A stretch of DNA of 64,000 nt, taken from assembly GCF_002218025.2 (NCBI RefSeq), contig NZ_AP018681.1, positions 310,001-374,000 on the forward strand. Direction: 5' to 3'. The position numbers were made by a program, and so were the translations under genes. Positions 1 to 64,000 of the stretch are shown piece by piece. This stretch comes from Vibrio casei. Lineage in GTDB: Bacteria > Pseudomonadota > Gammaproteobacteria > Enterobacterales > Vibrionaceae. Each line of letters starts with the position of its first letter. Positions within the stretch are counted from its first letter, which is position 1. The notes beneath the pieces are model-generated. The model was not told the DNA's origin, ran no database searches, and was given only the letters and a program-made list of their open reading frames with translations.

Positions 1-1
1 C

Positions 2-523
2 TCTAAAACGGGTATGTTAGTGGGTAGCGGCCTAGGTGCAGAGCTAAAAGGCATCGGTTCAAATGGTGATCTACTGGATGACGCGAAAGCCGTTCGCCTG
101 TTTAGCTACGGTGTCACTCGCATTGGCGACAACTGGCGCTTAGCACCTGCATTAATGGCAGAGCATAGCCAAGATCGTTTGAAGAAGAATGACGAGTTCA
201 CATGGGCTTCTTTAAACGTTCGATTAGCTCAAGAGTTCACAGAGAACTTTGAGATGGTTTACGAAGGTTCATTGCAATACATGGATTTAGACAACTCGAC
301 AGAGCAAGCTAGCGGCGGTTTCTACAAAGCGACAGTTGCACCAACACTGAAGCTTTCAACTAGCACTGGTTTCTTTGACCGACCAGAACTGCGTTTCGCT
401 GTGAGCTATGTGGATTGGAGTGAAGACCTAAATGGTTACTCGATCAGCACTGAAGCAGATGCTGCAACGATGGGAGAGGGCGGCGAGGTTCTGTTTGCAC
501 TGCAGATGGAAACTTGGTTCTAA
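2..523 (+). CDS. scrY: Sucrose porin (ScrY/LamB maltoporin family), C-terminal part
   Basis: Incomplete at the window edge: the frame is open from the first bases, so the start lies upstream. The visible 174 or so residues alternate short polar turns with amphipathic strands and end in ...METWF with a terminal Phe, the usual outer-membrane beta-barrel end signal. Motifs such as FDRPELRFAVSYVDW resemble the C-terminal strands of LamB-type maltoporins. The family forms trimeric outer-membrane channels for maltodextrins or sucrose. Its position next to scrR/scrA/scrK/scrB makes a sucrose porin the most likely role; assignment as ScrY rather than another LamB paralogue is inferred from neighbours. 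A strong hairpin follows the stop. Confidence 0.75.
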   Translation, partial: SKTGMLVGSGLGAELKGIGSNGDLLDDAKAVRLFSYGVTRIGDNWRLAPALMAEHSQDRLKKNDEFTWASLNVRLAQEFTENFEMVYEGSLQYMDLDNSTEQASGGFYKATVAPTLKLSTSTGFFDRPELRFAVSYVDWSEDLNGYSISTEADAATMGEGGEVLFALQMETWF

Positions 524-581
524 TTGCTTGATATATCGTTTAGATAGAGAGTGTTACTCATGATGTGATAGTCGCATCACC

Positions 582-626
582 AAATGCCAACCTTATCGTT
601 TCAACTCGAAGGTTGGCATTTTTTAT
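582..626 (+). terminator. Rho-independent terminator after the porin gene
   Basis: A perfect 13-bp inverted repeat (582-594 pairs with 609-621, arm AAATGCCAACCTT) with a 14-base loop runs into a T tract. It lies between the convergent porin and scrR genes; the A/T flanks could let it work in both directions. Confidence 0.85.
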
Positions 627-657
627 CTTGGGATAACCTGATCTCTGAAATAAATCG

Positions 658-1644
658 CTAGCAAGACTCTCGGTCAATAGTGGTGAAGGTCAACACCATC
701 TTGCTCATTTCAAAGCCTTTTTTCTCAATACGGTCGAGTAGCAGCTTGGCTCCATTTTCTCCCGCTTTATCAAACGCATAGTTAAATGTAGACAGCGTTG
801 GTGTGCATACTGAAGCAAGTTCATCATCACCCACGCCGAGTACCAAGACATCCTTTCCTGGAACGAGGCCCGCTTCTTGAATTGCTCTGATCGCACCGAT
901 TGCGATACGGTCAGTTGCGCAGAACAGGCCATCGAGCTTGGTGTGCTCTTTTAGAGACTGTTTAGCCAGTTGGTAACCTGACTCTATGGTGAAGTCGCCA
1001 CGGGCGTGAAATTGCAGTGTGAGCTCGTTAAGTTGAAGCGATTGAGCGAAGCCTTCCGATCTCATCTTATCAACCGCAATATCATCACCTTGCACACCGA
1101 TGAATCCCATATGCTTACAAGCTTTCGCTATGAGGCGATTACCCGCTTCAAACCCTACGCGAGTGTCGTCGTGCACAATACTTGGGATGTTAAACATTGA
1201 CCCGTCTTGACCCACCAATACCACCGGCACAGCAGAGCTTTGAATCGCTTTGACCAATTGGTTGTCGAGGTGGGTCGCGTACAGGATGATGCCTTCAACG
1301 CGCTTTTGGTTAAATATCTGAATATATTCAAGTTCTTTATGGTGTGTTTGATGTGTGCTCGCTAATAATACATGCTTGCCCGCTTGCTCTAAGACGGCGG
1401 TTAAACCATCGACACCCTGAGAGGTGGCATGGGAAGAAACCCTAGGAACAATCACGCCAACCAGGTTGGTTTTTTGGGACTTTAAGTCTTTAGCGACTTG
1501 GTTTGGGAGATAGCCACACTCTTCAACCGCTTTACGCACCTTCACCTTGGTCGCGTCTTTTACGCCATACTCATCATTGATTACTCTTGAAACCGTCGAC
1601 TTGGAAACTCCAGCGAGACGAGCGACATCATGAAGACTAGCCAT
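658..1644 (-). CDS. scrR: LacI-family sucrose operon repressor
   Basis: A 328-residue LacI/GalR regulator. Residues 4-23 form the classic helix-turn-helix (LHDVARLAGVSKSTVSRVIN), followed by the hinge and a periplasmic-binding-protein-like effector domain containing VGVIVPRVS and the FCATDRIAIGAI segment. It is transcribed divergently from scrA, and two TTTGCAAA-type palindromes lie in the shared intergenic region, as expected for autoregulation plus control of scrA. In Vibrio and enterobacterial scr systems the inducer is a sugar of the sucrose/fructose pathway; the effector here is not shown by sequence. Full length for the family. Confidence 0.92.
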   Translation of the reverse strand: MASLHDVARLAGVSKSTVSRVINDEYGVKDATKVKVRKAVEECGYLPNQVAKDLKSQKTNLVGVIVPRVSSHATSQGVDGLTAVLEQAGKHVLLASTHQTHHKELEYIQIFNQKRVEGIILYATHLDNQLVKAIQSSAVPVVLVGQDGSMFNIPSIVHDDTRVGFEAGNRLIAKACKHMGFIGVQGDDIAVDKMRSEGFAQSLQLNELTLQFHARGDFTIESGYQLAKQSLKEHTKLDGLFCATDRIAIGAIRAIQEAGLVPGKDVLVLGVGDDELASVCTPTLSTFNYAFDKAGENGAKLLLDRIEKKGFEMSKMVLTFTTIDRESC

Positions 1645-1680
1645 TATTCATTATCCAATTGTAATTTTAGTTTTGGGGTT

Positions 1681-1690
1681 GTTTGCAAAC
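1681..1690. promoter_or_regulatory. LacI-type operator, scrR-proximal
   Basis: Perfect 10-bp palindrome GTTTGCAAAC, 37 bp upstream of the scrR start. The central GC flanked by inverted half sites is the common LacI/GalR operator form. Assignment to ScrR is inferred from position and from a second near copy at 1821-1831. Confidence 0.65.
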
Positions 1691-1820
1691 AGAGCATCAA
1701 ATTTACCTGTTATTAGGGGATTTTAACCCTGTCTTCTTATCCTAGGGAGATAATTTGAAGATCATTCTCACACTATTGAGCAGTTATCTTTGATCATTTG
1801 TTATTTCTAGGCAAAAATTT

Positions 1821-1831
1821 GTTTTGCAAAC
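1821..1831. promoter_or_regulatory. LacI-type operator, scrA-proximal
   Basis: GTTTTGCAAAC contains the TTTGCAAA palindrome core of the site at 1681-1690 and lies about 48 bp upstream of the chosen scrA start. The pair is positioned for ScrR repression of both divergent promoters. Confidence 0.6.
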
Positions 1832-1878
1832 GTTCCCGAAAATTCAAAAGCTAAAATGATAATCCAATGGGGTATGTA

Positions 1879-3318
1879 ATGAATTATCCAAAAATAGCAA
1901 AAGAGCTGCTTTCTCTATTAGGTGGTAAAAGTAATATCACCGCACTCGCACACTGCGCGACTCGTCTGCGTCTTGCGGTTGCAGACCAAGATAAAATTGA
2001 TGAACAGGCGATTGATAACCTAGAAGGGGTTAAGGGCCAGTTTAAAGTGGCAGGTCAATATCAGATCATCTTTGGCTCAGGCATTGTAAACCAAGTTTAT
2101 GCTGAGTTGGCTAAGCTGACTGAAATGACGAAAATGTCGACCAACGATGTGGCGTCTGCAGGTGCTGACAACCAAAATATCCTGCAACGCGCGGTGAAAG
2201 GCCTGTCTGATATTTTTGTACCAATCATTCCGGCGATTGTTGCTGGTGGTTTGTTGATGGGTATCTACAACCTATTGACGGCTCAAGGCTTATTCATTGA
2301 TGGCAAATCTCTAATCGACGCTAATCCGGGTTTGACCGACTTAGCAAACATGATCAATACATTTGCTAATGCTCCTTTTGTGTACTTACCTATTTTATTA
2401 GCATTTTCAGCGAGTAAGAAGTTTGGTGGTAACCCATACCTTGGCGCGGCTTTAGGTATGTTGATGGTTCACCCAGACTTGCTTAACGGCTGGGGCTTCG
2501 GTGGCGCATCAGTGTCGGGCAGCATTCCGGTTTGGAACATTTTAGGTTTCGAAATCGAGAAAGTAGGCTATCAAGGTTCAGTACTGCCCGTTCTTGTTTC
2601 TGCGTTTATTCTAGCGAAAGTTGAGCTTGGGCTGCGTAAAGTTATTCCTTCGGTTCTGGATAACTTGCTAACGCCGCTATTGGCGATTTTCATAACTGGT
2701 TTGTTAACATTCACGATTGTTGGTCCATTTACTCGTGATATCGGCTTCCTGCTTGGTGACGGCCTAAATTGGTTATACAACAGTGCTGGCTTCATTGGCG
2801 GTGCGGTGTTTGGTTTGATTTATGCGCCGTTTGTTATTACTGGTATGCACCATAGCTTTATCGCGATTGAAACTCAGTTGCTTGCGGATATTGCAACAAC
2901 TGGTGGTACGTTTATCTTCCCTATCGCGGCGATGTCTAACGTGTCACAAGGTGCAGCGGCACTGGCGGTTGGTTTCATGAGTAAAGATAAGAAAATGAAA
3001 GGTATCGCGATTCCTTCTGGTGTGACCGGTTTGCTTGGTATTACTGAGCCTGCAATGTTCGGTGTGAACTTGAAGCTTCGCTACCCATTCATTGCTGCGG
3101 TTTGTGCAGCTGCGGTTTCAAGCGCGTTTCTCACTATGTTCAATGTGAAAGCACAAGCACTGGGTGCGGCGGGTATTCCTGGCATCATCTCAATATCGCC
3201 GGAAAAAATTGGTTACTACGTGGTAGGTATGATTATCGCGTTCGTGACTGCCTTTGCTCTGACCTTTGTTTTAGGTTTGCGTGAGAGCAGCAAGCAAAAC
3301 ATTAAAACAACAGCTTAA
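1879..3318 (+). CDS. scrA: PTS sucrose-specific EIIBC component
   Basis: Membrane permease that imports sucrose and phosphorylates it to sucrose-6-phosphate. The N-terminal EIIB domain carries the phosphocysteine in the conserved HCATRLRL motif (Cys26 from this start). From about residue 95 a long hydrophobic EIIC domain follows, including GITEPAMFG near the C-terminus, typical of glucose-superfamily EIIC. No EIIA domain is present, so a separate EIIA must supply phosphate, as in other ScrA systems. I chose the ATG at 1879, which has a GGGG ribosome site 6 bases upstream and matches the family start (MNYPKIAKELLSLLGG); an upstream ATG at 1867 would add four residues and lacks such a site. Confidence 0.93.
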   Translation: MNYPKIAKELLSLLGGKSNITALAHCATRLRLAVADQDKIDEQAIDNLEGVKGQFKVAGQYQIIFGSGIVNQVYAELAKLTEMTKMSTNDVASAGADNQNILQRAVKGLSDIFVPIIPAIVAGGLLMGIYNLLTAQGLFIDGKSLIDANPGLTDLANMINTFANAPFVYLPILLAFSASKKFGGNPYLGAALGMLMVHPDLLNGWGFGGASVSGSIPVWNILGFEIEKVGYQGSVLPVLVSAFILAKVELGLRKVIPSVLDNLLTPLLAIFITGLLTFTIVGPFTRDIGFLLGDGLNWLYNSAGFIGGAVFGLIYAPFVITGMHHSFIAIETQLLADIATTGGTFIFPIAAMSNVSQGAAALAVGFMSKDKKMKGIAIPSGVTGLLGITEPAMFGVNLKLRYPFIAAVCAAAVSSAFLTMFNVKAQALGAAGIPGIISISPEKIGYYVVGMIIAFVTAFALTFVLGLRESSKQNIKTTA

Positions 3319-3330
3319 CGTTTATCCCTA

Positions 3331-3408
3331 GAAGTGAAGCCCCCCTTTTCACTTCATTTCCTAAGCTTTGGGGTGCTAGCTAGGTGATTTGGCTTAGCTA
3401 GCCTTTTT
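3331..3408 (+). terminator. Two tandem hairpins between scrA and scrK
   Basis: The first hairpin pairs GAAGTGAA (3331-3338) with TTCACTTC (3348-3355). The second pairs GCTAGCTA (3375-3382) with TAGCTAGC (3395-3402) and is followed by five T residues, an intrinsic terminator form. Since scrK follows on the same strand, it may be a partial terminator that lowers scrKB expression relative to scrA, or scrK may have its own promoter. Confidence 0.65.
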
Positions 3409-3497
3409 ATATTTTTACATGACAGCGTGAAGTTTCACCTTGCTTTCGGTTGCTACTGCTTTCGGTTGTCATGATTTTCAGTTTTAAGGTAAGAAAG

Positions 3498-4457
3498 ATG
3501 AATCAAGTTTGGGTAACTGGAGACGCCGTCGTCGACCTCATTCCGGAGTCTGACTCGACATTATTGAAATGTCCGGGCGGTGCTCCTGCTAATGTCGCGG
3601 TAGCGATTTCTCGCCTTTTAGGCAAAAGCGCATTTTTCGGCCGAGTGGGTAACGACCCGTTTGGCACTTTTATGGAAGTGACTCTGCAAAAGGAAGGTGT
3701 GAATACCGATCGCTTGGTGAAGGACCCTGAACAACGCACATCAACCGTGGTGGTTGATCTTGATGACCAAGGCGAGCGCAGTTTTACGTTCATGGTTAAA
3801 CCAAGTGCCGACCAGTTTATGTCTGTTGCAGACATTCCCGAATTTAAGAAAAACGAGTGGCTGCACGTCTGCTCAATCTCTTTGGCTAATGAACCAAGCC
3901 GAAGCAGCACCTTCGAAGCCATCCGACGCATGAAAGCCGTGGGCGGTTACATCAGCTTCGATCCAAACCTTCGTGATGAAGTGTGGCAAAACCCATCTGA
4001 AATTAAGTCTGTGGTCATGAAAGCGGTTGAGTTGGCGGATGTGGTTAAATTCTCAGAAGAAGAACTGGACTTCTTAACCGATTCAACTTCGATGGAACAA
4101 GGCTTGGCTAACATTGCAGATCTTAACAACACGCTTGTTTTGGTTACGCAGGGCGCGAAAGGCGTTTGGCGAGTATTTGAAAACCAAGGTGTGTTGATTT
4201 CAGGCCGCTCAGTGACGCCAGTGGATACCACGGGTGCAGGCGATGCTTTTGTTGGCGGCTTGCTTGCAAAGCTTTCTCAACATGATGAGTGGAACAATCA
4301 ACAAGTCGTCGATTCTGCAATTCAGTGGGCGAATGGGTGTGGTGCACTGGCGACAACGCAAAAAGGCGCAATGACCGCACTTCCAACGCAAGAAGCTCTA
4401 ACTCAGTTTATTCAAAAAAACTCTTCAAATACGAATGCCGTAGAGGAGAGCGTATGA
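3498..4457 (+). CDS. scrK: Fructokinase (PfkB family)
   Basis: Phosphorylates the fructose released from sucrose-6-phosphate. The N-terminus reads MNQVWVTGDAVVDLIPE, then GGAPANVAVAISRLG-type PfkB signature 1, and the C-terminal signature DTTGAGDAFVGG with catalytic Asp249. 319 residues, usual for fructokinases. The ATG at 3498 is preceded by AAGG; an upstream in-frame start at 3450 would add 16 non-conserved residues. Its stop overlaps the scrB start in ATGA, indicating translational coupling. Confidence 0.93.
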   Translation: MNQVWVTGDAVVDLIPESDSTLLKCPGGAPANVAVAISRLLGKSAFFGRVGNDPFGTFMEVTLQKEGVNTDRLVKDPEQRTSTVVVDLDDQGERSFTFMVKPSADQFMSVADIPEFKKNEWLHVCSISLANEPSRSSTFEAIRRMKAVGGYISFDPNLRDEVWQNPSEIKSVVMKAVELADVVKFSEEELDFLTDSTSMEQGLANIADLNNTLVLVTQGAKGVWRVFENQGVLISGRSVTPVDTTGAGDAFVGGLLAKLSQHDEWNNQQVVDSAIQWANGCGALATTQKGAMTALPTQEALTQFIQKNSSNTNAVEESV

Positions 4458-5899
4458 GTTTGAACTCGAACTGGACAGTAGAGCAAAGATATCGTCGTAT
4501 AGAAGATATTTCTCAAGAGAGTATTGATGCGATGGTAGAGCTTCGCAAACAAGACTCTGGCTATCCAAGCTACCATGTTGCGCCTAAGTTTGGTCTGCTT
4601 AATGATCCGAATGGTCTGTGTTTCTTTAATGGTGAACACCACCTATTTTACCAATGGACGCCAGTTGGCCCTGTCCATGGTATGAAGTACTGGTACCACC
4701 TTTCAACCAAAGACTTCGTTCATTTCGAAGACCACGGCATAGGCCTACACCCGGACCAAGATTACGATTCTCACGGTGTTTATTCTGGTGGCGCATTGGT
4801 TGAAAACGGCAATGCACTGCTGTTCTTTACGGGTAATAAACGTGATGAAAACTGGCAACGAGTCCCAACTCAATGTTTTGCCAAGATGTCTGCTGACGGC
4901 AAAATAGAAAAGCACGGCGTGGTTATCGAAAACGATCACTACACCGAACATTTCCGCGACCCAAAAGTGTGGAAACAGGGCGACGATTATCTGATGGTTG
5001 TGGGTGCTCAAACGCCTCAAAATACTGGCTCTATGGTGCTATATTGCAGCCGAGACCTGATGAATTGGCATCACAAAGGTCCAATTCAAACTCGTTACAA
5101 CAACCTTGGCTATATGTGGGAATGCCCAGATTTCTTTGAAATAGAGAATCAGTCGGTGATGCTATTTTCTCCGCAGGGCGTGTCTAGTGAAAGCCCATAC
5201 GACTTCAAAAATATATATTCAGTGGCTTACATTTTGGGTGACCGCTTGAACTTAGATACGGCGGAACTGGAAAACCATCAAGACATTGCGCAGCCAGATT
5301 ACGGCTTTGATTTCTACGCACCACAGACTTACTTAGATGATAAAGGCCGTCGCATCTTGATTGCTTGGATTGGTCTGCCTGAGATTGATACACCTTCTAA
5401 TGCGCATGAGTGGGCGGGCATGTTGTCGTTACCACGCGAACTTCAAATCCAAGATGGCTATCTGGTGCAGTCGGTTTTACCTGAATTGAAAGCGCTACAG
5501 GGTGAAGCGGTTACGGTTGAAAATGTTCTTGAACTGGATACAACCAGCTTCATGGTTGAGCTCGAAACGGATACGGACGAGTTTGAGTTAACGCTTGCTA
5601 ACGCTGCGGGCGATAACATCTTGTTCAGCTCCACAGAAACGGAGTTCATGCTTGATCGCAGTAAGATGTCTCAACTTTACGCGGAAGAGTTTGGCTCTGT
5701 GAGAAAAGCGCGGAGGTTAAGCACTAAGCAAACCATCGAGGTTTATGTCGATAAGTCGGTGATCGAAATCTTCATTAATGGCGGTAAACATACAATGACC
5801 AGTCGCTTCTTCATTGATGACTTGAACGCGCTGTCCATTACTGATGGTGTGAAAACTGTTTATCACGCAATGAGCCCAGTTAAAGGACTAGATGATTAA
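4454..5899 (+). CDS. scrB: Sucrose-6-phosphate hydrolase (GH32)
   Basis: Cytoplasmic invertase that cleaves sucrose-6-phosphate to glucose-6-phosphate and fructose. GH32 five-bladed propeller motifs are present: LNDPNG with nucleophile Asp51, FRDPK with transition-state Asp169, and WECPD with acid/base Glu223. A C-terminal beta-sandwich module follows from about residue 345. 481 residues. The start is fixed by the 4-base overlap with scrK and by a GGAGAG ribosome site; a longer frame extends upstream inside scrK but is not conserved-looking. End of the scr operon. Confidence 0.95.
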   Translation: MSLNSNWTVEQRYRRIEDISQESIDAMVELRKQDSGYPSYHVAPKFGLLNDPNGLCFFNGEHHLFYQWTPVGPVHGMKYWYHLSTKDFVHFEDHGIGLHPDQDYDSHGVYSGGALVENGNALLFFTGNKRDENWQRVPTQCFAKMSADGKIEKHGVVIENDHYTEHFRDPKVWKQGDDYLMVVGAQTPQNTGSMVLYCSRDLMNWHHKGPIQTRYNNLGYMWECPDFFEIENQSVMLFSPQGVSSESPYDFKNIYSVAYILGDRLNLDTAELENHQDIAQPDYGFDFYAPQTYLDDKGRRILIAWIGLPEIDTPSNAHEWAGMLSLPRELQIQDGYLVQSVLPELKALQGEAVTVENVLELDTTSFMVELETDTDEFELTLANAAGDNILFSSTETEFMLDRSKMSQLYAEEFGSVRKARRLSTKQTIEVYVDKSVIEIFINGGKHTMTSRFFIDDLNALSITDGVKTVYHAMSPVKGLDD

Positions 5900-5911
5900 G
5901 TTGTTACAATT

Positions 5912-5940
5912 ATACAAACCACTTTACTAGTGGTTTGTAT
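5912..5940. terminator. Hairpin after scrB
   Basis: Perfect 12-bp inverted repeat (arm ATACAAACCACT at 5912-5923, partner at 5929-5940) with a 5-base loop, 12 bases after the scrB stop. No long T tract follows, so termination strength is uncertain. The next 160 bases hold a further 19-nt palindrome centred at 6029 and no convincing gene. Confidence 0.6.
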
Positions 5941-6102
5941 TGTCTTGAAGCATTTCTGTAGTGGTCAAGTGAATTGGGCTACTACATTAGAGGCTTTGCT
6001 ATACTTCAAGTTATCCGCTAAATGCTAATTTAGCATTTCATATAGCACGAAATTGTCCAAAAACACGTTAAGTTAGTGTTCAAATATAGTTAAAGTTAAA
6101 CA

Positions 6103-6135
6103 AAAATGAGCCCAATTGGACTCATTTTTTTTATA
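6103..6135 (-). terminator. Terminator after ppsA
   Basis: AAAATGAG (6103-6110) pairs with CTCATTTT (6121-6128), extended by an inner CCAATTGG, and is flanked by A and T tracts. It sits just past the ppsA stop on the minus strand and can also stop plus-strand transcription from scr. Confidence 0.75.
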
Positions 6136-6159
6136 ACTGCTTATCAAAAAGTGCTAATT

Positions 6160-8538
6160 TTATTGCTGCACTTTCGTCCCCAAATGCAGCCAAGTTTCTA
6201 ACACCGTATCAGGATTTAATGATACTGAATCAATCCCTTGTTCCATTAACCATTGGGCGAGATCGTCGTGATCCGATGGGCCTTGGCCACAAATGCCCAC
6301 GTATTTCCCTGCTTTATTGGCGGCTTTAATCGCCATGGAAAGCATTGCTTTTACGGCGGCGTTGCGTTCATCAAACATATGAGCAATGTCGCCGGAATCT
6401 CGGTCGAGTCCCAAGGTTAATTGCGTCATGTCGTTTGAGCCAATTGAGAAGCCATCAAAGTATTTGAGGAAGTCATCCGCCAAAATAGCATTGGAAGGTA
6501 ATTCACACATCATGATGACTTTCAGGCCATCTTCACCACGTTTAAGATCAAATTTAGCAAGGAGATCAATCACCGATGCTGCTTCTGTTGTGGTACGAAC
6601 AAATGGGATCATGATTTCAACGTTTTTCAAGCCCATCTTGTTACGAACACGCTTCATTGCTTCACATTCCAAAGCAAAACAGTCTTGGAATTTTGGTGAA
6701 ATGTAGCGAGATGCGCCTCGGAATCCCAACATCGGGTTTTCTTCGGTTGGTTCGTAATGGATGCCGCCGACCAAGTTGCGGTATTCATTGGATTTAAAAT
6801 CTGACATGCGCACAATCACACGTTTTGGCCAGAAAGCAGCAGCTAAGGTTGAAATACCTTCAGTCAGTTTTTCGATGTAAAACTCAACAGGGTTGGCGTA
6901 ACCCACAATACGTTTGTTAATTTCAGCTTTAAGTTCAGCCGATTGCTCATCGTAATTCAATAGGGCTTTAGGGTGAATGCCGATCATTTTGTTAATAATG
7001 AATTCTAAGCGAGCAAGTCCTACACCTTCGTTGGGAATGCACGCAAAGTCAAACGCGCGATCAGGGTTGCCTACGTTCATCATCACTTTCAGTGGTAAAT
7101 CGGGTAGGTCGGTGACTGAAGAACGTTTGATTTCAAAATCAAGTTCGCCTTCATAAACAAATCCAGTTTCGCCTTGCGAGCAAGAGACGGTAACTTGCTG
7201 GCCATCTTTCAGTTTACTTGTGGCATCACCACAGCCGACTACCGCCGGGATGCCAAGCTCACGAGCAATAATGGCGGCATGGCAAGTACGCCCACCACGG
7301 TTGGTGACGATGGCGGCGGCTTTTTTCATTACCGGTTCCCAATCGGGGTCGGTCATGTCGGCAACCAGCACATCACCGGTTTGCACTTGATCCATTTCGT
7401 CTAAGCTTTTTACAACTCGAACCACACCCGCACCAATACGTTGTCCGATCGCTCGGCCTTCAATTAGTGTTTTACTCGAAGCTTGGTTGTTTAATTGGAA
7501 ACGCTCCATCATTTGTTGATCATCACGAGAGCGAACCGTTTCAGGGCGAGCTTGAACGATAAGCAACTCACCGGTTACGCCGTCTTTGGCCCATTCAATG
7601 TCCATTGGGCGACCGTAGTGTTTTTCAATGATCATGGCTTGCTTAGCCAGTTCTTGAATCTCATCATCATTTAAAGAATAGTGGCGACGTTCTTCATCCG
7701 TGGTGTCCACAATTTCAACTTGAGTACCAATCTCTTTGCCATCGGCGTAGATCATTTTGATTTGTTTTGAACCAAAAGTACGGCGCACTACCGCTGGGTT
7801 TCCAGCTTGCAGCATCGGTTTATGCACGTAAAATTCATCTGGATTGACGGCTCCTTGAACGACCATCTCGCCTAAGCCCCAAGAAGAGGTGATGAAGACG
7901 ACTTGATCAAAGCCTGATTCAGTATCAAGGGTAAACATAACGCCAGATGATGCTTTGTCTGAACGCACCATACGTTGAATGCCGGCAGACAATGCGACCC
8001 CTTTATGATCAAAGCCTTGGTGAACACGATAGGAGATAGCGCGATCATTAAATAGAGAAGCGAAAACATGTTTCGTTGCTTCAATCACCGCATCAATTCC
8101 TCGAACGTTTAAGAACGTTTCTTGTTGACCTGCGAATGAGGCATCCGGTAAATCTTCGGCCGTGGCAGATGAACGTACGGCGACTGGTAAGCTGTCGTCA
8201 CCATTCCCCAGTTCTTGATAAAATGCTCGAATTCCATCTTCTAATGCTGGTGGGAATGGGGCATCCAGAACCCATTGGCGAATTGTGGTACCCGCTTTTT
8301 TTAATGCGTTGACATCATCGACATCCAATTCATCAAGTAGTTGATAAATCCGATCATTTAATTGGTTGGTTTCTAAAAATTGATTAAAAGCAAAAGCAGT
8401 GGTGGCATAGCCATTGGGTACTTTTACTCCAGCATTTGAAAGATTGGCAACCATCTCACCTAAAGATGCGTTCTTGCCCCCGACTTTATCAACATCGTTC
8501 ATTGATAAAGCATCGTACCAAACCACATTCTGATCCAC
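6160..8538 (-). CDS. ppsA: Phosphoenolpyruvate synthase
   Basis: Makes PEP from pyruvate and ATP (releasing AMP and phosphate) for gluconeogenesis. Domain order is as expected: N-terminal ATP-grasp domain ([28 protein letters not shown]), mobile phosphohistidine domain ([21 protein letters not shown], catalytic His420) and a C-terminal pyruvate/PEP TIM barrel ending with CGQGPSDH. I chose a GTG start at 8538 (792 residues), because AGGAGA lies 6 bases upstream and because the family begins close to this point; an ATG at 8580 would add 14 residues without a comparable ribosome site. Divergent from its regulator ppsR. Confidence 0.95.
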
Positions 8539-8766
8539 GGCGTGTCTCCTAGACTTTTGTATTGGATTAATTCCCATCATAGCTAAAGTGGCAACTTTAA
8601 TTATTTGAGAAGAATTATTATTTCTTAGGTTTCATTTAATTGTGTTTCTCTCATAGAGAGTGTGGGCAAAGTCTCAATCACTTGCATTGCAGTAGCGTGA
8701 AATTGATGACTGATTCACAATGAATTTGACTTTAGCCATTTATTTGCAAACATCCTGTGAAATTAT

Positions 8767-8786
8767 AGTTGTAAATATTTACAACT
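8767..8786. promoter_or_regulatory. 20-bp perfect palindrome in the ppsA-ppsR intergenic region
   Basis: AGTTGTAAATATTTACAACT is an exact inverted repeat, 37 bp before ppsR and about 230 bp before ppsA. It is a good operator candidate. HexR, which controls ppsA in many gamma-proteobacteria, recognises a related TGTA...TACA dyad, but the spacing here is not a textbook match. Confidence 0.5.
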
Positions 8787-8823
8787 TTTAACTTACAGCA
8801 CGCCATAAAGGATTCAACTTCTT

Positions 8824-9657
8824 ATGCAGAGCAAAACAAATTTTCGTGATGTATTTTACATTTCTGATGGAACAGCCATCACATCTGAAACATTAGGGCA
8901 TGCTGTCCTTGGACAATTTCCGATTGAAATTGCACAAAAAACGTTGCCCTTTGTTGAAACCGTAGAGCGTGCTGAACAAGTAAAAACGCTCATTAATCAA
9001 AAAGCTAAAGAGTCTGGAACTAAACCGTTGGTCTTCTTTTCTATCGTGGTACCTGAAGTGAAGTTAATAATTGAACAAGCCGATGCGCATTTTTATGATG
9101 TACTCAATTGTTTAGTGGATCCCTTAAAACGAGATCTTGATTTAGAACCAAGCCCACAATTACACCGTTCCCATAGTATTGAGAAAGATGCCGCCAGTTA
9201 TCAAAACCGAATTGCGGCGGTTGAGTACACCCTAGCCCATGATGATGGTGTGTCATTAAGTAACCTTGATCTGGCGGATATTATTCTGCTTGGTGTGTCT
9301 CGTTGCGGTAAAACACCAACCTGTTTGTACCTTGCAATGCAGTTTGGTATTCGGGCAGTAAACTACCCATTTATTGAAGATGATATGGCTAAGCTAAAGT
9401 TGCCAAAAGAGATAGAACCCTACCGTTTCAAAACATTTGGACTCACAATCGATACAGAACGTTTAATGGCGATTCGACATGAACGTTACGCTAATAGCGA
9501 TTATGCAAGCCAAGAACAGTGTGAAAAAGAACTGAATCGAGTGGAATCTTTATTCCGAAGAGAAGCGATACCCTATCTCAATACGACAACATTATCGGTG
9601 GAAGAAATTTCGACCCGACTGCTTGAACTCAGTGGCTTGAAGCGATCGATGTGGTAA
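8824..9657 (+). CDS. ppsR: PEP synthase regulatory protein (pyrophosphate/phosphorylase-kinase, DUF299)
   Basis: Bifunctional enzyme that inactivates PpsA by ADP-dependent phosphorylation of a Thr near the catalytic His and reactivates it by phosphorolysis. The family features are visible: the N-terminal YISDGTAITSETLGHAVLGQF segment (residues 12-32) and the P-loop GVSRCGKT at 157-164. 277 residues, normal for the family. AAAGGA precedes the ATG. Divergent pairing with ppsA is the conserved arrangement in gamma-proteobacteria. Confidence 0.95.
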   Translation: MQSKTNFRDVFYISDGTAITSETLGHAVLGQFPIEIAQKTLPFVETVERAEQVKTLINQKAKESGTKPLVFFSIVVPEVKLIIEQADAHFYDVLNCLVDPLKRDLDLEPSPQLHRSHSIEKDAASYQNRIAAVEYTLAHDDGVSLSNLDLADIILLGVSRCGKTPTCLYLAMQFGIRAVNYPFIEDDMAKLKLPKEIEPYRFKTFGLTIDTERLMAIRHERYANSDYASQEQCEKELNRVESLFRREAIPYLNTTTLSVEEISTRLLELSGLKRSMW

Positions 9658-9867
9658 GTCGGGAGTGAGTAAAGCGCTTATAAACTTTATTTTAATTTTA
9701 AAAAAAGTGAAGAGTTTGTCGTTTAAGATGATCAAAAACAACTTTTTAGCTTTTTTCTGTCAGAGTTTACATGCCAGGTCTTTTTCAGTATTGAATTGGT
9801 TTATAATCGCGTTTCAAAATGTATTTCCAATAGTTGATGTAGCCCATGAGTAAAGTAGCGAACCACA

Positions 9868-10629
9868 ATGATTGATTTATTACTCCAGCTAAAACCGGAT
9901 GTATTAACGTCTGCTCAATTCTTTCTTCTTATTGGATTAAGCGGTTTAACCTCAATGCTAAATACCATTATTGGTGTTGGAGGAGGAGCCACTTTAATTG
10001 CGTTTATGATCACCATGATGCCTGCTGCCGCAGTGATTCCTGTGCATGCGATTGTACAATTAGGATCAAATGCAGGTCGCGCAGTATTAATGCGTCGTCA
10101 TATTCAAAAACAGTACCTTGGTTGGTTTTTTGTCGGTAGTGTGGCTGGTGCAATCATCGGGGGTAATATTGCGTTAAACCTTCCCACGAAATATCTAGAA
10201 CTCATTCTCGCTGTGTTTATTTTGATCAGCAGTTGGATACCTATTAATTTCAGTTTTAAAGGAAGAAAAGGCTTAGTTGGTGTGGGTGTCTTTACGGCCT
10301 TTTTAACCATGTTTGTTGGTGCGACGGGGCCATTTTTGATTGCGACAGTGAAAAATCTATTGCCTGATCGTCGGGAACTCGGCGCGACCATGGCGTGCTT
10401 TATGTCGATACAACACGTGATTAAAGCCGTTATTTTCGGCCTATTGGGTTTTGCTTATCAACAGTGGTTAGGCGTAATAGGGCTGATGATCTTGGTTGGG
10501 TTTGTCGGAACGTACCTTGGTAAGCATGTGTTAGATAAAGTCTCGAATAAGCACTTCCATGTTGTGCTTAAATTCGCTCTAACCGTTATTGCGTTGCGTT
10601 TGATTTGGAGCTTTTTTACTGCGCATTAA
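9868..10629 (+). CDS. TauE/SafE-family membrane permease
   Basis: A 253-residue hydrophobic protein with about eight membrane segments and the family hallmarks: an N-terminal GLSGLTSMLNTIIGVGGGATLIAF repeat and an internal second repeat with FLTMFVGATGPFL. Members export or import sulfite, sulfonates or other small anions; the substrate cannot be read from the sequence, and no sulfur genes lie nearby. The preceding 210 bases after ppsR hold only a 62-codon frame of unlikely composition. Ribosome site is weak. Confidence 0.85.
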   Translation: MIDLLLQLKPDVLTSAQFFLLIGLSGLTSMLNTIIGVGGGATLIAFMITMMPAAAVIPVHAIVQLGSNAGRAVLMRRHIQKQYLGWFFVGSVAGAIIGGNIALNLPTKYLELILAVFILISSWIPINFSFKGRKGLVGVGVFTAFLTMFVGATGPFLIATVKNLLPDRRELGATMACFMSIQHVIKAVIFGLLGFAYQQWLGVIGLMILVGFVGTYLGKHVLDKVSNKHFHVVLKFALTVIALRLIWSFFTAH

Positions 10630-10631
10630 TT

Positions 10632-11072
10632 TTATGATGATTGGGTTGGTGGTAATTTGCTTTGTGGTATTGGAAAAACTTTATCGTAAGCCAGATTATA
10701 CACAAACGCATAAACTAAGTAGAAAATCACCATGCCTAAATCGAGGATCAGTGCATCCAATAAGCTGATTTTTAGCCACCATGCCATGATAGGCAAAGTA
10801 ATAAATAATAAGCCAAATTCGAAGATAATTGCATGCGCTATTCTTACGATGGTTGTTTTATGAATTTGCCCCGTTTTCTTTAGCATCGCTTTATCAAAGA
10901 GGATGTTGTAGTAATAATTCCACACTGTTGCAATAATTGAAAATACTATGGCTAATATACCTATCTGACTCATCTCCATATTAAGTAATTGGTTGATACC
11001 AAAAATTAAAATGATCAGCCCTAATGCTTCGAATCCAATGGTGTGTCTTAATCTGTCTAATTTTGTACGCAT
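10632..11072 (-). CDS. PACE-family multidrug efflux transporter (AceI-like)
   Basis: A 146-residue protein with four membrane helices arranged as two tandem bacterial-transmembrane-pair units. Conserved features are the N-terminal RLRHTIGFEALG (with the family Glu in helix 1), WNYYYNILFD after helix 2, and the second-half repeat RIAHAIIFEFGLL. Proteins of this family export cationic biocides such as chlorhexidine using the proton gradient. Convergent with the TauE-type gene (stops 2 bases apart) and divergent from a LysR regulator, the usual PACE arrangement, so that regulator probably controls it. Confidence 0.9.
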   Translation of the reverse strand: MRTKLDRLRHTIGFEALGLIILIFGINQLLNMEMSQIGILAIVFSIIATVWNYYYNILFDKAMLKKTGQIHKTTIVRIAHAIIFEFGLLFITLPIMAWWLKISLLDALILDLGMVIFYLVYAFVYNLAYDKVFPIPQSKLPPTQSS

Positions 11073-11184
11073 ATAATTTCAACTTCTTTTTAATGTTCGG
11101 CTATTATCAATGTTTATTACGATACATGTTAGTTAATAACTATCGTTTTTATAGATAGGTTGTTCGGATAAATAGGGTGAAAGC

Positions 11185-12066
11185 ATGCGTTTTTCAATAG
11201 AGCAATTACAAGCTTTTGTGGCCTCGGCAGAACAAGGGTCTTTTTCGGCAGCAGCACGGCATTTAGGAAAGGCGCAATCTGTCGTCAGCGCGGCTATTGC
11301 AAATCTTGAAGCGGATTTAAATTTAAGTTTGTTTGATCGAAGTACTCGTTCACCAAGGTTAACTGTACATGGTGAAGCCTTGTTGGTGAGAGCAAAACGG
11401 ATATTGAATGAATGTGGTACATTTTTATCGGCAGCTGATGCTTATCAAATTGGCCTAGAAGAAAAAATAACCTTAGTGATTGAGTCAATGGCAATGACAC
11501 ATTCGGTTGCCCAAGCGTTAGCGCAATTTGAGCAAGCTTACCCATTAGTTGAAATTGAGATATTACACGTACATGAAGGCGATATTTTGGATTTTATTCG
11601 TCAAGGCCGAGCACAATTGGCGATTATGCAGCAATTGGAGTTTCTCTACCCTGGAGAAATTGAAGTGTATGGTTTGGGGCTGCTTGAATTTTGGTGTGTA
11701 ACTGGCATGCACCATCCATTGTCGAATCAAAAGCAAGTGACGTGGCAAATGCTAGAAAGCCATCGTCAGTTTCTTATTGCTGGACGCTACGGACAAGATG
11801 CGCCAAGGTGGAGAGTTTCTGACCAAGTGTGGCGAACCGAAAGTGCGTATTCAACCATTCCATTATTGCAACGAGGTTTAGGCTGGGCTTCATTACCGGC
11901 TCAGCTTGTCAGTGATTTTGTTGATGCGAAACAATTAAAACGGTTAGATCTTGCGTTTGAATCCCAGCCTTGGAAGCAGGGCATTGATATTATTTGGTCG
12001 ACTCAGCATCCTCAGGGGCCAGCAACTCGAACATTACTTGCTGAGCTAAAAAGTATTAATCTTTAA
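11185..12066 (+). CDS. LysR-family transcriptional regulator next to PACE gene
   Basis: 293 residues with the N-terminal LysR winged helix (MRFSIEQLQAFVASAEQGSFSAAARHLG, then LFDRSTRSPRLT) and a C-terminal substrate-binding-like domain. Divergent from the PACE efflux gene across 112 bp, which contain an AGTTAATAACT dyad at 11131-11141 that includes a T-N11-A-like half-site pattern. By analogy with AceR-type regulators it likely activates the efflux gene; the inducer is unknown. AGGGTG precedes the ATG. Confidence 0.9.
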   Translation: MRFSIEQLQAFVASAEQGSFSAAARHLGKAQSVVSAAIANLEADLNLSLFDRSTRSPRLTVHGEALLVRAKRILNECGTFLSAADAYQIGLEEKITLVIESMAMTHSVAQALAQFEQAYPLVEIEILHVHEGDILDFIRQGRAQLAIMQQLEFLYPGEIEVYGLGLLEFWCVTGMHHPLSNQKQVTWQMLESHRQFLIAGRYGQDAPRWRVSDQVWRTESAYSTIPLLQRGLGWASLPAQLVSDFVDAKQLKRLDLAFESQPWKQGIDIIWSTQHPQGPATRTLLAELKSINL

Positions 12067-12238
12067 CTTTACCTATAGGGTGAAAGGGACGACTTACATC
12101 GTATGGTATGAAGGCATATAGTCACCTTCGTTTTTATTAGAATAATGAAGAATATATTTGTCTAGTGAATGTAAAAAAACTTCTCTTTCTATATGATGAA
12201 TTGATGATAAAAATAATGACAAGGAAGCGTTGCATACC

Positions 12239-13435
12239 ATGAATGATCGTATTAACTCACAATCTACTCGCCCCTCATCTTGGTTTAATCTTAGCCATAT
12301 TTCTGCAGGCTTTACCGCCGTTCTGATTGGTTACACTAGCTCGGTTGTTATTATTATTCAGGCCGCTACTTCAGCCGGAGCATCAGCGCTGCAAATTGCC
12401 AGTTGGTTATTGGTTTTAGGCGTCACTGTGGGTATAAGTTCTATAGCTTATTCTTGGTATTATAAAATGCCTGTTTTGATGTCTTGGTCAACACCGGGGG
12501 CGGCGATGTTGATTGCGGCAGTTGCTCAATATAGTTTACCGCAGGTTATTGGCGCTTTTGTGATCTCTGGTTTGTTGTTGTTATTAACAGGGTTAATTAC
12601 GCCGCTGAGTCGTTTACTTGAAAACATTCCATCACAGCTTGCGACGTCGATGCTTGGCGCGATCTTAATCCCTTTTTGTTTGAAAGCCTTTACGCCGGTG
12701 ACGACAAACCCAATGGTTTTTGGGGCGATGTTTGCCACTTTCTTTATAGCAAAACGCTATTTACCTCGTTATGCGATGATGCTTCTACTGGTTGTTGGCA
12801 TTGCCATTGCGACTTTCACTGGGGCGTTTTCAGGGCAAGTGATTGTACTGAATATTGCTGAACCGGTATGGGTAACGCCAGAGTTTGATTGGATGGCGAT
12901 GGTGAATTTAAGCATTCCACTTTATATCATCACGATGCTTTCTCAGAACTTGCCCGGCTTTGCCATGATGAGAAGCTATCAATATGAATTACCGGCGAAA
13001 CCTTTATTTATTGGCACGGGGGCTCTCAATATGCTGACTGCACCTTTTGGCGGGTTTAGCTTAAATTTAGCGGCAATCTCAGCTGCTATTTGTATGAACG
13101 AAGATGTGGATTCAGATAAAAGCCAACGTTATAAAGCATCAATGTGGGCTGGTTGTATTTTCATTATCGCGGGTTTGTGGGCCACCGCAGTGGTGGGGAT
13201 ATTTTTAGCCTTACCAAAAGAGGTTTCACAGATTCTCGCAGGTTTGGCGCTACTAGGAACCTTGTTAATGTGTATGCAAACGGCGTTTGGCGATGCTGAA
13301 TATCGGGAGTCTTCCCTTTATATATTTTTGGTTACATTATCGGGTATTACTTTGTTTGGTATTGGTTCGACGTTGTGGGGATTGATGGCAGGGCTTATTC
13401 ATCAAAAATTCATGCATAAGAAAAATAATAACTGA
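12239..13435 (+). CDS. BenE-family transporter (benzoate/H+ symporter-like)
   Basis: A 398-residue integral membrane protein with 11-12 predicted helices and BenE family segments: AGFTAVLIGYTSSVVIIIQAA, SWSTPGAAML and APFGGFSLNLAAISAAI. Family members are annotated as benzoate transporters, but there is no aromatic-degradation gene nearby, so the real substrate is open. The ATG at 12239 has AAGGAAG 11 bases upstream; a TTG at 12230 would sit too close to that site. Confidence 0.88.
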   Translation: MNDRINSQSTRPSSWFNLSHISAGFTAVLIGYTSSVVIIIQAATSAGASALQIASWLLVLGVTVGISSIAYSWYYKMPVLMSWSTPGAAMLIAAVAQYSLPQVIGAFVISGLLLLLTGLITPLSRLLENIPSQLATSMLGAILIPFCLKAFTPVTTNPMVFGAMFATFFIAKRYLPRYAMMLLLVVGIAIATFTGAFSGQVIVLNIAEPVWVTPEFDWMAMVNLSIPLYIITMLSQNLPGFAMMRSYQYELPAKPLFIGTGALNMLTAPFGGFSLNLAAISAAICMNEDVDSDKSQRYKASMWAGCIFIIAGLWATAVVGIFLALPKEVSQILAGLALLGTLLMCMQTAFGDAEYRESSLYIFLVTLSGITLFGIGSTLWGLMAGLIHQKFMHKKNNN

Positions 13436-13506
13436 TCGCACATTATGGTTCCTTCCTCAGTAAGGCACTCAATAAGAGTGGATCCATTATTTTCACGATG
13501 AAAATG

Positions 13507-13545
13507 ATAATTCGCAGCTTATTAATAGAAATAACTGCGAATTAT
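13507..13545. repeat. Inverted repeat between BenE gene and small membrane protein
   Basis: ATAATTCGCAG (13507-13517) pairs exactly with CTGCGAATTAT (13535-13545) over a 17-base loop. There is no T tract. It lies between convergent genes and could be a weak bidirectional terminator. Nothing else is evident in 13438-13625. Confidence 0.5.
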
Positions 13546-13625
13546 ATGGCCGAAAATGATGGGTTCTTATGATAAAAATATCAGTGATTGAGAATCATTC
13601 AATCGATGAACACTCAAGTAACCAT

Positions 13626-13817
13626 TTAATACCCCAAGAATTTCTTTCTAAGCATTATCCTTAATTCCTTCCTGACTTCTTTTCCTCCGATCATGGCGAG
13701 CAATATTAATGCACCAGGTATGAGAACCAACATTAACATTGGTCTCAATAGATAAGAAAAGCAAAATATCCACGGTAAAAAAATAAGATATTGACCAACT
13801 CTTTTGAGTGTATTCAT
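13626..13817 (-). CDS. Small two-helix membrane protein of unknown function
   Basis: 63 residues, with a hydrophobic stretch at about residues 9-42 that can form two membrane helices (YLIFLPWIFCFSYLL and MLVLIPGALILLAMI) and a basic C-terminal tail (KEVRKELRIMLRKKFLGY). AAGGAT lies 6 bases before the ATG. I do not recognise a family. It is transcribed away from a TetR regulator, and two operator-like palindromes occupy its promoter region, which argues that it is a real, regulated gene. Confidence 0.6.
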   Translation of the reverse strand: MNTLKRVGQYLIFLPWIFCFSYLLRPMLMLVLIPGALILLAMIGGKEVRKELRIMLRKKFLGY

Positions 13818-13835
13818 CCGTTATCCTTTTTTAAA

Positions 13836-13872
13836 ATGAGCGCGCTCATATATTTAATTGAGCGTGCTCAAT
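13836..13872. promoter_or_regulatory. Two TetR-type operator palindromes
   Basis: ATGAGCGCGCTCAT (13836-13849, perfect) and ATTGAGCGTGCTCAAT (13857-13872, one central mismatch pair) share the core TGAGCG-GCTCA. Their centres are 22 bp apart, two helical turns, so two repressor dimers could bind the same DNA face. They lie between the small membrane protein and the tetR gene, probably controlling both. Confidence 0.75.
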
Positions 13873-13930
13873 TTGTCAAGATATTAAACTAAGAGTATGA
13901 TCATTAAAGGTTCAAAAATAAGAAGAAATA

Positions 13931-14455
13931 ATGACGAAAAGACAGCAAACCAGAGAAAGCATTTTAAACGCTGCGTGGGCCTTATTTGCCGAAAATGGCT
14001 ATGAAATGACGACAACAAGACAGATCGCAAGGCAGGCAGGGGTTGCTGATGGCACTGTATTTAGCCATTTTTCAACTAAGCTTGCGATGCTAAGGGAGGG
14101 AATGCTTTCTCAATTGAATAGACTTGGAGAAGAAGTGCTTTCTCAAAATGAAGAGGGCATTGGGTTTGAAATTGGGCTGAGCTTAACAGAGAAGTATTAT
14201 CGGTATTACTTTAGTCACGTAGAATTAAGTCGAGCTTTACTAAAAGAGATTATCTGGGACTTGGACTATTATCACACCTTTAACCAAACGTTATTTCAGT
14301 CTATAAGTCATAACATGGTGTCCATTGAGAAAATGCCATTACTTTTGGATTGTTATTTTATGACATTAATCACTCACCTAAGTCGAGTGGAACCGGATGT
14401 TGAACTTGCTTTAAAAGAGCTAAATATAAAGTATGAAAACATAATGAATGAATAG
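13931..14455 (+). CDS. TetR/AcrR-family transcriptional repressor
   Basis: 174 residues. The N-terminal helix-turn-helix is clear (TRESILNAAWALFAENGYEMTT then IARQAGVADGTVFSHFSTK); the C-terminal ligand domain is short and not assignable to a named subgroup. Preceded by AAGAAG. Divergent from the small membrane protein and facing twin palindromes that are its likely binding sites. Ligand unknown. Confidence 0.9.
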   Translation: MTKRQQTRESILNAAWALFAENGYEMTTTRQIARQAGVADGTVFSHFSTKLAMLREGMLSQLNRLGEEVLSQNEEGIGFEIGLSLTEKYYRYYFSHVELSRALLKEIIWDLDYYHTFNQTLFQSISHNMVSIEKMPLLLDCYFMTLITHLSRVEPDVELALKELNIKYENIMNE

Positions 14456-14499
14456 GTTAGTTAGTATGCTATTCAATGTTGACATCGATTTGTGAAGTA

Positions 14500-14530
14500 A
14501 AAAAGACTTACATGAACGTAAGTCTTTTTA
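14500..14530 (+). terminator. Terminator after tetR
   Basis: AAAAAGACTTAC (14500-14511) pairs exactly with GTAAGTCTTTTT (14518-14529) over a 6-base loop, ending in T residues. With A and T tracts on both sides it may also terminate the minus-strand gntP transcript. Confidence 0.85.
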
Positions 14531-14639
14531 TTTATATCATTGGTACTTTAAGTCGCAGTTTATTGACAGCGTTCGTTCATTTGTTGCTTTACTGCAAGTC
14601 AATTACTTTGAGGAAATACACTCTGTATCATTTTGTTAT

Positions 14640-16039
14640 TTATGCTGCTTTTGCTTGTATTGTACTTTGGCTTTTTACAAAGAAAATACAACCAGCCAGA
14701 ACAACTAAAGGAAGGAGTGGGTCGAAAATGCTGCCTTGGCTACCGAAGATCAGATTCAATGTCATGATAAGTGTTCCGCCAATTGCCCACGCGATAGTGG
14801 TTGGAACGGTCCAAATAACCAGCTGCTTCTTCACTTCCGTTACACCCATTAAACGGTTAACAATGTGGAATAGACTGTCATTAAAGTAACCTGCAAATAG
14901 GCTACCCATAGTCGCTGCTGATGCGGCAAATAGCATATTCACATCTTGCATTTCAGCTAGCACTGGCGCAGAAATTGACGCTGCGGTAATCATGGAAACC
15001 GTGCCACTACCTTGGATGATTCGTACCAATGTGGCAATAATGAATGGAATCATAACCGGTGAAATGGACAGTTCAACAATTTGGTTCGCGATTTCAGCAC
15101 CGGCGCCAGATTCACGTAATACACTACCTAGCGCACCACCTGCCCCCGTTACCAACAAAATGATCCCACAAGTTGAAATACCCTCTTCCAACTTAGCAGT
15201 GGTGGTTTCTTTGTCTAAGTAAGGTGTTAGAGTATAGACAGCCAATAGTGTACTGATTGAAAGGGCAATAATCGGGTGACCAAGGAAGTTAAACACCGTT
15301 CCAAACGTACTTGTTGATAACCCTTCCATATTAAATTGTTTTTCAGCAAGGCTCATGAGGGATTTAATTAAAATCAGAACAATTGGAACCACAATTGGCA
15401 TGATGGATTTAATGAGTGACGGTAATTCTTTCGATGCCTTTGAAGCCAGCGTGAGTACAAAATAATGCCATACACACAAGGAATCGCAATGAGAAGGCCA
15501 AAGCCCAACATAGACGCTAAGTCTACATTGAAAATACTGGCGACACCTAACGGGCCAGGGGTGGGAGGAATACAATGGTGAGCGACCACTAAACCGCCTG
15601 CAAGTGCGACTGTTAACGTTAAGATAGAGCGATTAGACGTTTTGGCTAACGATTTAGCGATTGGGTATAAAATGATCAGTGCACTATCAACAAACACTGG
15701 AATACTGACGATATAGCCTGTGATCGCCAGTGCCATTTCTTCTTTTTTCTTCCCTAACCATTTAATGAAATGATAGGCAATAGATTCCCCTGCACCAGAG
15801 GTTTCTAAAATGGCGCCCATCATGACACCTAAACCGATCACAATCCCGATCCCACCTAAGGTGCCACCAAATCCTTTGCTAATGGCAGACATGGTTTCGT
15901 CGACGCTTAAGCCACCAATAAGGCCTGCAATACAGGCGGCAATCAACATGGCAATTAAGACGTGAACTCGGGTTCGCAAGACTAAAAAGATTAAAACGAA
16001 TACGGCTATTATTAAGCCGATGACAGATATAGGTAACAT
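14640..16039 (-). pseudogene. GntP-family permease (YgbN-like), frameshifted
   Basis: Last gene of the erythronate/threonate operon and its expected transporter. An N-terminal part (16039 down to about 15460) and a C-terminal part (about 15470 down to 14640) together cover a complete GntP protein of about 460 residues, but in different frames. The switch is -1 and falls around 15445-15475, where the first frame leaves ...LIAIPCVYGII and the second resumes as LTLASKASKELPSL. The first frame runs on for about 30 non-family residues to a stop at 15374. A one-base deletion (or a sequencing indel) explains it; I see no canonical slippery heptamer in phase. Family segments such as GGLVVAHHCIPPTPGPLG and LFAGYFNDSLFHIVNRL are intact. 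If real, uptake by this permease is lost. Confidence 0.85.
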
Positions 16040-16102
16040 GAGGAAGACTCCCTTCTCGTGATTGAATTTTTGTTTTTATTAGAATGTTATTTTGTTGTGT
16101 TT

Positions 16103-17053
16103 CTATTCGTTTGTTGTATTTATATAGGTATTTAAGATGGCATTAAAATCGCTATCTTTTATAAAACCTAGCGCTAATTCTTTATCGTTATTCATGGATT
16201 TTGGCCAACTTGAAACAATGCGTTCAACATTGTCATCTTTCTCGTAGGAAATAAAATCAAGACATGATTCACCCGCGATATTGACTAGGCTGGCAATCAT
16301 TTCTTTTGGTGAAGTTTGTAATCCCGGTAAATTAACCGTGCGGAATCCTTCTAACGTTTTCGTATCCATTTGGCTTGCGTGAATAATGTTTTTAATTACC
16401 GTATTCGGGCTAGAGACCCATAAAGGTAAATCGACATCAACAGGACAGTTTGATTGTTCTTGTTTCAATGGTTCACGGATCATGCCACTGACAAAAGAAG
16501 AAGCGGCTTTATTCGGAACACCCGGTCGAATGCAAATGGTTGGTAGACGAACGGAAACCGCATCAACAAAGCTTTTTCGTGCGTAATCATTGACCAGTAA
16601 CTCACAAATGGCTTTTTGTGTACCGTAAGATGAGCTTGGTTGCATCGCGGTCATGTAGTCGATTTTGTCTGGTAGTTCCCCACCAAAGACCGCAAGAGAG
16701 CTTGAAAAAACAAAGCGGATATTAGGATTAACGTGACGACAACGTTCTAATAAAAGTTGTGTGGCTTTCAAGTTAACCAGCATACCTAACTCGAAGTTTT
16801 CTTCGGCGTGGCTAGAGACGATGGCCGCTAAATGAAATACGTGAGTGGTGTTTTCATCAATAATATTATCGACTTCTTGTTGAACCGTAATATCGGTAAC
16901 AATAGATTCAATTTTATGACTTGTTATTACGTTTTCGCTCAACTTAACTCTATCAACAACTTTAATCGTTTCTATCGAAGGGTATTGTTCTAATAGATTT
17001 TTTAATAGTTCTGAGCCTAAAAAACCAGCGCCACCAGTGATGATAATATTCAT
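16103..17053 (-). CDS. denD: D-erythronate dehydrogenase (extended SDR)
   Basis: Oxidises D-erythronate to 2-oxo-tetronate with NAD. 316 residues; Rossmann motif GGAGFLG at 7-13, acidic Asp34 after strand 2, catalytic Tyr143-x-x-x-Lys147 (SYGTQK) with Ser118/119 upstream. It resembles nucleotide-sugar epimerases, but neighbouring otnI/otnC/otnK identify it as DenD of the four-carbon acid-sugar pathway. It stands between otnI and the permease, in the same direction. Confidence 0.88.
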   Translation of the reverse strand: MNIIITGGAGFLGSELLKNLLEQYPSIETIKVVDRVKLSENVITSHKIESIVTDITVQQEVDNIIDENTTHVFHLAAIVSSHAEENFELGMLVNLKATQLLLERCRHVNPNIRFVFSSSLAVFGGELPDKIDYMTAMQPSSSYGTQKAICELLVNDYARKSFVDAVSVRLPTICIRPGVPNKAASSFVSGMIREPLKQEQSNCPVDVDLPLWVSSPNTVIKNIIHASQMDTKTLEGFRTVNLPGLQTSPKEMIASLVNIAGESCLDFISYEKDDNVERIVSSWPKSMNNDKELALGFIKDSDFNAILNTYINTTNE

Positions 17054-17091
17054 GTCATTGCCTTTTATTTTTAATTATTTTAATTACGTTT

Positions 17092-17868
17092 TTATAGGTA
17101 CGGTTGTACCCAAGCTAATCCGTCTTCGGTTTTATTTTTTGGGTTGTATTCACAGCCAATCCAGCCCTTGTATCCAGATTTATCCAAGATATTAAATAGG
17201 TAAGGGTAATTAACTTCACCTTCTGATGGTTCGTGTCTTTCTGGTATAGAGGCGATTTGTATGTGCCCGGTATAAAGGGCGAGATCTTGAATTAAATGGG
17301 TTAGGTCGCCATCCATGATTTGAGCATGATAGAGATCGAGCTGCAGTTTTACATTGGGTCGATCGACTTGTTTGATTAACTCAACGGCCACTCTTTGGTT
17401 TGCGACAAAATAGTTTGGGACATCCCGGTTATTTAATGGCTCAATCATCAGCTCTATGCCGTGCTTGGCAAAAGCGTCTGCTGCATAACGAATATTTTGA
17501 ATAAAAGTGTTCACGTGCTTTTCATAAGAAAAACGTTCATCGATTAATCCCGACATCGCATGCACTTTTTTACAGTTAAGAGCCTTGGCATAAGTAAGCG
17601 CAATGTCGACACTTTCTTTGAATTCATGTTCACGACCAGGAATCGCCGCAAAACCTCGTTCACCGGCATCCCAGTTCCCAGGCGGCATATTAAAGAGGGC
17701 TTGTTCCAATCCATATTGTTCGAGTTTTTGAGACAAAACGTGTCTCTCAAAAGCATAAGGAAATAAGAACTCAACGGCTTTAAAGCCAGCGTTGTGGGCT
17801 TTTTCAAAACGCTCTAAAAAAGGCACTTCGGTAAATAGCATAGTGAGATTTGCTGCAAATTGAGCCAT
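17092..17868 (-). CDS. otnI: 2-oxo-tetronate isomerase (hydroxypyruvate isomerase family)
   Basis: 258-residue TIM-barrel enzyme (YgbM/Hyi family) converting 2-oxo-tetronate to 3-oxo-tetronate. Metal-site segments are visible: MIEPLNNRDVPNYF with the ligand Glu, QLDLYHAQIMDGD, and a late GCEYNP motif. The start codon overlaps the otnC stop by one base, so translation is coupled. Confidence 0.92.
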   Translation of the reverse strand: MAQFAANLTMLFTEVPFLERFEKAHNAGFKAVEFLFPYAFERHVLSQKLEQYGLEQALFNMPPGNWDAGERGFAAIPGREHEFKESVDIALTYAKALNCKKVHAMSGLIDERFSYEKHVNTFIQNIRYAADAFAKHGIELMIEPLNNRDVPNYFVANQRVAVELIKQVDRPNVKLQLDLYHAQIMDGDLTHLIQDLALYTGHIQIASIPERHEPSEGEVNYPYLFNILDKSGYKGWIGCEYNPKNKTEDGLAWVQPYL

Positions 17869-18500
17869 TATTTTCCTCTCCCTTTTAAATCCATGACTTC
17901 TTCATCTGTTAAATAACGAATGTTTTTTCCATGTAATAGAAATGCCAGTTTTGCTGTTTCTTCTAATTCTTCTGCGTTATCAACGGCATCAAGAAAGTCG
18001 GTGCCTGTAATAATTGGGCCATGGTTTGCTAATAAGAAAGCACGATATTTCCCCGCTAATTTAGAGAGTTCTTCGGCAATTCGTGGAGAACCTGGGCGGA
18101 AATATTCCACGACTGGCAGCTCACCAACACGCATTACGTAATAGGGCGTAAAGGCTTTAATGGCATTGCTATGATCTAAATTTTCTAAGCATGAAAGCGC
18201 GGTAAGGTAGGTTGAATGCAAATGCACAATAGCATTGCAGTTCGGATCTTTTTCATAAATAGCCAAATGAAAGGCCACTTCTTTGGAAGGGCGTTTACCT
18301 GAAATATGGTTTCCTCCTTTATCTACCACAGAAAGCTCATCAGCAACTAATCGGCCAAATGACGAACCTGTCGGCGTTGCTAGAAAATGGCCATTGGGTA
18401 ACTTGAGTGACAGATTTCCTGCTCCGCCAGTGGCGTAGCCACGTTCAAACATTGAACGAGCTAGGTTAACCATTTGTAGTCTTAATTCATTTTCGTTCAT
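17868..18500 (-). CDS. otnC: 3-oxo-tetronate 4-phosphate decarboxylase (class II aldolase family)
   Basis: 210 residues of the class II aldolase/adducin fold (YgbL-like). The zinc-binding HLHSTY pair and a third His in LANHGPII are present, with GAGNLSLKLP and TPTGSSFG earlier. It decarboxylates the phosphorylated 3-oxo acid to dihydroxyacetone phosphate, the pathway end point. Overlaps otnK by 4 bases (ATGA). Confidence 0.92.
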   Translation of the reverse strand: MNENELRLQMVNLARSMFERGYATGGAGNLSLKLPNGHFLATPTGSSFGRLVADELSVVDKGGNHISGKRPSKEVAFHLAIYEKDPNCNAIVHLHSTYLTALSCLENLDHSNAIKAFTPYYVMRVGELPVVEYFRPGSPRIAEELSKLAGKYRAFLLANHGPIITGTDFLDAVDNAEELEETAKLAFLLHGKNIRYLTDEEVMDLKGRGK

Positions 18501-19753
18501 TTAAAATACTCCTGAGCGGCCGTGAAAAAGGCTTCGTTTCCGAAATTGCCAGATTTAAGGGCGAGGGAAAGATCGCTATTGATTGATTTCACCCAAGGCA
18601 CACCCGGAGCGATTTGTGGGCCAATATGAAATCCGTCAACTTGCAGGCTTTGAGTGACCACGCCAGAGGTTTCACCACCGGCGACGATAAAGTTACGAAC
18701 ACCAAAGGTTTGAAGTTTAATGGCCAATTGACTGAAAAGTTGTTCGACGGCTTCACTTGATGCTTGTGCGCCATATTGTTGTTGAATATTTCTTAAGTCG
18801 CTGGCATCGGCTGTGGCGTAGACCATCGGAGCCATTTCTTGATCCAAATGACTTCTCACCCAATCAAATACTTCATCGCTGTAGCTTTCTTGGTTTAAGC
18901 ATTGATCAATATTAATCGCGAAATGTGGGGCTTTGTCTTTATAAGCATTTACTTGTTTATTGGTCATCACCGAACACGATCCAGAGAAAATCACGGTCGC
19001 GGCTTTATGTGGATAGCCTGCTTGCTTTGCATCGGTTTGATCTTGTAAATGTTCGCCCCAGTTTTTGGCAATGCCTGCCGCTAAACCTGAACCGCCAGTG
19101 ATGAGTTTTAACTTAGTAATCGACGCTCCAATTGCATCTAAATGCTCGGCTTTGAATGCATCAACCACTGCATAGCGCTTTCCTTCCGTTTTTAATTGGG
19201 TAAAACGAGCTTGAATATGGCTAACACCTTGTTCAATGGTTTGGTAATTAACGAGCCCGGTTTCACCTTGTGATTGCGCATTCATTAAATGGATTAAATT
19301 TGAATCCGTCATCGGTGTGACAGGGTGATGACGCATACCTGATTCGCTTAAAAGTTGCCCCATAACAAATAAGTGTCCGTTAAAAACAGTACGGCCATTA
19401 ACAGGGAGGGCTGGACAAACAATGGTGAAATCTTCATTTAATGCATTCAGCAGGGCATCCGTGACAGGGCCAATATTGCCTTGGGCGGTACTATCAAAAG
19501 TAGAACAATATTTAAAATAAAATTGCTGACAACCCTGTTGCTTAAGCCATTCAAGCGCTTGAAGTGAATCCGTAATGGCTTGCTCGGTTGGGCAAGAGCG
19601 AGATTTCAAGCTCACCACGACCGCATCCGCATTGATCTCTAAAGGTTGAGAGGGAACGCCGTTGACTTGAATAGTACGCATCCCGTTTTCAACTAAGAAA
19701 CCCGCAATATCAGTCGCACCAGTAAAATCGTCTGCAATGACACCTAATAACAT
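18497..19753 (-). CDS. otnK: 3-oxo-tetronate kinase (DUF1537/four-carbon acid sugar kinase)
   Basis: 418 residues. N-terminal VIADDFTGATDIAGFLVENG substrate-domain motif and C-terminal nucleotide-domain segment FIVAGGETSGVVTQSL are both diagnostic of YgbK/OtnK. Phosphorylates 3-oxo-tetronate at C4 before OtnC. Full length and co-directional with ltnD, 11 bp downstream of it. Confidence 0.94.
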   Translation of the reverse strand: MLLGVIADDFTGATDIAGFLVENGMRTIQVNGVPSQPLEINADAVVVSLKSRSCPTEQAITDSLQALEWLKQQGCQQFYFKYCSTFDSTAQGNIGPVTDALLNALNEDFTIVCPALPVNGRTVFNGHLFVMGQLLSESGMRHHPVTPMTDSNLIHLMNAQSQGETGLVNYQTIEQGVSHIQARFTQLKTEGKRYAVVDAFKAEHLDAIGASITKLKLITGGSGLAAGIAKNWGEHLQDQTDAKQAGYPHKAATVIFSGSCSVMTNKQVNAYKDKAPHFAINIDQCLNQESYSDEVFDWVRSHLDQEMAPMVYATADASDLRNIQQQYGAQASSEAVEQLFSQLAIKLQTFGVRNFIVAGGETSGVVTQSLQVDGFHIGPQIAPGVPWVKSINSDLSLALKSGNFGNEAFFTAAQEYFK

Positions 19754-19764
19754 ATTATTTCTCC

Positions 19765-20682
19765 CTATTTTTTTGACTGGTCTTTTGAAACACCCGGTAG
19801 ATCGATACCATCAAAAATTTTGATTACCGCACTATCATCTTCTTTTCCAAAGCCTGCATTACTTGCTGAAATGAACATATTTAATGCAGTACTGGATAAT
19901 GGAAGAGGGAATTGCAATTCTTTTGCCGTATCCGCGACTAAGTTAAGATCTTTCACGAAGATGTCGACCATGGATTTTGGGGAATAATCACCGTCTACGA
20001 CATGTTGCATACGGTTTTCAAACATCCATGAATTCCCCGCCGCATTGGTGACGACGTCGTACATTAGATCAAGAGGGATATTGGCGCGAGCGGCTAATGC
20101 CATCGCTTCAGCACCAACCGCAATGTGCACACCGGCTAATAGCTGATGAATAATTTTAACGGTTGCGCCTAAGCCAATTTGCTCACCAATGTTGTAAACT
20201 TTAGCGGCAGTGGCATCGAGAACGGGTTTTAACATCTCGAAAGCAAGGGCAGAACCCGATGCCATAATGGTCATATCCCCCGTTGCCGCCTTAGCTGCTC
20301 CGCCTGATACGGGCGCATCAAGCATGATCAATTGGTGCTGTTGTAATTTTGCCTCGATCTGTTTCGCATCGTCAGCGGAGATAGTGGCAGAAACCATGAC
20401 GGCGGTATGTGGGTTTAGCGCTTCGGCTAAACCTGAATCAAATAGCACAGCATTAACTTGTTTTGCATTGACCACAAGGATGAGTACGGAATCTAATTGT
20501 TTGGCAAAGTCGAGCGGATTACTCGAAACGTCTTTGGCTCCAGCAAGGCTTAACTCTTCTAATGCCGTTGAATTTAAGTCGATACCAAAAACATCTAACC
20601 CTGCATTAATACACGATTTAGCCGCGCCCATTCCCATTGAACCTAAGCCAATCACACCTACGGATTTCACTTGATTGCTCAT
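19765..20682 (-). CDS. ltnD: L-threonate dehydrogenase (beta-hydroxyacid dehydrogenase family)
   Basis: Oxidises L-threonate to 2-oxo-tetronate. 305 residues: Rossmann motif GVIGLGSMGMGAAKSC, substrate loop DAPVSGGAAKAATGDMTIMASG, and catalytic Lys in VKIIHQLLAG. First structural gene of the minus-strand operon ltnD-otnK-otnC-otnI-denD-gntP; the order matches E. coli ygbJKLMN with denD added. Confidence 0.92.
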   Translation of the reverse strand: MSNQVKSVGVIGLGSMGMGAAKSCINAGLDVFGIDLNSTALEELSLAGAKDVSSNPLDFAKQLDSVLILVVNAKQVNAVLFDSGLAEALNPHTAVMVSATISADDAKQIEAKLQQHQLIMLDAPVSGGAAKAATGDMTIMASGSALAFEMLKPVLDATAAKVYNIGEQIGLGATVKIIHQLLAGVHIAVGAEAMALAARANIPLDLMYDVVTNAAGNSWMFENRMQHVVDGDYSPKSMVDIFVKDLNLVADTAKELQFPLPLSSTALNMFISASNAGFGKEDDSAVIKIFDGIDLPGVSKDQSKK

Positions 20683-20772
20683 CTTTCACCTGCCGAATAA
20701 ATGTTAAATAATGTTTATGTTTGTGATTATAGTGGACGGATATATTTAATAACGTGCTTTTTATCACACAAT

Positions 20773-20792
20773 TTAACATATATTAACATTCA
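20773..20792. promoter_or_regulatory. 10-bp phased TTAACAT repeats, probable DeoR-type operator
   Basis: TTAACATATA and TTAACATTCA follow each other with a 10-bp period, one DNA turn, in the divergent ltnD-deoR region. A related inverted element (TGTTAAATAATGTT) lies near 20702, close to the ltnD start. DeoR-family proteins often bind such repeated half-sites; assignment is by position. Confidence 0.5.
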
Positions 20793-20936
20793 AGGTGGTC
20801 AGGTATCATAATTAAAGAAGCTTTAACGCTTTATTCAGTCTGTGATGCAGCTATCAACTCATAAGTTCACATTTATTCACATGTGTGTGATTGTTTGATA
20901 GACTTTATTCCTAACACATTGAGTGGATGATAAAAA

Positions 20937-21695
20937 ATGATTCCGGCAGAAAGACAAAAAAAGATTTTGACCTTATTAAAAAGCCAAGAAGTGGTCAGTA
21001 TTTCCGAGTTAGTCGATTTACTTAATGTTTCTCATATGACCATTCGTCGAGATATTGAAAAGTTAGAATCGATAGGGAAAGTCAACTCGGTTTCTGGTGG
21101 GGTGCAATTAACCCAAACGCTTCATAGTGAACTTTCTCATGATGTAAAAATCACGCAATTTTCTCTTGAGAAAGAGAAGATAGGGCAAATCGCCTCCAAT
21201 GCGATTATTCCTAACGCGACGATTTATTTAGATGCGGGTACTACGGCTTTAGAAATTGCTCACCAGATTAGTCAGCGAAATGATTTACTGGTGATCACAA
21301 ACGATTTTGCAATTGCGGCGTATTTAATGGCTCATTCTGTTAACGATATTTATCATACTGGTGGAAAGGTGGACCGTGAAAATCAGTCTACGGTAGGCTC
21401 GAAAGTCGCGGATTTTTTATTAAGTATGAATATTGATATTGCTTTTGTTTCAACCTCTTCATGGAATATGAAAGGGCTTTCTACGCCGAATGAAGACAAA
21501 GTGGTGGTAAAACAAGCTATTGCAAAAGCGTCTAAATCAGTTTATTTGATCTCGGATGCGTCAAAATACGGCAAAGTTGCGACATTTCATGCATTAGATA
21601 TTGAGAGTATAGATACGATCATTACCGATTCGACATTGCCAGAAACGGTGAGATTAGAATTAAAAGAGAAAGGAATAGAAGTATTGAGTGCGTAG
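20937..21695 (+). CDS. DeoR-family regulator of the erythronate/threonate operon
   Basis: 252 residues. N-terminal DeoR helix-turn-helix (IPAERQKKILTLLKSQEVVSIS, then LLNVSHMTIRRDIEKLE) and a C-terminal sugar-phosphate-sensing domain with DAGTTALEIA and SDASKYGK. Counterpart of E. coli YgbI. Divergent from ltnD; likely represses it and responds to a phosphorylated pathway intermediate, as is usual in this family. Confidence 0.92.
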   Translation: MIPAERQKKILTLLKSQEVVSISELVDLLNVSHMTIRRDIEKLESIGKVNSVSGGVQLTQTLHSELSHDVKITQFSLEKEKIGQIASNAIIPNATIYLDAGTTALEIAHQISQRNDLLVITNDFAIAAYLMAHSVNDIYHTGGKVDRENQSTVGSKVADFLLSMNIDIAFVSTSSWNMKGLSTPNEDKVVVKQAIAKASKSVYLISDASKYGKVATFHALDIESIDTIITDSTLPETVRLELKEKGIEVLSA

Positions 21696-21709
21696 TTTCA
21701 AGAATAAAT

Positions 21710-21741
21710 AGCCCAAGTAGCTGATTAGAAACTTGGGCTTT
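21710..21741. terminator. Terminator between convergent deoR and rhtB-like genes
   Basis: AGCCCAAGT (21710-21718) pairs with ACTTGGGCT (21731-21739) over a 12-base loop and is followed by T-rich sequence. Confidence 0.75.
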
Positions 21742-21747
21742 ATATCA

Positions 21748-22359
21748 TTAACGACTTGATGCCGCTAATCCAATCCCAAAACTAACAAAAACGCCACCAC
21801 TGATTTTATTTAAAGCGGTACTGCCCTTTTTAGAGGAAAGTTTAGATTTAGCAAAAGAAGCAAATAGGGCATACACTGAATGAATCACGAGTACTAATAG
21901 GCTAAACGTCACGGCCAGTAGGATAAACTGCGGTTGATATGCTTGTTTCACGTCAATAAATTGTGGAAAGATGGACATGAAAAAGATCACTGCTTTTGGG
22001 TTTGAAATTGATACTAAAAAGCCTTCGATAAAACTCTTTAGCAAAGAACTTTCTTTATTCCTAGCATGTATATGATGGGCACCTTTTCCTCGGAACATTT
22101 TGATACCAAGATAAATGAGATAAATGGCGCCTGCAATCTTGATAGCATTAAAAGCCATCGCTGAACTGGCCAAAACGATGCCTAAGCTAGTAGCGGAAAT
22201 AATGGCGACGAGTAGAATGGCCAAAGCAATCCCCAGTATTCCGGAAAGAGATTTGAGTAAACCTTTTTGAATGGAGTTATTGATTGTGAGTATTACCGCC
22301 GGACCTGGCAATAAAATGGTGGCCATGGCGACCCCCACATAAATAAGATAATTATCCAC
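21748..22359 (-). CDS. LysE/RhtB-family amino-acid exporter
   Basis: 203 residues with five to six membrane segments; the N-terminal YVGVAMATILLPGPAVILTINNSI contains the family PGP motif, and SISNPKAVIFFMSIFPQFID is the conserved second-half signature. These proteins export amino acids or derivatives such as homoserine, threonine or leucine; substrate not predictable here. Its start lies 18 bp after the GFA-family gene stop, so the two are probably cotranscribed. Confidence 0.9.
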   Translation of the reverse strand: MDNYLIYVGVAMATILLPGPAVILTINNSIQKGLLKSLSGILGIALAILLVAIISATSLGIVLASSAMAFNAIKIAGAIYLIYLGIKMFRGKGAHHIHARNKESSLLKSFIEGFLVSISNPKAVIFFMSIFPQFIDVKQAYQPQFILLAVTFSLLVLVIHSVYALFASFAKSKLSSKKGSTALNKISGGVFVSFGIGLAASSR

Positions 22360-22377
22360 ACATTTTCCTTAATAATG

Positions 22378-22773
22378 TTAACTGAATTTTTCGAAAACTT
22401 GCTGTTCGGTAAGGTTTTCTGTTTCATTAGAAAACGCGTAGAAGTTGGGTTTCTTATCAATGAATATTTGCTGTTTGAAAGTAAAGTTCGTTTCTTTTTC
22501 AAATAGCCCAACGGGAACCATGTAGTCATCCGTCGGTTTGAGGTGATAGTACAAATGCGTTCCGCAATGTTGACAAAATGCTCTTTCAGCCCATTCAGAA
22601 GAATTATACGTTTTAATATGTTCACGCCCAGTGATATTTATGCCTATTTTACAATGCACACTGAGAAAAGGACCGCCTCCCCAACGACGACACATACTAC
22701 AGTGACAGGCTTCGAATTCATTAAGTTCATTGGATTCTATTGTGACCGATTGACAAAGACAGGTACCCTTCAT
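22378..22773 (-). CDS. GFA/CENP-V-family zinc-binding protein
   Basis: 131 residues with the GFA zinc pattern: CLCQSV at the N-terminus, HCSMCRRWGGG, and FCQHCGTHLYYH later. The family name comes from a glutathione-dependent formaldehyde-activating enzyme, but most members, including this one, have no proven reaction. Probably in an operon with the LysE-type exporter. Confidence 0.88.
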   Translation of the reverse strand: MKGTCLCQSVTIESNELNEFEACHCSMCRRWGGGPFLSVHCKIGINITGREHIKTYNSSEWAERAFCQHCGTHLYYHLKPTDDYMVPVGLFEKETNFTFKQQIFIDKKPNFYAFSNETENLTEQQVFEKFS

Positions 22774-22986
22774 AAATATTCCTTATTTAACCGTCTCAAA
22801 ATAACATGTTGACTCGGTTTCGAGCTTTTCGAATATACACATTGTCGGTTGGTTTCTTTATTTATGCAAAAGTATTATTTATATAAAAACATTCTCCACC
22901 ATAATACCCGGCAAATTGGTGGTGTAATATTTTAATCTAACCTTAATGGTGGGCAATAAAATGAAGGCTGGAGGGGTAAAGAAATG

Positions 22987-23010
22987 TTAGGCAGTAAAAT
23001 TACTGCCTAA
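22987..23010. terminator. Perfect inverted repeat downstream of iucD
   Basis: TTAGGCAGTA (22987-22996) pairs exactly with TACTGCCTAA (23001-23010) over a 4-base loop. It is the likely end of the minus-strand aerobactin transcript. The rest of 22774-23060 contains only a loose CACC/GGTG dyad near 22900-22925. Confidence 0.6.
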
Positions 23011-23060
23011 TCAATGGCTTAGTTATTGTTTTTTGCAATGTTCGCTATTTTGTTGATGGT

Positions 23061-24395
23061 TTATAATGAACTGACTGCTGCTAGATGTTTTTCCGGTTTA
23101 AACGTTAAGTCTCCCCAATCGATGATATTGTCATCTTCAGCAAGCTCATACACAGAGTCCTGAGCTAAGTGGTTGATAATCTTGGCAGCGCGCCATGCGG
23201 CTAAGCTAAGCTGCGGCTCGGCAATACCATGATTATCGGTGCCTGAATTTACAATGTAAATACTGTTGTTTTTCATTCCTTTCCATTGCAAGCAATAATC
23301 GGAAGAAAGCAAGATGCGATCTTGTTCATCTGTCATGATGTATGGCCTTAACTCATCGAGACATTGAGGTAAATCATGGTTAAAACCGGTACATAAAATC
23401 ACGATATCGGCGTTAATTGTTTCAACTTGTTTGGTTAAACCGTGTTGAATATCTAATTGATATTGTCCATTAACTCTTCTGCTGGAAATTAAACTTTGGT
23501 GCGTTTTAATTTTCCACCAACGTGGGTTTCGTAATACGTATTTATCATGATAGAGCCTTTGATAGATCCCTTGCAGACAATCAGACGTGACGCCGTCACT
23601 TGCTAGTTTTTGATGAGAGACTTCCTGCTGTTTGTTGGATGAATCTAATTGATAAAATTGATTCACATAATCGGGCATAAAGTATTGATCGGTAAAGCAA
23701 CCTTCATCCAGTTGTTCGATATTGGCTCTTCGGCTTATCCATTCAATATGAGTCGGTTTACCAAATTGTTTATCAAACGTATGCTGGAAAATATCAGCAC
23801 CAGTTTGACCGCCACCAATAATGGCCACTCGTTTTCCGGTTAAATCTGGTGAACGTAATGCTAATTCACTGGCGTGAAAACACGTTTCAGAAACGAAAGG
23901 CTGAATGCACTCTGGTACATGTGGTTGCATACCCGTACCAATAACTAAATGTTGGCTATTAAACACTTCTTTATCGGTTGTGATACGGAAATGGTCTTGT
24001 TCAAACGCTACTGATTTTACGTCACAGCCAAATTGGGTATTGGGTAATTGATGCGCGGTCCAGCCGAGATAATCCGAGAACTCAAGACGAGAAATCACCG
24101 ACTGACCAGAGGCGCAGAATGGGTAAAATTTTCGTTGAGTGACTAAGTAGTTTAAAAAGCTATAAGGGCTAGTTGGATCAACAGCGGTAACAAGATCTTT
24201 TAAAAACGAGGTTTGCATTTTTGCATCACTCAATAGCAACCCTGGATGCCAACTAAAATGACTTTTTCTTTCTAAGAACAGCGTTTTTAGATGAGTTTTC
24301 TCTTCATCCGATAGAGCGGCAATACTTAAATTAAAAGGGCCTAATCCGATGCCGATACAATCGAGAATACGGTCTAATTTTTGGGGAGTTGTCAT
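23061..24395 (-). CDS. iucD: L-lysine N6-monooxygenase, aerobactin biosynthesis
   Basis: First enzyme of aerobactin synthesis; hydroxylates the lysine side-chain amine using FAD, NADPH and oxygen. 444 residues. FAD-binding GIGLGPFNLSIAALS near the N-terminus, FLKDLVTAVDPTSPYSFLNYL, NADPH-binding VAIIGGGQTGADIF, and the C-terminal NSGTDNHGIAEPQLSLAAWRAAKI are all close to E. coli IucD. GGGAA precedes the ATG, 30 bp after the iucB stop. Intact. Confidence 0.96.
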   Translation of the reverse strand: MTTPQKLDRILDCIGIGLGPFNLSIAALSDEEKTHLKTLFLERKSHFSWHPGLLLSDAKMQTSFLKDLVTAVDPTSPYSFLNYLVTQRKFYPFCASGQSVISRLEFSDYLGWTAHQLPNTQFGCDVKSVAFEQDHFRITTDKEVFNSQHLVIGTGMQPHVPECIQPFVSETCFHASELALRSPDLTGKRVAIIGGGQTGADIFQHTFDKQFGKPTHIEWISRRANIEQLDEGCFTDQYFMPDYVNQFYQLDSSNKQQEVSHQKLASDGVTSDCLQGIYQRLYHDKYVLRNPRWWKIKTHQSLISSRRVNGQYQLDIQHGLTKQVETINADIVILCTGFNHDLPQCLDELRPYIMTDEQDRILLSSDYCLQWKGMKNNSIYIVNSGTDNHGIAEPQLSLAAWRAAKIINHLAQDSVYELAEDDNIIDWGDLTFKPEKHLAAVSSL

Positions 24396-24424
24396 AATGT
24401 GTTCCCTACTTTTTGCCTAAATAA

Positions 24425-25219
24425 TTAAAAGATAATGTGTTGAAAGAAACGTTCGCGATCACATTGAAGCAATGCAGCACGCTTGTGTAGAAAATCAAAT
24501 TCAAATTGTTTCTGCATACCGATTCGTTCGGTGATTTTTACTACGCGATGGTTTTTTGCGTTGGGTTCACCGAATAACCTCATTGTTTGAGGTTCACTTA
24601 CAAAGCAATAGTGGAAAATAGATTTACCCCAAGCATCAAAGAAAGTGCCGCCACGGTAATCAAAATTACCTACGAGGATATGAATACCGCGATCAAAAGC
24701 TTGGTGATCGTAATATGGGCCAAGGCGATCTTCGGGAGTCCAATACACTTCAAAATAACCAAATGGGACACCATCAAATTCACCAATCACGGCGAATTGA
24801 TGTGGGTCTTGGTCTAATTTTTCCAAGTATTCTCGGTGCATGGATAAACTGCCCTCTAATTCCCATACAGGGTGAATAATCGGGTGGTTATGCCATTGAT
24901 TGAAAATGGCGAGATCACGCTCGATATCAATGACTCTAAAAGTAAGCGTTCGTTTTAAGTGGTAACAGTAGCGTTGAAAGACTTGACCCACCGGTTTTTT
25001 GGGGCGCGTGGGGTGTGAAATGCCATTGGCCGCAGTGTGCATTGTGTTGTCGGTTTCGGCTTGTTGAAGGTGCCAAATAGGGGCTTTTTGTAGAAAGGTA
25101 GAACGTGATATTTTACCGTCTTTATCAATTAATTCTTGCACGAAATCAGGCCAAGTTGCGCTCGTTACGTGTTCAGTTTTGAAGCGATAGAAAGCGTGTT
25201 CTAGTGCGCTCCACCACAA
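24425..25219 (-). CDS. iucB: N6-hydroxylysine acetyltransferase, N-terminus in doubt
   Basis: GNAT-type enzyme that acetylates N6-hydroxylysine. The core is intact: RTLTFRVIDIERDLAIFNQWHNHP, GYFEVYWTPEDRLGPYYDHQAFDRGIHILVG, and the C-terminal FDFLHKRA. From the only plausible start in frame (TTG at 25219) it has 264 residues, against about 315 in E. coli, and that TTG has no ribosome site. The frame stays open, with family-like residues, up to 25288, where it meets iucA at an A AAA AAC heptamer; upstream of that the frame soon hits a TGA. The missing about 50 N-terminal residues appear to lie in the iucA frame. So it is either made by -1 frameshifting as an IucA-IucB fusion, or its 5' end is disrupted by a one-base deletion. 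Confidence 0.85.
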   Translation of the reverse strand: MWWSALEHAFYRFKTEHVTSATWPDFVQELIDKDGKISRSTFLQKAPIWHLQQAETDNTMHTAANGISHPTRPKKPVGQVFQRYCYHLKRTLTFRVIDIERDLAIFNQWHNHPIIHPVWELEGSLSMHREYLEKLDQDPHQFAVIGEFDGVPFGYFEVYWTPEDRLGPYYDHQAFDRGIHILVGNFDYRGGTFFDAWGKSIFHYCFVSEPQTMRLFGEPNAKNHRVVKITERIGMQKQFEFDFLHKRAALLQCDRERFFQHIIF

Positions 25220-27261
25220 TAAAATATCGTCAATATTGGCATCAAAATAGGTGTTTTCATCTCGGTGAACGAGGTCAAATTCAGCTTGTTTTTTCCATAT
25301 TCAAATAGATTGAAATGAAGATGAGACTGTTGATCTTCTTCAATGATGTTGTCTAATTCAATGCAGACATAACGGTCGCTTGATAAAGGTTTATGTACGC
25401 GTTCGGTCTTTTCTTCATCATAAAATGGATTTTTTATTGAGCAGTATATTTGGCTAGGATCAGGTAAGGTAGCTTCATTGAAATCGGACAGGAAACATAG
25501 GAAATTTCGTTTCCAATGTAGTGTTGGTGAATCAAGTAGATAATCATAGAAACTGGCATCTTTGGGGTGTGCGTTGCGTAACGATGAAAACTTGTGCTGG
25601 CAGACTTTCCAAAGCAATGATTCTTTAATCTCAAGACTTGCAGCAATCGCGGTGATCGTGTTGAGTAATGTATTGCCAATTAAATAATAAGCAAGATAAG
25701 GGTTCACGGTATCACTTGAAACAAAGTATTCGGGTTTCTTGTCAGTAAAAAGAGCCGAAAATCGTTTCAGTGCAATATCCGTTAAAGCAATTCCCTGACA
25801 ATCTCGATACTTCATGCCGACAGGTAAATACTCTTTTATCTCTAATAGGATATTTTGTTGGTGAGCGAGTAAGATGATTCCGTAATCACTGCGAGCAATA
25901 CACAGTGGTGCAATGACGTTATCTAAAAAGTTTGATAGCCATTGGTTTGCGGCATCCACTATTTCAATATTTTGTTGTTCGGCATATTGCTTAACCCAAG
26001 CACCGATTTGGTTGCTCTCTTTATTGCTATCTTTGTTTTGACTGAAACCTACGGTTTGATTGGTTGCCATCGTATGGGTAAATTCATGGCTAATGCTTTG
26101 GTTTACCGTGGCGAGTAAGTGAATATTGGCACTCTTATTGATTGATGCTTCTCCGTGCTGAGCATCAAAAAAGACATTCTCTCGTAAGCATACTAAAGGT
26201 AAGTCGAGACATTCCCCTTGTCGATTTTTAATTGAACACCATAGTGGTTCTTGAAGAAATTCCGTCGTTGGCATCCGTTGTTGCATTTCTTTACCCGTAT
26301 CTGAGTCGAGTAATTGGCTAAATTGAATACCACGTTTGGCTTCTTTTTCCGTTAATAAGCGCAGTGAATTGGTCAATTTTACGGGCAGTGATACTTTCAA
26401 CATCCAATTTAATTTTGGGTGATAAATAGCGCGACTCGATGATGTCGCCGTCCAACCTTGTGTACTGAGGTGGCAGTCGATGACCTGATCTTGTAAATCG
26501 AGAGCTTCTTTACTTTCTCGCCAGGCTTTCGCTTGTAACGGGTGCATAGGCAAAGCCAACCAGCCTTGTTCTATGGCATTTGGAGTGGCTCTTAATCCTT
26601 TCGTATTCTTTTTTGAATCAATAGTCAGTGAGTCAATGGCAAGTGAATCGGTCAGTAGTTGCTTCATTGTCGTGAACACATCATGATAAATGCTCTGTGA
26701 AGCAACATGATCAGGGTTGACTGCAAACCACTCAATTGCAAAATTATTTGCATGTTCTGGTAGGTAAGTTTGTTGATCAATTTGGCTTAATGGCTCACAA
26801 CTTTTTGGGGCGGGGTGCATGCTATGCCCACCGATTAATGACTGTTCAGAAGTAATGAACCCCAAGTGGTTATCGCTTTGTTTCGTTAACCAAGCTTGAT
26901 TGACAGTGTTTATGTAGCGATCAGATTCGCCCACTCGATTAAAAAAACGATCATGGCAATCTGCCGATAAATAAGGGAAGTAGTGCTCTACGACTCGTTG
27001 AATGGCCGTTGGAAAATCGATGAGGGTTGCACTGTTTTGCCATTTGTCTTGTGTGGCATCGCTATGAAATATGTCACCTTGGTAGCGATGTCTACCCAGT
27101 TCCGAATGAAAGTGTAATGGTAAAGCCAATTGAGATGAATCAAGAGGAACAAATAACGTGTTGTGCTTAACCGTACAAGCATCTGTTTCCATCGAAAAGC
27201 TGTTGAAAAAGCTTTGAAGGCTAAGTGGATGATGCTGTAAAAATGACTTGTCAGGTTGCAT
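25201..27261 (-). CDS. iucA: NIS synthetase IucA (aerobactin), with iucB-derived tail
   Basis: ATP-dependent enzyme that joins citrate to the first N6-acetyl-N6-hydroxylysine. NIS synthetase motifs are present: LPMHPLQAKAWRE, VKLTNSLRLLTEKEAKRG, and DYGIILLAHQQNILLEI...YRDCQG. The open frame is 686 residues, longer than E. coli IucA (574). The final 28 residues after the slippery site at 25288-25294 are out-of-frame iucB sequence, and about 30 residues before it probably also belong to IucB. AAGGA lies 8 bases before the ATG. It follows the MFS gene by 36 bp and overlaps iucB. Catalytic motifs are intact. Confidence 0.9.
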   Translation of the reverse strand: MQPDKSFLQHHPLSLQSFFNSFSMETDACTVKHNTLFVPLDSSQLALPLHFHSELGRHRYQGDIFHSDATQDKWQNSATLIDFPTAIQRVVEHYFPYLSADCHDRFFNRVGESDRYINTVNQAWLTKQSDNHLGFITSEQSLIGGHSMHPAPKSCEPLSQIDQQTYLPEHANNFAIEWFAVNPDHVASQSIYHDVFTTMKQLLTDSLAIDSLTIDSKKNTKGLRATPNAIEQGWLALPMHPLQAKAWRESKEALDLQDQVIDCHLSTQGWTATSSSRAIYHPKLNWMLKVSLPVKLTNSLRLLTEKEAKRGIQFSQLLDSDTGKEMQQRMPTTEFLQEPLWCSIKNRQGECLDLPLVCLRENVFFDAQHGEASINKSANIHLLATVNQSISHEFTHTMATNQTVGFSQNKDSNKESNQIGAWVKQYAEQQNIEIVDAANQWLSNFLDNVIAPLCIARSDYGIILLAHQQNILLEIKEYLPVGMKYRDCQGIALTDIALKRFSALFTDKKPEYFVSSDTVNPYLAYYLIGNTLLNTITAIAASLEIKESLLWKVCQHKFSSLRNAHPKDASFYDYLLDSPTLHWKRNFLCFLSDFNEATLPDPSQIYCSIKNPFYDEEKTERVHKPLSSDRYVCIELDNIIEEDQQSHLHFNLFEYGKNKLNLTSFTEMKTPILMPILTIFYCGGAH
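25288..25294 (-). other. A AAA AAC slippery heptamer at the iucA/iucB frame junction
   Basis: In the iucA frame the codons are GGA AAA AAC, so the heptamer is in the exact phase for -1 slippage (X XXY YYZ). A -1 shift there enters the iucB frame at codon CAA and would give a 945-residue IucA-IucB fusion (658 + 287). The same heptamer is used by IS1. Only a weak downstream stem is visible (CTCG/CGAG, about 14 bases on), so an ordinary A7-to-A6 deletion remains equally likely. Confidence 0.5.
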
Positions 27262-27296
27262 GTTTAGTCCTTGTTATGGTCAATGAAATAAAAGGG

Positions 27297-28490
27297 TTAT
27301 ATAGGATTACGATTGATATTTTCTGCCGTCGATCCGTGTTTTCTTCGCAACATCACCGCACAAATGAGTAAGCTGATAATGCCGGTAATTAGGAGGTACT
27401 CGATGTTCAATTGCAGATACAAAATCAATGATGCACATCCGGTACCAATCAGGTGGCCTGAAGAGTGAGCTTGAGCGAGTAACCCACTTAATTTGCTGGT
27501 ATGTGCCGAGTGGTTATCCACCAAGAGCAGTTGTTTAGAATACCAAGCGGGTAAGTTTGATAACGCGATGGTGAAAGTTACGCTTAAAGCCAGTAGTGCG
27601 ATCAGATTGTATGGGGTGAAAGCGAGTAATGCGGCGGTGGCAAATAAAGGCCAAATAATGCTGTGCCACATAAAGGTAGGGTAAGCCATGCATTTTGGAA
27701 TTAGCCAGAGTTGATTGATTGCCATTATCACGCTAATACATACCATAATACTCGCTAGATACTGGGATATTTTCTGATCGTTTAGTCCTAGCTTTGATAA
27801 ATAGGGGATCAACATAAGTTGGTAAATTGCGACTAATAATGTCGTAAAAATAGCGGTTAATAAGGTTAAATAATGTCGCTTTGCCAGTGACCATGATGGT
27901 GAAGAAGAGGCCGATGATTTGATGGGTTCACCTTCATATTTAATGCTGTTTTTTGCCAGAATATTGACCAGTAATAAGCTGATGAGGATTGGTACGATGG
28001 TGAGAAGTAATATATTTGGCAGTGCAAAGGGAATGAAAACAAAAGCTGGGCCGATTAATCGACCAAGAGTCGCCATTCCACTTAATTGAGAAAGTTTATT
28101 TAATTCGGGTGGTTGTTTGTGCGCTAAGTAAGTTTGCCCTATAGGCATGAAAGCACTACTGAATAGACCAAGCCCTAAACGGCTCAATGACGCAAGCCAT
28201 AATAGTGGTTGTTCAAAGTGAAAGAGAGCACTGATAAAGAGTATATGGCAGCCAATATAACCAATCGAAGCAATAATATAGGAAGAGGTTAGGCTGAGTT
28301 TTTGAATGTACTTTCCCCATATACCAGATCCAATCCAATAACTGATTAAGTTCACATTCAATGCTAGTGCAATGATTCCAAGTTCATGCCCTTGAGGGTC
28401 AATGCCGAAGAGTTTTGCTATTTGAGGTAGCAGGGCAATCAAGAGTGTTTGATTTATTCCCAATGTAAATAATGAACCTAATAACCACAT
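27297..28490 (-). CDS. MFS transporter, probable aerobactin exporter
   Basis: 397 residues with about 12 membrane segments and typical MFS charged loops. First gene of the minus-strand operon MFS-iucA-iucB-iucD, starting beside the Fur-box cluster. Siderophore clusters commonly carry an MFS exporter at this position (ShiF beside iucA in enterobacteria), so aerobactin export is the best guess. Substrate is inferred from context only. Confidence 0.8.
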   Translation of the reverse strand: MWLLGSLFTLGINQTLLIALLPQIAKLFGIDPQGHELGIIALALNVNLISYWIGSGIWGKYIQKLSLTSSYIIASIGYIGCHILFISALFHFEQPLLWLASLSRLGLGLFSSAFMPIGQTYLAHKQPPELNKLSQLSGMATLGRLIGPAFVFIPFALPNILLLTIVPILISLLLVNILAKNSIKYEGEPIKSSASSSPSWSLAKRHYLTLLTAIFTTLLVAIYQLMLIPYLSKLGLNDQKISQYLASIMVCISVIMAINQLWLIPKCMAYPTFMWHSIIWPLFATAALLAFTPYNLIALLALSVTFTIALSNLPAWYSKQLLLVDNHSAHTSKLSGLLAQAHSSGHLIGTGCASLILYLQLNIEYLLITGIISLLICAVMLRRKHGSTAENINRNPI

Positions 28491-28504
28491 AATTTAAATG
28501 CAAA

Positions 28505-28550
28505 TACTAATGATAATAATTATCATTATAATTATCATTATAATTATTGA
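28505..28550. promoter_or_regulatory. Overlapping Fur boxes between the MFS/iuc operon and iucC
   Basis: The segment 28509-28527 (AATGATAATAATTATCATT) is a near-perfect Fur-type dyad, and it continues as repeated ATTATCATTATAATTAT units up to about 28550. Several overlapping 7-1-7 Fur sites can be drawn. It lies in the 179-bp divergent region and should repress both directions when iron is plentiful. Confidence 0.8.
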
Positions 28551-28669
28551 TCTTTAGGGGGGATGTCAATACATTAGGGGAAATATTGACATTTATCTCG
28601 TGCTACATGTTTTATCACTAGCACTTATTTTCATTATTAATCAAATTATTAAATATTTTAGGGGGAAAG

Positions 28670-30520
28670 GTGAAGCAGAAATATTGGGAACAAGCAAACC
28701 GAAAGTTAGTGGCAAAAACATTGAGCGAACTTCATTTCGAGCAGCTACTTGAGTTCAATGTAAAGGATTCAAATGAAGGTATGGGCTCCTTATCTAATGC
28801 TGTTAAATGTTACCAAATAGAATGTGGTCAACATCTTTGGCAATTTAAGGCCGAAATTAGCGTGTGGGGAATGCTGTTGGTGAATAATGAATCAATTCAA
28901 TCCACTTTAATTCAACCGACTTCGTGTTCATCAAGCCATCGCACAGTACCGTTAATCAATGATTTATTACTCGATCTACAAGACACATTGAATATTAGTG
29001 ATATGAACTTAGCGGGATTTATTGAAGAAACGCAACAGACAATGTGGAGTGAAATAAATGCTCTGGCAGCCAGAACAGGAATGACCGCGTACGACATGGT
29101 TTAATTGGATGAAGTTTCTCGTCAGCAATATTTGGATTCACATCCCAAGTTGATTGCAAATAAAGGTCGTTTGGGCTGGGGAGAAGAGGAGTTAACTCGT
29201 TATTCCCCAGAGTCGGGTCAGCCTTTTAATTTACATTTATTAGCCATTGATAAACACATTAGCATCACCGGATTTCAAGAGGGGTTATCGGCTAAGTCGT
29301 TATTTTCATCATTTGTATCTGAATCTGAATGGCAGCAGTTATTGAACAAGCTGCCTGATGGTGGGCTAGATCATTTTGACATTATTCTTGTTCATCCGTG
29401 GCAGTTACAACGTTATTTAAATAGCCAGTTTTTACAATATTTCGTTGAAGGTAAGATCATTGACCTTGGTGAAACGACGATGGGGTGGTTAGCCCAACAA
29501 TCGATTCGAACATTAACATCGGTAGATGCTAATGTGAATGTGGACATTAAAACGGCACTCACTATTTTGAATACTTCTTGTTACCGAGGTATTCCTGGTC
29601 AATATATTGCTCATGGTGCACGTATTTCAACGTGGCTTGCAAACTTAGTGAATCAAGATGAACTGTTCCAATCGCATGGTTTGTATGTCCAACAAGAAAT
29701 TGGAGGTGTGTATTGTCCTCATCCGCATCAATCAAAGCTCAGTGGTGCTTATCGATACAGCGAAATGCTGGGTTGTATTTGGCGTGAGCGCGCAGAATCC
29801 ATCTTACCGTCAAATCAAAGGCCTTTATCAATGGCGACATTGATGCAAGCCGATGAACAAGGGATATCTTGCATTGAAGCGTTAATTGAGCTTTCAGGAA
29901 AGTCGGCAGAGCTTTGGCTTAAAGCCATGTTTAAACATGTAGTAGTACCTATTTATCACTTGATGGCGAAATATGGCGTGGGAATTGTTGCTCATGGGCA
30001 GAATGTGACATTGGTTCTAGAGGATAATTTTCCAGCTGGTTGTTTAATAAAAGATTTTCATGGTGATTTACGATTAATTGATCAGCCTTTTGAAGAGTTA
30101 AATTCATTAGATGACGATATCCAGAATAACTTAGTGAGATTACCCGCTCATTATTTAATTCATGATTTGCTGACAGGACACTTTGTCACGGTTTTACGCT
30201 TTGTTTCACCTTGGTTGAGTCGTATGGGGGTTGCCGAAACACAATTTTATCGTTATTTGCATGAAGAAATTCAAGCCTATCAGGTAGTGCATCCGGAGTT
30301 GTCTGAGCGATTTATGATGCTCAATTTACTGACGGAAAAGATAGAAAAAGTTTGTTTGAATAAAGTCCGATTTAAAATTGGTTTAGGTGATAGCAGTGAA
30401 AGGCCCTTACCTGAGTTAGCTGACCCTATTTTAAACCCACTACTGGCACATACTCGTTTAACTTGGAGTGGTCGTGAAGAGAGGATCGATAATAAGTCAG
30501 TAGATACCTCAATTACTTAA
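28670..30520 (+). pseudogene. iucC: Aerobactin synthase IucC with in-frame TAA
   Basis: NIS synthetase that adds the second acetyl-hydroxylysine to give aerobactin. A GTG start at 28670 has AGGGGG upstream. The first 144 codons end ...MTAYDMV, then TAA at 29102-29104, then the same frame continues with LDEVSRQQYLDSHPKLIANKGRLGWG. E. coli IucC has the same region with a sense codon where the TAA stands, so this is a single-codon nonsense change, not an indel. All later motifs are intact (VHPWQLQRY, SIRTLTS, NTSCYRGIPGQYI, YGVGIVAHGQN, KDFHGDLRL). A TTG directly after the stop could allow inefficient restart, making a 471-residue fragment. Total without the stop is 615 residues. Confidence 0.9.
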
Positions 30521-30662
30521 TACATAACATTGTACCTAAAGTAATTGGGGCTGATTTTTAATAAAATGTAACCACGAAAAGTCAACACTCTTTAGTCTCG
30601 GGTTTATTTATTGTGATGAATACAGGCTGTTATCAATATAATTAAAATTTGTTATTGATACG

Positions 30663-30681
30663 GGTTATGATAATCATTAGT
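30663..30681. promoter_or_regulatory. Fur box upstream of fhuC
   Basis: Contains ATGATAATCATT (30667-30678), twelve contiguous matches to the core of the 19-bp Fur consensus, 45-64 bp before the fhuC start. Confidence 0.8.
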
Positions 30682-30726
30682 ATTTACCGAAAAGTAAGGT
30701 TTGCTCAATTTAGGCTGTGATTTTTT

Positions 30727-31494
30727 ATGTTCAAGTTAACCGATGTTGAATTTGGCACTCAAGGTAAAACGATTTTAAACTCAACGTCCATCGAGTTTGA
30801 AGTGGGTAAGGTGACGAGTTTGCTTGGGCATAATGGTAGTGGTAAGTCGACATTAATTAAGATGTTGGCTCGTCAACAAATGACAACCAAAGGGCAAATT
30901 TCTTTAGACGGTAAGAATATTGATGAACTTTCCGCTAAAGAGTTTGCTTTAAAAGTCGCTTATCTACCTCAGCATCCTCCTATGGCGGATGGCGTAAAGG
31001 TTCGTGAACTGGTTCGATTCGGTCGATATCCGTGGAAAGGTTTGTTTGGTCGTTATAGTGACAAAGATGAAGCTTATATTGATCAAGCATTAGAACAAGT
31101 TGGGCTTTCTGCTATGCAAGATCGTTTCGTTGCGACATTGTCTGGTGGGGAACGACAACGAGCTTGGGTAGCCATGTTACTTGCTCAGCATAGTGAATGT
31201 ATTTTACTTGATGAACCCACCTCTGCATTAGATGTGGCACACCAATTTGAATTGTTAGCTTTAATCCGTGATCTCAACGAGAGCCTAGATCTCACAGTTA
31301 TTATGGTTTTACACGATATTAATATGGCGGCTCGATTTAGTGATCGTATGGTAGCGCTGCATTCTGGTCGTGTATTAGCCAGCGGTTCGCCAAACGATCT
31401 TATGCAACAAGATATTTTACAATCAATTTATGGTATTGATTTAGGGTTATTTATTCATCCTGAAACTGGCCATTCTATTAGTTATATTCGTTAG
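30727..31494 (+). CDS. fhuC: Ferric hydroxamate ABC transporter ATP-binding protein
   Basis: 255-residue ABC ATPase: Walker A GHNGSGKST, Q-loop YLPQHPP, signature LSGGERQR, Walker B CILLDEPTSALD, switch His in MVLHDINMAARFSD. FhuC/FepC/BtuD-type. With fhuD and fhuB downstream it would form the inner-membrane importer for ferric aerobactin. In E. coli this function is supplied by a separate fhu locus, so having it inside the aerobactin cluster is notable. Confidence 0.92.
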   Translation: MFKLTDVEFGTQGKTILNSTSIEFEVGKVTSLLGHNGSGKSTLIKMLARQQMTTKGQISLDGKNIDELSAKEFALKVAYLPQHPPMADGVKVRELVRFGRYPWKGLFGRYSDKDEAYIDQALEQVGLSAMQDRFVATLSGGERQRAWVAMLLAQHSECILLDEPTSALDVAHQFELLALIRDLNESLDLTVIMVLHDINMAARFSDRMVALHSGRVLASGSPNDLMQQDILQSIYGIDLGLFIHPETGHSISYIR

Positions 31495-31527
31495 TTCTTT
31501 ATTTTGAACAATAGGAAAGCAGTTTTC

Positions 31528-32499
31528 ATGGAAGTATGGTCATTCAATGTTTTATCCATATTTAAAAAATTCGCATTAGTGACAATACTGATCTTGGCCA
31601 GTTCTACGATTCACGCTCAGGTTTTTCAACATGAAATGGGTCAAGTGGATCTGAAATCGACACCAATCAAAGTGGTGTCGTTAGATTGGGTGCTAACGGA
31701 GCATTTATTAGCGTTAGGAGTGACGCCTTATGGTATTGCTGACGTTAAAGGCTATCAATCTTGGGTTGTCAAACCGATATTACCTGAATCCGTTATTAGC
31801 ATTGGATCAAGACGAGAACCAAACCTAGAGCTTCTTGCGCAGATTAAACCAGATCTTATTTTAATGAGCGATGTAATGAGCCCCGCGTTTGAAAGATTAA
31901 ATGCGATAGCGCCAACCATGGTATTGAGTGTCTATACCGCTAAGAACGCTCCTTTAGAGGCGGCAAAACAGCAGTTATTAACCTTGGGAAAAGTACTGAA
32001 CCGTTACGAACAAGCACAGCAAGTGATTACCGATTTTGAACAGACCATTCAATCTAATAAGCAGAAGATTGAAATGGAGAATTCAAGCGTATCAGATGTA
32101 TTATTTCTGCGGTTTATTGGGGATAAACACATACGAATTCATGGTGAAAACTCGTTAACTGGCGAAACAATGAGTGCGATGGGATTAAAAAATGCTTGGA
32201 CTCAACCTGGTAATACTTGGGGATTCAGCTCAGCCACTATTCAACAGCTTGCACAATTACAAGATGCACAAGTGTTTTATTTTGGGCCTTTGAGTGCGGA
32301 AGATAAAAAAGTATTGTCGTCTAATCCTATTTGGAATGTGATGAAGTTTGTTCGAGATAAAAATACTTATGAATTACCGCCAATTTGGACATTTGGTGGT
32401 TTGATTGCCGCGCAGAGATTAAGTGATTTTGTCACCGAAGAGCTGATTCATTCAGACTCTGTAAACCATCAAGATCGAAAAATGGCAGACTTAGAATAA
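31528..32499 (+). CDS. fhuD: Ferric hydroxamate periplasmic binding protein
   Basis: 323 residues with an N-terminal signal sequence ending near STIHAQ and no lipobox. The class III binding-protein fold shows as VVSLDWVLTEHLLALGVTPYGIADVKGY and SIGSRREPNLELLAQIKPDLIL, very like E. coli FhuD. The ATG at 31528 has AGGAAAG 8 bases upstream; a TTG at 31504 has none. It delivers hydroxamate siderophores to FhuB. Confidence 0.9.
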   Translation: MEVWSFNVLSIFKKFALVTILILASSTIHAQVFQHEMGQVDLKSTPIKVVSLDWVLTEHLLALGVTPYGIADVKGYQSWVVKPILPESVISIGSRREPNLELLAQIKPDLILMSDVMSPAFERLNAIAPTMVLSVYTAKNAPLEAAKQQLLTLGKVLNRYEQAQQVITDFEQTIQSNKQKIEMENSSVSDVLFLRFIGDKHIRIHGENSLTGETMSAMGLKNAWTQPGNTWGFSSATIQQLAQLQDAQVFYFGPLSAEDKKVLSSNPIWNVMKFVRDKNTYELPPIWTFGGLIAAQRLSDFVTEELIHSDSVNHQDRKMADLE

Positions 32500-32503
32500 A
32501 TTA

Positions 32504-34549
32504 ATGGATACTGCTTTGTTTTCTACCACAAGTCGACTGTGTTCAAAACACGTGGTTATCAGGCTAAGTATTGCACTGAGCATTCTGCTTGCTTGCGGAT
32601 TACTGATTCAAAATAGCTTGCCCTATCCTCTGCCTTTCTCTTTGTGGGGAAAAGTACTGTGGTCGCCAAATATGGAAAGCTATCAACAAGTAATTTTGCA
32701 TTACAGTTTCTTCCCTCGTTTAATCATGGCTTTGATCTGTGGTGCTGGCTTGGCGCTAGCAGGATGTGTGATGCAAGCCGTTTTGCGCAACCCTTTGGCT
32801 TCACCAACCACACTAGGCGTTGCTTCTGGGGCGCAATTAGGGATTGCGATTGCCTTACTGCTCCCCCTACAAGACTGGGCATCACTGCATTCCATTTTTT
32901 TCTGGCTAACGCCGCAATGGTTTGCATTTGTTGGTGGTTTATTCGCGACAGGATTAGTGTTTCTACTTACTGCTAAAAAAGGTTTTGCACCACTACAAAT
33001 GGTGCTAGCGGGTATGGTGGTGACGTTATTTTTTGGCTCGTTAAATATGGTATTGATCTTGTTTAACGAGCAGCAATTGACTGGGCTGTTTATATGGGGA
33101 GCAGGAGCGCTTGATCAAAATGATTGGCAAGGCGTCCAATCATTATTTCCTCAATTATTATTAGCTTTTGCCTTATTAACGTTTATCCAAAGGCCACTTT
33201 CTATTTTACAGCTCGGAGAAGAAGTGGCCTCTTCCATCGGAGTAAAAGTTGGGATATTACGTATTGGCTCGTTGGTCGTGGCGGTATTTATTACATCGAG
33301 TATTGTCAGTGAAGTCGGGATTATTAGTTTTATTGGCTTAGTTGCTCCGTCTTTAGCGAAATTATTAGGTGCTCGTCGGTTAATGAGTCAACTCATCATC
33401 AGTACAGTACTCGGTGCGGTATTACTGCTTTTAACCGATCTAATAGTGATGTCCTTTTCGGGAATGGCTGGTGATTTACTGCCAACTGGTGCGGTCACCG
33501 CTTTAATTGGTGCGCCTTGTTTATTGTGGTTATTGAGCCAGAAATCATGGTCTTCTAGTCAACGGTTTGAAGTGTCTAATAACCCAAGCTTTGTCGATAA
33601 ACCGTTTATGCCCGTTTTCTTGATAGCCAGTGGAGTGTTAATCGTATTGTTCTTTTGCTCTTTGTTTATAGGGCAAACCCCACTAGATTGGAATCTCTCT
33701 TGGCCAAGTGCGTTATTTGAGAACTCGGTGTTTGATCTGCGGATGCCGAGAATCGTAGTGGCTATTTTTGCGGGGTGCGCCTTGGCATTGGCAGGCTGCA
33801 TTATTCAACGCATTACTGGTAATCCTATGTCTAGCCCAGAAGTGATGGGCATAAGCTCGGGAGCAGCATTTTTTCTGGTACTAGGAGTGCTCTTTTTTGG
33901 CTCAATTACCCGCAGTGAACAAATGTTACTGGGTGGGTTTGGTGCTTTTTTAGTGATGTTTCTCGTTTGGTGGTTAAGCCGAAAAAGTCAGCTTTCACCA
34001 GCCAGAATGCTACTTACCGGCGTGGCGTTAAGTGCGTTTCTCGACTCATTGATTCGGATCTCACTTGCCAGTGGTAATGAACAAGTGAAAGCCTTACTGG
34101 CTTGGTTATCGGGTTCGACCTATTTAGTTGCTTGGGCGGATGCGCAAGTATTGATTGCTGGTACGATTATTCTTGGTGGCTTGGTATTTGCTTGTCATCG
34201 TTGGCTTGATGTAATGGCGCTGGGAAACGTTACAGCCAGTGCATTAGGTATTAATACCTATCGAATACGCCAATTGCTTATGTTGCTTGCTTCGTTGTTA
34301 ACCGCCGTCGCGGTGGTGGTGGTGGGGCCATTAAGCTTTGTCGGACTTCTCGCGCCCCACATGGCAAAGTCATTAGGACAGTATACGGCTCGCCACCAAA
34401 TGTTATTAGCTTGTGTGATTGGTAGCAACATCATGTTATTGGCAGATTGGCTTGGGCGTAATATCTGGTTTCCTTGGCAAGTGCCTGCTGGATTATTGGC
34501 TTCTTTGATTGGCGGTGGGTATTTTATTTATTTACTTCGACGATCGTAA
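32504..34549 (+). CDS. fhuB: Ferric hydroxamate permease, duplicated FecCD-type
   Basis: 681 residues with about 20 membrane helices in two homologous halves, as in FhuB. Each half carries the FecCD pattern: ALAGCVMQAVLRNPLASPTTLGVASGAQ in the first and ALAGCIIQRITGNPMSSPEVMGISSGAA in the second; GFVGLVAPSLAKLLG- and SFVGLLAPHMAKSLG-type segments close each half. Starts 4 bases after fhuD stops. Intact. Confidence 0.94.
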   Translation: MDTALFSTTSRLCSKHVVIRLSIALSILLACGLLIQNSLPYPLPFSLWGKVLWSPNMESYQQVILHYSFFPRLIMALICGAGLALAGCVMQAVLRNPLASPTTLGVASGAQLGIAIALLLPLQDWASLHSIFFWLTPQWFAFVGGLFATGLVFLLTAKKGFAPLQMVLAGMVVTLFFGSLNMVLILFNEQQLTGLFIWGAGALDQNDWQGVQSLFPQLLLAFALLTFIQRPLSILQLGEEVASSIGVKVGILRIGSLVVAVFITSSIVSEVGIISFIGLVAPSLAKLLGARRLMSQLIISTVLGAVLLLLTDLIVMSFSGMAGDLLPTGAVTALIGAPCLLWLLSQKSWSSSQRFEVSNNPSFVDKPFMPVFLIASGVLIVLFFCSLFIGQTPLDWNLSWPSALFENSVFDLRMPRIVVAIFAGCALALAGCIIQRITGNPMSSPEVMGISSGAAFFLVLGVLFFGSITRSEQMLLGGFGAFLVMFLVWWLSRKSQLSPARMLLTGVALSAFLDSLIRISLASGNEQVKALLAWLSGSTYLVAWADAQVLIAGTIILGGLVFACHRWLDVMALGNVTASALGINTYRIRQLLMLLASLLTAVAVVVVGPLSFVGLLAPHMAKSLGQYTARHQMLLACVIGSNIMLLADWLGRNIWFPWQVPAGLLASLIGGGYFIYLLRRS

Positions 34550-34645
34550 TGTTTCCCGTGACATCAGGTAATTTAAATTTCGCTGATGTAGACAATCGAT
34601 ATCCACCATGCTTGAAGTTGTCGTTTCAAGTATGAAGGAAATAAA

Positions 34646-34683
34646 GGACCGATAGTTATCGCTGATAAGCGATCATTGAGTCC
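34646..34683. repeat. Hairpin in fhuB-iutA intergenic region
   Basis: GGAC (34646-34649) pairs with GTCC (34680-34683) around an inner stem ATCGCT/AGCGAT with a GATA loop. A second small dyad (CTTGAA...TTCAAG) lies just upstream near 34611-34630. No T tract. Possibly an mRNA processing or attenuation element; otherwise 34550-34745 shows nothing. Confidence 0.45.
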
Positions 34684-34746
34684 TAATAAATTCCCTATGA
34701 ATCCATTTTTCAGATTCGATAAAGGGATGATTTTTACTTACACATA

Positions 34747-34772
34747 GTAATGCTTATCATTGGTATTACTAT
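34747..34772. promoter_or_regulatory. Candidate Fur box upstream of iutA
   Basis: The sequence between AGTAAT and ATTACT contains TTATCATTGG, a partial Fur-consensus match with dyad symmetry, about 80-105 bp before iutA. Weaker than the sites at 28.5 and 30.7 kb. Confidence 0.55.
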
Positions 34773-34853
34773 TCTTAAGTGTTGTAAGTAACTGTTGTGA
34801 AGTATAGAGATGAGTTTTTTAAAATTGCATACAATATAGAGAGAAATTTTCAA

Positions 34854-37073
34854 ATGGAAATCAGTAGCTTAAAAGGATTGAAGTTAAAGCCACTTACGGT
34901 TGCCTTAACGTTATCAGGCATCACCAGTTTTTCTGTTAATGCCAATGCAGAAGAAAAACCATCTTCAATGGACACCGTAGTGGTTGTAGCCAGTACCGCC
35001 CCTAAAAGTATCAGCGATATTCCAGGAACGGTTTGGTATGTCGACTCTGAGCGTATTGAGCAAGAAGCACGCGCAGGAAAAAATTTAGGTGATATTCTAG
35101 CCGCAACGATTCCATCGCTAGATATTGGTAGCCAAGGCCGTACCAATAATGCCCAGAACTTACGTGGTCGTTCAGCTCTAATAATGATTGATGGTGTTTC
35201 TTTGAATTCATCACGTTCTATCAGCCGTCAATTTGACTCAATTGATCCGTTCAATATTGAGCGTATTGAAGTGCTTTCTGGTGCCACATCAGTCTATGGT
35301 GCAGGTGCCACTGGTGGCGTGATTAACATTGTGACGAAGAAAGCCAAATCTGGAGATGGTATTCAAGCTGAAACTTATCTTGGCGCAGGATCTGGTTTTA
35401 ATAATAGTGATGATTATGATGGCAAGATCGCTCAGTCGATCAGTGGTGGTAATGATAAAGCTCGTGGACGAATTTCAGCGGTCTACCATGAAACGGGCGC
35501 AAAGTATGATGGGAATGGCGAACGTATTATTCATGACATCACTCAAGGCTCATTGCAGTATAATGAAGTCTTAGATCTAATGGCCTCGGGTGAAGTAAAT
35601 TTAACGGATACCCAAACGATTTCTATTCTTGCTCAATACTATGATAGTCAACAAGATAGTCCATATGGTGTTGATTTTGGAAAGAATTTTGCGGGCCTAA
35701 GAGATCCTAGCCAAGTTGATCCCCGCGCGAAAGGTTACGAGTCTGACCAACAAGGTGGTACTGAGCGTTATATGCTCAACATGAACTACCTTAATACGGA
35801 TTTCTTAAACCAACAGTTAATGATCCAAGCGTCGTACCGTAAAGAAAATATGTCTTTTATTCCCTTTATTTACGGTACCTACATGGCAGCTTCAGAACAA
35901 GATACAGAAGTAGTGAGTTTAAGAATGGCTTTATTGAAAGATTTCGGCCGTTTTAATTTAACTTATGGTATCGATGGGTATATTGACACTTTGGAAAGTA
36001 GCCAAACGATCTTTGATCCTGCGACGAGTTATGCAACAGGTGGCTTAGTCAACCGCTCTTATGCAACGATTGGTCGTTATCCGGGAACGGAAGTGGCTTC
36101 TATTGCTGGATTTGTTCAAGGTGAGTTCAACATTACCGATGATTGGACGGTTCAGGGCGGATACCGTTATCAATATATTAATAATACCGTTGATGACTAT
36201 GTGGGATCCGATCAACAAGCACAAATAGCGTTAGGTCAATACCAATCGGCTGACAGCATTGATGGCGGTAGTACTGACTACAATGTAGGTTTGTTTAACT
36301 TAGGGACCTTGTATCGTATCAATAACACGAACCAAGTGTGGGCGAATTTCTCGCAAGGTTTTGATTTGGCTGATCCGGCTAAATATTATGGTTATGGTAA
36401 TTATCAAGACAGCAATGCGGATGGCCACTTAGAATTAATAGACAGCATTAATGTTGCTGATTCTCAACTTGAAGGAATGAAAACGAACAGCTTTGAAGTT
36501 GGGATGCGTAACCAAATTGGTGAGTTAAGTATTCAAACGGCTGCGTATATTTCACTATCTGATAAGGTTATTTCTTATAATAAGAAGAACCTTTCAGTCA
36601 CAGTAGCCGATTCTGACAAACGTGTGTACGGATTAGAAACCGAGTTAAATTATTGGTTTACCACTAACTTACAAGTGGGTGCTTCTGGGCATGTTGTTCG
36701 TACTGAAGAGAAAGACAGTAATGGTAATTGGGTAAAATCAGCCGTGACAACCGCGAGTGCATCTAAGGCAAGTACTTGGGTAGGTTGGTATGATGATCAA
36801 TATGGATTGCGTTTACAAAGCAATACGATGTTTGATTTGAGTGATGACTTTAATAGCGAATTGAATGGCTATACCACCGTGGACTTTACCAGCTCTATTC
36901 AATTACCCGTGGGCAGTTTAGCGCTTGGCATTCAAAACTTATTGGATGAAGACTACACAACAGTTTGGGGTCAACGTGCTCAACTGTATTACGGTGGTTC
37001 TGCTCCAGCCGCGATCTTTGACTATAAAGGTCAAGGCCGAACGTATATGTTGAGCTATCAGGTTAAGTACTAA
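34854..37073 (+). CDS. iutA: TonB-dependent ferric aerobactin receptor
   Basis: 739 residues: signal peptide ending ...SVNANA, a TonB-box-like MDTVVVVAS, plug domain (NLRGRSALIMIDGVSLNSSRS, IERIEVLSGATSVYGAGATGGVINIVTKK) and a 22-strand barrel ending QVKY. The C-terminal block TTVWGQRAQLYYGG...YDYKGQGRTYMLSY closely matches E. coli IutA, which makes aerobactin the expected ligand. I chose ATG 34854 because the signal peptide begins there; a GTG at 34797 adds 19 charged residues. Intact, with its own promoter region. Confidence 0.94.
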   Translation: MEISSLKGLKLKPLTVALTLSGITSFSVNANAEEKPSSMDTVVVVASTAPKSISDIPGTVWYVDSERIEQEARAGKNLGDILAATIPSLDIGSQGRTNNAQNLRGRSALIMIDGVSLNSSRSISRQFDSIDPFNIERIEVLSGATSVYGAGATGGVINIVTKKAKSGDGIQAETYLGAGSGFNNSDDYDGKIAQSISGGNDKARGRISAVYHETGAKYDGNGERIIHDITQGSLQYNEVLDLMASGEVNLTDTQTISILAQYYDSQQDSPYGVDFGKNFAGLRDPSQVDPRAKGYESDQQGGTERYMLNMNYLNTDFLNQQLMIQASYRKENMSFIPFIYGTYMAASEQDTEVVSLRMALLKDFGRFNLTYGIDGYIDTLESSQTIFDPATSYATGGLVNRSYATIGRYPGTEVASIAGFVQGEFNITDDWTVQGGYRYQYINNTVDDYVGSDQQAQIALGQYQSADSIDGGSTDYNVGLFNLGTLYRINNTNQVWANFSQGFDLADPAKYYGYGNYQDSNADGHLELIDSINVADSQLEGMKTNSFEVGMRNQIGELSIQTAAYISLSDKVISYNKKNLSVTVADSDKRVYGLETELNYWFTTNLQVGASGHVVRTEEKDSNGNWVKSAVTTASASKASTWVGWYDDQYGLRLQSNTMFDLSDDFNSELNGYTTVDFTSSIQLPVGSLALGIQNLLDEDYTTVWGQRAQLYYGGSAPAAIFDYKGQGRTYMLSYQVKY

Positions 37074-37127
37074 TTAACATATTGTTTTAGTTAAACTTAA
37101 AGGTTTTATCTAAAACACATTCTAAAT

Positions 37128-37162
37128 GGGCTGATATTCATAAGTGAATGTCAGCCCTTCTT
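37128..37162 (+). terminator. Terminator after iutA
   Basis: GGGCTGATATTCA (37128-37140) pairs with TGAATGTCAGCCC (37145-37157) with one internal mismatch step and a 4-base loop, then TTCTTAT. Confidence 0.8.
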
Positions 37163-37358
37163 ATATCACTCTCCAGCTACCCACCTGTTTCATTGCGATA
37201 TTGATATTTTAAGATCCATTATTTTTAGCATCATTAATGATTACATTTTTTGTAACCCAATTTTTGGGCAAAATTCAGAGCGTGAACCATACTGGCATTA
37301 TGGATAAGTGTTTTCGCTAGAGTCGACAATCTCTAGCTTGGTGCGTTGGGAGATTGCC

Positions 37359-38546
37359 ATGCAACGAGTCATATTTAAGTTTTCTCTCGAGGAATATCAG
37401 CAGCGTTTACTTAAAGTTCGTCAATCGATGGAAGTTCATGAGTTGGATTTATTGATCATTCACGACCCTGCTAATATGGCTTGGTTGACAGGGTATGATG
37501 GGTGGTCTTTTTATGTGCCCCAGTGTGTGATTATTTCAACCAGTGGTGATCCTATCTGGTTTGGGCGCTACTTAGATGCCAACGGTGCTTTGCGTACGGT
37601 TTATATGTCGGCAGAGCATGTGTATTGCTACCCAGATTATTATGTTATGAACCCTAAATGTCACCCAATGGAGCATCTGGTTAAAGCTGTCTTGGAGCCG
37701 AAGCTTTGGGACAGAGGCCGAATTGGTGTTGAAAAAGATAATTACTACTTCAGTGCTACGGCATTTGAATGGTTACATGACAGCTTGCCAAATGCTCAAC
37801 TACTGGATGCAACAGGCTTGGTGAATTGGTGCCGAGCGATTAAGTCCGAGCAAGAATTGATCTATATGTACCATGCTGCCCGTATTGTCGAAAATATGCA
37901 CCGTGTTGCGTTTGAAATGATAGAGCCGGGTTTACCTAAGCATCACTTAGTGGCTGAAATTAATCGCCAAGCGGTTCTGGGTTACGAGGGGCATTATGGT
38001 GATTATGCTTCTATTGTGCCGATGCTGCCTTCTGGCGCGGATGCTTCAGCACCTCATTTAACATGGGATGATCAACCTTTTCTTCGAGGAGAAGGGACAT
38101 TTATTGAGATGGCGGGGGTACATCGCCGTTATCATTGCCCATTATCACGCACCATTTTCCTTGGGGAACCTGGAGATGAATTTAAGCGAGCCGATGAAGC
38201 GATGACCTTAGCGATAAGCGCTGCGATGGATGTTGCACGGCCTGGTAATACATGCGCAGATGTTGCTCATGCTTTGCAAGCAGTATTAGATAAAGCTGGG
38301 TTGAGCCGAGCAGGGGCGCGCTGTGGATACCCTATTGGTTTAAGTTATCCACCCGATTGGGGAGAGCGAACTATGAGTTTACGAGAGGGCGATCAAACCT
38401 TATTACAAGAAGGGATGACCTTTCATTTAATGCCTGGCTTATGGTTTGAAAGTTGGGGATTAGAGACAACAGAAAGCATTGTGATCACCAATTTCGGCGC
38501 TCAAGCATTGTGTAACTATCCTCGCCATTTATTTGTAAAACATTGA
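37359..38546 (+). CDS. doeA: Ectoine hydrolase-like M24 protein
   Basis: 395 residues: creatinase N-terminal domain (DLLIIHDPANMAWLTGYDGWSFYVPQ, WFGRYLDANGA) and a pita-bread M24 domain. The Asp metal ligands of true aminopeptidases are not conserved: the usual D-x-G...D-T-R-T block reads EMAGVHRRYHCPLSRT, a feature of the ectoine-hydrolase group. DoeA opens the ectoine ring to N-acetyl-2,4-diaminobutyrate. The ATG at 37359 has GGGAG 6 bases upstream; an upstream GTG at 37308 has no support. The doeX/ALDH/doeD neighbours support the call. Confidence 0.85.
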   Translation: MQRVIFKFSLEEYQQRLLKVRQSMEVHELDLLIIHDPANMAWLTGYDGWSFYVPQCVIISTSGDPIWFGRYLDANGALRTVYMSAEHVYCYPDYYVMNPKCHPMEHLVKAVLEPKLWDRGRIGVEKDNYYFSATAFEWLHDSLPNAQLLDATGLVNWCRAIKSEQELIYMYHAARIVENMHRVAFEMIEPGLPKHHLVAEINRQAVLGYEGHYGDYASIVPMLPSGADASAPHLTWDDQPFLRGEGTFIEMAGVHRRYHCPLSRTIFLGEPGDEFKRADEAMTLAISAAMDVARPGNTCADVAHALQAVLDKAGLSRAGARCGYPIGLSYPPDWGERTMSLREGDQTLLQEGMTFHLMPGLWFESWGLETTESIVITNFGAQALCNYPRHLFVKH

Positions 38547-38595
38547 TGAAATGTTTAATCAATAAATGATGAATAAATACTAGTGCGGAGGCTGT

Positions 38596-39063
38596 ATGCA
38601 ATTGGATCGCTACGATGTGAAAATTTTGAACATTCTTCAAAAAAATGGTCGGATTACTAAGTCTAACTTGGCGGATGAAATTAACTTATCGGTTAGTCCT
38701 TGTTGGGAAAGAGTGAAGAAATTAGAACAGGCCGGCATTATTGAAGGCTATGGTGCCAAAGTGAACATTAATAAATTGTTCAACCAGACATCACTCATGG
38801 TAGAAGTGTCGTTAAAGCAGCATCATGCAAACGCTTTCAAGCAGTTTGAGAAATTGATGAGTGAAACCTCAGAAGTGACAGATTGCTACGCGACGGGCGG
38901 AGGGGTGGACTATATCCTTAAAATACAAACGCAAGACATTGATCAATATCAGCGTTTAATCGACCGGTGGTTGGAATCAGATCTTGGCATTGAGCGTTAT
39001 TATACTTATATCGTCACCAAAACGATTAAGCAAAATGCTTCCCTAGTTGAATACCCCAATTGA
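38596..39063 (+). CDS. doeX: Lrp/AsnC-family regulator of ectoine degradation
   Basis: 155 residues: winged helix (LDRYDVKILNILQKNGRITKSNLADEINLSVSPCWERVKKLEQAGIIEGYGA) and a RAM ligand domain (TDCYATGGGVDYILKI). DoeX-type regulators sense pathway intermediates such as diaminobutyrates. It sits directly after doeA, 49 bp downstream, with GGAGG-like sequence before the ATG. Confidence 0.87.
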   Translation: MQLDRYDVKILNILQKNGRITKSNLADEINLSVSPCWERVKKLEQAGIIEGYGAKVNINKLFNQTSLMVEVSLKQHHANAFKQFEKLMSETSEVTDCYATGGGVDYILKIQTQDIDQYQRLIDRWLESDLGIERYYTYIVTKTIKQNASLVEYPN

Positions 39064-39114
39064 CGGTTTGCCTTAATATTCATTTTAGAGAGTGATGATT
39101 TATAGACGACTCTT

Positions 39115-39146
39115 AACTTTAGTGGCGGCCAACTTTAGTGGTGACC
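39115..39146. repeat. Tandem 16-bp direct repeat
   Basis: AACTTTAGTGGCGGCC is followed immediately by AACTTTAGTGGTGACC (14 of 16 identical). It lies in the 276-bp space between doeX and the dehydrogenase gene, which otherwise shows no feature; it could be a regulator site or chance. Confidence 0.5.
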
Positions 39147-39339
39147 AATCTAACTCATCTATTTATCTTTAGTTTCTATTGTTCTTCTCTGAAAATATTG
39201 CGCTTCTCAGAAAAAAACGAATACATTATCAGCTTAAACAGAAAAAACATCATTAAATTCCTTTCTTATCAAAATTATTTACGCTTCTTTTTGCTTATCT
39301 TTTAGTTATGACAATCAAGAGATAAACGTGGAGGCAATA

Positions 39340-40863
39340 ATGGATGCAGCAATTCAACATACTCACTCTTTTGGTTATAAACCCTCACATGACATGATGA
39401 CCTGTTTATCTGATGTGCGTTTGGTGCGAAATCATGCCTACATGAATGGCAAGTGGGTGGATGGTTCGGACTTTCATCCAGTGGAAAACCCAGCCACTAA
39501 TCAACCCATTGGGTATATCACCAAACTCAGTGCAGAGCAGATAGATCAAGCCATTGAAGCCGCGGATCGGGCGTTTCAGCCTTGGCGGCAGTTTAGTGCA
39601 GAGCAACGAGCTGATTATCTTATGCGTTGGTATCAATCAATTTTGGATGCTAAAAACGATTTAGCGCATCTGATGGTGATGGAACAAGGGAAGACTTTAG
39701 CCGAAGCCTTAGGCGAAGTGGAATATGGGGCTTCCTTTGTACGTTGGTTTGCAGAAGAAGCACGTCGAAGTTACGGAAAAACTATTCCAAGCCACATTCC
39801 TGATGCCCAGCTTTCAACGATACGTGAACCTATTGGTGTAGTGGGCTTGATTACCCCTTGGAATTTTCCTAATGCCATGATCACCCGTAAAGCGGCGGCG
39901 GCATTAGCCATTGGCTGTACTGTTGTGATTAAACCCGCAAGCGATACTCCTTTTTCGGCATTAGCGTTGGTGGAATTAGCGGATCGTTGTGGGTTTCCCG
40001 CGGGAGTATTCAATATCGTCACTGGTGACGCTGCGATGATTTCTAAACAGTTATGCAGCTCACCTAAAGTGAAAGCTTTGTCTTTTACTGGTTCGACAAA
40101 AGTCGGGAAATTATTGTTAAAGCAAGCGGCTGATACGGTTAAGAAATGCAGTATGGAGCTAGGGGGTAATGCCCCATTTATTGTGCTTGATGACATGAAT
40201 GTCGATCAAGCGGCAAAAGCGGCGGTTGATGCAAAATTTCAGACCTCTGGGCAAGACTGTTTAGCGGCGAATCGAATTTTTGTACCTCGGCGTCATTATG
40301 GTGAATTCTTAGCCTCATTTACCCAACATATGAGTCGCATTGTGGTGGGAAATGGCCTTGATCCTAATGTAACTCTTGGGCCACTTATTTCACTACAGGC
40401 TGCGCAACATGCCGAGGATTTGGTTCAAGATGCACTCGATAAAGGCGCTCGATTAATTTCTCGTTATCAAGGTCATTTACCCGGGCCTAATTACTATCCG
40501 CCCACATTATTGGCCGATGTCACATCTAAAATGAAGGTGTACCTCGAAGAAAACTTTTGTCCGGTTGCTGGGGTGTTGGCTTACGATGATTTAGATGAAG
40601 CCATCAAGATGGGTAACGAGACGGAATATGGTTTGGCGGCTTATGTGTACGGACACAATATTCACGATATTTACCGCTGCATGCGAGGGCTAGAGTTTGG
40701 CATGGTGAGTGTTAATTCAGTCAAAATGACCGGACATTCTATTCCTTTTGGAGGGGTAAAACAATCAGGGCTAGGGCGAGAAGGCAGCTGTTATGGTTTT
40801 GATGAATTTAGTGAAATCAAGTATTGCTGTTTAGGTGAATTACCCACCGTGAGTGGTTGCTAG
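39340..40863 (+). CDS. doeC: Aldehyde dehydrogenase, DoeC/GabD type
   Basis: 507-residue NAD(P)-dependent dehydrogenase: ITPWNFPNAMITRKAAAALAIGC, FTGSTKVGK, general base Glu273 in MELGGNAPF and nucleophile Cys307 in SGQDCLAANR. Closest in look to succinate-semialdehyde dehydrogenases; in ectoine catabolism DoeC oxidises aspartate semialdehyde to aspartate. GGAGG precedes ATG 39340. The doeC symbol depends on context; GabD is the alternative. Confidence 0.75.
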   Translation: MDAAIQHTHSFGYKPSHDMMTCLSDVRLVRNHAYMNGKWVDGSDFHPVENPATNQPIGYITKLSAEQIDQAIEAADRAFQPWRQFSAEQRADYLMRWYQSILDAKNDLAHLMVMEQGKTLAEALGEVEYGASFVRWFAEEARRSYGKTIPSHIPDAQLSTIREPIGVVGLITPWNFPNAMITRKAAAALAIGCTVVIKPASDTPFSALALVELADRCGFPAGVFNIVTGDAAMISKQLCSSPKVKALSFTGSTKVGKLLLKQAADTVKKCSMELGGNAPFIVLDDMNVDQAAKAAVDAKFQTSGQDCLAANRIFVPRRHYGEFLASFTQHMSRIVVGNGLDPNVTLGPLISLQAAQHAEDLVQDALDKGARLISRYQGHLPGPNYYPPTLLADVTSKMKVYLEENFCPVAGVLAYDDLDEAIKMGNETEYGLAAYVYGHNIHDIYRCMRGLEFGMVSVNSVKMTGHSIPFGGVKQSGLGREGSCYGFDEFSEIKYCCLGELPTVSGC

Positions 40864-40942
40864 GAGTGATTAGCTGCTAAGCATTTCATATTAACGACAT
40901 GAAATAACGAAAATTTAAGTGATAAAAGCAAGGAGTATGATA

Positions 40943-42349
40943 ATGACTAAATCAACCGAACAGTTACTGAATATTGACCGTAATAGCGTTTTTCATTCTT
41001 CAACCCATCTTAAGCAATATGCGGCAGGTGAGTTACCAGGGCGCATTATTACCGGAGGCAAAGGTATTCGCATTACCGATTCCGAAGGGATTGAGTTAAT
41101 TGACGGCTTTGCCGGCCTCTATTGTGTCAATATTGGTTATGGTCGAGAAGAAATGGCAGAGGCGATTTATGAACAGGCCAAAAAACTGGCGTATTATCAT
41201 ACTTATGTTGGCCATACTAACGAGGCATTAATCGAACTTTCTGATCGTATTTTGAAAATGGCACCGGAAGGAATGAGTAAAGTGTATTACGGCTTATCGG
41301 GCAGTGATGCGAACGAAACTCAACTCAAATTAGTGTGGTACTACAACAATGCCAGAGGGTTACCCCGTAAGAAAAAAATCATTTCTCGTGATCGTGGGTA
41401 CCATGGGTCGAGTATTGCTTCTGGTTCGATGACAGGCCTGCCAATTTTCCATGCGCACTTTGACTTACCTTTAGAGCGTATTAAACACACCATTGCTCCA
41501 TGTTATTACCGACGAGAAGTTGAAAATATGAGTGAAATTGAGTTTTCTCAGTTTTGCGCCGATCAACTTGAAGCGCTAATTTTACGTGAAGATCCCGATA
41601 CTGTAGCGGCCATGATTGCTGAACCAGTATTAGGCACCGGAGGCATTGTTCCGCCACCAAAAGGTTACTGGCAAGCCATTCGCAAAGTATTAGACAAATA
41701 TGACATTTTATTAATTGCGGATGAAGTCGTGTGTGGGTTTGGTCGGTTAGGATCGAGTTTTGGTTCCACGCATTATGATATGAAGCCAGATCTTATGACG
41801 GTTGCCAAAGGGTTAACATCAGCCTATTTGCCTTTGTCTGGCGTTATTATTGGTAAGAAAGTATGGGAAGTATTAGAAGATGGTACCGATCAGTGGGGGG
41901 CAATTGGACATGGTTACACTTATTCCGGACACCCAATGGGAGCGGCAGCCGCGTTATGTAATTTAGATATTATTGAACGTGAACATCTTGTCGAGAATAG
42001 CCATGATGTCGGGCAATATTTACAGCAGCGTATGAATGCGACTTTTGCTGATCATCCATTAGTGGGTGAATCGCGAGGGGTTGGTTTATTGCATGGACTT
42101 GAGTTTTCATCGGATAAATCCCATCGGGCGCATTTTGATCCAAGCTTAAAGGTGGGGCCACAAATTGCCGCGGCATGTTTAGAGCGTGGGCTCATCGCTC
42201 GGGCAATGCCTCACGGCGATATCTTGGGTTTTGCACCACCGCTTATTGCGACTAAAAGTGATATTGATCAAATGGTCGACATTACGGAACAAGCGATCAA
42301 CCAAGTGATGGATAAATTGGTCACATCAAACGGTTTCGTTGGTAGATAA
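40943..42349 (+). CDS. doeD: Class III aminotransferase, DoeD-like
   Basis: 468 residues; PLP-dependent omega-transaminase fold with substrate segment YYGLSGSDANETQLKL, cofactor DEVVCGFGR (Asp260) and Schiff-base Lys289 in LMTVAKGLTSAYLP. In the pathway DoeD converts 2,4-diaminobutyrate to aspartate semialdehyde. AAGGAG lies 6-7 bases before ATG 40943, preferred over ATG 40937 and GTG 40919. Ends the doe-type cluster. Confidence 0.82.
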   Translation: MTKSTEQLLNIDRNSVFHSSTHLKQYAAGELPGRIITGGKGIRITDSEGIELIDGFAGLYCVNIGYGREEMAEAIYEQAKKLAYYHTYVGHTNEALIELSDRILKMAPEGMSKVYYGLSGSDANETQLKLVWYYNNARGLPRKKKIISRDRGYHGSSIASGSMTGLPIFHAHFDLPLERIKHTIAPCYYRREVENMSEIEFSQFCADQLEALILREDPDTVAAMIAEPVLGTGGIVPPPKGYWQAIRKVLDKYDILLIADEVVCGFGRLGSSFGSTHYDMKPDLMTVAKGLTSAYLPLSGVIIGKKVWEVLEDGTDQWGAIGHGYTYSGHPMGAAAALCNLDIIEREHLVENSHDVGQYLQQRMNATFADHPLVGESRGVGLLHGLEFSSDKSHRAHFDPSLKVGPQIAAACLERGLIARAMPHGDILGFAPPLIATKSDIDQMVDITEQAINQVMDKLVTSNGFVGR

Positions 42350-42391
42350 AAATAAAGCTTTGTGTCGCAGCAGGATAGTGAACGTTTAGGT

Positions 42392-42434
42392 GGGAGAAGA
42401 GTTGTTACCCGAGTATATTTTCCTTCTCCCTTTT
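42392..42434 (+). terminator. Terminator after the aminotransferase gene
   Basis: GGGAGAAG (42392-42399) pairs exactly with CTTCTCCC (42423-42430), followed by TTTT. Confidence 0.75.
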
Positions 42435-42577
42435 AAACTTTATCGTTAATGTGGTGATGCATTGCTCTCTTTGGTTATATAATGTGCACTTGAACTGAAA
42501 ATGTCATAAAAGGGCTTTTTTTTTCGATAAGTTATGGCATAGTAACTCCCGTCTTCAACAGACAGCTTACCAGTTAA

Positions 42578-42652
<75 letters not shown>

Positions 42653-42720
42653 AATCTTTTTGAAAAAATCCCAACATAAGTCATTGAAAAAAGAACACTC
42701 TTCATTGAGTGATTTTGCGT

Positions 42721-42757
42721 TTTTATGTCATTATTTATTCCTAATAATGACATAAAA
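42721..42757. terminator. 15-bp perfect hairpin after tRNA-Gly
   Basis: TTTTATGTCATTATT (42721-42735) pairs exactly with AATAATGACATAAAA (42743-42757) over a 7-base loop. It is symmetric and can end transcription from either side. Confidence 0.65.
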
Positions 42758-42856
42758 TTTAAGCCTACTGATGTGATTACTTTGTTAGCTCTGTTTAATA
42801 TCAAAAGGATAATAAACCAGTTCTGTATTTATAATTTCAAATAAGTCATCTACCTC

Positions 42857-42889
42857 ACACTCTAAAAACCCACATAATTTTTAGAGTGT
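42857..42889. repeat. 12-bp perfect inverted repeat at the edge of the heme operon
   Basis: ACACTCTAAAAA (42857-42868) pairs exactly with TTTTTAGAGTGT (42878-42889), 9-base loop. The space 42653-43079 holds this, the 42721 hairpin and a Fur-like site, but no convincing gene. Confidence 0.55.
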
Positions 42890-43009
42890 CAAATCAAGTC
42901 TATTAATTGTTTCGTTCTAGAAACGATTTATAGTACGCCTATTGATCACTGTTTCATTAATCAAAATATAATTTTTCATACCGGACAAATACAAATAATA
43001 ACATAAATA

Positions 43010-43031
43010 ATAATTGATCTCATTATCATTT
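43010..43031. promoter_or_regulatory. Candidate Fur box of the heme-protein operon
   Basis: TTGATCTCATTATCATTT keeps the CATTATCATT half of the Fur consensus with a degenerate other half. It lies 50-70 bp before the first gene of an operon containing a heme-type receptor, where iron control is expected. Confidence 0.5.
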
Positions 43032-43079
43032 GGGATTATTATGTACCAACTTTATGTTCACCTCTTGGTAATTTCTCGG

Positions 43080-45092
43080 ATGAAGTTTTTTTTAGCTGTT
43101 ACAACTCTGCTTTTCTTAATTTGTAAAAGTGGTCATACAAAAGATGATTTTTCTTGGTTGAAAGAAAGTAAGAAAGAAACTGAATCAATAGCTATTTATC
43201 TAAAAAATAAGAATGAATTATCTTCGCGATTTTTATTTAATTTAAAGCCTTTACAAGAAACCTTGATTAAAGAGTGGGAAGAATCTGCTCCTAATAAACC
43301 AGAAAAACCTTGGTTGATAAGAGGGAAGTTTGAGCTTAGCCTTATTAGATTAAATAATGAACGTGTTATAGCTATCCGCGATCGTAAAACCAAAGCTCAG
43401 AAAGTTTTATTTAATATTGAATATCGTTCATCTCAGCATGATTACTATCAACTTGGTGGTTGGTCTTTAAGCCCTAATGGTAAGCTGATTGCTCTGGCTG
43501 AAGATATTTTAGGAACCGAAGAGTATCGTATTGTTGTTATTAATTTGGAAAATCATAAAGAAAACGTTATTTCAGATAGAAGTGAACCAACATTAATTTG
43601 GACAAAAAACAATCAAAGCTTATATACAATCAAAAAAACAGAGTCTGATTTTAGACCATTTGCTCTTTATTTAACCAATGTAGATACGGGAGTATCGAAG
43701 AAAAAAATAGAAGAAGAAAAAGTTGAATTTCTATTATCAGTTTATTCTGCAAGTGATGACCGATATGCGATCGTCCAATCAAATAATGAAACAATGACAG
43801 AGCAAAGAATACTCAACTTAGAGTCTGGTAGTATTTCTGAGCCCATTAGACAAAGAAAGTCAGGTATTGAATATACGACAGATATCGCCAATGAATTATT
43901 GTATATACAAAGTAATATATCAGGAAAGTCGGCTTTATATTATCAAGAGTTATTAAAATCTGATAAATGGCAAGAACTATACTCTCCTGAAGAAGGAACA
44001 ACATTACAGAGCTTTCATTTATTTTCTGCTGGAATATTGATACGAGAAAAAAATAGCCAACAAGAGTCTATTGTTATCCTTCCTTATAAAGAAGGGAAAT
44101 TCATTCGATTTCCTTTAGCTCCTAAAGGTTCTGTAGGTTGGTTAAGCCATGTGGGTGATTTCAATAGTAATATTGCCTATATTCGCAGCATGTCTTTAGT
44201 TCAACCAGCCAAATGGGAAATGCTCGATATTGCTCATGCTCGGCGCAGCGTTATTAGTGAAGATACTTATCCTAACTATCATGTTTCCGATTATCAAACT
44301 GAGACGATTTTTGTTCCATCTGGTGACGTTAAGATTCCGGTTACATTAGCCTACAAAAAATCAATGTTTGATAAAAATTCTCCCGTTGTTTTATACGTCT
44401 ATGGTGCTTATGGCTTCAAGATGAAGCCCTACTTCATGCCTCAAATTACTTCAATGCTTGATCAGGGGATCGTTTATGCGATCGCACATGTTCGAGGAGG
44501 AGGGTATTACGGAGAGAAGTGGCATCAGGCAGGAAAAGGGGTAAATAAGCCTAAAGGTATTAGCGATTTTCTTTCAGTCGTTAAGGCCATGAAAAACTTT
44601 AATGAAGGGAACCGTAAAATAGCAGCAATGAGCTCTAGTGCTGGAGCCGTATTGATAGCCGCTGCAGTTAACCGACATCCCGAATATTTTTCGGCCATTA
44701 ATTTAAATGTTCCTTTTGTAGATGTGGTCAGTAGCATGGCTAACTCTAAGTTACCACTGACAGCTCAACAATATTATGAATGGGGAAATCCTCATGTTCA
44801 GGAAGAACTTTCTATTATGTCTTCTTTTGACCCCATGAGGAATATTCATTCGGCGAATTATCCACCCACCTTGGTGCGTATAGGTTGGCATGATAGTCGA
44901 GTCCCATACTGGGAGGGGGCTCAATATTTATCCTTAATATCTCAAAAAAGTAAGGGGCGAGGACCGTACTTATTACTGACTGATTTCGAAAGTGGCCATT
45001 CAGTTGACCAACGCAAGGCTTTAACCCAACAAGCGATGGACTATGCCTTTTTAATCCACTTTTTATCATTACCTGAAATAACGGAGCTGTAA
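43080..45092 (+). CDS. Prolyl oligopeptidase-family serine peptidase (S9A), exported
   Basis: 670 residues from the ATG at 43080, which begins a signal-like segment MKFFLAVTTLLFLICKSGHT; an ATG at 43041 would add 13 residues and cannot be excluded. N-terminal beta-propeller (to about residue 400), then an alpha/beta-hydrolase domain with PVVLYVYGAYGF, HVRGGGYYGEKWH, nucleophile Ser520 in SSSAG, Asp in WHDSRVPYWEG and His in ESGHSVD. The triad is complete, but the nucleophile elbow has Ser where the family normally has Gly (GxSxG). Such enzymes trim short peptides. It directly abuts the receptor gene (stop followed at once by ATG), so a periplasmic role on imported or released peptides is inferred. 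Confidence 0.88.
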   Translation: MKFFLAVTTLLFLICKSGHTKDDFSWLKESKKETESIAIYLKNKNELSSRFLFNLKPLQETLIKEWEESAPNKPEKPWLIRGKFELSLIRLNNERVIAIRDRKTKAQKVLFNIEYRSSQHDYYQLGGWSLSPNGKLIALAEDILGTEEYRIVVINLENHKENVISDRSEPTLIWTKNNQSLYTIKKTESDFRPFALYLTNVDTGVSKKKIEEEKVEFLLSVYSASDDRYAIVQSNNETMTEQRILNLESGSISEPIRQRKSGIEYTTDIANELLYIQSNISGKSALYYQELLKSDKWQELYSPEEGTTLQSFHLFSAGILIREKNSQQESIVILPYKEGKFIRFPLAPKGSVGWLSHVGDFNSNIAYIRSMSLVQPAKWEMLDIAHARRSVISEDTYPNYHVSDYQTETIFVPSGDVKIPVTLAYKKSMFDKNSPVVLYVYGAYGFKMKPYFMPQITSMLDQGIVYAIAHVRGGGYYGEKWHQAGKGVNKPKGISDFLSVVKAMKNFNEGNRKIAAMSSSAGAVLIAAAVNRHPEYFSAINLNVPFVDVVSSMANSKLPLTAQQYYEWGNPHVQEELSIMSSFDPMRNIHSANYPPTLVRIGWHDSRVPYWEGAQYLSLISQKSKGRGPYLLLTDFESGHSVDQRKALTQQAMDYAFLIHFLSLPEITEL

Positions 45093-47222
45093 ATGAAACC
45101 GCATCAATGGAGTGCTGCCACATTGAGTCTACTTGCATCAAATTTTGTGTACGCAGAGGCTGACATATTTAATGAGGTTGTAGTGACGGCTAATAAATAT
45201 GAAGAAAACTTGTCTCAAACTGCTGGCTCTGTCGCTGTCATTAATACTGATGATGTTCGAGAAGAAGGCGCTACTGAATTGTATGACGTATTAACGCATG
45301 AACCTGGAGTGAATGTAACAGGAGGTGCTGGACGCCCACAGAATATTACGATTCGAGGCATGAGTGGGAATAGAGTCGAGATAATTAAAGATGGTATATC
45401 AACGTCAGATGGCTTTGGTGCTGATGATCTAAATGATAGCGCTGGTCGTAATTCTTTTGATATTTCGACATTAAAGAAAATACAAGTTGTAAAAGGAGCG
45501 AGCTCAACAAGTTATGGGTCTGGTGCTATAGGCGGTGTTGTTATTCTCAGTTCATACACACCTGAAGATCTTTTAGGAAGTAAAGATTTTTACTCTGATA
45601 TTTCTACTACCTATACAGGAATTAGTAATAAATACCGAATATCTTCCAATGTGGCTTTTCGTACGGAGAGCACCAGTAGTTTATTTAGTGTTGGATATTG
45701 GTCAGGAAATGAAAGTCGTAATTATCAAAGTGATCTTTACAATCGAGATGTTGAAGGGACAAGTTTTGAATATACCCTACATCATTATTTAAGTGATCAA
45801 TGGTTGTTAAAAGCAAAAGCTGAGATATACAACGAAAAAATGAATACGCTTGAAGGTTCATCATCTCTTCAACCTGATGGTATTTGGAGTATTGGTGACT
45901 ATAACGAAGAAACTTCAACGACAACTTATCTAGCATGGATTGGAGCTGAATATGATGCTGATCATATTTGGATGGATAGTTTAGATACAAAGGTTTATTA
46001 CCGGTTTAGTGAATATAAGGAAGGTACTAATCGTTTAATGAATCGTGAAAATAATGGAGTAACCGAACTTCGCCGAGAAATTGATAATCGTGAATTTAAT
46101 GACCAATTGTTGGGTTTTTCCATGGATTTTGATAAAGAGATATATAGTAAGGGGCTTACTCATACTATTGTTTATGGAGGGGTAGCTGAGACCTCATATC
46201 ACGATCGTCCAGTTCATGATACCACTTCGGATTGGAATGGAACCACTTCTAGTAACTCAGCTCCTTTTGCGCCTGCCCGAAGTTATTCTTTAGGAGTCTT
46301 CTTACAAGATTCTATTTCAATGGGAGCATGGACTACTATGCTTGGCTTGAGATTTGATGCTCATAAATTAATGGCAGAAAAAAATACTTCAGCCGAGTTT
46401 TATGATTTGAAAGATAACTCTAGCCATGAATTATCACCTAGTGCTTCACTTACATATCAATTCACGAACGAGCTTAATGCTTATGTCAGTTATAAGCATG
46501 GATATCGAGCCCCTGAATACGATAAAACATATGGTTATGTGAGTCATGAGTTTGTTCCAATTACACCTTTCGTTATTTTACCAAACTTCAATTTAGAAGC
46601 CGAAACCAGTGATAGCTTTGAACTAGGTTCCAAATATGACAGTGGCTCTTTACGGATATATACCGCTATTTTTTACAACAAATTTGAAAACTTTATTAGT
46701 GTTGTTGATCAAGGGTTTAATAGTTCAACGGGATTATTTGAAAAGAAATTCGACAATTTTAATGGGGTTGAAACTTATGGCGCTGAACTATCAATTGAAT
46801 ATGCATTTAATAGTTCATGGAGTGCGCTAGGAAAAGCAGGTTGGGTTGATGGAGAAGATGGTAATGGTGAATACGTTCGTACAATTACACCATTAGAAGG
46901 TAATTTCACTCTAAATTATACGAAAGATATTTTTAATAGCTATGCACGTGTTAATTGGGCTGGATCAATGGATCGAACACCAAGCTGTGCAACGGAGCTT
47001 GGTTTACAAACGACCTGCGCAACCACCTCGGGATGGGCAACTTTCGACATGGGGGTTGGTGTTGAAATGGTAAAAGACCTTTCTATTAATTTGAATATTC
47101 TTAATTTATTCGACCGTGAATATACTCGGTATCAAGATGTTGCTGGTGTTTCTAGTTCACAAACTCATTTTTCAACTCAGCCTGGTCGATATTTCACTGT
47201 TAATGCACGTTATGCATTTTAA
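45093..47222 (+). CDS. TonB-dependent heme/hemoglobin-type receptor
   Basis: 709 residues: signal peptide ending near NFVYAEA, TonB-box-like FNEVVVTANK, plug (NITIRGMSGNRVEIIKDGI, IQVVKGASSTSYGSGAIGGVV) and barrel ending NARYAF. Two hallmarks of heme receptors are visible: a FRAP-type box YRAPEYDKTYGY at about residue 471 and an NPNL-type box LPNFNLEAETSDSFELG at about 495-510, with a His in YVSHEF between them, where heme receptors have a ligand His. Best read as a heme or hemoglobin receptor. Adjacent peptidase and protease genes support a protein-bound substrate. Exact ligand unproven. Confidence 0.85.
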   Translation: MKPHQWSAATLSLLASNFVYAEADIFNEVVVTANKYEENLSQTAGSVAVINTDDVREEGATELYDVLTHEPGVNVTGGAGRPQNITIRGMSGNRVEIIKDGISTSDGFGADDLNDSAGRNSFDISTLKKIQVVKGASSTSYGSGAIGGVVILSSYTPEDLLGSKDFYSDISTTYTGISNKYRISSNVAFRTESTSSLFSVGYWSGNESRNYQSDLYNRDVEGTSFEYTLHHYLSDQWLLKAKAEIYNEKMNTLEGSSSLQPDGIWSIGDYNEETSTTTYLAWIGAEYDADHIWMDSLDTKVYYRFSEYKEGTNRLMNRENNGVTELRREIDNREFNDQLLGFSMDFDKEIYSKGLTHTIVYGGVAETSYHDRPVHDTTSDWNGTTSSNSAPFAPARSYSLGVFLQDSISMGAWTTMLGLRFDAHKLMAEKNTSAEFYDLKDNSSHELSPSASLTYQFTNELNAYVSYKHGYRAPEYDKTYGYVSHEFVPITPFVILPNFNLEAETSDSFELGSKYDSGSLRIYTAIFYNKFENFISVVDQGFNSSTGLFEKKFDNFNGVETYGAELSIEYAFNSSWSALGKAGWVDGEDGNGEYVRTITPLEGNFTLNYTKDIFNSYARVNWAGSMDRTPSCATELGLQTTCATTSGWATFDMGVGVEMVKDLSINLNILNLFDREYTRYQDVAGVSSSQTHFSTQPGRYFTVNARYAF

Positions 47223-47231
47223 GGATATTTA

Positions 47232-49538
47232 ATGAAATATTATTACTTAATTATTTTTTATTCGCTTTCTTTTGGCATTTTTGCGGGGGAATGGGATTAC
47301 CCAGCTGGTAACGAAGTTGTAACTAATAAAATAGAAGCTCAGCGTTATTTAGAAACGCATTATCCTAATATCGGTGAATTATCCTTTCGTTATGAAAGCC
47401 AAAGTATTTTAGGTCATCAATATAATTTTAATCTTAGCCAAGAAGGAGAATATAAAGCGCAACGAGTTATTGTTTTACATTCAAATAAGAATGATATTGT
47501 TGAGCGAATATTTAAAAGCCTTGAAGATACTATTTTAAGAAATGGTGAAGCGACAATAGCCGCTGAGATTGAAAAACCTCGTCGATTAAAGGCCGATTTA
47601 CCCCCCTCAATTGGTAGTGGAATATTAGTACCTCAAACGATTAATATTGTTGATCCCGATTTAAGAACAATGGATAGATTGACGGCTCCAAAATACGCCT
47701 GGACCGATATATCTCAATACCCGATTGCTCCTCACTTTGTTTTAAAGCAAGTTGAAATGCTGGAAGTCGGAAACCGTATCTATTTATCCAATAATAGAGT
47801 GACTCAAGTTGATGCTGATTATTTGGAAGAACAAGATCGCAATACCGATGTTTGGTCTAAAAGTTCTAATATATCGTTTATGCCTAAAGATGGCATTACA
47901 TTTTTTGATAGTAAATCGGACTTACAAAACTTAATATTTGCAAGCCCCGATTTCACCCAAGTTATGGCTTTTTATCAAATAGATCAATCTTTACAGTATT
48001 TAGAATCATTAGGTTATCAATTGTTTTTGGAACCCGTTAAATTTGATGCGCAGGGTTTAGCAAATAATAATTCCAGTTATTACTTTGGCCCCAAGGCGTT
48101 GATGTTTGGTGTTGGGAGTGGTTCTGCAGATGCTTTAGATGCTGATGTTATTACTCATGAATTAGCGCATGGCATCCATTATCATATATTACCTGATTGG
48201 GCATATGGGCACACAGGAGCAATCGCAGAAGGATTCGCTGACTATTGGGCGGGTTCCAATAGCTATCGCCAGCAATTTGAGTTAGGTGATACCTTTGAAA
48301 TTGATACGGTTTTCAATTGGGATGGGTATTTTGGTAGTAAAATTTCAACTCGTAGCCTTTGGAATCAACGTGCACAATATTTTGAGCAAAATGAGTATAG
48401 AGCGCATGAAAGTGTTGGTGGTGAACTGGGTGATGAGCTGTGGTCGACACCGCTATTCCAGACTTTAAAACAAAGCGTCGAACTTTACGGAGGAATCGCT
48501 TTTAAAGAAGTTGATACTTTAGTATTGGAGTCAATGTTTGGTATGGGGCGCGGTATGAAAATGCATGATCTTGCTGAAAGCATGCTTTATGTCGCACAGG
48601 CACTTTACCCATCAAGAGATTATTATATTCTTTTAAAACAGAATCTAAACAAGCACGGATTATTGAAACAACCATTCCTCCTTGAAATGAATAACCGCTA
48701 TGTAGATCCATTGAAACCAATCGAGATAAGAATTGTGAGTAATGGAAGATCAGCAAAGATAGAAGGAAAAATAGAAGCTTCGATTGGCGGTTATAAAAGT
48801 ATTAAAGCTGAAAAAGTTGATACTATTGTTACTCAAATTGAGTTACCAACCACGTCTACCTGTGGGGAAGCGTTTGATATAACAGCTAATATCAACTATC
48901 AATTTTCACCTAACTTAATAGCGTCGGACTGGTTATCCACTTCTTCATTGGTACTTGGTATTCCGGTTTTTAACCAAGAGATTAAAGTCCAGAATTCAAT
49001 CATTCCTGATGCATATCTATCAAACTCTGGAACGATTAATTACGGCTTTAAAACCTTTAATTTCATCATTAAAAATGATTTAGGTATTGTCTCGGATGAC
49101 TTCGTAGTATATCTAAACTTCAACCACTCTGATTTTTCTGATCTACAAGTAACACTTGTATCACCGTCCGGTAAACGACAAATATTACTTCAGAATCAAC
49201 ACTACTCACTCTCTCACCGTACATTTTATTGGGTGGCCAAATATGATGAAAAGCTTCAAATATTCTTAGGGGATCCAATTAGAGGCTCGTGGCGTTTAGA
49301 AGTTACAGATTTAACCCCAGAAGATAAGGGTAAACTTATTGAATGGGGAGTGGGTAGAGTCACTCACTACGACTGTGAAAATGAGCCTACTATCGAAACA
49401 CCTAACGACAATAATGATGAAGATAAAATACAACAATCCTCCTCTGGAGGTTCAGTTTCACTGGGAACCTTATTGGTATTTGTATTGTTATTTTATCGTC
49501 GATGCTTTTTTATTAAAAATAAGGACAGAGTTATATGA
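47232..49538 (+). CDS. Secreted M36-like metalloprotease with P domain and GlyGly-CTERM
   Basis: 768 residues. Signal peptide at 1-18, a propeptide-like region, zinc site HELAH at 309-313 with third ligand Glu333 in AIAEGFADYW (the gluzincin/M36 pattern), a P/proprotein-convertase-type beta domain at about 590-715 (DLQVTLVSPSGKRQILL, GSWRLEVTDLTPEDKGKLIEWGV), an Asp/Asn-rich linker, and a C-terminal SSSGGSVSLGTLLVFVLLFYRR tail. That tail is a GlyGly-CTERM signal, cut by rhombosortase on type II-secreted surface proteins. Starts 10 bases after the receptor and overlaps the next gene (ATGA). Likely degrades host or environmental protein at the cell surface. Confidence 0.88.
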   Translation: MKYYYLIIFYSLSFGIFAGEWDYPAGNEVVTNKIEAQRYLETHYPNIGELSFRYESQSILGHQYNFNLSQEGEYKAQRVIVLHSNKNDIVERIFKSLEDTILRNGEATIAAEIEKPRRLKADLPPSIGSGILVPQTINIVDPDLRTMDRLTAPKYAWTDISQYPIAPHFVLKQVEMLEVGNRIYLSNNRVTQVDADYLEEQDRNTDVWSKSSNISFMPKDGITFFDSKSDLQNLIFASPDFTQVMAFYQIDQSLQYLESLGYQLFLEPVKFDAQGLANNNSSYYFGPKALMFGVGSGSADALDADVITHELAHGIHYHILPDWAYGHTGAIAEGFADYWAGSNSYRQQFELGDTFEIDTVFNWDGYFGSKISTRSLWNQRAQYFEQNEYRAHESVGGELGDELWSTPLFQTLKQSVELYGGIAFKEVDTLVLESMFGMGRGMKMHDLAESMLYVAQALYPSRDYYILLKQNLNKHGLLKQPFLLEMNNRYVDPLKPIEIRIVSNGRSAKIEGKIEASIGGYKSIKAEKVDTIVTQIELPTTSTCGEAFDITANINYQFSPNLIASDWLSTSSLVLGIPVFNQEIKVQNSIIPDAYLSNSGTINYGFKTFNFIIKNDLGIVSDDFVVYLNFNHSDFSDLQVTLVSPSGKRQILLQNQHYSLSHRTFYWVAKYDEKLQIFLGDPIRGSWRLEVTDLTPEDKGKLIEWGVGRVTHYDCENEPTIETPNDNNDEDKIQQSSSGGSVSLGTLLVFVLLFYRRCFFIKNKDRVI

Positions 49539-49893
49539 CATTAAAATTATCCATACTTTCTGCTGCTATTTTACTCGCGGGATGCGGTGGTGGTTCAGAT
49601 GGAAGCTCGGATGTAAGTGAGCCGACTTATCAAGTATCAGGACAGATCACTGCACTAGCAAGCCAAGGCGATGAAAAAGTTTGTGCGGATCTTAATGGTG
49701 ATTTCATCTGTGGCTCCAATGAGCCATCTACAACGGCAAGAGATGGTTCATTTTCGATTACAAGCCATCAAAAATCTATTCTAGAATCACCTCTTGTTGT
49801 CGAATTAGATATTGGTACTTCTTCATTGCCCTCTCTGTCAGACTAGTTGTCGCGCTTAATATTCAACCATTAAACAGAGGGCGTGGAGTAACA

Positions 49894-50391
49894 ATGAAAC
49901 ATTATTCAGCGCAAAGCAAAGAGTCGGCTCTTCAGAAGATGATGCCTCCAAATAATATAGCAATAGCCCAATTATCAATCGAGATGGGGATTGGTGAATC
50001 AACCTTGTATAATTGGCGAAAACAAGCAATTGATAAGGGGCATTTAGTGCCAGGTGATGGAAAGAATGCTGAGCAGTGGTCATCAGCAAATAAATTCTCA
50101 GTCGTGTTGGAAACAGCCTCTTTAAATCAAGCTGAGTTAGCGGAATATTGCCGAGGCAAAGGTCTTTATGTGGAACAAGTATCGGCTTGGCGAAATGCGT
50201 GTATAGATGCAAACGCTAACGTTAAAGAGCAAGAAAAAGCCTTCTCCACCGAAACAAAGAAAGATAAAAAACAGATCAATCAATTAGAAAAGGAGCTACG
50301 TCGAAAAGATAAGGCACTCGCTGAAACCGCAGCACTATTGGTGTTAAGAAAAAAAGCAAATGCGATCTGGGGGGAAGCCGAGGACGAATGA
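49894..50391 (+). CDS. IS3-family transposase OrfA (copy 1)
   Basis: 165 residues. N-terminal helix-turn-helix (IAIAQLSIEMGIGESTLYNWRKQAI) for end binding and a C-terminal Lys/Glu-rich coiled coil (KKDKKQINQLEKELRRKDKAL) likely for multimerisation. Near its end, codons AGA AAA AAA GCA give an A7 slippery run at 50349-50355; a -1 shift leads into the orfB frame and would make a 514-residue OrfAB transposase. Stop overlaps the orfB ATG. Identical in copy 2. Confidence 0.92.
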   Translation: MKHYSAQSKESALQKMMPPNNIAIAQLSIEMGIGESTLYNWRKQAIDKGHLVPGDGKNAEQWSSANKFSVVLETASLNQAELAEYCRGKGLYVEQVSAWRNACIDANANVKEQEKAFSTETKKDKKQINQLEKELRRKDKALAETAALLVLRKKANAIWGEAEDE

Positions 50392-51437
50392 TCCTCGACT
50401 CAGCTCGCATTCAAGCAGTTAAACTAGTTAATGAAGCTGTGAGTTCTGGTGCGCCAAAGTTTAAAGCTTGCCGTGAACTTGGGATCAGTGTCCGGACGTA
50501 TCAACGTTGGACTGTTGACGGGAACATAAAAACAGATGGTAGACCAATATCTCAGCGCCCTGAGCCAAAAAATAAGCTATCAAAAGCAGAGAGAGATAAC
50601 ATATTAGCCATCGTTAATAGCGATGATTTTAAGAGCTTACCACCAAGCCAAATCGTCCCTACATTAGCAGATGAGGGTATTTATCTTGCTTCTGAATCAA
50701 CATATTATCGTGTTCTTCATGAAGAAAAACAGCAAAACGCTCGCGGACGTAGTCAGATAAAAGAGAGAAAAGTACCGACGACACACTGTGCTACAGGGCC
50801 AAACCAAGTGTGGTGTTGGGATATTACTTGGTTACCAGGCCCCGCTAAAGGGCTGCATTTTTATTTATATTTGATACTCGATATATTTAGTCGAAAGATT
50901 GTTGGATGGGAAATTCATGATGACGAATCAGCAGAAAATGCATCAATATTAATTAAGAAAGCTCATTTAAAAGAAGGAGTTAAAGATAATCCTCTGGTAC
51001 TGCATTCGGATAATGGAAGCCCAATGAAAGGCTCATCAATGCTTGAAACACTTTATAGTTTAGGTGTCGTGTCGTCTTTTAATCGTCCTAGGGTGAGCAA
51101 TGATAATGCTTATGCTGAGTCGATATTTAAAACGTGTAAATATCGCCCTGACTATCCGTATAAAGGGTTTTCAACAATTGATGAGGCGCGTAGTTGGGTG
51201 TTGAAATTTAGCCACTGGTATAATTTTAACCACAAACATAGTGGCATCAAATACGTCAGCCCACATCAAAGGCATTCAGGATTAGCGGGTGACATATTGG
51301 CTAATAGAAAAGAAGTTTATCAAGGTGCTAAAGATGCTCACCCTGAGCGCTGGAGCGGTAATATCCGTAATTGGGATTTACCAAAAGAAGTGTACTTAAA
51401 CCCTGAACAAAATAGTGTCAAGGCTGAGAGTGCATAA
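50388..51437 (+). CDS. IS3-family transposase OrfB (copy 1)
   Basis: 349 residues with an rve integrase core: first Asp in WCWDITWLPG, second Asp in LHSDNGSPMKG, and Glu in NDNAYAESIFKTCKY, the DDE triad. An upstream HTH_21-like region (SVRTYQRW, EGIYLASESTYYRVL) precedes it. Start is ATG overlapping the orfA stop (ATGA); the functional enzyme is probably the -1 frameshift fusion. Intact, so the element may be active. Confidence 0.94.
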   Translation: MILDSARIQAVKLVNEAVSSGAPKFKACRELGISVRTYQRWTVDGNIKTDGRPISQRPEPKNKLSKAERDNILAIVNSDDFKSLPPSQIVPTLADEGIYLASESTYYRVLHEEKQQNARGRSQIKERKVPTTHCATGPNQVWCWDITWLPGPAKGLHFYLYLILDIFSRKIVGWEIHDDESAENASILIKKAHLKEGVKDNPLVLHSDNGSPMKGSSMLETLYSLGVVSSFNRPRVSNDNAYAESIFKTCKYRPDYPYKGFSTIDEARSWVLKFSHWYNFNHKHSGIKYVSPHQRHSGLAGDILANRKEVYQGAKDAHPERWSGNIRNWDLPKEVYLNPEQNSVKAESA

Positions 51438-53103
51438 CGTAGTGATCGCGACAACTAGTTTGACAAACACCGATTGTCGAGTTACGTGGGAAATAAAACT
51501 AATGCTTTTTTGGTTGCTCCTAGTCAAAGAAAAACAACCGGCAATGAAATTAATGTGATTACGACTCTGGTTGCAAGCCAAATGTCTAACGGTCTGACGC
51601 TTAACGATGCCATTAACTCAATTAAGATACAGTTAAATAGCATCGGATTGACCGCGACAAATAATCTTCTTAATGAAGGTAATAGTAATCAATACCAAAT
51701 TTTAGAGCAAAATATTCTAACTTTGATTGCTTCAATTGATAAATCTAATGCTAATTTTTTGCTTTCTATTCTGAGTAGTAATTTATCGGATTATCAGTCC
51801 TTTATTTTGGCACCAGCACCAACTGAGAGTGCTATACAAGCCTTAATTATTGCTCTAAATAAAGCAACGGAAGGAAAAGACTTTAATGATACAGGGTTGG
51901 TGGAATATTACAGCGATAATGGTAGTAGTTTCAACGCCCCTAGTGATTACTTGGGACAAGATGCGGATTATGGTCATGATAAAAATAGTGGTGGTTTCTT
52001 ATTTACAAAATTAGACTTTAATGGGCGCCCTTTAAAGGATGAAGCTGAACAATGGTCATGCGTTAAAGACCAACGAACAGGATTAGTTTGGGAAACAAAA
52101 AGTGATGATTTAGCATCTCCTCAATTTAAAGATAAGTTATTCGCTTATCAAGTGAGTGGAAAATTTGAACCTTACCAAGAAGATATTGATATGCTCAGTT
52201 GTTCGGATGAAATCTGCACAACTGAAGACTATGTGAATTATTTAAATAAAAATACTGTCTGTGGGATTAATAATTGGCGATTACCTACCTTTGGTGAATT
52301 CTATGACATTATTGATTTTGGTATTAAAGAAAAAGATTTCAATGGTGATGTCTATGGTTTAAGCCCTGATTATTTCCCAAGACAGAGCATTATAAGTGAC
52401 CTTGCATCCGGAGAAGTATGGACCTCAACTGAGTTCTTTACGGAATACGAGGCGACTAAAATTCCTCATAGTCGAGTAATACTTGCTGCGTTGACTCGTG
52501 GGATATATAGAGGAACAACATACCCGGTTAATATTTATAGTGATAAAGTCGAAGTTGATATGGGAGCATCATACCAGCTTCCAATTCGTTTAGTATCAGA
52601 AATGGAGTCTGTTAAATGAAATCATTAAAATTGTGTACACTTTTATATCTTATTCCCATGAGCGCCATGGCTGCACAAGAGTGTTCTCAGAATATGACCA
52701 AATCGGCTCCGAATGCTCGATATGAATTTAATAACAACGGCACAATAAAAGATCGCATCACTGGCTTGACTTGGATGCGATGTCCATTAGGTAAAACTTG
52801 GGATAGTACCGAGGATACATGCTTAGGTGATGGACAGGATATGTTTTGGCAGGCTGCTTTATACGATGTTCAATCAATAAATCAAAATCCAAGCCACGCT
52901 CTTCATAATTTTGCAGGAATAAAAAACTGGCGGATGCCAAATATTAAAGAGTTAGTGACATTGTCTGAGCATTCTTGCTTTGCTCCTGCTCTGAATAAAA
53001 AAGCCTTCTCCAATGCTTTTCCGTATTCCACTAATCAAGAAAATTATGGAGCCGGAGATATTCGTTCTCGGTGTTTGTCAAACTAGTTGTCGCGATCACT
53101 ACG

Positions 53104-54153
53104 TTATGCACTCTCAGCCTTGACACTATTTTGTTCAGGGTTTAAGTACACTTCTTTTGGTAAATCCCAATTACGGATATTACCGCTCCAGCGCTCAGGG
53201 TGAGCATCTTTAGCACCTTGATAAACTTCTTTTCTATTAGCCAATATGTCACCCGCTAATCCTGAATGCCTTTGATGTGGGCTGACGTATTTGATGCCAC
53301 TATGTTTGTGGTTAAAATTATACCAGTGGCTAAATTTCAACACCCAACTACGCGCCTCATCAATTGTTGAAAACCCTTTATACGGATAGTCAGGGCGATA
53401 TTTACACGTTTTAAATATCGACTCAGCATAAGCATTATCATTGCTCACCCTAGGACGATTAAAAGACGACACGACACCTAAACTATAAAGTGTTTCAAGC
53501 ATTGATGAGCCTTTCATTGGGCTTCCATTATCCGAATGCAGTACCAGAGGATTATCTTTAACTCCTTCTTTTAAATGAGCTTTCTTAATTAATATTGATG
53601 CATTTTCTGCTGATTCGTCATCATGAATTTCCCATCCAACAATCTTTCGACTAAATATATCGAGTATCAAATATAAATAAAAATGCAGCCCTTTAGCGGG
53701 GCCTGGTAACCAAGTAATATCCCAACACCACACTTGGTTTGGCCCTGTAGCACAGTGTGTCGTCGGTACTTTTCTCTCTTTTATCTGACTACGTCCGCGA
53801 GCGTTTTGCTGTTTTTCTTCATGAAGAACACGATAATATGTTGATTCAGAAGCAAGATAAATACCCTCATCTGCTAATGTAGGGACGATTTGGCTTGGTG
53901 GTAAGCTCTTAAAATCATCGCTATTAACGATGGCTAATATGTTATCTCTCTCTGCTTTTGATAGCTTATTTTTTGGCTCAGGGCGCTGAGATATTGGTCT
54001 ACCATCTGTTTTTATGTTCCCGTCAACAGTCCAACGTTGATACGTCCGGACACTGATCCCAAGTTCACGGCAAGCTTTAAACTTTGGCGCACCAGAACTC
54101 ACAGCTTCATTAACTAGTTTAACTGCTTGAATGCGAGCTGAGTCGAGGATCAT
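53104..54153 (-). CDS. IS3-family transposase OrfB (copy 2)
   Basis: Identical 349-residue product to copy 1, with the complete DDE motif. Overlaps its orfA by ATGA. Confidence 0.94.
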   Translation of the reverse strand: MILDSARIQAVKLVNEAVSSGAPKFKACRELGISVRTYQRWTVDGNIKTDGRPISQRPEPKNKLSKAERDNILAIVNSDDFKSLPPSQIVPTLADEGIYLASESTYYRVLHEEKQQNARGRSQIKERKVPTTHCATGPNQVWCWDITWLPGPAKGLHFYLYLILDIFSRKIVGWEIHDDESAENASILIKKAHLKEGVKDNPLVLHSDNGSPMKGSSMLETLYSLGVVSSFNRPRVSNDNAYAESIFKTCKYRPDYPYKGFSTIDEARSWVLKFSHWYNFNHKHSGIKYVSPHQRHSGLAGDILANRKEVYQGAKDAHPERWSGNIRNWDLPKEVYLNPEQNSVKAESA

Positions 54154-54647
54154 TCGTCCTCGGCTTCCCCCCAGATCGCATTTGCTTTTTTTCTTAACAC
54201 CAATAGTGCTGCGGTTTCAGCGAGTGCCTTATCTTTTCGACGTAGCTCCTTTTCTAATTGATTGATCTGTTTTTTATCTTTCTTTGTTTCGGTGGAGAAG
54301 GCTTTTTCTTGCTCTTTAACGTTAGCGTTTGCATCTATACACGCATTTCGCCAAGCCGATACTTGTTCCACATAAAGACCTTTGCCTCGGCAATATTCCG
54401 CTAACTCAGCTTGATTTAAAGAGGCTGTTTCCAACACGACTGAGAATTTATTTGCTGATGACCACTGCTCAGCATTCTTTCCATCACCTGGCACTAAATG
54501 CCCCTTATCAATTGCTTGTTTTCGCCAATTATACAAGGTTGATTCACCAATCCCCATCTCGATTGATAATTGGGCTATTGCTATATTATTTGGAGGCATC
54601 ATCTTCTGAAGAGCCGACTCTTTGCTTTGCGCTGAATAATGTTTCAT
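54150..54647 (-). CDS. IS3-family transposase OrfA (copy 2)
   Basis: Identical 165-residue product to copy 1; the A7 slippery run is at 54186-54192 on the minus strand. Confidence 0.92.
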   Translation of the reverse strand: MKHYSAQSKESALQKMMPPNNIAIAQLSIEMGIGESTLYNWRKQAIDKGHLVPGDGKNAEQWSSANKFSVVLETASLNQAELAEYCRGKGLYVEQVSAWRNACIDANANVKEQEKAFSTETKKDKKQINQLEKELRRKDKALAETAALLVLRKKANAIWGEAEDE

Positions 54648-54955
54648 TGTTACTCCACGCCCTCTGTTTAATGGTTGAATATTAAGCGCGACAACTAGTC
54701 TGACAGAGAGGGTTCTTACGTATGGAGTAATACTTCATTATTAGAAACACAAGAAGTTTTTACTTTTGATGTTCGAAATGCCGAAATAATAGCTTATGCA
54801 CCTACGGCTATAGCAGGAAGTGTGCTACTCGTTGCTGAGGATTAGTTAGAAGCTAAATAATCTATTCAAAAAATATTTAGTGGCTAAATATTAATACTTG
54901 GTGCTACTCGTTATAACTTTCTTAAGTAAAATGGAGGAGTTGTATATTTATATGA

Positions 54956-54989
54956 ATGCAAATGATAATAACAATCATTTGCATTTTTT
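54956..54989. promoter_or_regulatory. AT-rich hairpin / Fur-like dyad upstream of sodA
   Basis: ATGCAAATGAT pairs with ATCATTTGCAT around AATAACA, followed by T residues to 54989. It can act as terminator of the heme operon, and the core TGATAATAACAATCA also matches a degenerate 7-1-7 Fur site about 100 bp before sodA, a gene commonly Fur-repressed. Both roles are possible. Confidence 0.55.
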
Positions 54990-55076
54990 ATTGAAAAGGT
55001 GGAAGATAGGGCTAGTGGTGGATTGCTGAACATGTGTGAATAATTGCCCATTAAAAGGATAATTAAGGAGAAATCT

Positions 55077-55685
55077 ATGAGTCATGAATTCCCAGCTTTA
55101 CCTTATGCGTATGATGCACTAGAACCCTATATTGATGCTCAGACAATGGAAATCCATTACAGTCGTCATCATAAGACTTATTTCGATAAATTTATGGCGT
55201 CTATTTCAGGTACGGAGCTTGAGCAGACATCATTGGATGATATTTTTGCTACTATCTCTCAGCATCCTCCAGCAGTTCGTAATAATGGAGGAGGGTACTA
55301 TAACCATATCGTGTATTGGCAATGCATGTCGTCGTCACCTCAATCGAAACCGACTGGCGATTTAGCAGCAAAAATTGATGAAACATTTGGGGATTTAGAA
55401 GAATTTAAGCAGCAATTTAGTGATGCTGCGGTGAATACTTTTGGTTCCGGCTTTGTTTGGTTAATTATTAAAGATGGCAATCTCGAAATCACCTCTACGC
55501 CAAATCAAGATAATCCTTTAATGGAAACATCATCTCGTCAAGGGCTACCTATTTTAGCGCTAGATGTATGGGAACATGCTTACTACATTAGCTACCGAAA
55601 CCGCCGACCCGATTATATTAATGCGTGGTGGAATGTGGTTGATTGGAAAGTGATTGAAGAAAATTATTTATCAGTTGTTGCTTAA
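55077..55685 (+). CDS. sodA: Superoxide dismutase, Mn-type
   Basis: 202 residues. Metal ligands His27, His77, Asp163 and His167 (EIHYSRHH, YYNH, DVWEHAYY). The residues that separate Mn from Fe enzymes point to Mn: NNGGG before the second His, and Gln144 in NQDNPL, where Fe enzymes have Gln in the first site and Ala in the second. A cambialistic enzyme is possible. AAGGAG 6 bases before ATG 55077 decides the start over one at 55044. Converts superoxide to peroxide in the cytoplasm. Confidence 0.93.
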   Translation: MSHEFPALPYAYDALEPYIDAQTMEIHYSRHHKTYFDKFMASISGTELEQTSLDDIFATISQHPPAVRNNGGGYYNHIVYWQCMSSSPQSKPTGDLAAKIDETFGDLEEFKQQFSDAAVNTFGSGFVWLIIKDGNLEITSTPNQDNPLMETSSRQGLPILALDVWEHAYYISYRNRRPDYINAWWNVVDWKVIEENYLSVVA

Positions 55686-55831
55686 CTCAATAATGAGAAA
55701 CTGTTGGTCATGATGGCTAACGGTTTCTAAGCGGTGATGGTATAAACAAAAAATGATCAACCGGTTTATTAATAGGTTTTTAATATATTGTTCTTTTAAT
55801 CGTTGATGCAGGTTGGGTGAGGGGATATGAA

Positions 55832-56269
55832 ATGAATGTGTCAGAGTGGGAGAAGCATGTACTGTTAGCGGATAAGGCGATGGAACAATACGACCATCTT
55901 CGAGGTATTTTGCATTACCAGCAAGCACTTGCATTAAGTGAAACTGTCGATGATGCAGTACACATTGATTTAAATGATAAACTAATGATATCGGTTATTT
56001 CTTGCCATAATATGGCGAAATTTTGGCGTGTGCTAGGTGATGATCAATATGAGCTTAAATATCTTGAACTGGCTTCAGAACGAATACTCACTTTGCTTCC
56101 TCAATGTCCTAATACATCGTGCGGTGAATTTATAGAATCATTAGGGTGTTGCCGCAAAGCGTTAGTTGAGTTTATGAAACGTCATCCTAATCCGTCATTG
56201 GCCAATTTGGTAAAAAGCTTAGACAGTGCAACGAACTGCAATCTTATTGCTAGATTCCGTATTAATTGA
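55832..56269 (+). CDS. DUF2753-family TPR-like protein
   Basis: 145 residues, all helical in appearance, resembling Vibrionaceae DUF2753 proteins (WEKHVLLADKAMEQYDHL, LHYQQALALSE, ISVISCHNMAKFWR, LLPQCPNTSCGEFIESLGCCRKALVEFMKRHPNP). The repeats look like tetratricopeptide helices, suggesting a protein-binding role; no function is known to me. GAGGGG lies 7 bases before ATG 55832. Confidence 0.85.
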   Translation: MNVSEWEKHVLLADKAMEQYDHLRGILHYQQALALSETVDDAVHIDLNDKLMISVISCHNMAKFWRVLGDDQYELKYLELASERILTLLPQCPNTSCGEFIESLGCCRKALVEFMKRHPNPSLANLVKSLDSATNCNLIARFRIN

Positions 56270-56382
56270 TTTTAATACTATTACATACATGCATGTTGGC
56301 TATACATTAGTATCATTTTAATCATGTCCTATATATGGATATTATGCTTATCTGTGGTCTTATTTAAACAAGGTAAGTATAG

Positions 56383-57471
56383 ATGTCTGCATTATTTAAC
56401 TCATTTGCATTAAAAGATATTGTCTTAAAAAATCGTATTGCGGTTCCACCAATGTGTCAGTATAGCGCTGAAGATGGTGTGGCGAATCAATGGCACGATA
56501 TTCACTATGCTGGTTTGGCAAGAGGCGGTGCTAGCTTGGTGATTGTTGAAGCGACAGCGGTTTCTCCAGAAGGTCGTATTAGCCCAAACTGCCTTGGCAT
56601 TTGGAATAATGAACAGGCGACAGCACTGGCGAGTATTGCACAAAGTATTAAAGATAATGGTAGTGTGGCGGGTATTCAAATTGCTCATGCTGGCCGTAAA
56701 GCCAGTGCAAATCGACCATGGGATGGTGATGACCATATTGAAAATGATGATCCTAAAGGTTGGCAGACTATTGCGCCTTCTGCATTAGCGTTCGGTGGTA
56801 ATTTAAATAAAGCACCGCTTGAAATGAGTATTGCCGATATTGAGCGAGTAAAACAAGATTTTGTTGAGGGCGCTAAGCGTGCTCTAGAGGCGGGTTTTGA
56901 ATGGTTAGAATTGCATTTTGCCCACGGCTATTTAGCACAGAGCTTTTTCTCTGCTCATTCTAATCAACGTACTGATCAATATGGTGGCAATGCTGATAAT
57001 CGTGGTCGCTTCTTACTTGAAACTTTTGCAGCAGTACGTGCTGTATGGCCAGAAAATTTACCATTAACGATTCGCTTTGGTGTGCTTGAATTTGATGGTC
57101 GTGATGAAGAGACACTTCAAGAATCTATCGTGCTGATTAATAAGATGAAAGAGCAAGGGCTAGACATGGTAAGCGTGAGCGTTGGATTCTCTACGCCAAC
57201 TGCACAAGTTCCATGGGGACCTGCATTTCTAGCACCAATTTCAGAACGTATTCGCAAAGAAACGGGCTTACCGGTTGCGTCTGCTTGGGGCATTGATCAG
57301 CCTGAAGATGCCAATCGTGTTGTTCAAGAAGATCAAATGGATGTGGTGATGATTGGTAAAGCTTACCTAGCGGATCCACACTATACTTATCGTCTTGCCA
57401 AAGCCTTGAATGTTGATAAACCATCATGGGTTTTACCCGCGCCTTATGCACATTGGTTAGAACGTTATTAA
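56383..57471 (+). CDS. NADH:flavin oxidoreductase (Old Yellow Enzyme, YqjM/XenA class)
   Basis: 362-residue FMN TIM barrel. N-terminal LKNRIAVPPMCQYSAEDGVANQWH carries the Cys that tunes FMN in this class; HAGRKA and ELHFAHGYLAQSFFS (active-site His pair region), SNQRTDQYGGNADNRGRFLLE and the C-terminal MIGKAYLADPHYTYRLAKAL are typical. Reduces alkene bonds of unsaturated carbonyls with NAD(P)H; natural substrate unknown. Monocistronic, followed by a terminator. Confidence 0.93.
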   Translation: MSALFNSFALKDIVLKNRIAVPPMCQYSAEDGVANQWHDIHYAGLARGGASLVIVEATAVSPEGRISPNCLGIWNNEQATALASIAQSIKDNGSVAGIQIAHAGRKASANRPWDGDDHIENDDPKGWQTIAPSALAFGGNLNKAPLEMSIADIERVKQDFVEGAKRALEAGFEWLELHFAHGYLAQSFFSAHSNQRTDQYGGNADNRGRFLLETFAAVRAVWPENLPLTIRFGVLEFDGRDEETLQESIVLINKMKEQGLDMVSVSVGFSTPTAQVPWGPAFLAPISERIRKETGLPVASAWGIDQPEDANRVVQEDQMDVVMIGKAYLADPHYTYRLAKALNVDKPSWVLPAPYAHWLERY

Positions 57472-57529
57472 GTTTTTTACAATCTGAATAATCGACTGTA
57501 GTCGCTATCAGTATCTGTTATGTCAAAGT

Positions 57530-57578
57530 AAGCCCTTTCTATTTTTCGTGTATAACGATTGATATTAAGGGCTTTTTT
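57530..57578 (+). terminator. Terminator after the Old Yellow Enzyme gene
   Basis: AAGCCCTT (57530-57537) pairs with AAGGGCTT (57567-57574) and runs into six T residues; it sits between convergent genes. Confidence 0.75.
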
Positions 57579-57583
57579 ATGGT

Positions 57584-58984
57584 TCAGCTTAAGTGGTAGT
57601 CTTCTATATTAATCACGCTGTCTGATAATGACTGGATAAGTTTAGGATCATGGCTAACAATCAGCACGCCACAACCTTGTTTTTTCGCTAAAGTGATCAA
57701 CATTGTTGACACCTCTTTCGCGACCACGGGATCCAATCGTGATGTCGGTTCATCCGCAAATAAGAAGATGGGGTCGAGCAGTAGTGTCCGCAAAATAGAA
57801 AAGCGTTGTAATTCTCCACCGGATGCTTGATGGGGTTTTAGATGAAGAAGCTCCGGTGATAATCTCAGCGTCTCCATCATATCGGGTATACGTTGACGAT
57901 TTATCTGATGACATAAAATGAGATCGTCTAATAGCTGCCCTAACGTTACTTGACTGGGTAATGAAGCGATAGGATCTTGAAAAATCTTTAACCAATGTGA
58001 TTTCTTCATCTCGTAGCTAAAGCGTTCAATTGTGCCAGAATAGGTGTTGATTAAGCCTAAAATGACATCGCCTAAGCTGCTTTTACCACTACCACTTTTT
58101 CCAACAACACCAATGACTTCACCTGCGTGTAAGCGAAGGTTCAAATTAGTAAATAGGCAACGATTCCCGCGATGAAGCGTAAGGTTACGTATGCTTAATA
58201 TTGGTACTGATATCTTGTGTTGATGGTGTGGTTGAGCCCATCGCTCAGGAACGGACGCTAGTAAGGTTTTGGTGTAAGAATGAGTTGGAGAACCTAAGAT
58301 AATTTGTGTGTCACCTTGTTCGACCAATTCTCCTTTTTGGATAACAATCATGCTACCACCTAAGCCTTGTGCAACCTCAATGTCATGAGTCACCACACAG
58401 AGCCCACCGTCTTTAGCGCGATGTTTAAGATGAGTGATCATTTCATCTCGACGGGCAATATCTAACCCTTTACTTGGTTCATCAACTAACAACAGATCGC
58501 TGTGTCCGGCACTGGTAATGCACATTGCAAGTCGCTGTGCCATACCACCAGAAAGCTCATAAGGTCTTTTGTTGGCATGTTCACCTAACCCGTAACTCTC
58601 TAATGATTGATGTGCTTTTTTCTGAGCTAAAGATCGTTCGTCTTTATTAACGTAACGATAGACTTCGCTTACCTAAGCATGTCCTTTCATTAGAGGGCTA
58701 AGGGTTTGCGATGGTTCTTGTGGCAATATAGATAATGTTTTCCCCCATAATGACGAACGTTGTTTGTAGGATATTTCCTTTCCACTAATAAAAAACTGCC
58801 CAGTTATATGAAGTTCGGGATCGAGTGTCCCCATTATGAATTTGAGCAATAAGCTTTTTCCAGACCCTGTTTGCCCTAAGATAATTAATGGGTTTTCGTT
58901 CGTCAGTGAAAATGAAATATTGTTGATTAGCGTGACATCACCGCTCTTAATCGAGAGATTACTCACCTGTAAAAAAGGGTTCAT
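57584..58984 (-). pseudogene. Fused double ABC ATPase (nickel/peptide type) with in-frame amber
   Basis: One gene encodes both ATPase domains of the importer. Domain 1 has Walker A GQTGSGKS and, after the break, LSGGMAQRL and LLLVDEPSKGLD; domain 2 has GKSGSGKSS, ASGGELQRFS and LFADEPTSRLD. The reading frame is continuous over 467 codons except for a TAG at 58673-58675 (...SPLMKGHA, stop, VSEVYRYVNKDERSL). A CAG-to-TAG change is the simplest origin. The start ATG at 58984 overlaps the upstream permease stop in ATGA. A downstream ATG at 58543 would make only a fragment lacking the first Walker A, so the transporter is probably dead unless the amber is suppressed. Confidence 0.88.
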
Positions 58985-59763
58985 GACTTTCTCCAAGTTA
59001 ATAAATGAAAGCTCATAATAAGCAAGGAAATAAGTAGAATCGGTTGTAACAATAGCCAAGGGGCTTCACTGTAATAAGGAAATAATTCTACGATCATTAA
59101 CCCGAGCTCACTGGTAGGAGGTTGAATGCCGACATAGATAAACCCAAGAGACGCCATATATAAGATGGCATTTGCTGCCCCAAAAGACGCAATGGTGGCG
59201 ACTGGAGTAGAAAGTTCTGGCCATAGGTGACGACGTAGTAAATACATATTGTTAAAGCCAAGAAGGCGAGAATTTTGAATCGCTTCGCTGGTCATTATTT
59301 TTCGAGTAAGCGTGCGAGAAAGCTGAAAATACTCGACCCATTGCACTAAGGATATTGCTAAATAGAGTGCAATAAAGGAACCGGGCATCATTGCCGCTAG
59401 CAATAACACAATCACAAGAGCAGGGAGTGCTAAGAGGATATTGACAAGCATGACTAATCCACTGTCTATCCAACCACCACGCCAACCGGCCAAAATTCCT
59501 AATGTACACCCAATCAATGCAGAGGTTGTGACGCAAAGGATGGCCATGAATAATGACAAACGTAACGCATAAGCAAGACGGCTAAACATGCTGCGACCAT
59601 ACTGATCACTGCCTAACCAATACTCGCTATTAGGTGGGGTGAGAATGTGCATTAAATTTTGTTGATAAGGGTCTATTTCGCCAATGTAAGGGCCAAAGAT
59701 TGCGAACAACACAAGTGAAGACAGTATTGTTAAAGCTAGCTTTTGAGAAACGCGGTCTATCAT
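58981..59763 (-). CDS. ABC transporter permease (DppC/NikC type)
   Basis: 260 residues; about six membrane helices with YWLGSDQYGRSMFSRLAYALRLSL at the N-terminus, the family start of the core, and the EAA-like loop TSEAIQNSRLLGFNNMYLLRRHLWPE contacting the ATPase. Pairs with the DppB-type permease, whose stop overlaps its ATG by 4 bases. Confidence 0.92.
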   Translation of the reverse strand: MIDRVSQKLALTILSSLVLFAIFGPYIGEIDPYQQNLMHILTPPNSEYWLGSDQYGRSMFSRLAYALRLSLFMAILCVTTSALIGCTLGILAGWRGGWIDSGLVMLVNILLALPALVIVLLLAAMMPGSFIALYLAISLVQWVEYFQLSRTLTRKIMTSEAIQNSRLLGFNNMYLLRRHLWPELSTPVATIASFGAANAILYMASLGFIYVGIQPPTSELGLMIVELFPYYSEAPWLLLQPILLISLLIMSFHLLTWRKS

Positions 59764-60719
59764 ATGACGGCTCCTTGTAAATCGGATTTAGGCTGCTGGG
59801 AGCGAGGGTCAAGTTGGCGACAAATTAAATCATTGATGGTGTTTAAAATAACAAACAGGATACCAAGGCAGATGGCAGTGCCTTGTATCACAGGGATATC
59901 ACGAGCAAATATGGCATGCGCAAGCCCATGTCCGACACCTGGCCACGAAAACAATGACTCAATCATCACGACGCCTTCTAATACTATAACGAGCTGCACT
60001 CCCCAATAAGCCACCACAGGTAATGCAATATTGATAATGCCGTGACGACGAAAGGTGGTTACAGTGCCCAAGCCTTTTGTTCTTGCAAAGCTATAAAATG
60101 GCGCTCGAAAAGTGTCTTGCGCAGAGTGATAAATAATACGATTGGATGCTGCGGCTAAGCTGATGGCAAGCGTTAATGCTGGCAAAACTAAATGATTTGG
60201 TGTGCCAAAACCTGCAACGGGAAACCACGACCAATGCAAAGCAAAAAGTAAAATTAAAATGAGGCCAATAACGAAAACAGGCAGAGATCGAAATAATGCC
60301 GAAAAGGTAAAGGCTAAGAGATTAAAATGGCGTGGCCAGAGAGCACTACACAAGCCAATTGGTATAGCAATAATGATGGACATCAGCATCCCAGTACCGG
60401 CTAGCATGATTGAGTGGGTCAGCTGATGTTCTACAATACTGAAAACAGACTCGCCACTGACAAGTGAGTGCCCAAAATTAAATTGTGCAATATCGAGCAT
60501 CCACTGCATAAACCCATGCCAACCCGTTTGGTTAAGTGCCAACTCTTGACGCACAAATTCAGCGGCTTGTTCGTTGACGTTATCTTGTCCATATCGACTG
60601 GCTGCAATTCGGTAAGCCATATCGCCAGGGAGTGCCCGCATTAATAAAAAAGTAAGCCCTCCGACGGAAAAAATAACCGCAAAGAGTTGAAATACTCGTT
60701 GATATAAAATGGTAAACAT
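59760..60719 (-). CDS. ABC transporter permease (DppB/NikB type)
   Basis: 319 residues; N-terminal VFSVGGLTFLLMRALPGDMAYRIAA, six helices, and EAA loop RAPFYSFARTKGLGTVTTFRRHGIINIALPV. Overlaps the binding-protein stop by one base. Typical second gene of a peptide/nickel/opine importer. Confidence 0.93.
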   Translation of the reverse strand: MFTILYQRVFQLFAVIFSVGGLTFLLMRALPGDMAYRIAASRYGQDNVNEQAAEFVRQELALNQTGWHGFMQWMLDIAQFNFGHSLVSGESVFSIVEHQLTHSIMLAGTGMLMSIIIAIPIGLCSALWPRHFNLLAFTFSALFRSLPVFVIGLILILLFALHWSWFPVAGFGTPNHLVLPALTLAISLAAASNRIIYHSAQDTFRAPFYSFARTKGLGTVTTFRRHGIINIALPVVAYWGVQLVIVLEGVVMIESLFSWPGVGHGLAHAIFARDIPVIQGTAICLGILFVILNTINDLICRQLDPRSQQPKSDLQGAVI

Positions 60720-62260
60720 TAGTGTGAAAGCTCCATTTTGTTGATAGGAAACTGCCGTTCGTATGGGTCAAAATGAAAGTCTTGAACTCTTTGATTGACG
60801 CCGACTCTTTGCGTGTAACTGGCGATGGGTAACAAGGCGTATCCATGATGAATTTTCTCAGCGGCTTGCTGTGCTAATTGATGATATTCATTTGGATCAT
60901 TAGTGATATTAAGCTTATTAAATAAGGCATTAAGGCTAGGATCGTTCCAATTCATAGCCCCCCAATCGCCACCTGTTGGTGAGAAATCATTACTTAAAAC
61001 GGCAAGAGGGTCGGCTATCACACCATAATTTCGAGCAATAAGAGCGACTTGTAATGAGCCATCATTATGACCTGATGGTATCGCACTAGAATTCGTAATA
61101 TTGACTTTTAATTGCACGCCAAGACGTCGCCACTGTGCTTGTATTGCTGTAGCAACGTTCGTTAACTCTGGGCGATCGGCGTAAGTGATAAGTGTGAGTT
61201 CAAATGGTGCACCATTACGGATTAGGATGCCATTTTCATTTTTCGTCCAACCAAGATCGCTCAATAACTGTTGTGCTTTGTCGATATTGTAATTTGGGGC
61301 AGCGTATTCAGTGAGGTACCAATTCTTTGCTGTTTCAGGTAATAATTGAGACGTTTCAGCGCCAGGTGTTCGTAAAACACCATTAGCAATACCTTGTCGA
61401 TCAATGGAAAGGCTTAGTGCTTGACGAGCTCTCACATCGTTTAGGAGAGGATCGCCACTATTAAGTTTAATGACTAAGGTTCTAGGTAATGAAATATCAT
61501 GAACTTTTATGTGTGGTTGCATTTTCATTCGTATGGTACTTGTGGGAGACAGTTCGTAGGCGATATCAGCTTGGCCACTCGTGACTTGCAACGCGCGGCT
61601 TTCTGCTCTATGGCCTGTCAAGTAAGTTGCGTATTCGATAGATGCAACATCTCCCCAATAATCTGCAAACCGTTTGACCGTTATTTTATGAGGTGGTGCT
61701 AACTGATCAATTTGATAGGGTCCAGTACCATTTAGACGGACGATTTTCCCATTATTATCATACGATTCTGAGCCAATAATAGCGGTTGAATAGTGAGCGA
61801 GTACCGCACCTAATGGTCGGTATGGGCGAGATAAAGTGATCTCAATTTTTTGATTTTCAATCGCATGAATAGAAAGGATTGGCACATTATTGAGTGGACC
61901 GTGTTTGCTTCTAGCTCGGATCAAACTTTGCACAACGACATTGGCATCCATAGTTTGTCCATCGTGAAATTTGATATTATCATTGAGAGAAAATAACCAA
62001 GTTTTACCACCATTACTAACGTGGTAGCTTTTCGCTAGGGCAGGTAATAATTGCCCCTGAGGATTAACATTAAGCAGCGTTTCGATGACTTGCATTCGTG
62101 TGAATAAATAGCCATTAGAGGAAGGATCAATATTGGTAAACTCTAGACTGCCCGCAATAGATAATGTGTTTGAGCGATTAGGTTCAGGGGTTTCATTTGC
62201 ATAAATCACGGTACTTAAGCAGGCGCAAGCGAGAAAAAGAGAAGTTTTTATGTTTAACAT
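60719..62260 (-). CDS. ABC transporter substrate-binding protein, family 5 (nickel/peptide)
   Basis: 513 residues with signal peptide MLNIKTSLFLACACLSTVIYA. Family-5 segments: LSIAGSLEFTNIDPSS, VIETLLNVNPQGQLLPALAKSY, WLFSLNDNIKFHDGQTMDANVVVQSL and ARQALSLSIDRQGI. NikA-like binding proteins and metallophore-binding proteins share these. Whether the ligand is a peptide, nickel chelate or opine metallophore is not decidable here. First gene of the operon, with a perfect palindrome upstream. Confidence 0.88.
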   Translation of the reverse strand: MLNIKTSLFLACACLSTVIYANETPEPNRSNTLSIAGSLEFTNIDPSSNGYLFTRMQVIETLLNVNPQGQLLPALAKSYHVSNGGKTWLFSLNDNIKFHDGQTMDANVVVQSLIRARSKHGPLNNVPILSIHAIENQKIEITLSRPYRPLGAVLAHYSTAIIGSESYDNNGKIVRLNGTGPYQIDQLAPPHKITVKRFADYWGDVASIEYATYLTGHRAESRALQVTSGQADIAYELSPTSTIRMKMQPHIKVHDISLPRTLVIKLNSGDPLLNDVRARQALSLSIDRQGIANGVLRTPGAETSQLLPETAKNWYLTEYAAPNYNIDKAQQLLSDLGWTKNENGILIRNGAPFELTLITYADRPELTNVATAIQAQWRRLGVQLKVNITNSSAIPSGHNDGSLQVALIARNYGVIADPLAVLSNDFSPTGGDWGAMNWNDPSLNALFNKLNITNDPNEYHQLAQQAAEKIHHGYALLPIASYTQRVGVNQRVQDFHFDPYERQFPINKMELSH

Positions 62261-62294
62261 TTAAAGGGGTCTTATTTAAGATTGAATTTATCGT

Positions 62295-62308
62295 TATGTT
62301 ATAACATA
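62295..62308. promoter_or_regulatory. 14-bp perfect palindrome upstream of the ABC importer operon
   Basis: TATGTTATAACATA, 35 bp before the binding-protein ATG, placed to overlap the promoter. It resembles Fur-superfamily metal-regulator sites in general form (ATGTTAT halves are seen in Zur boxes) but lacks the central spacer, so the regulator is left open. Confidence 0.5.
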
Positions 62309-62474
62309 TCAAACGAATGGCAATCGACACTTGTAACAAAATGTAAGCATTTTATTTCGAGGGGGAGTGGTAATACGATTTTTGGGTGTAAACCAATGCT
62401 AATATTAGAGATATGGCTCATTGTTGCGGTCATCTTATCGTGTGGAGAGTCGCTAAAATAATAACGATATTCAT

Positions 62475-62508
62475 AATTAAGGCCACCAAATGTGACCTTA
62501 ATTTTTTT
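62475..62508 (+). terminator. Hairpin in solA-ABC intergenic region
   Basis: AATTAAGG (62475-62482) pairs with CCTTAATT (62496-62503), then a T tract. In 62309-62587 I see no gene; a smaller AGCTTT...AAAGCT dyad lies near 62519-62540. Confidence 0.5.
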
Positions 62509-62587
62509 AGTTGATAAAAGCTTTTTAGTAGACTAAAGCTGAGGTGTTTACTTCCACGCTCATGGAGCGATCATATTGAAACAAAGC

Positions 62588-63715
62588 TTATAAGGTAAAG
62601 CGGGACATGGAAAAAAGATTAATATCATATTGAAGCGGTTTCTCCAGAATAAGATCACTGACGATTTCCCCAATGACACTACTAAACTTAAAACCATGAC
62701 CTGAAAATCCCGACGCTATAATAATATTGTCATTCTCAGGGTGACGATCGATGATGAAGTTCTCATCAGGTGTCATAGTGTACATGCAGGTTTTACCCAT
62801 TTTGAGTGATTCAACATTCGGCATATGTTTTGCTAATAATGCACGAAGGTCATGGCTATCATTATCGAAATCAAAAGGCGCTATTTCTCCATTAGGGTCT
62901 TGAACTTCTCCGAGGTCATGACGGCCAATTTTTAGTCCTGCGCCATCGATGCTCGGAAAACCATAATAGATCCCTTCATCTGTAGTAAAAGAAAAAGCAG
63001 GGAATACCTCTTGCCCATATTGTGATTCTGGGGCATTAAACCAAGCAAATGTTTTTCGGGTTGGTTGAATTGGGAGGTTGAGTGATAGCATTTTTAATAG
63101 GTTATGAGACCAAGCTCCAGCGGATATCACGATTTTATCAGCATGAAACGTTTTGTTATTGGCGGTGATTGCTATCTTGTCACTTTGAGGCTGAATATCG
63201 GTGACTTTATGATGAGGCAAAAGGATGGCGCCATGCACGATCGCAAGATCTCGGTAAGCTTGAATAGAGGCTTCGCATTTCAATACGCCTGAAGTCGATT
63301 CAAAACAACCAATATATTTTTCTGGAATGTCTAAACCGGGAAAGCGGGTATTTATTTGTTCGGCGCTAAGTATTTCTATCGGAAGTTTGTATTTCTTTGC
63401 ACTAGCAATCAGCATTTCAATGAATGATGATTCTTTAGATCCAATATTCAATACCCCTGTTTTTAAGAATAAAGATCGTCCGGTTTGTTGTTCTAACGCT
63501 TCCCATAATACTTTGGCACGTAACGCTAATGGCACATATTCTTCACCTTCGCCATAGGCGTAACGAATGATGCGGGTTTCACCATGGTGACTTGCATGAG
63601 AATGGGGAGGATCAAAAGCATCCAGTAATAAAACCTTCTTTCCTTCTTTGGCAAGAAAATAGCCGGTAGCCATTCCCATGGAACCTGCGCCGATGATTAC
63701 CACATCATAATTCAT
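62588..63715 (-). CDS. solA: N-methyl-L-tryptophan/sarcosine oxidase-like flavoenzyme
   Basis: 375 residues. FAD-binding GAGSMG at 9-14, then the family SHHGETRIIRYAYGEG motif, and Cys310 in GKTCMYTMTPDENFIIDRHP, the residue that covalently holds FAD in monomeric sarcosine and methyltryptophan oxidases. C-terminal GFSGHGFKFSSVIG completes the dinucleotide fold. Oxidises N-methyl amino acids to the amino acid, formaldehyde and peroxide. Length matches E. coli SolA (372). Confidence 0.9.
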   Translation of the reverse strand: MNYDVVIIGAGSMGMATGYFLAKEGKKVLLLDAFDPPHSHASHHGETRIIRYAYGEGEEYVPLALRAKVLWEALEQQTGRSLFLKTGVLNIGSKESSFIEMLIASAKKYKLPIEILSAEQINTRFPGLDIPEKYIGCFESTSGVLKCEASIQAYRDLAIVHGAILLPHHKVTDIQPQSDKIAITANNKTFHADKIVISAGAWSHNLLKMLSLNLPIQPTRKTFAWFNAPESQYGQEVFPAFSFTTDEGIYYGFPSIDGAGLKIGRHDLGEVQDPNGEIAPFDFDNDSHDLRALLAKHMPNVESLKMGKTCMYTMTPDENFIIDRHPENDNIIIASGFSGHGFKFSSVIGEIVSDLILEKPLQYDINLFSMSRFTL

Positions 63716-63798
63716 GAATTCTCTATTCCTGTTCTTGAAACAATTTGTTTCTATATCCTACTGTTTTACTGAATGTAAGCAATGCGTGTATTCTTATT

Positions 63799-64000
63799 TT
63801 ACAATGACCGCACTGCTCGTGAAGCTTGGTCATAAAAGCCGGATAAGGTGCGCATTAGTGTTGCTACATCACCTAGCTGGTCGTTGATGTTCATGGTTTT
63901 GAGTGCCTCGACGAGACATTGTTCTCGTACATCGCGGTAGTGGTTGCAAAATGCTTCGCCGGATGAGGTGATGGTATAAAAGGTATCTTTCCCTTGTCTT
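63799..64000 (-). CDS. MarR-like regulator, C-terminal part
   Basis: Partial: the frame is open from the right edge to a TAA at 63799-63801, 66 residues. It reads RQGKDTFYTITSSGEAFCNHYRDV... ending QASRAVRSL. The K-D-x-x-x-x-x-I-T-x-x-G step is the wing and following helix of MarR-type winged-helix proteins. Direction is the same as solA, 83 bp upstream of it, so it may control that gene. Family call is moderate because the DNA-binding helix lies outside. Confidence 0.6.
   Translation of the reverse strand, partial: RQGKDTFYTITSSGEAFCNHYRDVREQCLVEALKTMNINDQLGDVATLMRTLSGFYDQASRAVRSL

What the first reader, a model, noticed from the sequence alone, without database searches (positions are those of the whole stretch)
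43010..54845. Five-gene operon that may release, import and process heme-protein: protease, receptor, peptidase, lipoprotein, DUF1566 protein
Seen: all genes are on one strand with spacing of 0, 9, -4, -4 bases (after IS removal), so they form one coupled unit behind a Fur-like site. Known: FRAP/NPNL-type TonB receptors import heme; GlyGly-CTERM proteins are surface-anchored via rhombosortase after type II secretion; S9 peptidases trim short peptides. Inferred: the surface M36-like protease with P domain degrades a hemoprotein, the lipoprotein and DUF1566 protein capture product or substrate, the receptor imports heme or a heme-peptide, and the exported S9 peptidase clears peptides. I know no described pathway with this exact set.
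Basis: partly seen in the sequence, partly recalled or inferred. Interest (0 to 1): 0.75.

Follow-up and report, generated by a model that had tools for sequence, protein, structure and literature searches.

The report
IS-broken copy of hutR/hvtA heme operon
These five genes are a Vibrio copy of an already described iron-regulated heme-uptake operon (hutR or hvtA); two of the genes are cut here by a jumping element, and what the secreted protease and its two partner proteins do is still unknown.

Summary
In detail: five same-strand genes at spacings 0, 9, -4, -4 behind a Fur-like site. The order is S9 peptidase, TonB receptor, metalloprotease, lipoprotein, DUF1566 protein. The set is not new. 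It matches the hvtA operon of V. vulnificus (ptrB, hvtA and three genes of unknown function; co-transcribed, Fur-regulated, hemin uptake) and the V. cholerae hutR operon. The protease position fits VCA0065, a putative secreted GlyGly-CTERM metalloprotease.

New here: the order is complete in 37 of 40 fetched loci, the other three being cut at contig ends. Among 247 Vibrionaceae genomes, strong receptor and protease matches occur together in 67 and apart in none. Aeromonas-type loci keep the five genes in another order. Both last proteins carry an Lcl_C (DUF1566) domain.

The proposed hemoprotein digestion is plausible but unshown, and one published result speaks against hemoglobin: HvtA supported growth on hemin, not hemoglobin, at 37 C. 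In this genome two separate IS3-family insertions cut the last two genes, and the S9 peptidase departs from otherwise invariant residues, so the operon appears to be decaying.

The parts
43009..43027 (+). Fur-like operator upstream of the first gene
   Evidence: 14 of 19 positions of the Fur consensus; same place and a similar core upstream of many orthologous operons
43083..45092 (+). exported S9 (oligopeptidase B-like) peptidase, ptrB position; nucleophile motif departs from relatives in this copy
   Evidence: PF00326, PF02897; signal-peptide-like N-termini in most relatives by eye; catalytic Ser, Asp, His kept in 44 of 44; 6 private departures at 73 otherwise invariant columns
45093..47222 (+). 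TonB-dependent heme receptor of the HutR/HvtA type
   Evidence: TIGR01785 over cut-off; P0009, named HutR, is identical to the operon receptor of L044; His485 in 49 of 49
47232..49538 (+). secreted zinc metalloprotease (gluzincin, M4/M36-like) with P domain and GlyGly-type C-terminal tail
   Evidence: HExxH plus Glu in 49 of 49; PF01483 in 49 of 49; tail test 40 of 49, window included
49535..52619 (+). lipoprotein gene with Lcl_C domain, interrupted by IS copy 1; pieces 49535-49828 and 51473-52619, read only apart
   Evidence: lipobox Cys followed by Gly or Asn in 49 of 49 relatives
49829..51472 (+). IS3-family insertion, copy 1, 4-bp direct repeats ATTG on both sides
52616..54845 (+). DUF1566 (Lcl_C) secreted protein gene, interrupted by IS copy 2; pieces 52616-53068 and 54713-54845, read only apart
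   Evidence: PF07603; fold matches the Legionella Lcl C-terminal domain in an intact relative
53069..54712 (-). IS3-family insertion, copy 2, inverted, 4-bp direct repeats TTCT on both sides

Best explanation
This is a copy of the hutR/hvtA heme-uptake operon, repressed by Fur when iron is plentiful. Established for relatives in print: co-transcription, Fur control, and hemin import by the receptor. Inferred here: the protease is exported by type II secretion and trimmed by rhombosortase at the cell surface. There, with two Lcl_C-domain proteins (one an outer-membrane lipoprotein, one soluble) acting as binding or docking partners, it frees heme from some protein- or matrix-bound source beside the receptor. 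The exported S9 peptidase then clears the small peptides, in the periplasm or outside. In this genome the operon is partly dismantled: the last two genes carry IS insertions and the S9 enzyme has drifted, while receptor and protease keep every otherwise invariant residue.
For: Operon identity: published hvtA operon (ptrB, hvtA, three unknown genes), RT-PCR, iron and Fur control; hutR is VCA0064 and VCA0065 is the GlyGly-CTERM putative metalloprotease, less abundant in supernatant without rhombosortase (5.4-fold, counted significant; 2.5-fold, not significant). Receptor: TIGR01785/01786 over cut-off, siderophore model under its cut-off; 24 of 24 operon receptors scanned match TIGR01785 at E up to 1e-40. 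Coupling: 37 of 40 loci complete; receptor and protease together in 67 of 247 genomes, neither in 180, one alone in 0, adjacent in 67 of 67; Aeromonas-type loci keep all five with receptor and S9 swapped, 6 of 6. The operon's two Lcl_C matches are the only ones found in this genome. Fur-like sites: mean best match 14.0 against 11.6 shuffled; 33 of 47 regions reached by at most 5% of shuffles. Secretion: GspD and rhombosortase present. HutZ present. Decay.
Against: V. vulnificus strains lacking hupA, venB and one tonB but keeping hvtA grew on hemin and not on hemoglobin at 37 C; the operon is much better induced at 25 C, so this does not settle it. HvtA is called a minor heme receptor in strain M2799. 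VCA0065 was found in supernatant and not in membrane fractions, which weakens surface docking. The window's tail scores 14.3 bits against the 15.5 cut-off of TIGR03501. Fourteen of 47 upstream regions, the window's among them, have no site better than the 5% shuffle limit. No substrate, heme binding or protein contact was tested. No His column reaches 80% in the Lcl_C proteins of 49 relatives.
Confidence: 0.55

Rival explanations
1. The accessory genes serve protein nutrition or surface attachment under iron limitation, not heme release: protease and S9 digest general protein, the Lcl_C proteins bind glycans or matrix, and the receptor imports free heme on its own.
For: HvtA mediates hemin but not hemoglobin use. 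The Legionella Lcl domain binds sulphated glycosaminoglycans and is the best fold match of the DUF1566 protein. No His column reaches 80% in the Lcl_C proteins of 49 relatives.
Against: Strong receptor and protease matches are never found apart in 247 genomes, hard to explain if the two work independently. Fur-like sites sit before the whole unit, in Aeromonas-type loci too.
Confidence: 0.3
2. The receptor imports a heme-bearing peptide made by the protease, and the exported S9 peptidase strips the peptide in the periplasm.
For: Oligopeptidase B-type S9 enzymes cut peptides of up to 30 residues (abstract); this one has a signal-peptide-like start and keeps its triad in 44 of 44. The five genes stay together.
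Against: Free hemin suffices for the published relative. S9 is missing in the Pseudoalteromonas locus L076, and in this genome its active-site motif has drifted.
Confidence: 0.12

Closest known systems
hvtA operon of Vibrio vulnificus (ptrB, hvtA, VV2_1550-1552) and hutR operon of Vibrio cholerae
   Same: Gene order and number, receptor family and size (709 here, 711 aa HvtA), S9 peptidase first, Fur-like site before the first gene, three following genes.
   Different: Here the last two genes are cut by IS elements and the S9 motif has drifted. Regulation and growth were not tested. The named V. vulnificus and V. cholerae sequences themselves were not compared.
GlyGly-CTERM / rhombosortase substrates of Vibrio cholerae (VCA0065, VesB and others)
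   Same: The protease is at the VCA0065 position of the operon and ends in Gly-Gly, a hydrophobic stretch and basic residues; rhombosortase gene present.
   Different: The window's tail is just under the TIGR03501 cut-off.
Legionella collagen-like protein Lcl, C-terminal domain (DUF1566)
   Different: Pfam shows no collagen-like part; conserved cysteines, whereas the Lcl domain lacks disulfides.
Oligopeptidase B (PtrB)
   Same: Fold family and catalytic triad.
   Different: Signal-peptide-like start, far under the PtrB equivalog cut-off (331 against 1313 bits), and the P1-defining glutamate is Gln in 27 of 44 including the window.

Membership tests
hutR/hvtA operon | S9 peptidase, heme receptor and three further genes in this order on one strand | tested here: met
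   37 of 40 relatives complete, 3 cut at contig ends
hutR/hvtA operon | receptor sequence groups with proteins named HutR | tested here: met
   P0009 (named TonB-dependent heme receptor HutR) is 61% identical to the window's receptor and 100% identical to the operon receptor of L044; no tree was built
hutR/hvtA operon | Fur-like site before the first gene | tested here: met
   weak in the window alone (7% of shuffles), conserved in relatives: 33 of 47 regions pass the 5% limit
hutR/hvtA operon | single transcript, iron-regulated | not testable with these tools
   shown for V. vulnificus in print
hutR/hvtA operon | direct match to the V. cholerae VCA0063-67 and V. vulnificus VV2_1548-52 records | not tested
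   no named record of either was fetched; nearest is unnamed L074, whose receptor is 88% identical to P0049, a cluster of 2138 sequences labelled V. tarriae
TonB-dependent heme receptor (TIGR01785) | score over curated cut-off | tested here: met
   384.6 against 316.85 bits
TonB-dependent heme receptor (TIGR01785) | His between FRAP and NPNL boxes | tested here: met
   His485 in 49 of 49; boxes are YRAP and PNFNL in the window
GlyGly-CTERM / rhombosortase substrate | TIGR03501 over cut-off | tested here: inconclusive
   window 14.3 against 15.5 bits, so under it; 22 of 49 sequences listed at E up to 1, scores against the cut-off not shown
GlyGly-CTERM / rhombosortase substrate | Gly-rich, hydrophobic, basic tail plus rhombosortase in the genome | tested here: met
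   tail in 40 of 49 by my script, window included; TIGR03902 160.5 against 84 bits
M36/M4 gluzincin metallopeptidase | HExxH plus downstream Glu | tested here: met
   His309, Glu310, His313, Glu333 in 49 of 49
M36/M4 gluzincin metallopeptidase | curated family model over cut-off | tested here: not met
   window: M4 16.4 against 22.4 bits; PF02128 M36 at E up to 0.01 in 26 of 49, not in the window
Oligopeptidase B (PtrB) | P1-defining Glu (Glu576 of the Salmonella enzyme) | tested here: not met
   Gln in the window, Gln in 27 and Glu in 17 of 44; position assigned by me from the alignment to a solved oligopeptidase B
Lcl_C / DUF1566 | PF07603 over cut-off | tested here: met
   49.5 and 71.6 against 34.9 bits

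The most novel reading that the evidence does not exclude
HutR-type receptors are the import end of a dedicated surface proteolysis machine. A secreted metalloprotease held near the receptor by two Lcl_C-domain proteins strips heme, or a heme-bearing peptide, from a hemoprotein other than free hemoglobin, so that the receptor never evolves without the protease.
Probability: 0.25. Interest if true: 0.65.

Novelty: new member of a known kind. Interest (0 to 1): 0.35.

Why it matters
The operon is known, but in the papers seen only its receptor has a tested role in heme use. The strict co-occurrence of receptor and protease over Vibrionaceae, and the reshuffled five-gene set in Aeromonas-type loci, argue that the three unstudied genes belong to heme uptake. 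If so, the published failure of HvtA to use hemoglobin at 37 C may be a matter of temperature or of the wrong hemoprotein, which is easy to test. The window itself looks like natural loss of the accessory part with receptor and protease kept.

Tried and rejected
Composite transposon around 51473-53068: rejected. Each IS copy has its own 4-bp direct repeat, so these are two separate insertions. My first boundary guess, from the 26-base inverted repeats, was 7 bases short at each end and showed no direct repeats.

Hemophore role for the Lcl_C proteins: not favoured. In 49 relatives no His column reaches 80% in either; of Met and Tyr columns only the start Met of each and, in the lipoprotein, Tyr36 and Tyr358 do. 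Against this, His74 of the DUF1566 protein reaches 90% in the 20 named relatives.

Wider spread: none of the 368 other class-level genomes matched the protease at 1e-30. At order level 38 of 394, own genome included, matched at 1e-20. Of the 20 places fetched around such matches, 10 hold protease relatives (728-1190 aa) without the other four genes (L107-L116).

Plasmid records gave further copies without annotation. An Rfam scan of 42000-56000 found only the tRNA. In one search my SOD query was in the wrong frame and gave nothing. PMC3120857 was a false hit. A receptor tree was not built.
Full report
WHAT IS THERE. The window lies in a 4.14-Mb genome on contig C2, 1.20 Mb long; the genus, Vibrio, is inferred from the named relatives. 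Five + strand genes follow each other with spacings 0, 9, -4, -4: an S9 peptidase, a TonB-dependent receptor, a metalloprotease with a P domain, a lipoprotein and a DUF1566 protein. Pfam gives Peptidase_S9 with its propeller, TonB receptor and plug, P_proprotein, and Lcl_C in both last proteins; these are the only two Lcl_C matches found in the genome.

BROKEN GENES. Two identical 1644-bp IS3-family elements, inverted to each other, sit inside the lipoprotein gene (49829-51472) and the DUF1566 gene (53069-54712). The genome holds at least 28 near-identical full-length copies (40 of 47 candidates were scored). Of 22 copies compared (2 in the operon and 20 of the other 26), 22 share the same ends and 20 have a perfect 4-bp direct repeat, both operon copies included. 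So these are two independent, probably recent insertions. The S9 gene is full length, but the window's protein departs at 6 of 73 columns that are invariant in the other 43 sequences; no other sequence departs at more than 2. Two of the six lie in the nucleophile motif. The receptor (0 of 68) and the protease (0 of 44) show no such departures. I read this as an operon losing its accessory part.

CONSERVATION. I looked at the 20 named loci that one search returned (Vibrio, Photobacterium, Salinivibrio, Psychromonas, Moritella, Aliivibrio and an unplaced Vibrionales) and at 20 unnamed Vibrionaceae loci, chosen from the 37 strong protease matches for which no locus had been given. The five genes stand in the same order in 37 of these 40; the other three are cut at contig ends, and one of them has receptor and protease each split in two frames. 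All 29 shorter loci of other genomes, some the same places as named loci, show receptor, protease and lipoprotein; S9 and DUF1566 lie largely beyond their ends. In the 247-genome family draw, the protease at E up to 2e-91 and the receptor at E up to 1e-110 occur in the same 67 genomes, next to each other in all 67 (gaps of 12-89 bases in 66, 512 in one), and in none of the other 180 does either reach its limit (at most four candidates per genome were scored). The 11 further genomes matched are weak hits (E 2.7e-8 or worse).

OUTSIDE THE FAMILY. Six of 6 Aeromonas-type loci (L075, named A. caviae, and five unnamed) carry receptor, S9, protease, lipoprotein, DUF1566, and Pseudoalteromonas NC201 (L076) carries the set without S9. 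Of the 20 places fetched, three have the Vibrio order (one with split S9 and lipoprotein frames), five are those Aeromonas-type loci, two contig-cut loci show receptor, protease, lipoprotein, DUF1566, and ten have a protease relative with none of the other genes. A changed order with the same content argues for a functional unit rather than mere inheritance.

REGULATION. The window's Fur-like site matches 14 of 19 consensus positions, not remarkable alone (7% of 40 shuffles). Over 47 upstream regions the mean best match is 14.0 against 11.6 in single-base shuffles; 33 of 47 are reached by at most 5% of shuffles, and 14, the window among them, are not. Four of six Aeromonas-type regions hold a perfect 14-of-14 7-1-7 site. 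This fits the published Fur control of the hvtA operon.

RECEPTOR. NCBIfam places it in the heme models over cut-off and under the siderophore cut-off; 24 of 24 operon receptors scanned match TIGR01785 at E up to 1e-40 (24 of the 49 in hand). The best solved relative is the heme receptor PhuR. His485, between the FRAP-like and NPNL-like boxes, is present in 49 of 49. No plug histidine reaches 80%; that some heme receptors use one is recalled. P0009, named HutR, is identical to the receptor of L044.

PROTEASE. HExxH and the third ligand Glu are in 49 of 49 and the P domain in 49 of 49; the M36 model finds 26 of 49 but not the window. The Gly-Gly, hydrophobic, basic tail passes my test in 40 of 49; of the nine failures, eight look similar by eye and one (L076) lacks the Gly pair. 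The genome has a rhombosortase, a GspD and HutZ over their cut-offs.

S9 PEPTIDASE. It is related to oligopeptidase B with the Ser, Asp, His triad in 44 of 44, but most of the 39 relatives printed start with signal-peptide-like segments by eye, and the P1-defining Glu is Gln in 27 of 44. I call it OpB-like, exported, of unknown specificity.

WHAT IS ALREADY IN PRINT. PMC6813434 (passages, section 14, part 1 of section 18) describes the V. vulnificus operon: ptrB, hvtA and three genes of unknown function on one transcript, iron and Fur controlled, strongly induced at 25 C, like the V. cholerae hutR operon. PMC8706444 (passages) calls HvtA the minor heme receptor of strain M2799. PMC12607845 (passages) calls HutR one of two high-affinity heme transporters. 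PMC6219818 and PMC13393428 (passages) list VCA0065 as a GlyGly-CTERM putative metalloprotease, less abundant in supernatant without rhombosortase (significant only in the first) and, in the second, not detected in membranes. PMC4496571 (passages) mentions a 43-kDa protease of V. parahaemolyticus thought to degrade hemoglobin, not tied to this operon in what I saw. Mey and Payne 2001, Datta and Crosa 2012 and Kawano 2018 were not read. Searches for VCA0063-67, VV2_1548-52 and hutR/hvtA with hemoglobin, metalloprotease or rhombosortase listed no paper that, in what I saw of it, gives the last three genes a role in heme use; the library lacks most subscription journals.

VERDICT. Identity with the hutR/hvtA operon: about 0.95. 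Accessory genes help heme release: about 0.45. Surface docking or heme-peptide import: speculative.

Noticed in passing
54964-54982: A further Fur-like site (15 of 19 consensus positions) lies between the operon and the iron/manganese superoxide dismutase gene at 55078, so that gene probably has its own iron-responsive promoter.
   Followed up: partly
G000, at least 28 places: The 1644-bp IS3-family element has at least 28 near-identical copies over three contigs, pointing to a recent burst that may have broken other genes.
   Followed up: partly
L054: In Salinivibrio socompensis the receptor and protease are each split in two frames, perhaps a second naturally decaying copy or sequencing errors.
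   Followed up: no
L107-L116: Relatives of the protease (728-1190 aa, mostly longer) occur without receptor or Lcl_C genes nearby in other families of the order.
   Followed up: partly
L118 7725-13341: The lipoprotein gene is split in two frames, and the DUF1566 gene lies about 1.3 kb further downstream than usual in this unnamed relative.
   Followed up: no
window 52616-53086, intact relatives L035-L054: His74 of the DUF1566 protein is kept in at least 90% of the 20 named relatives but under 80% of the wider 49.
   Followed up: no
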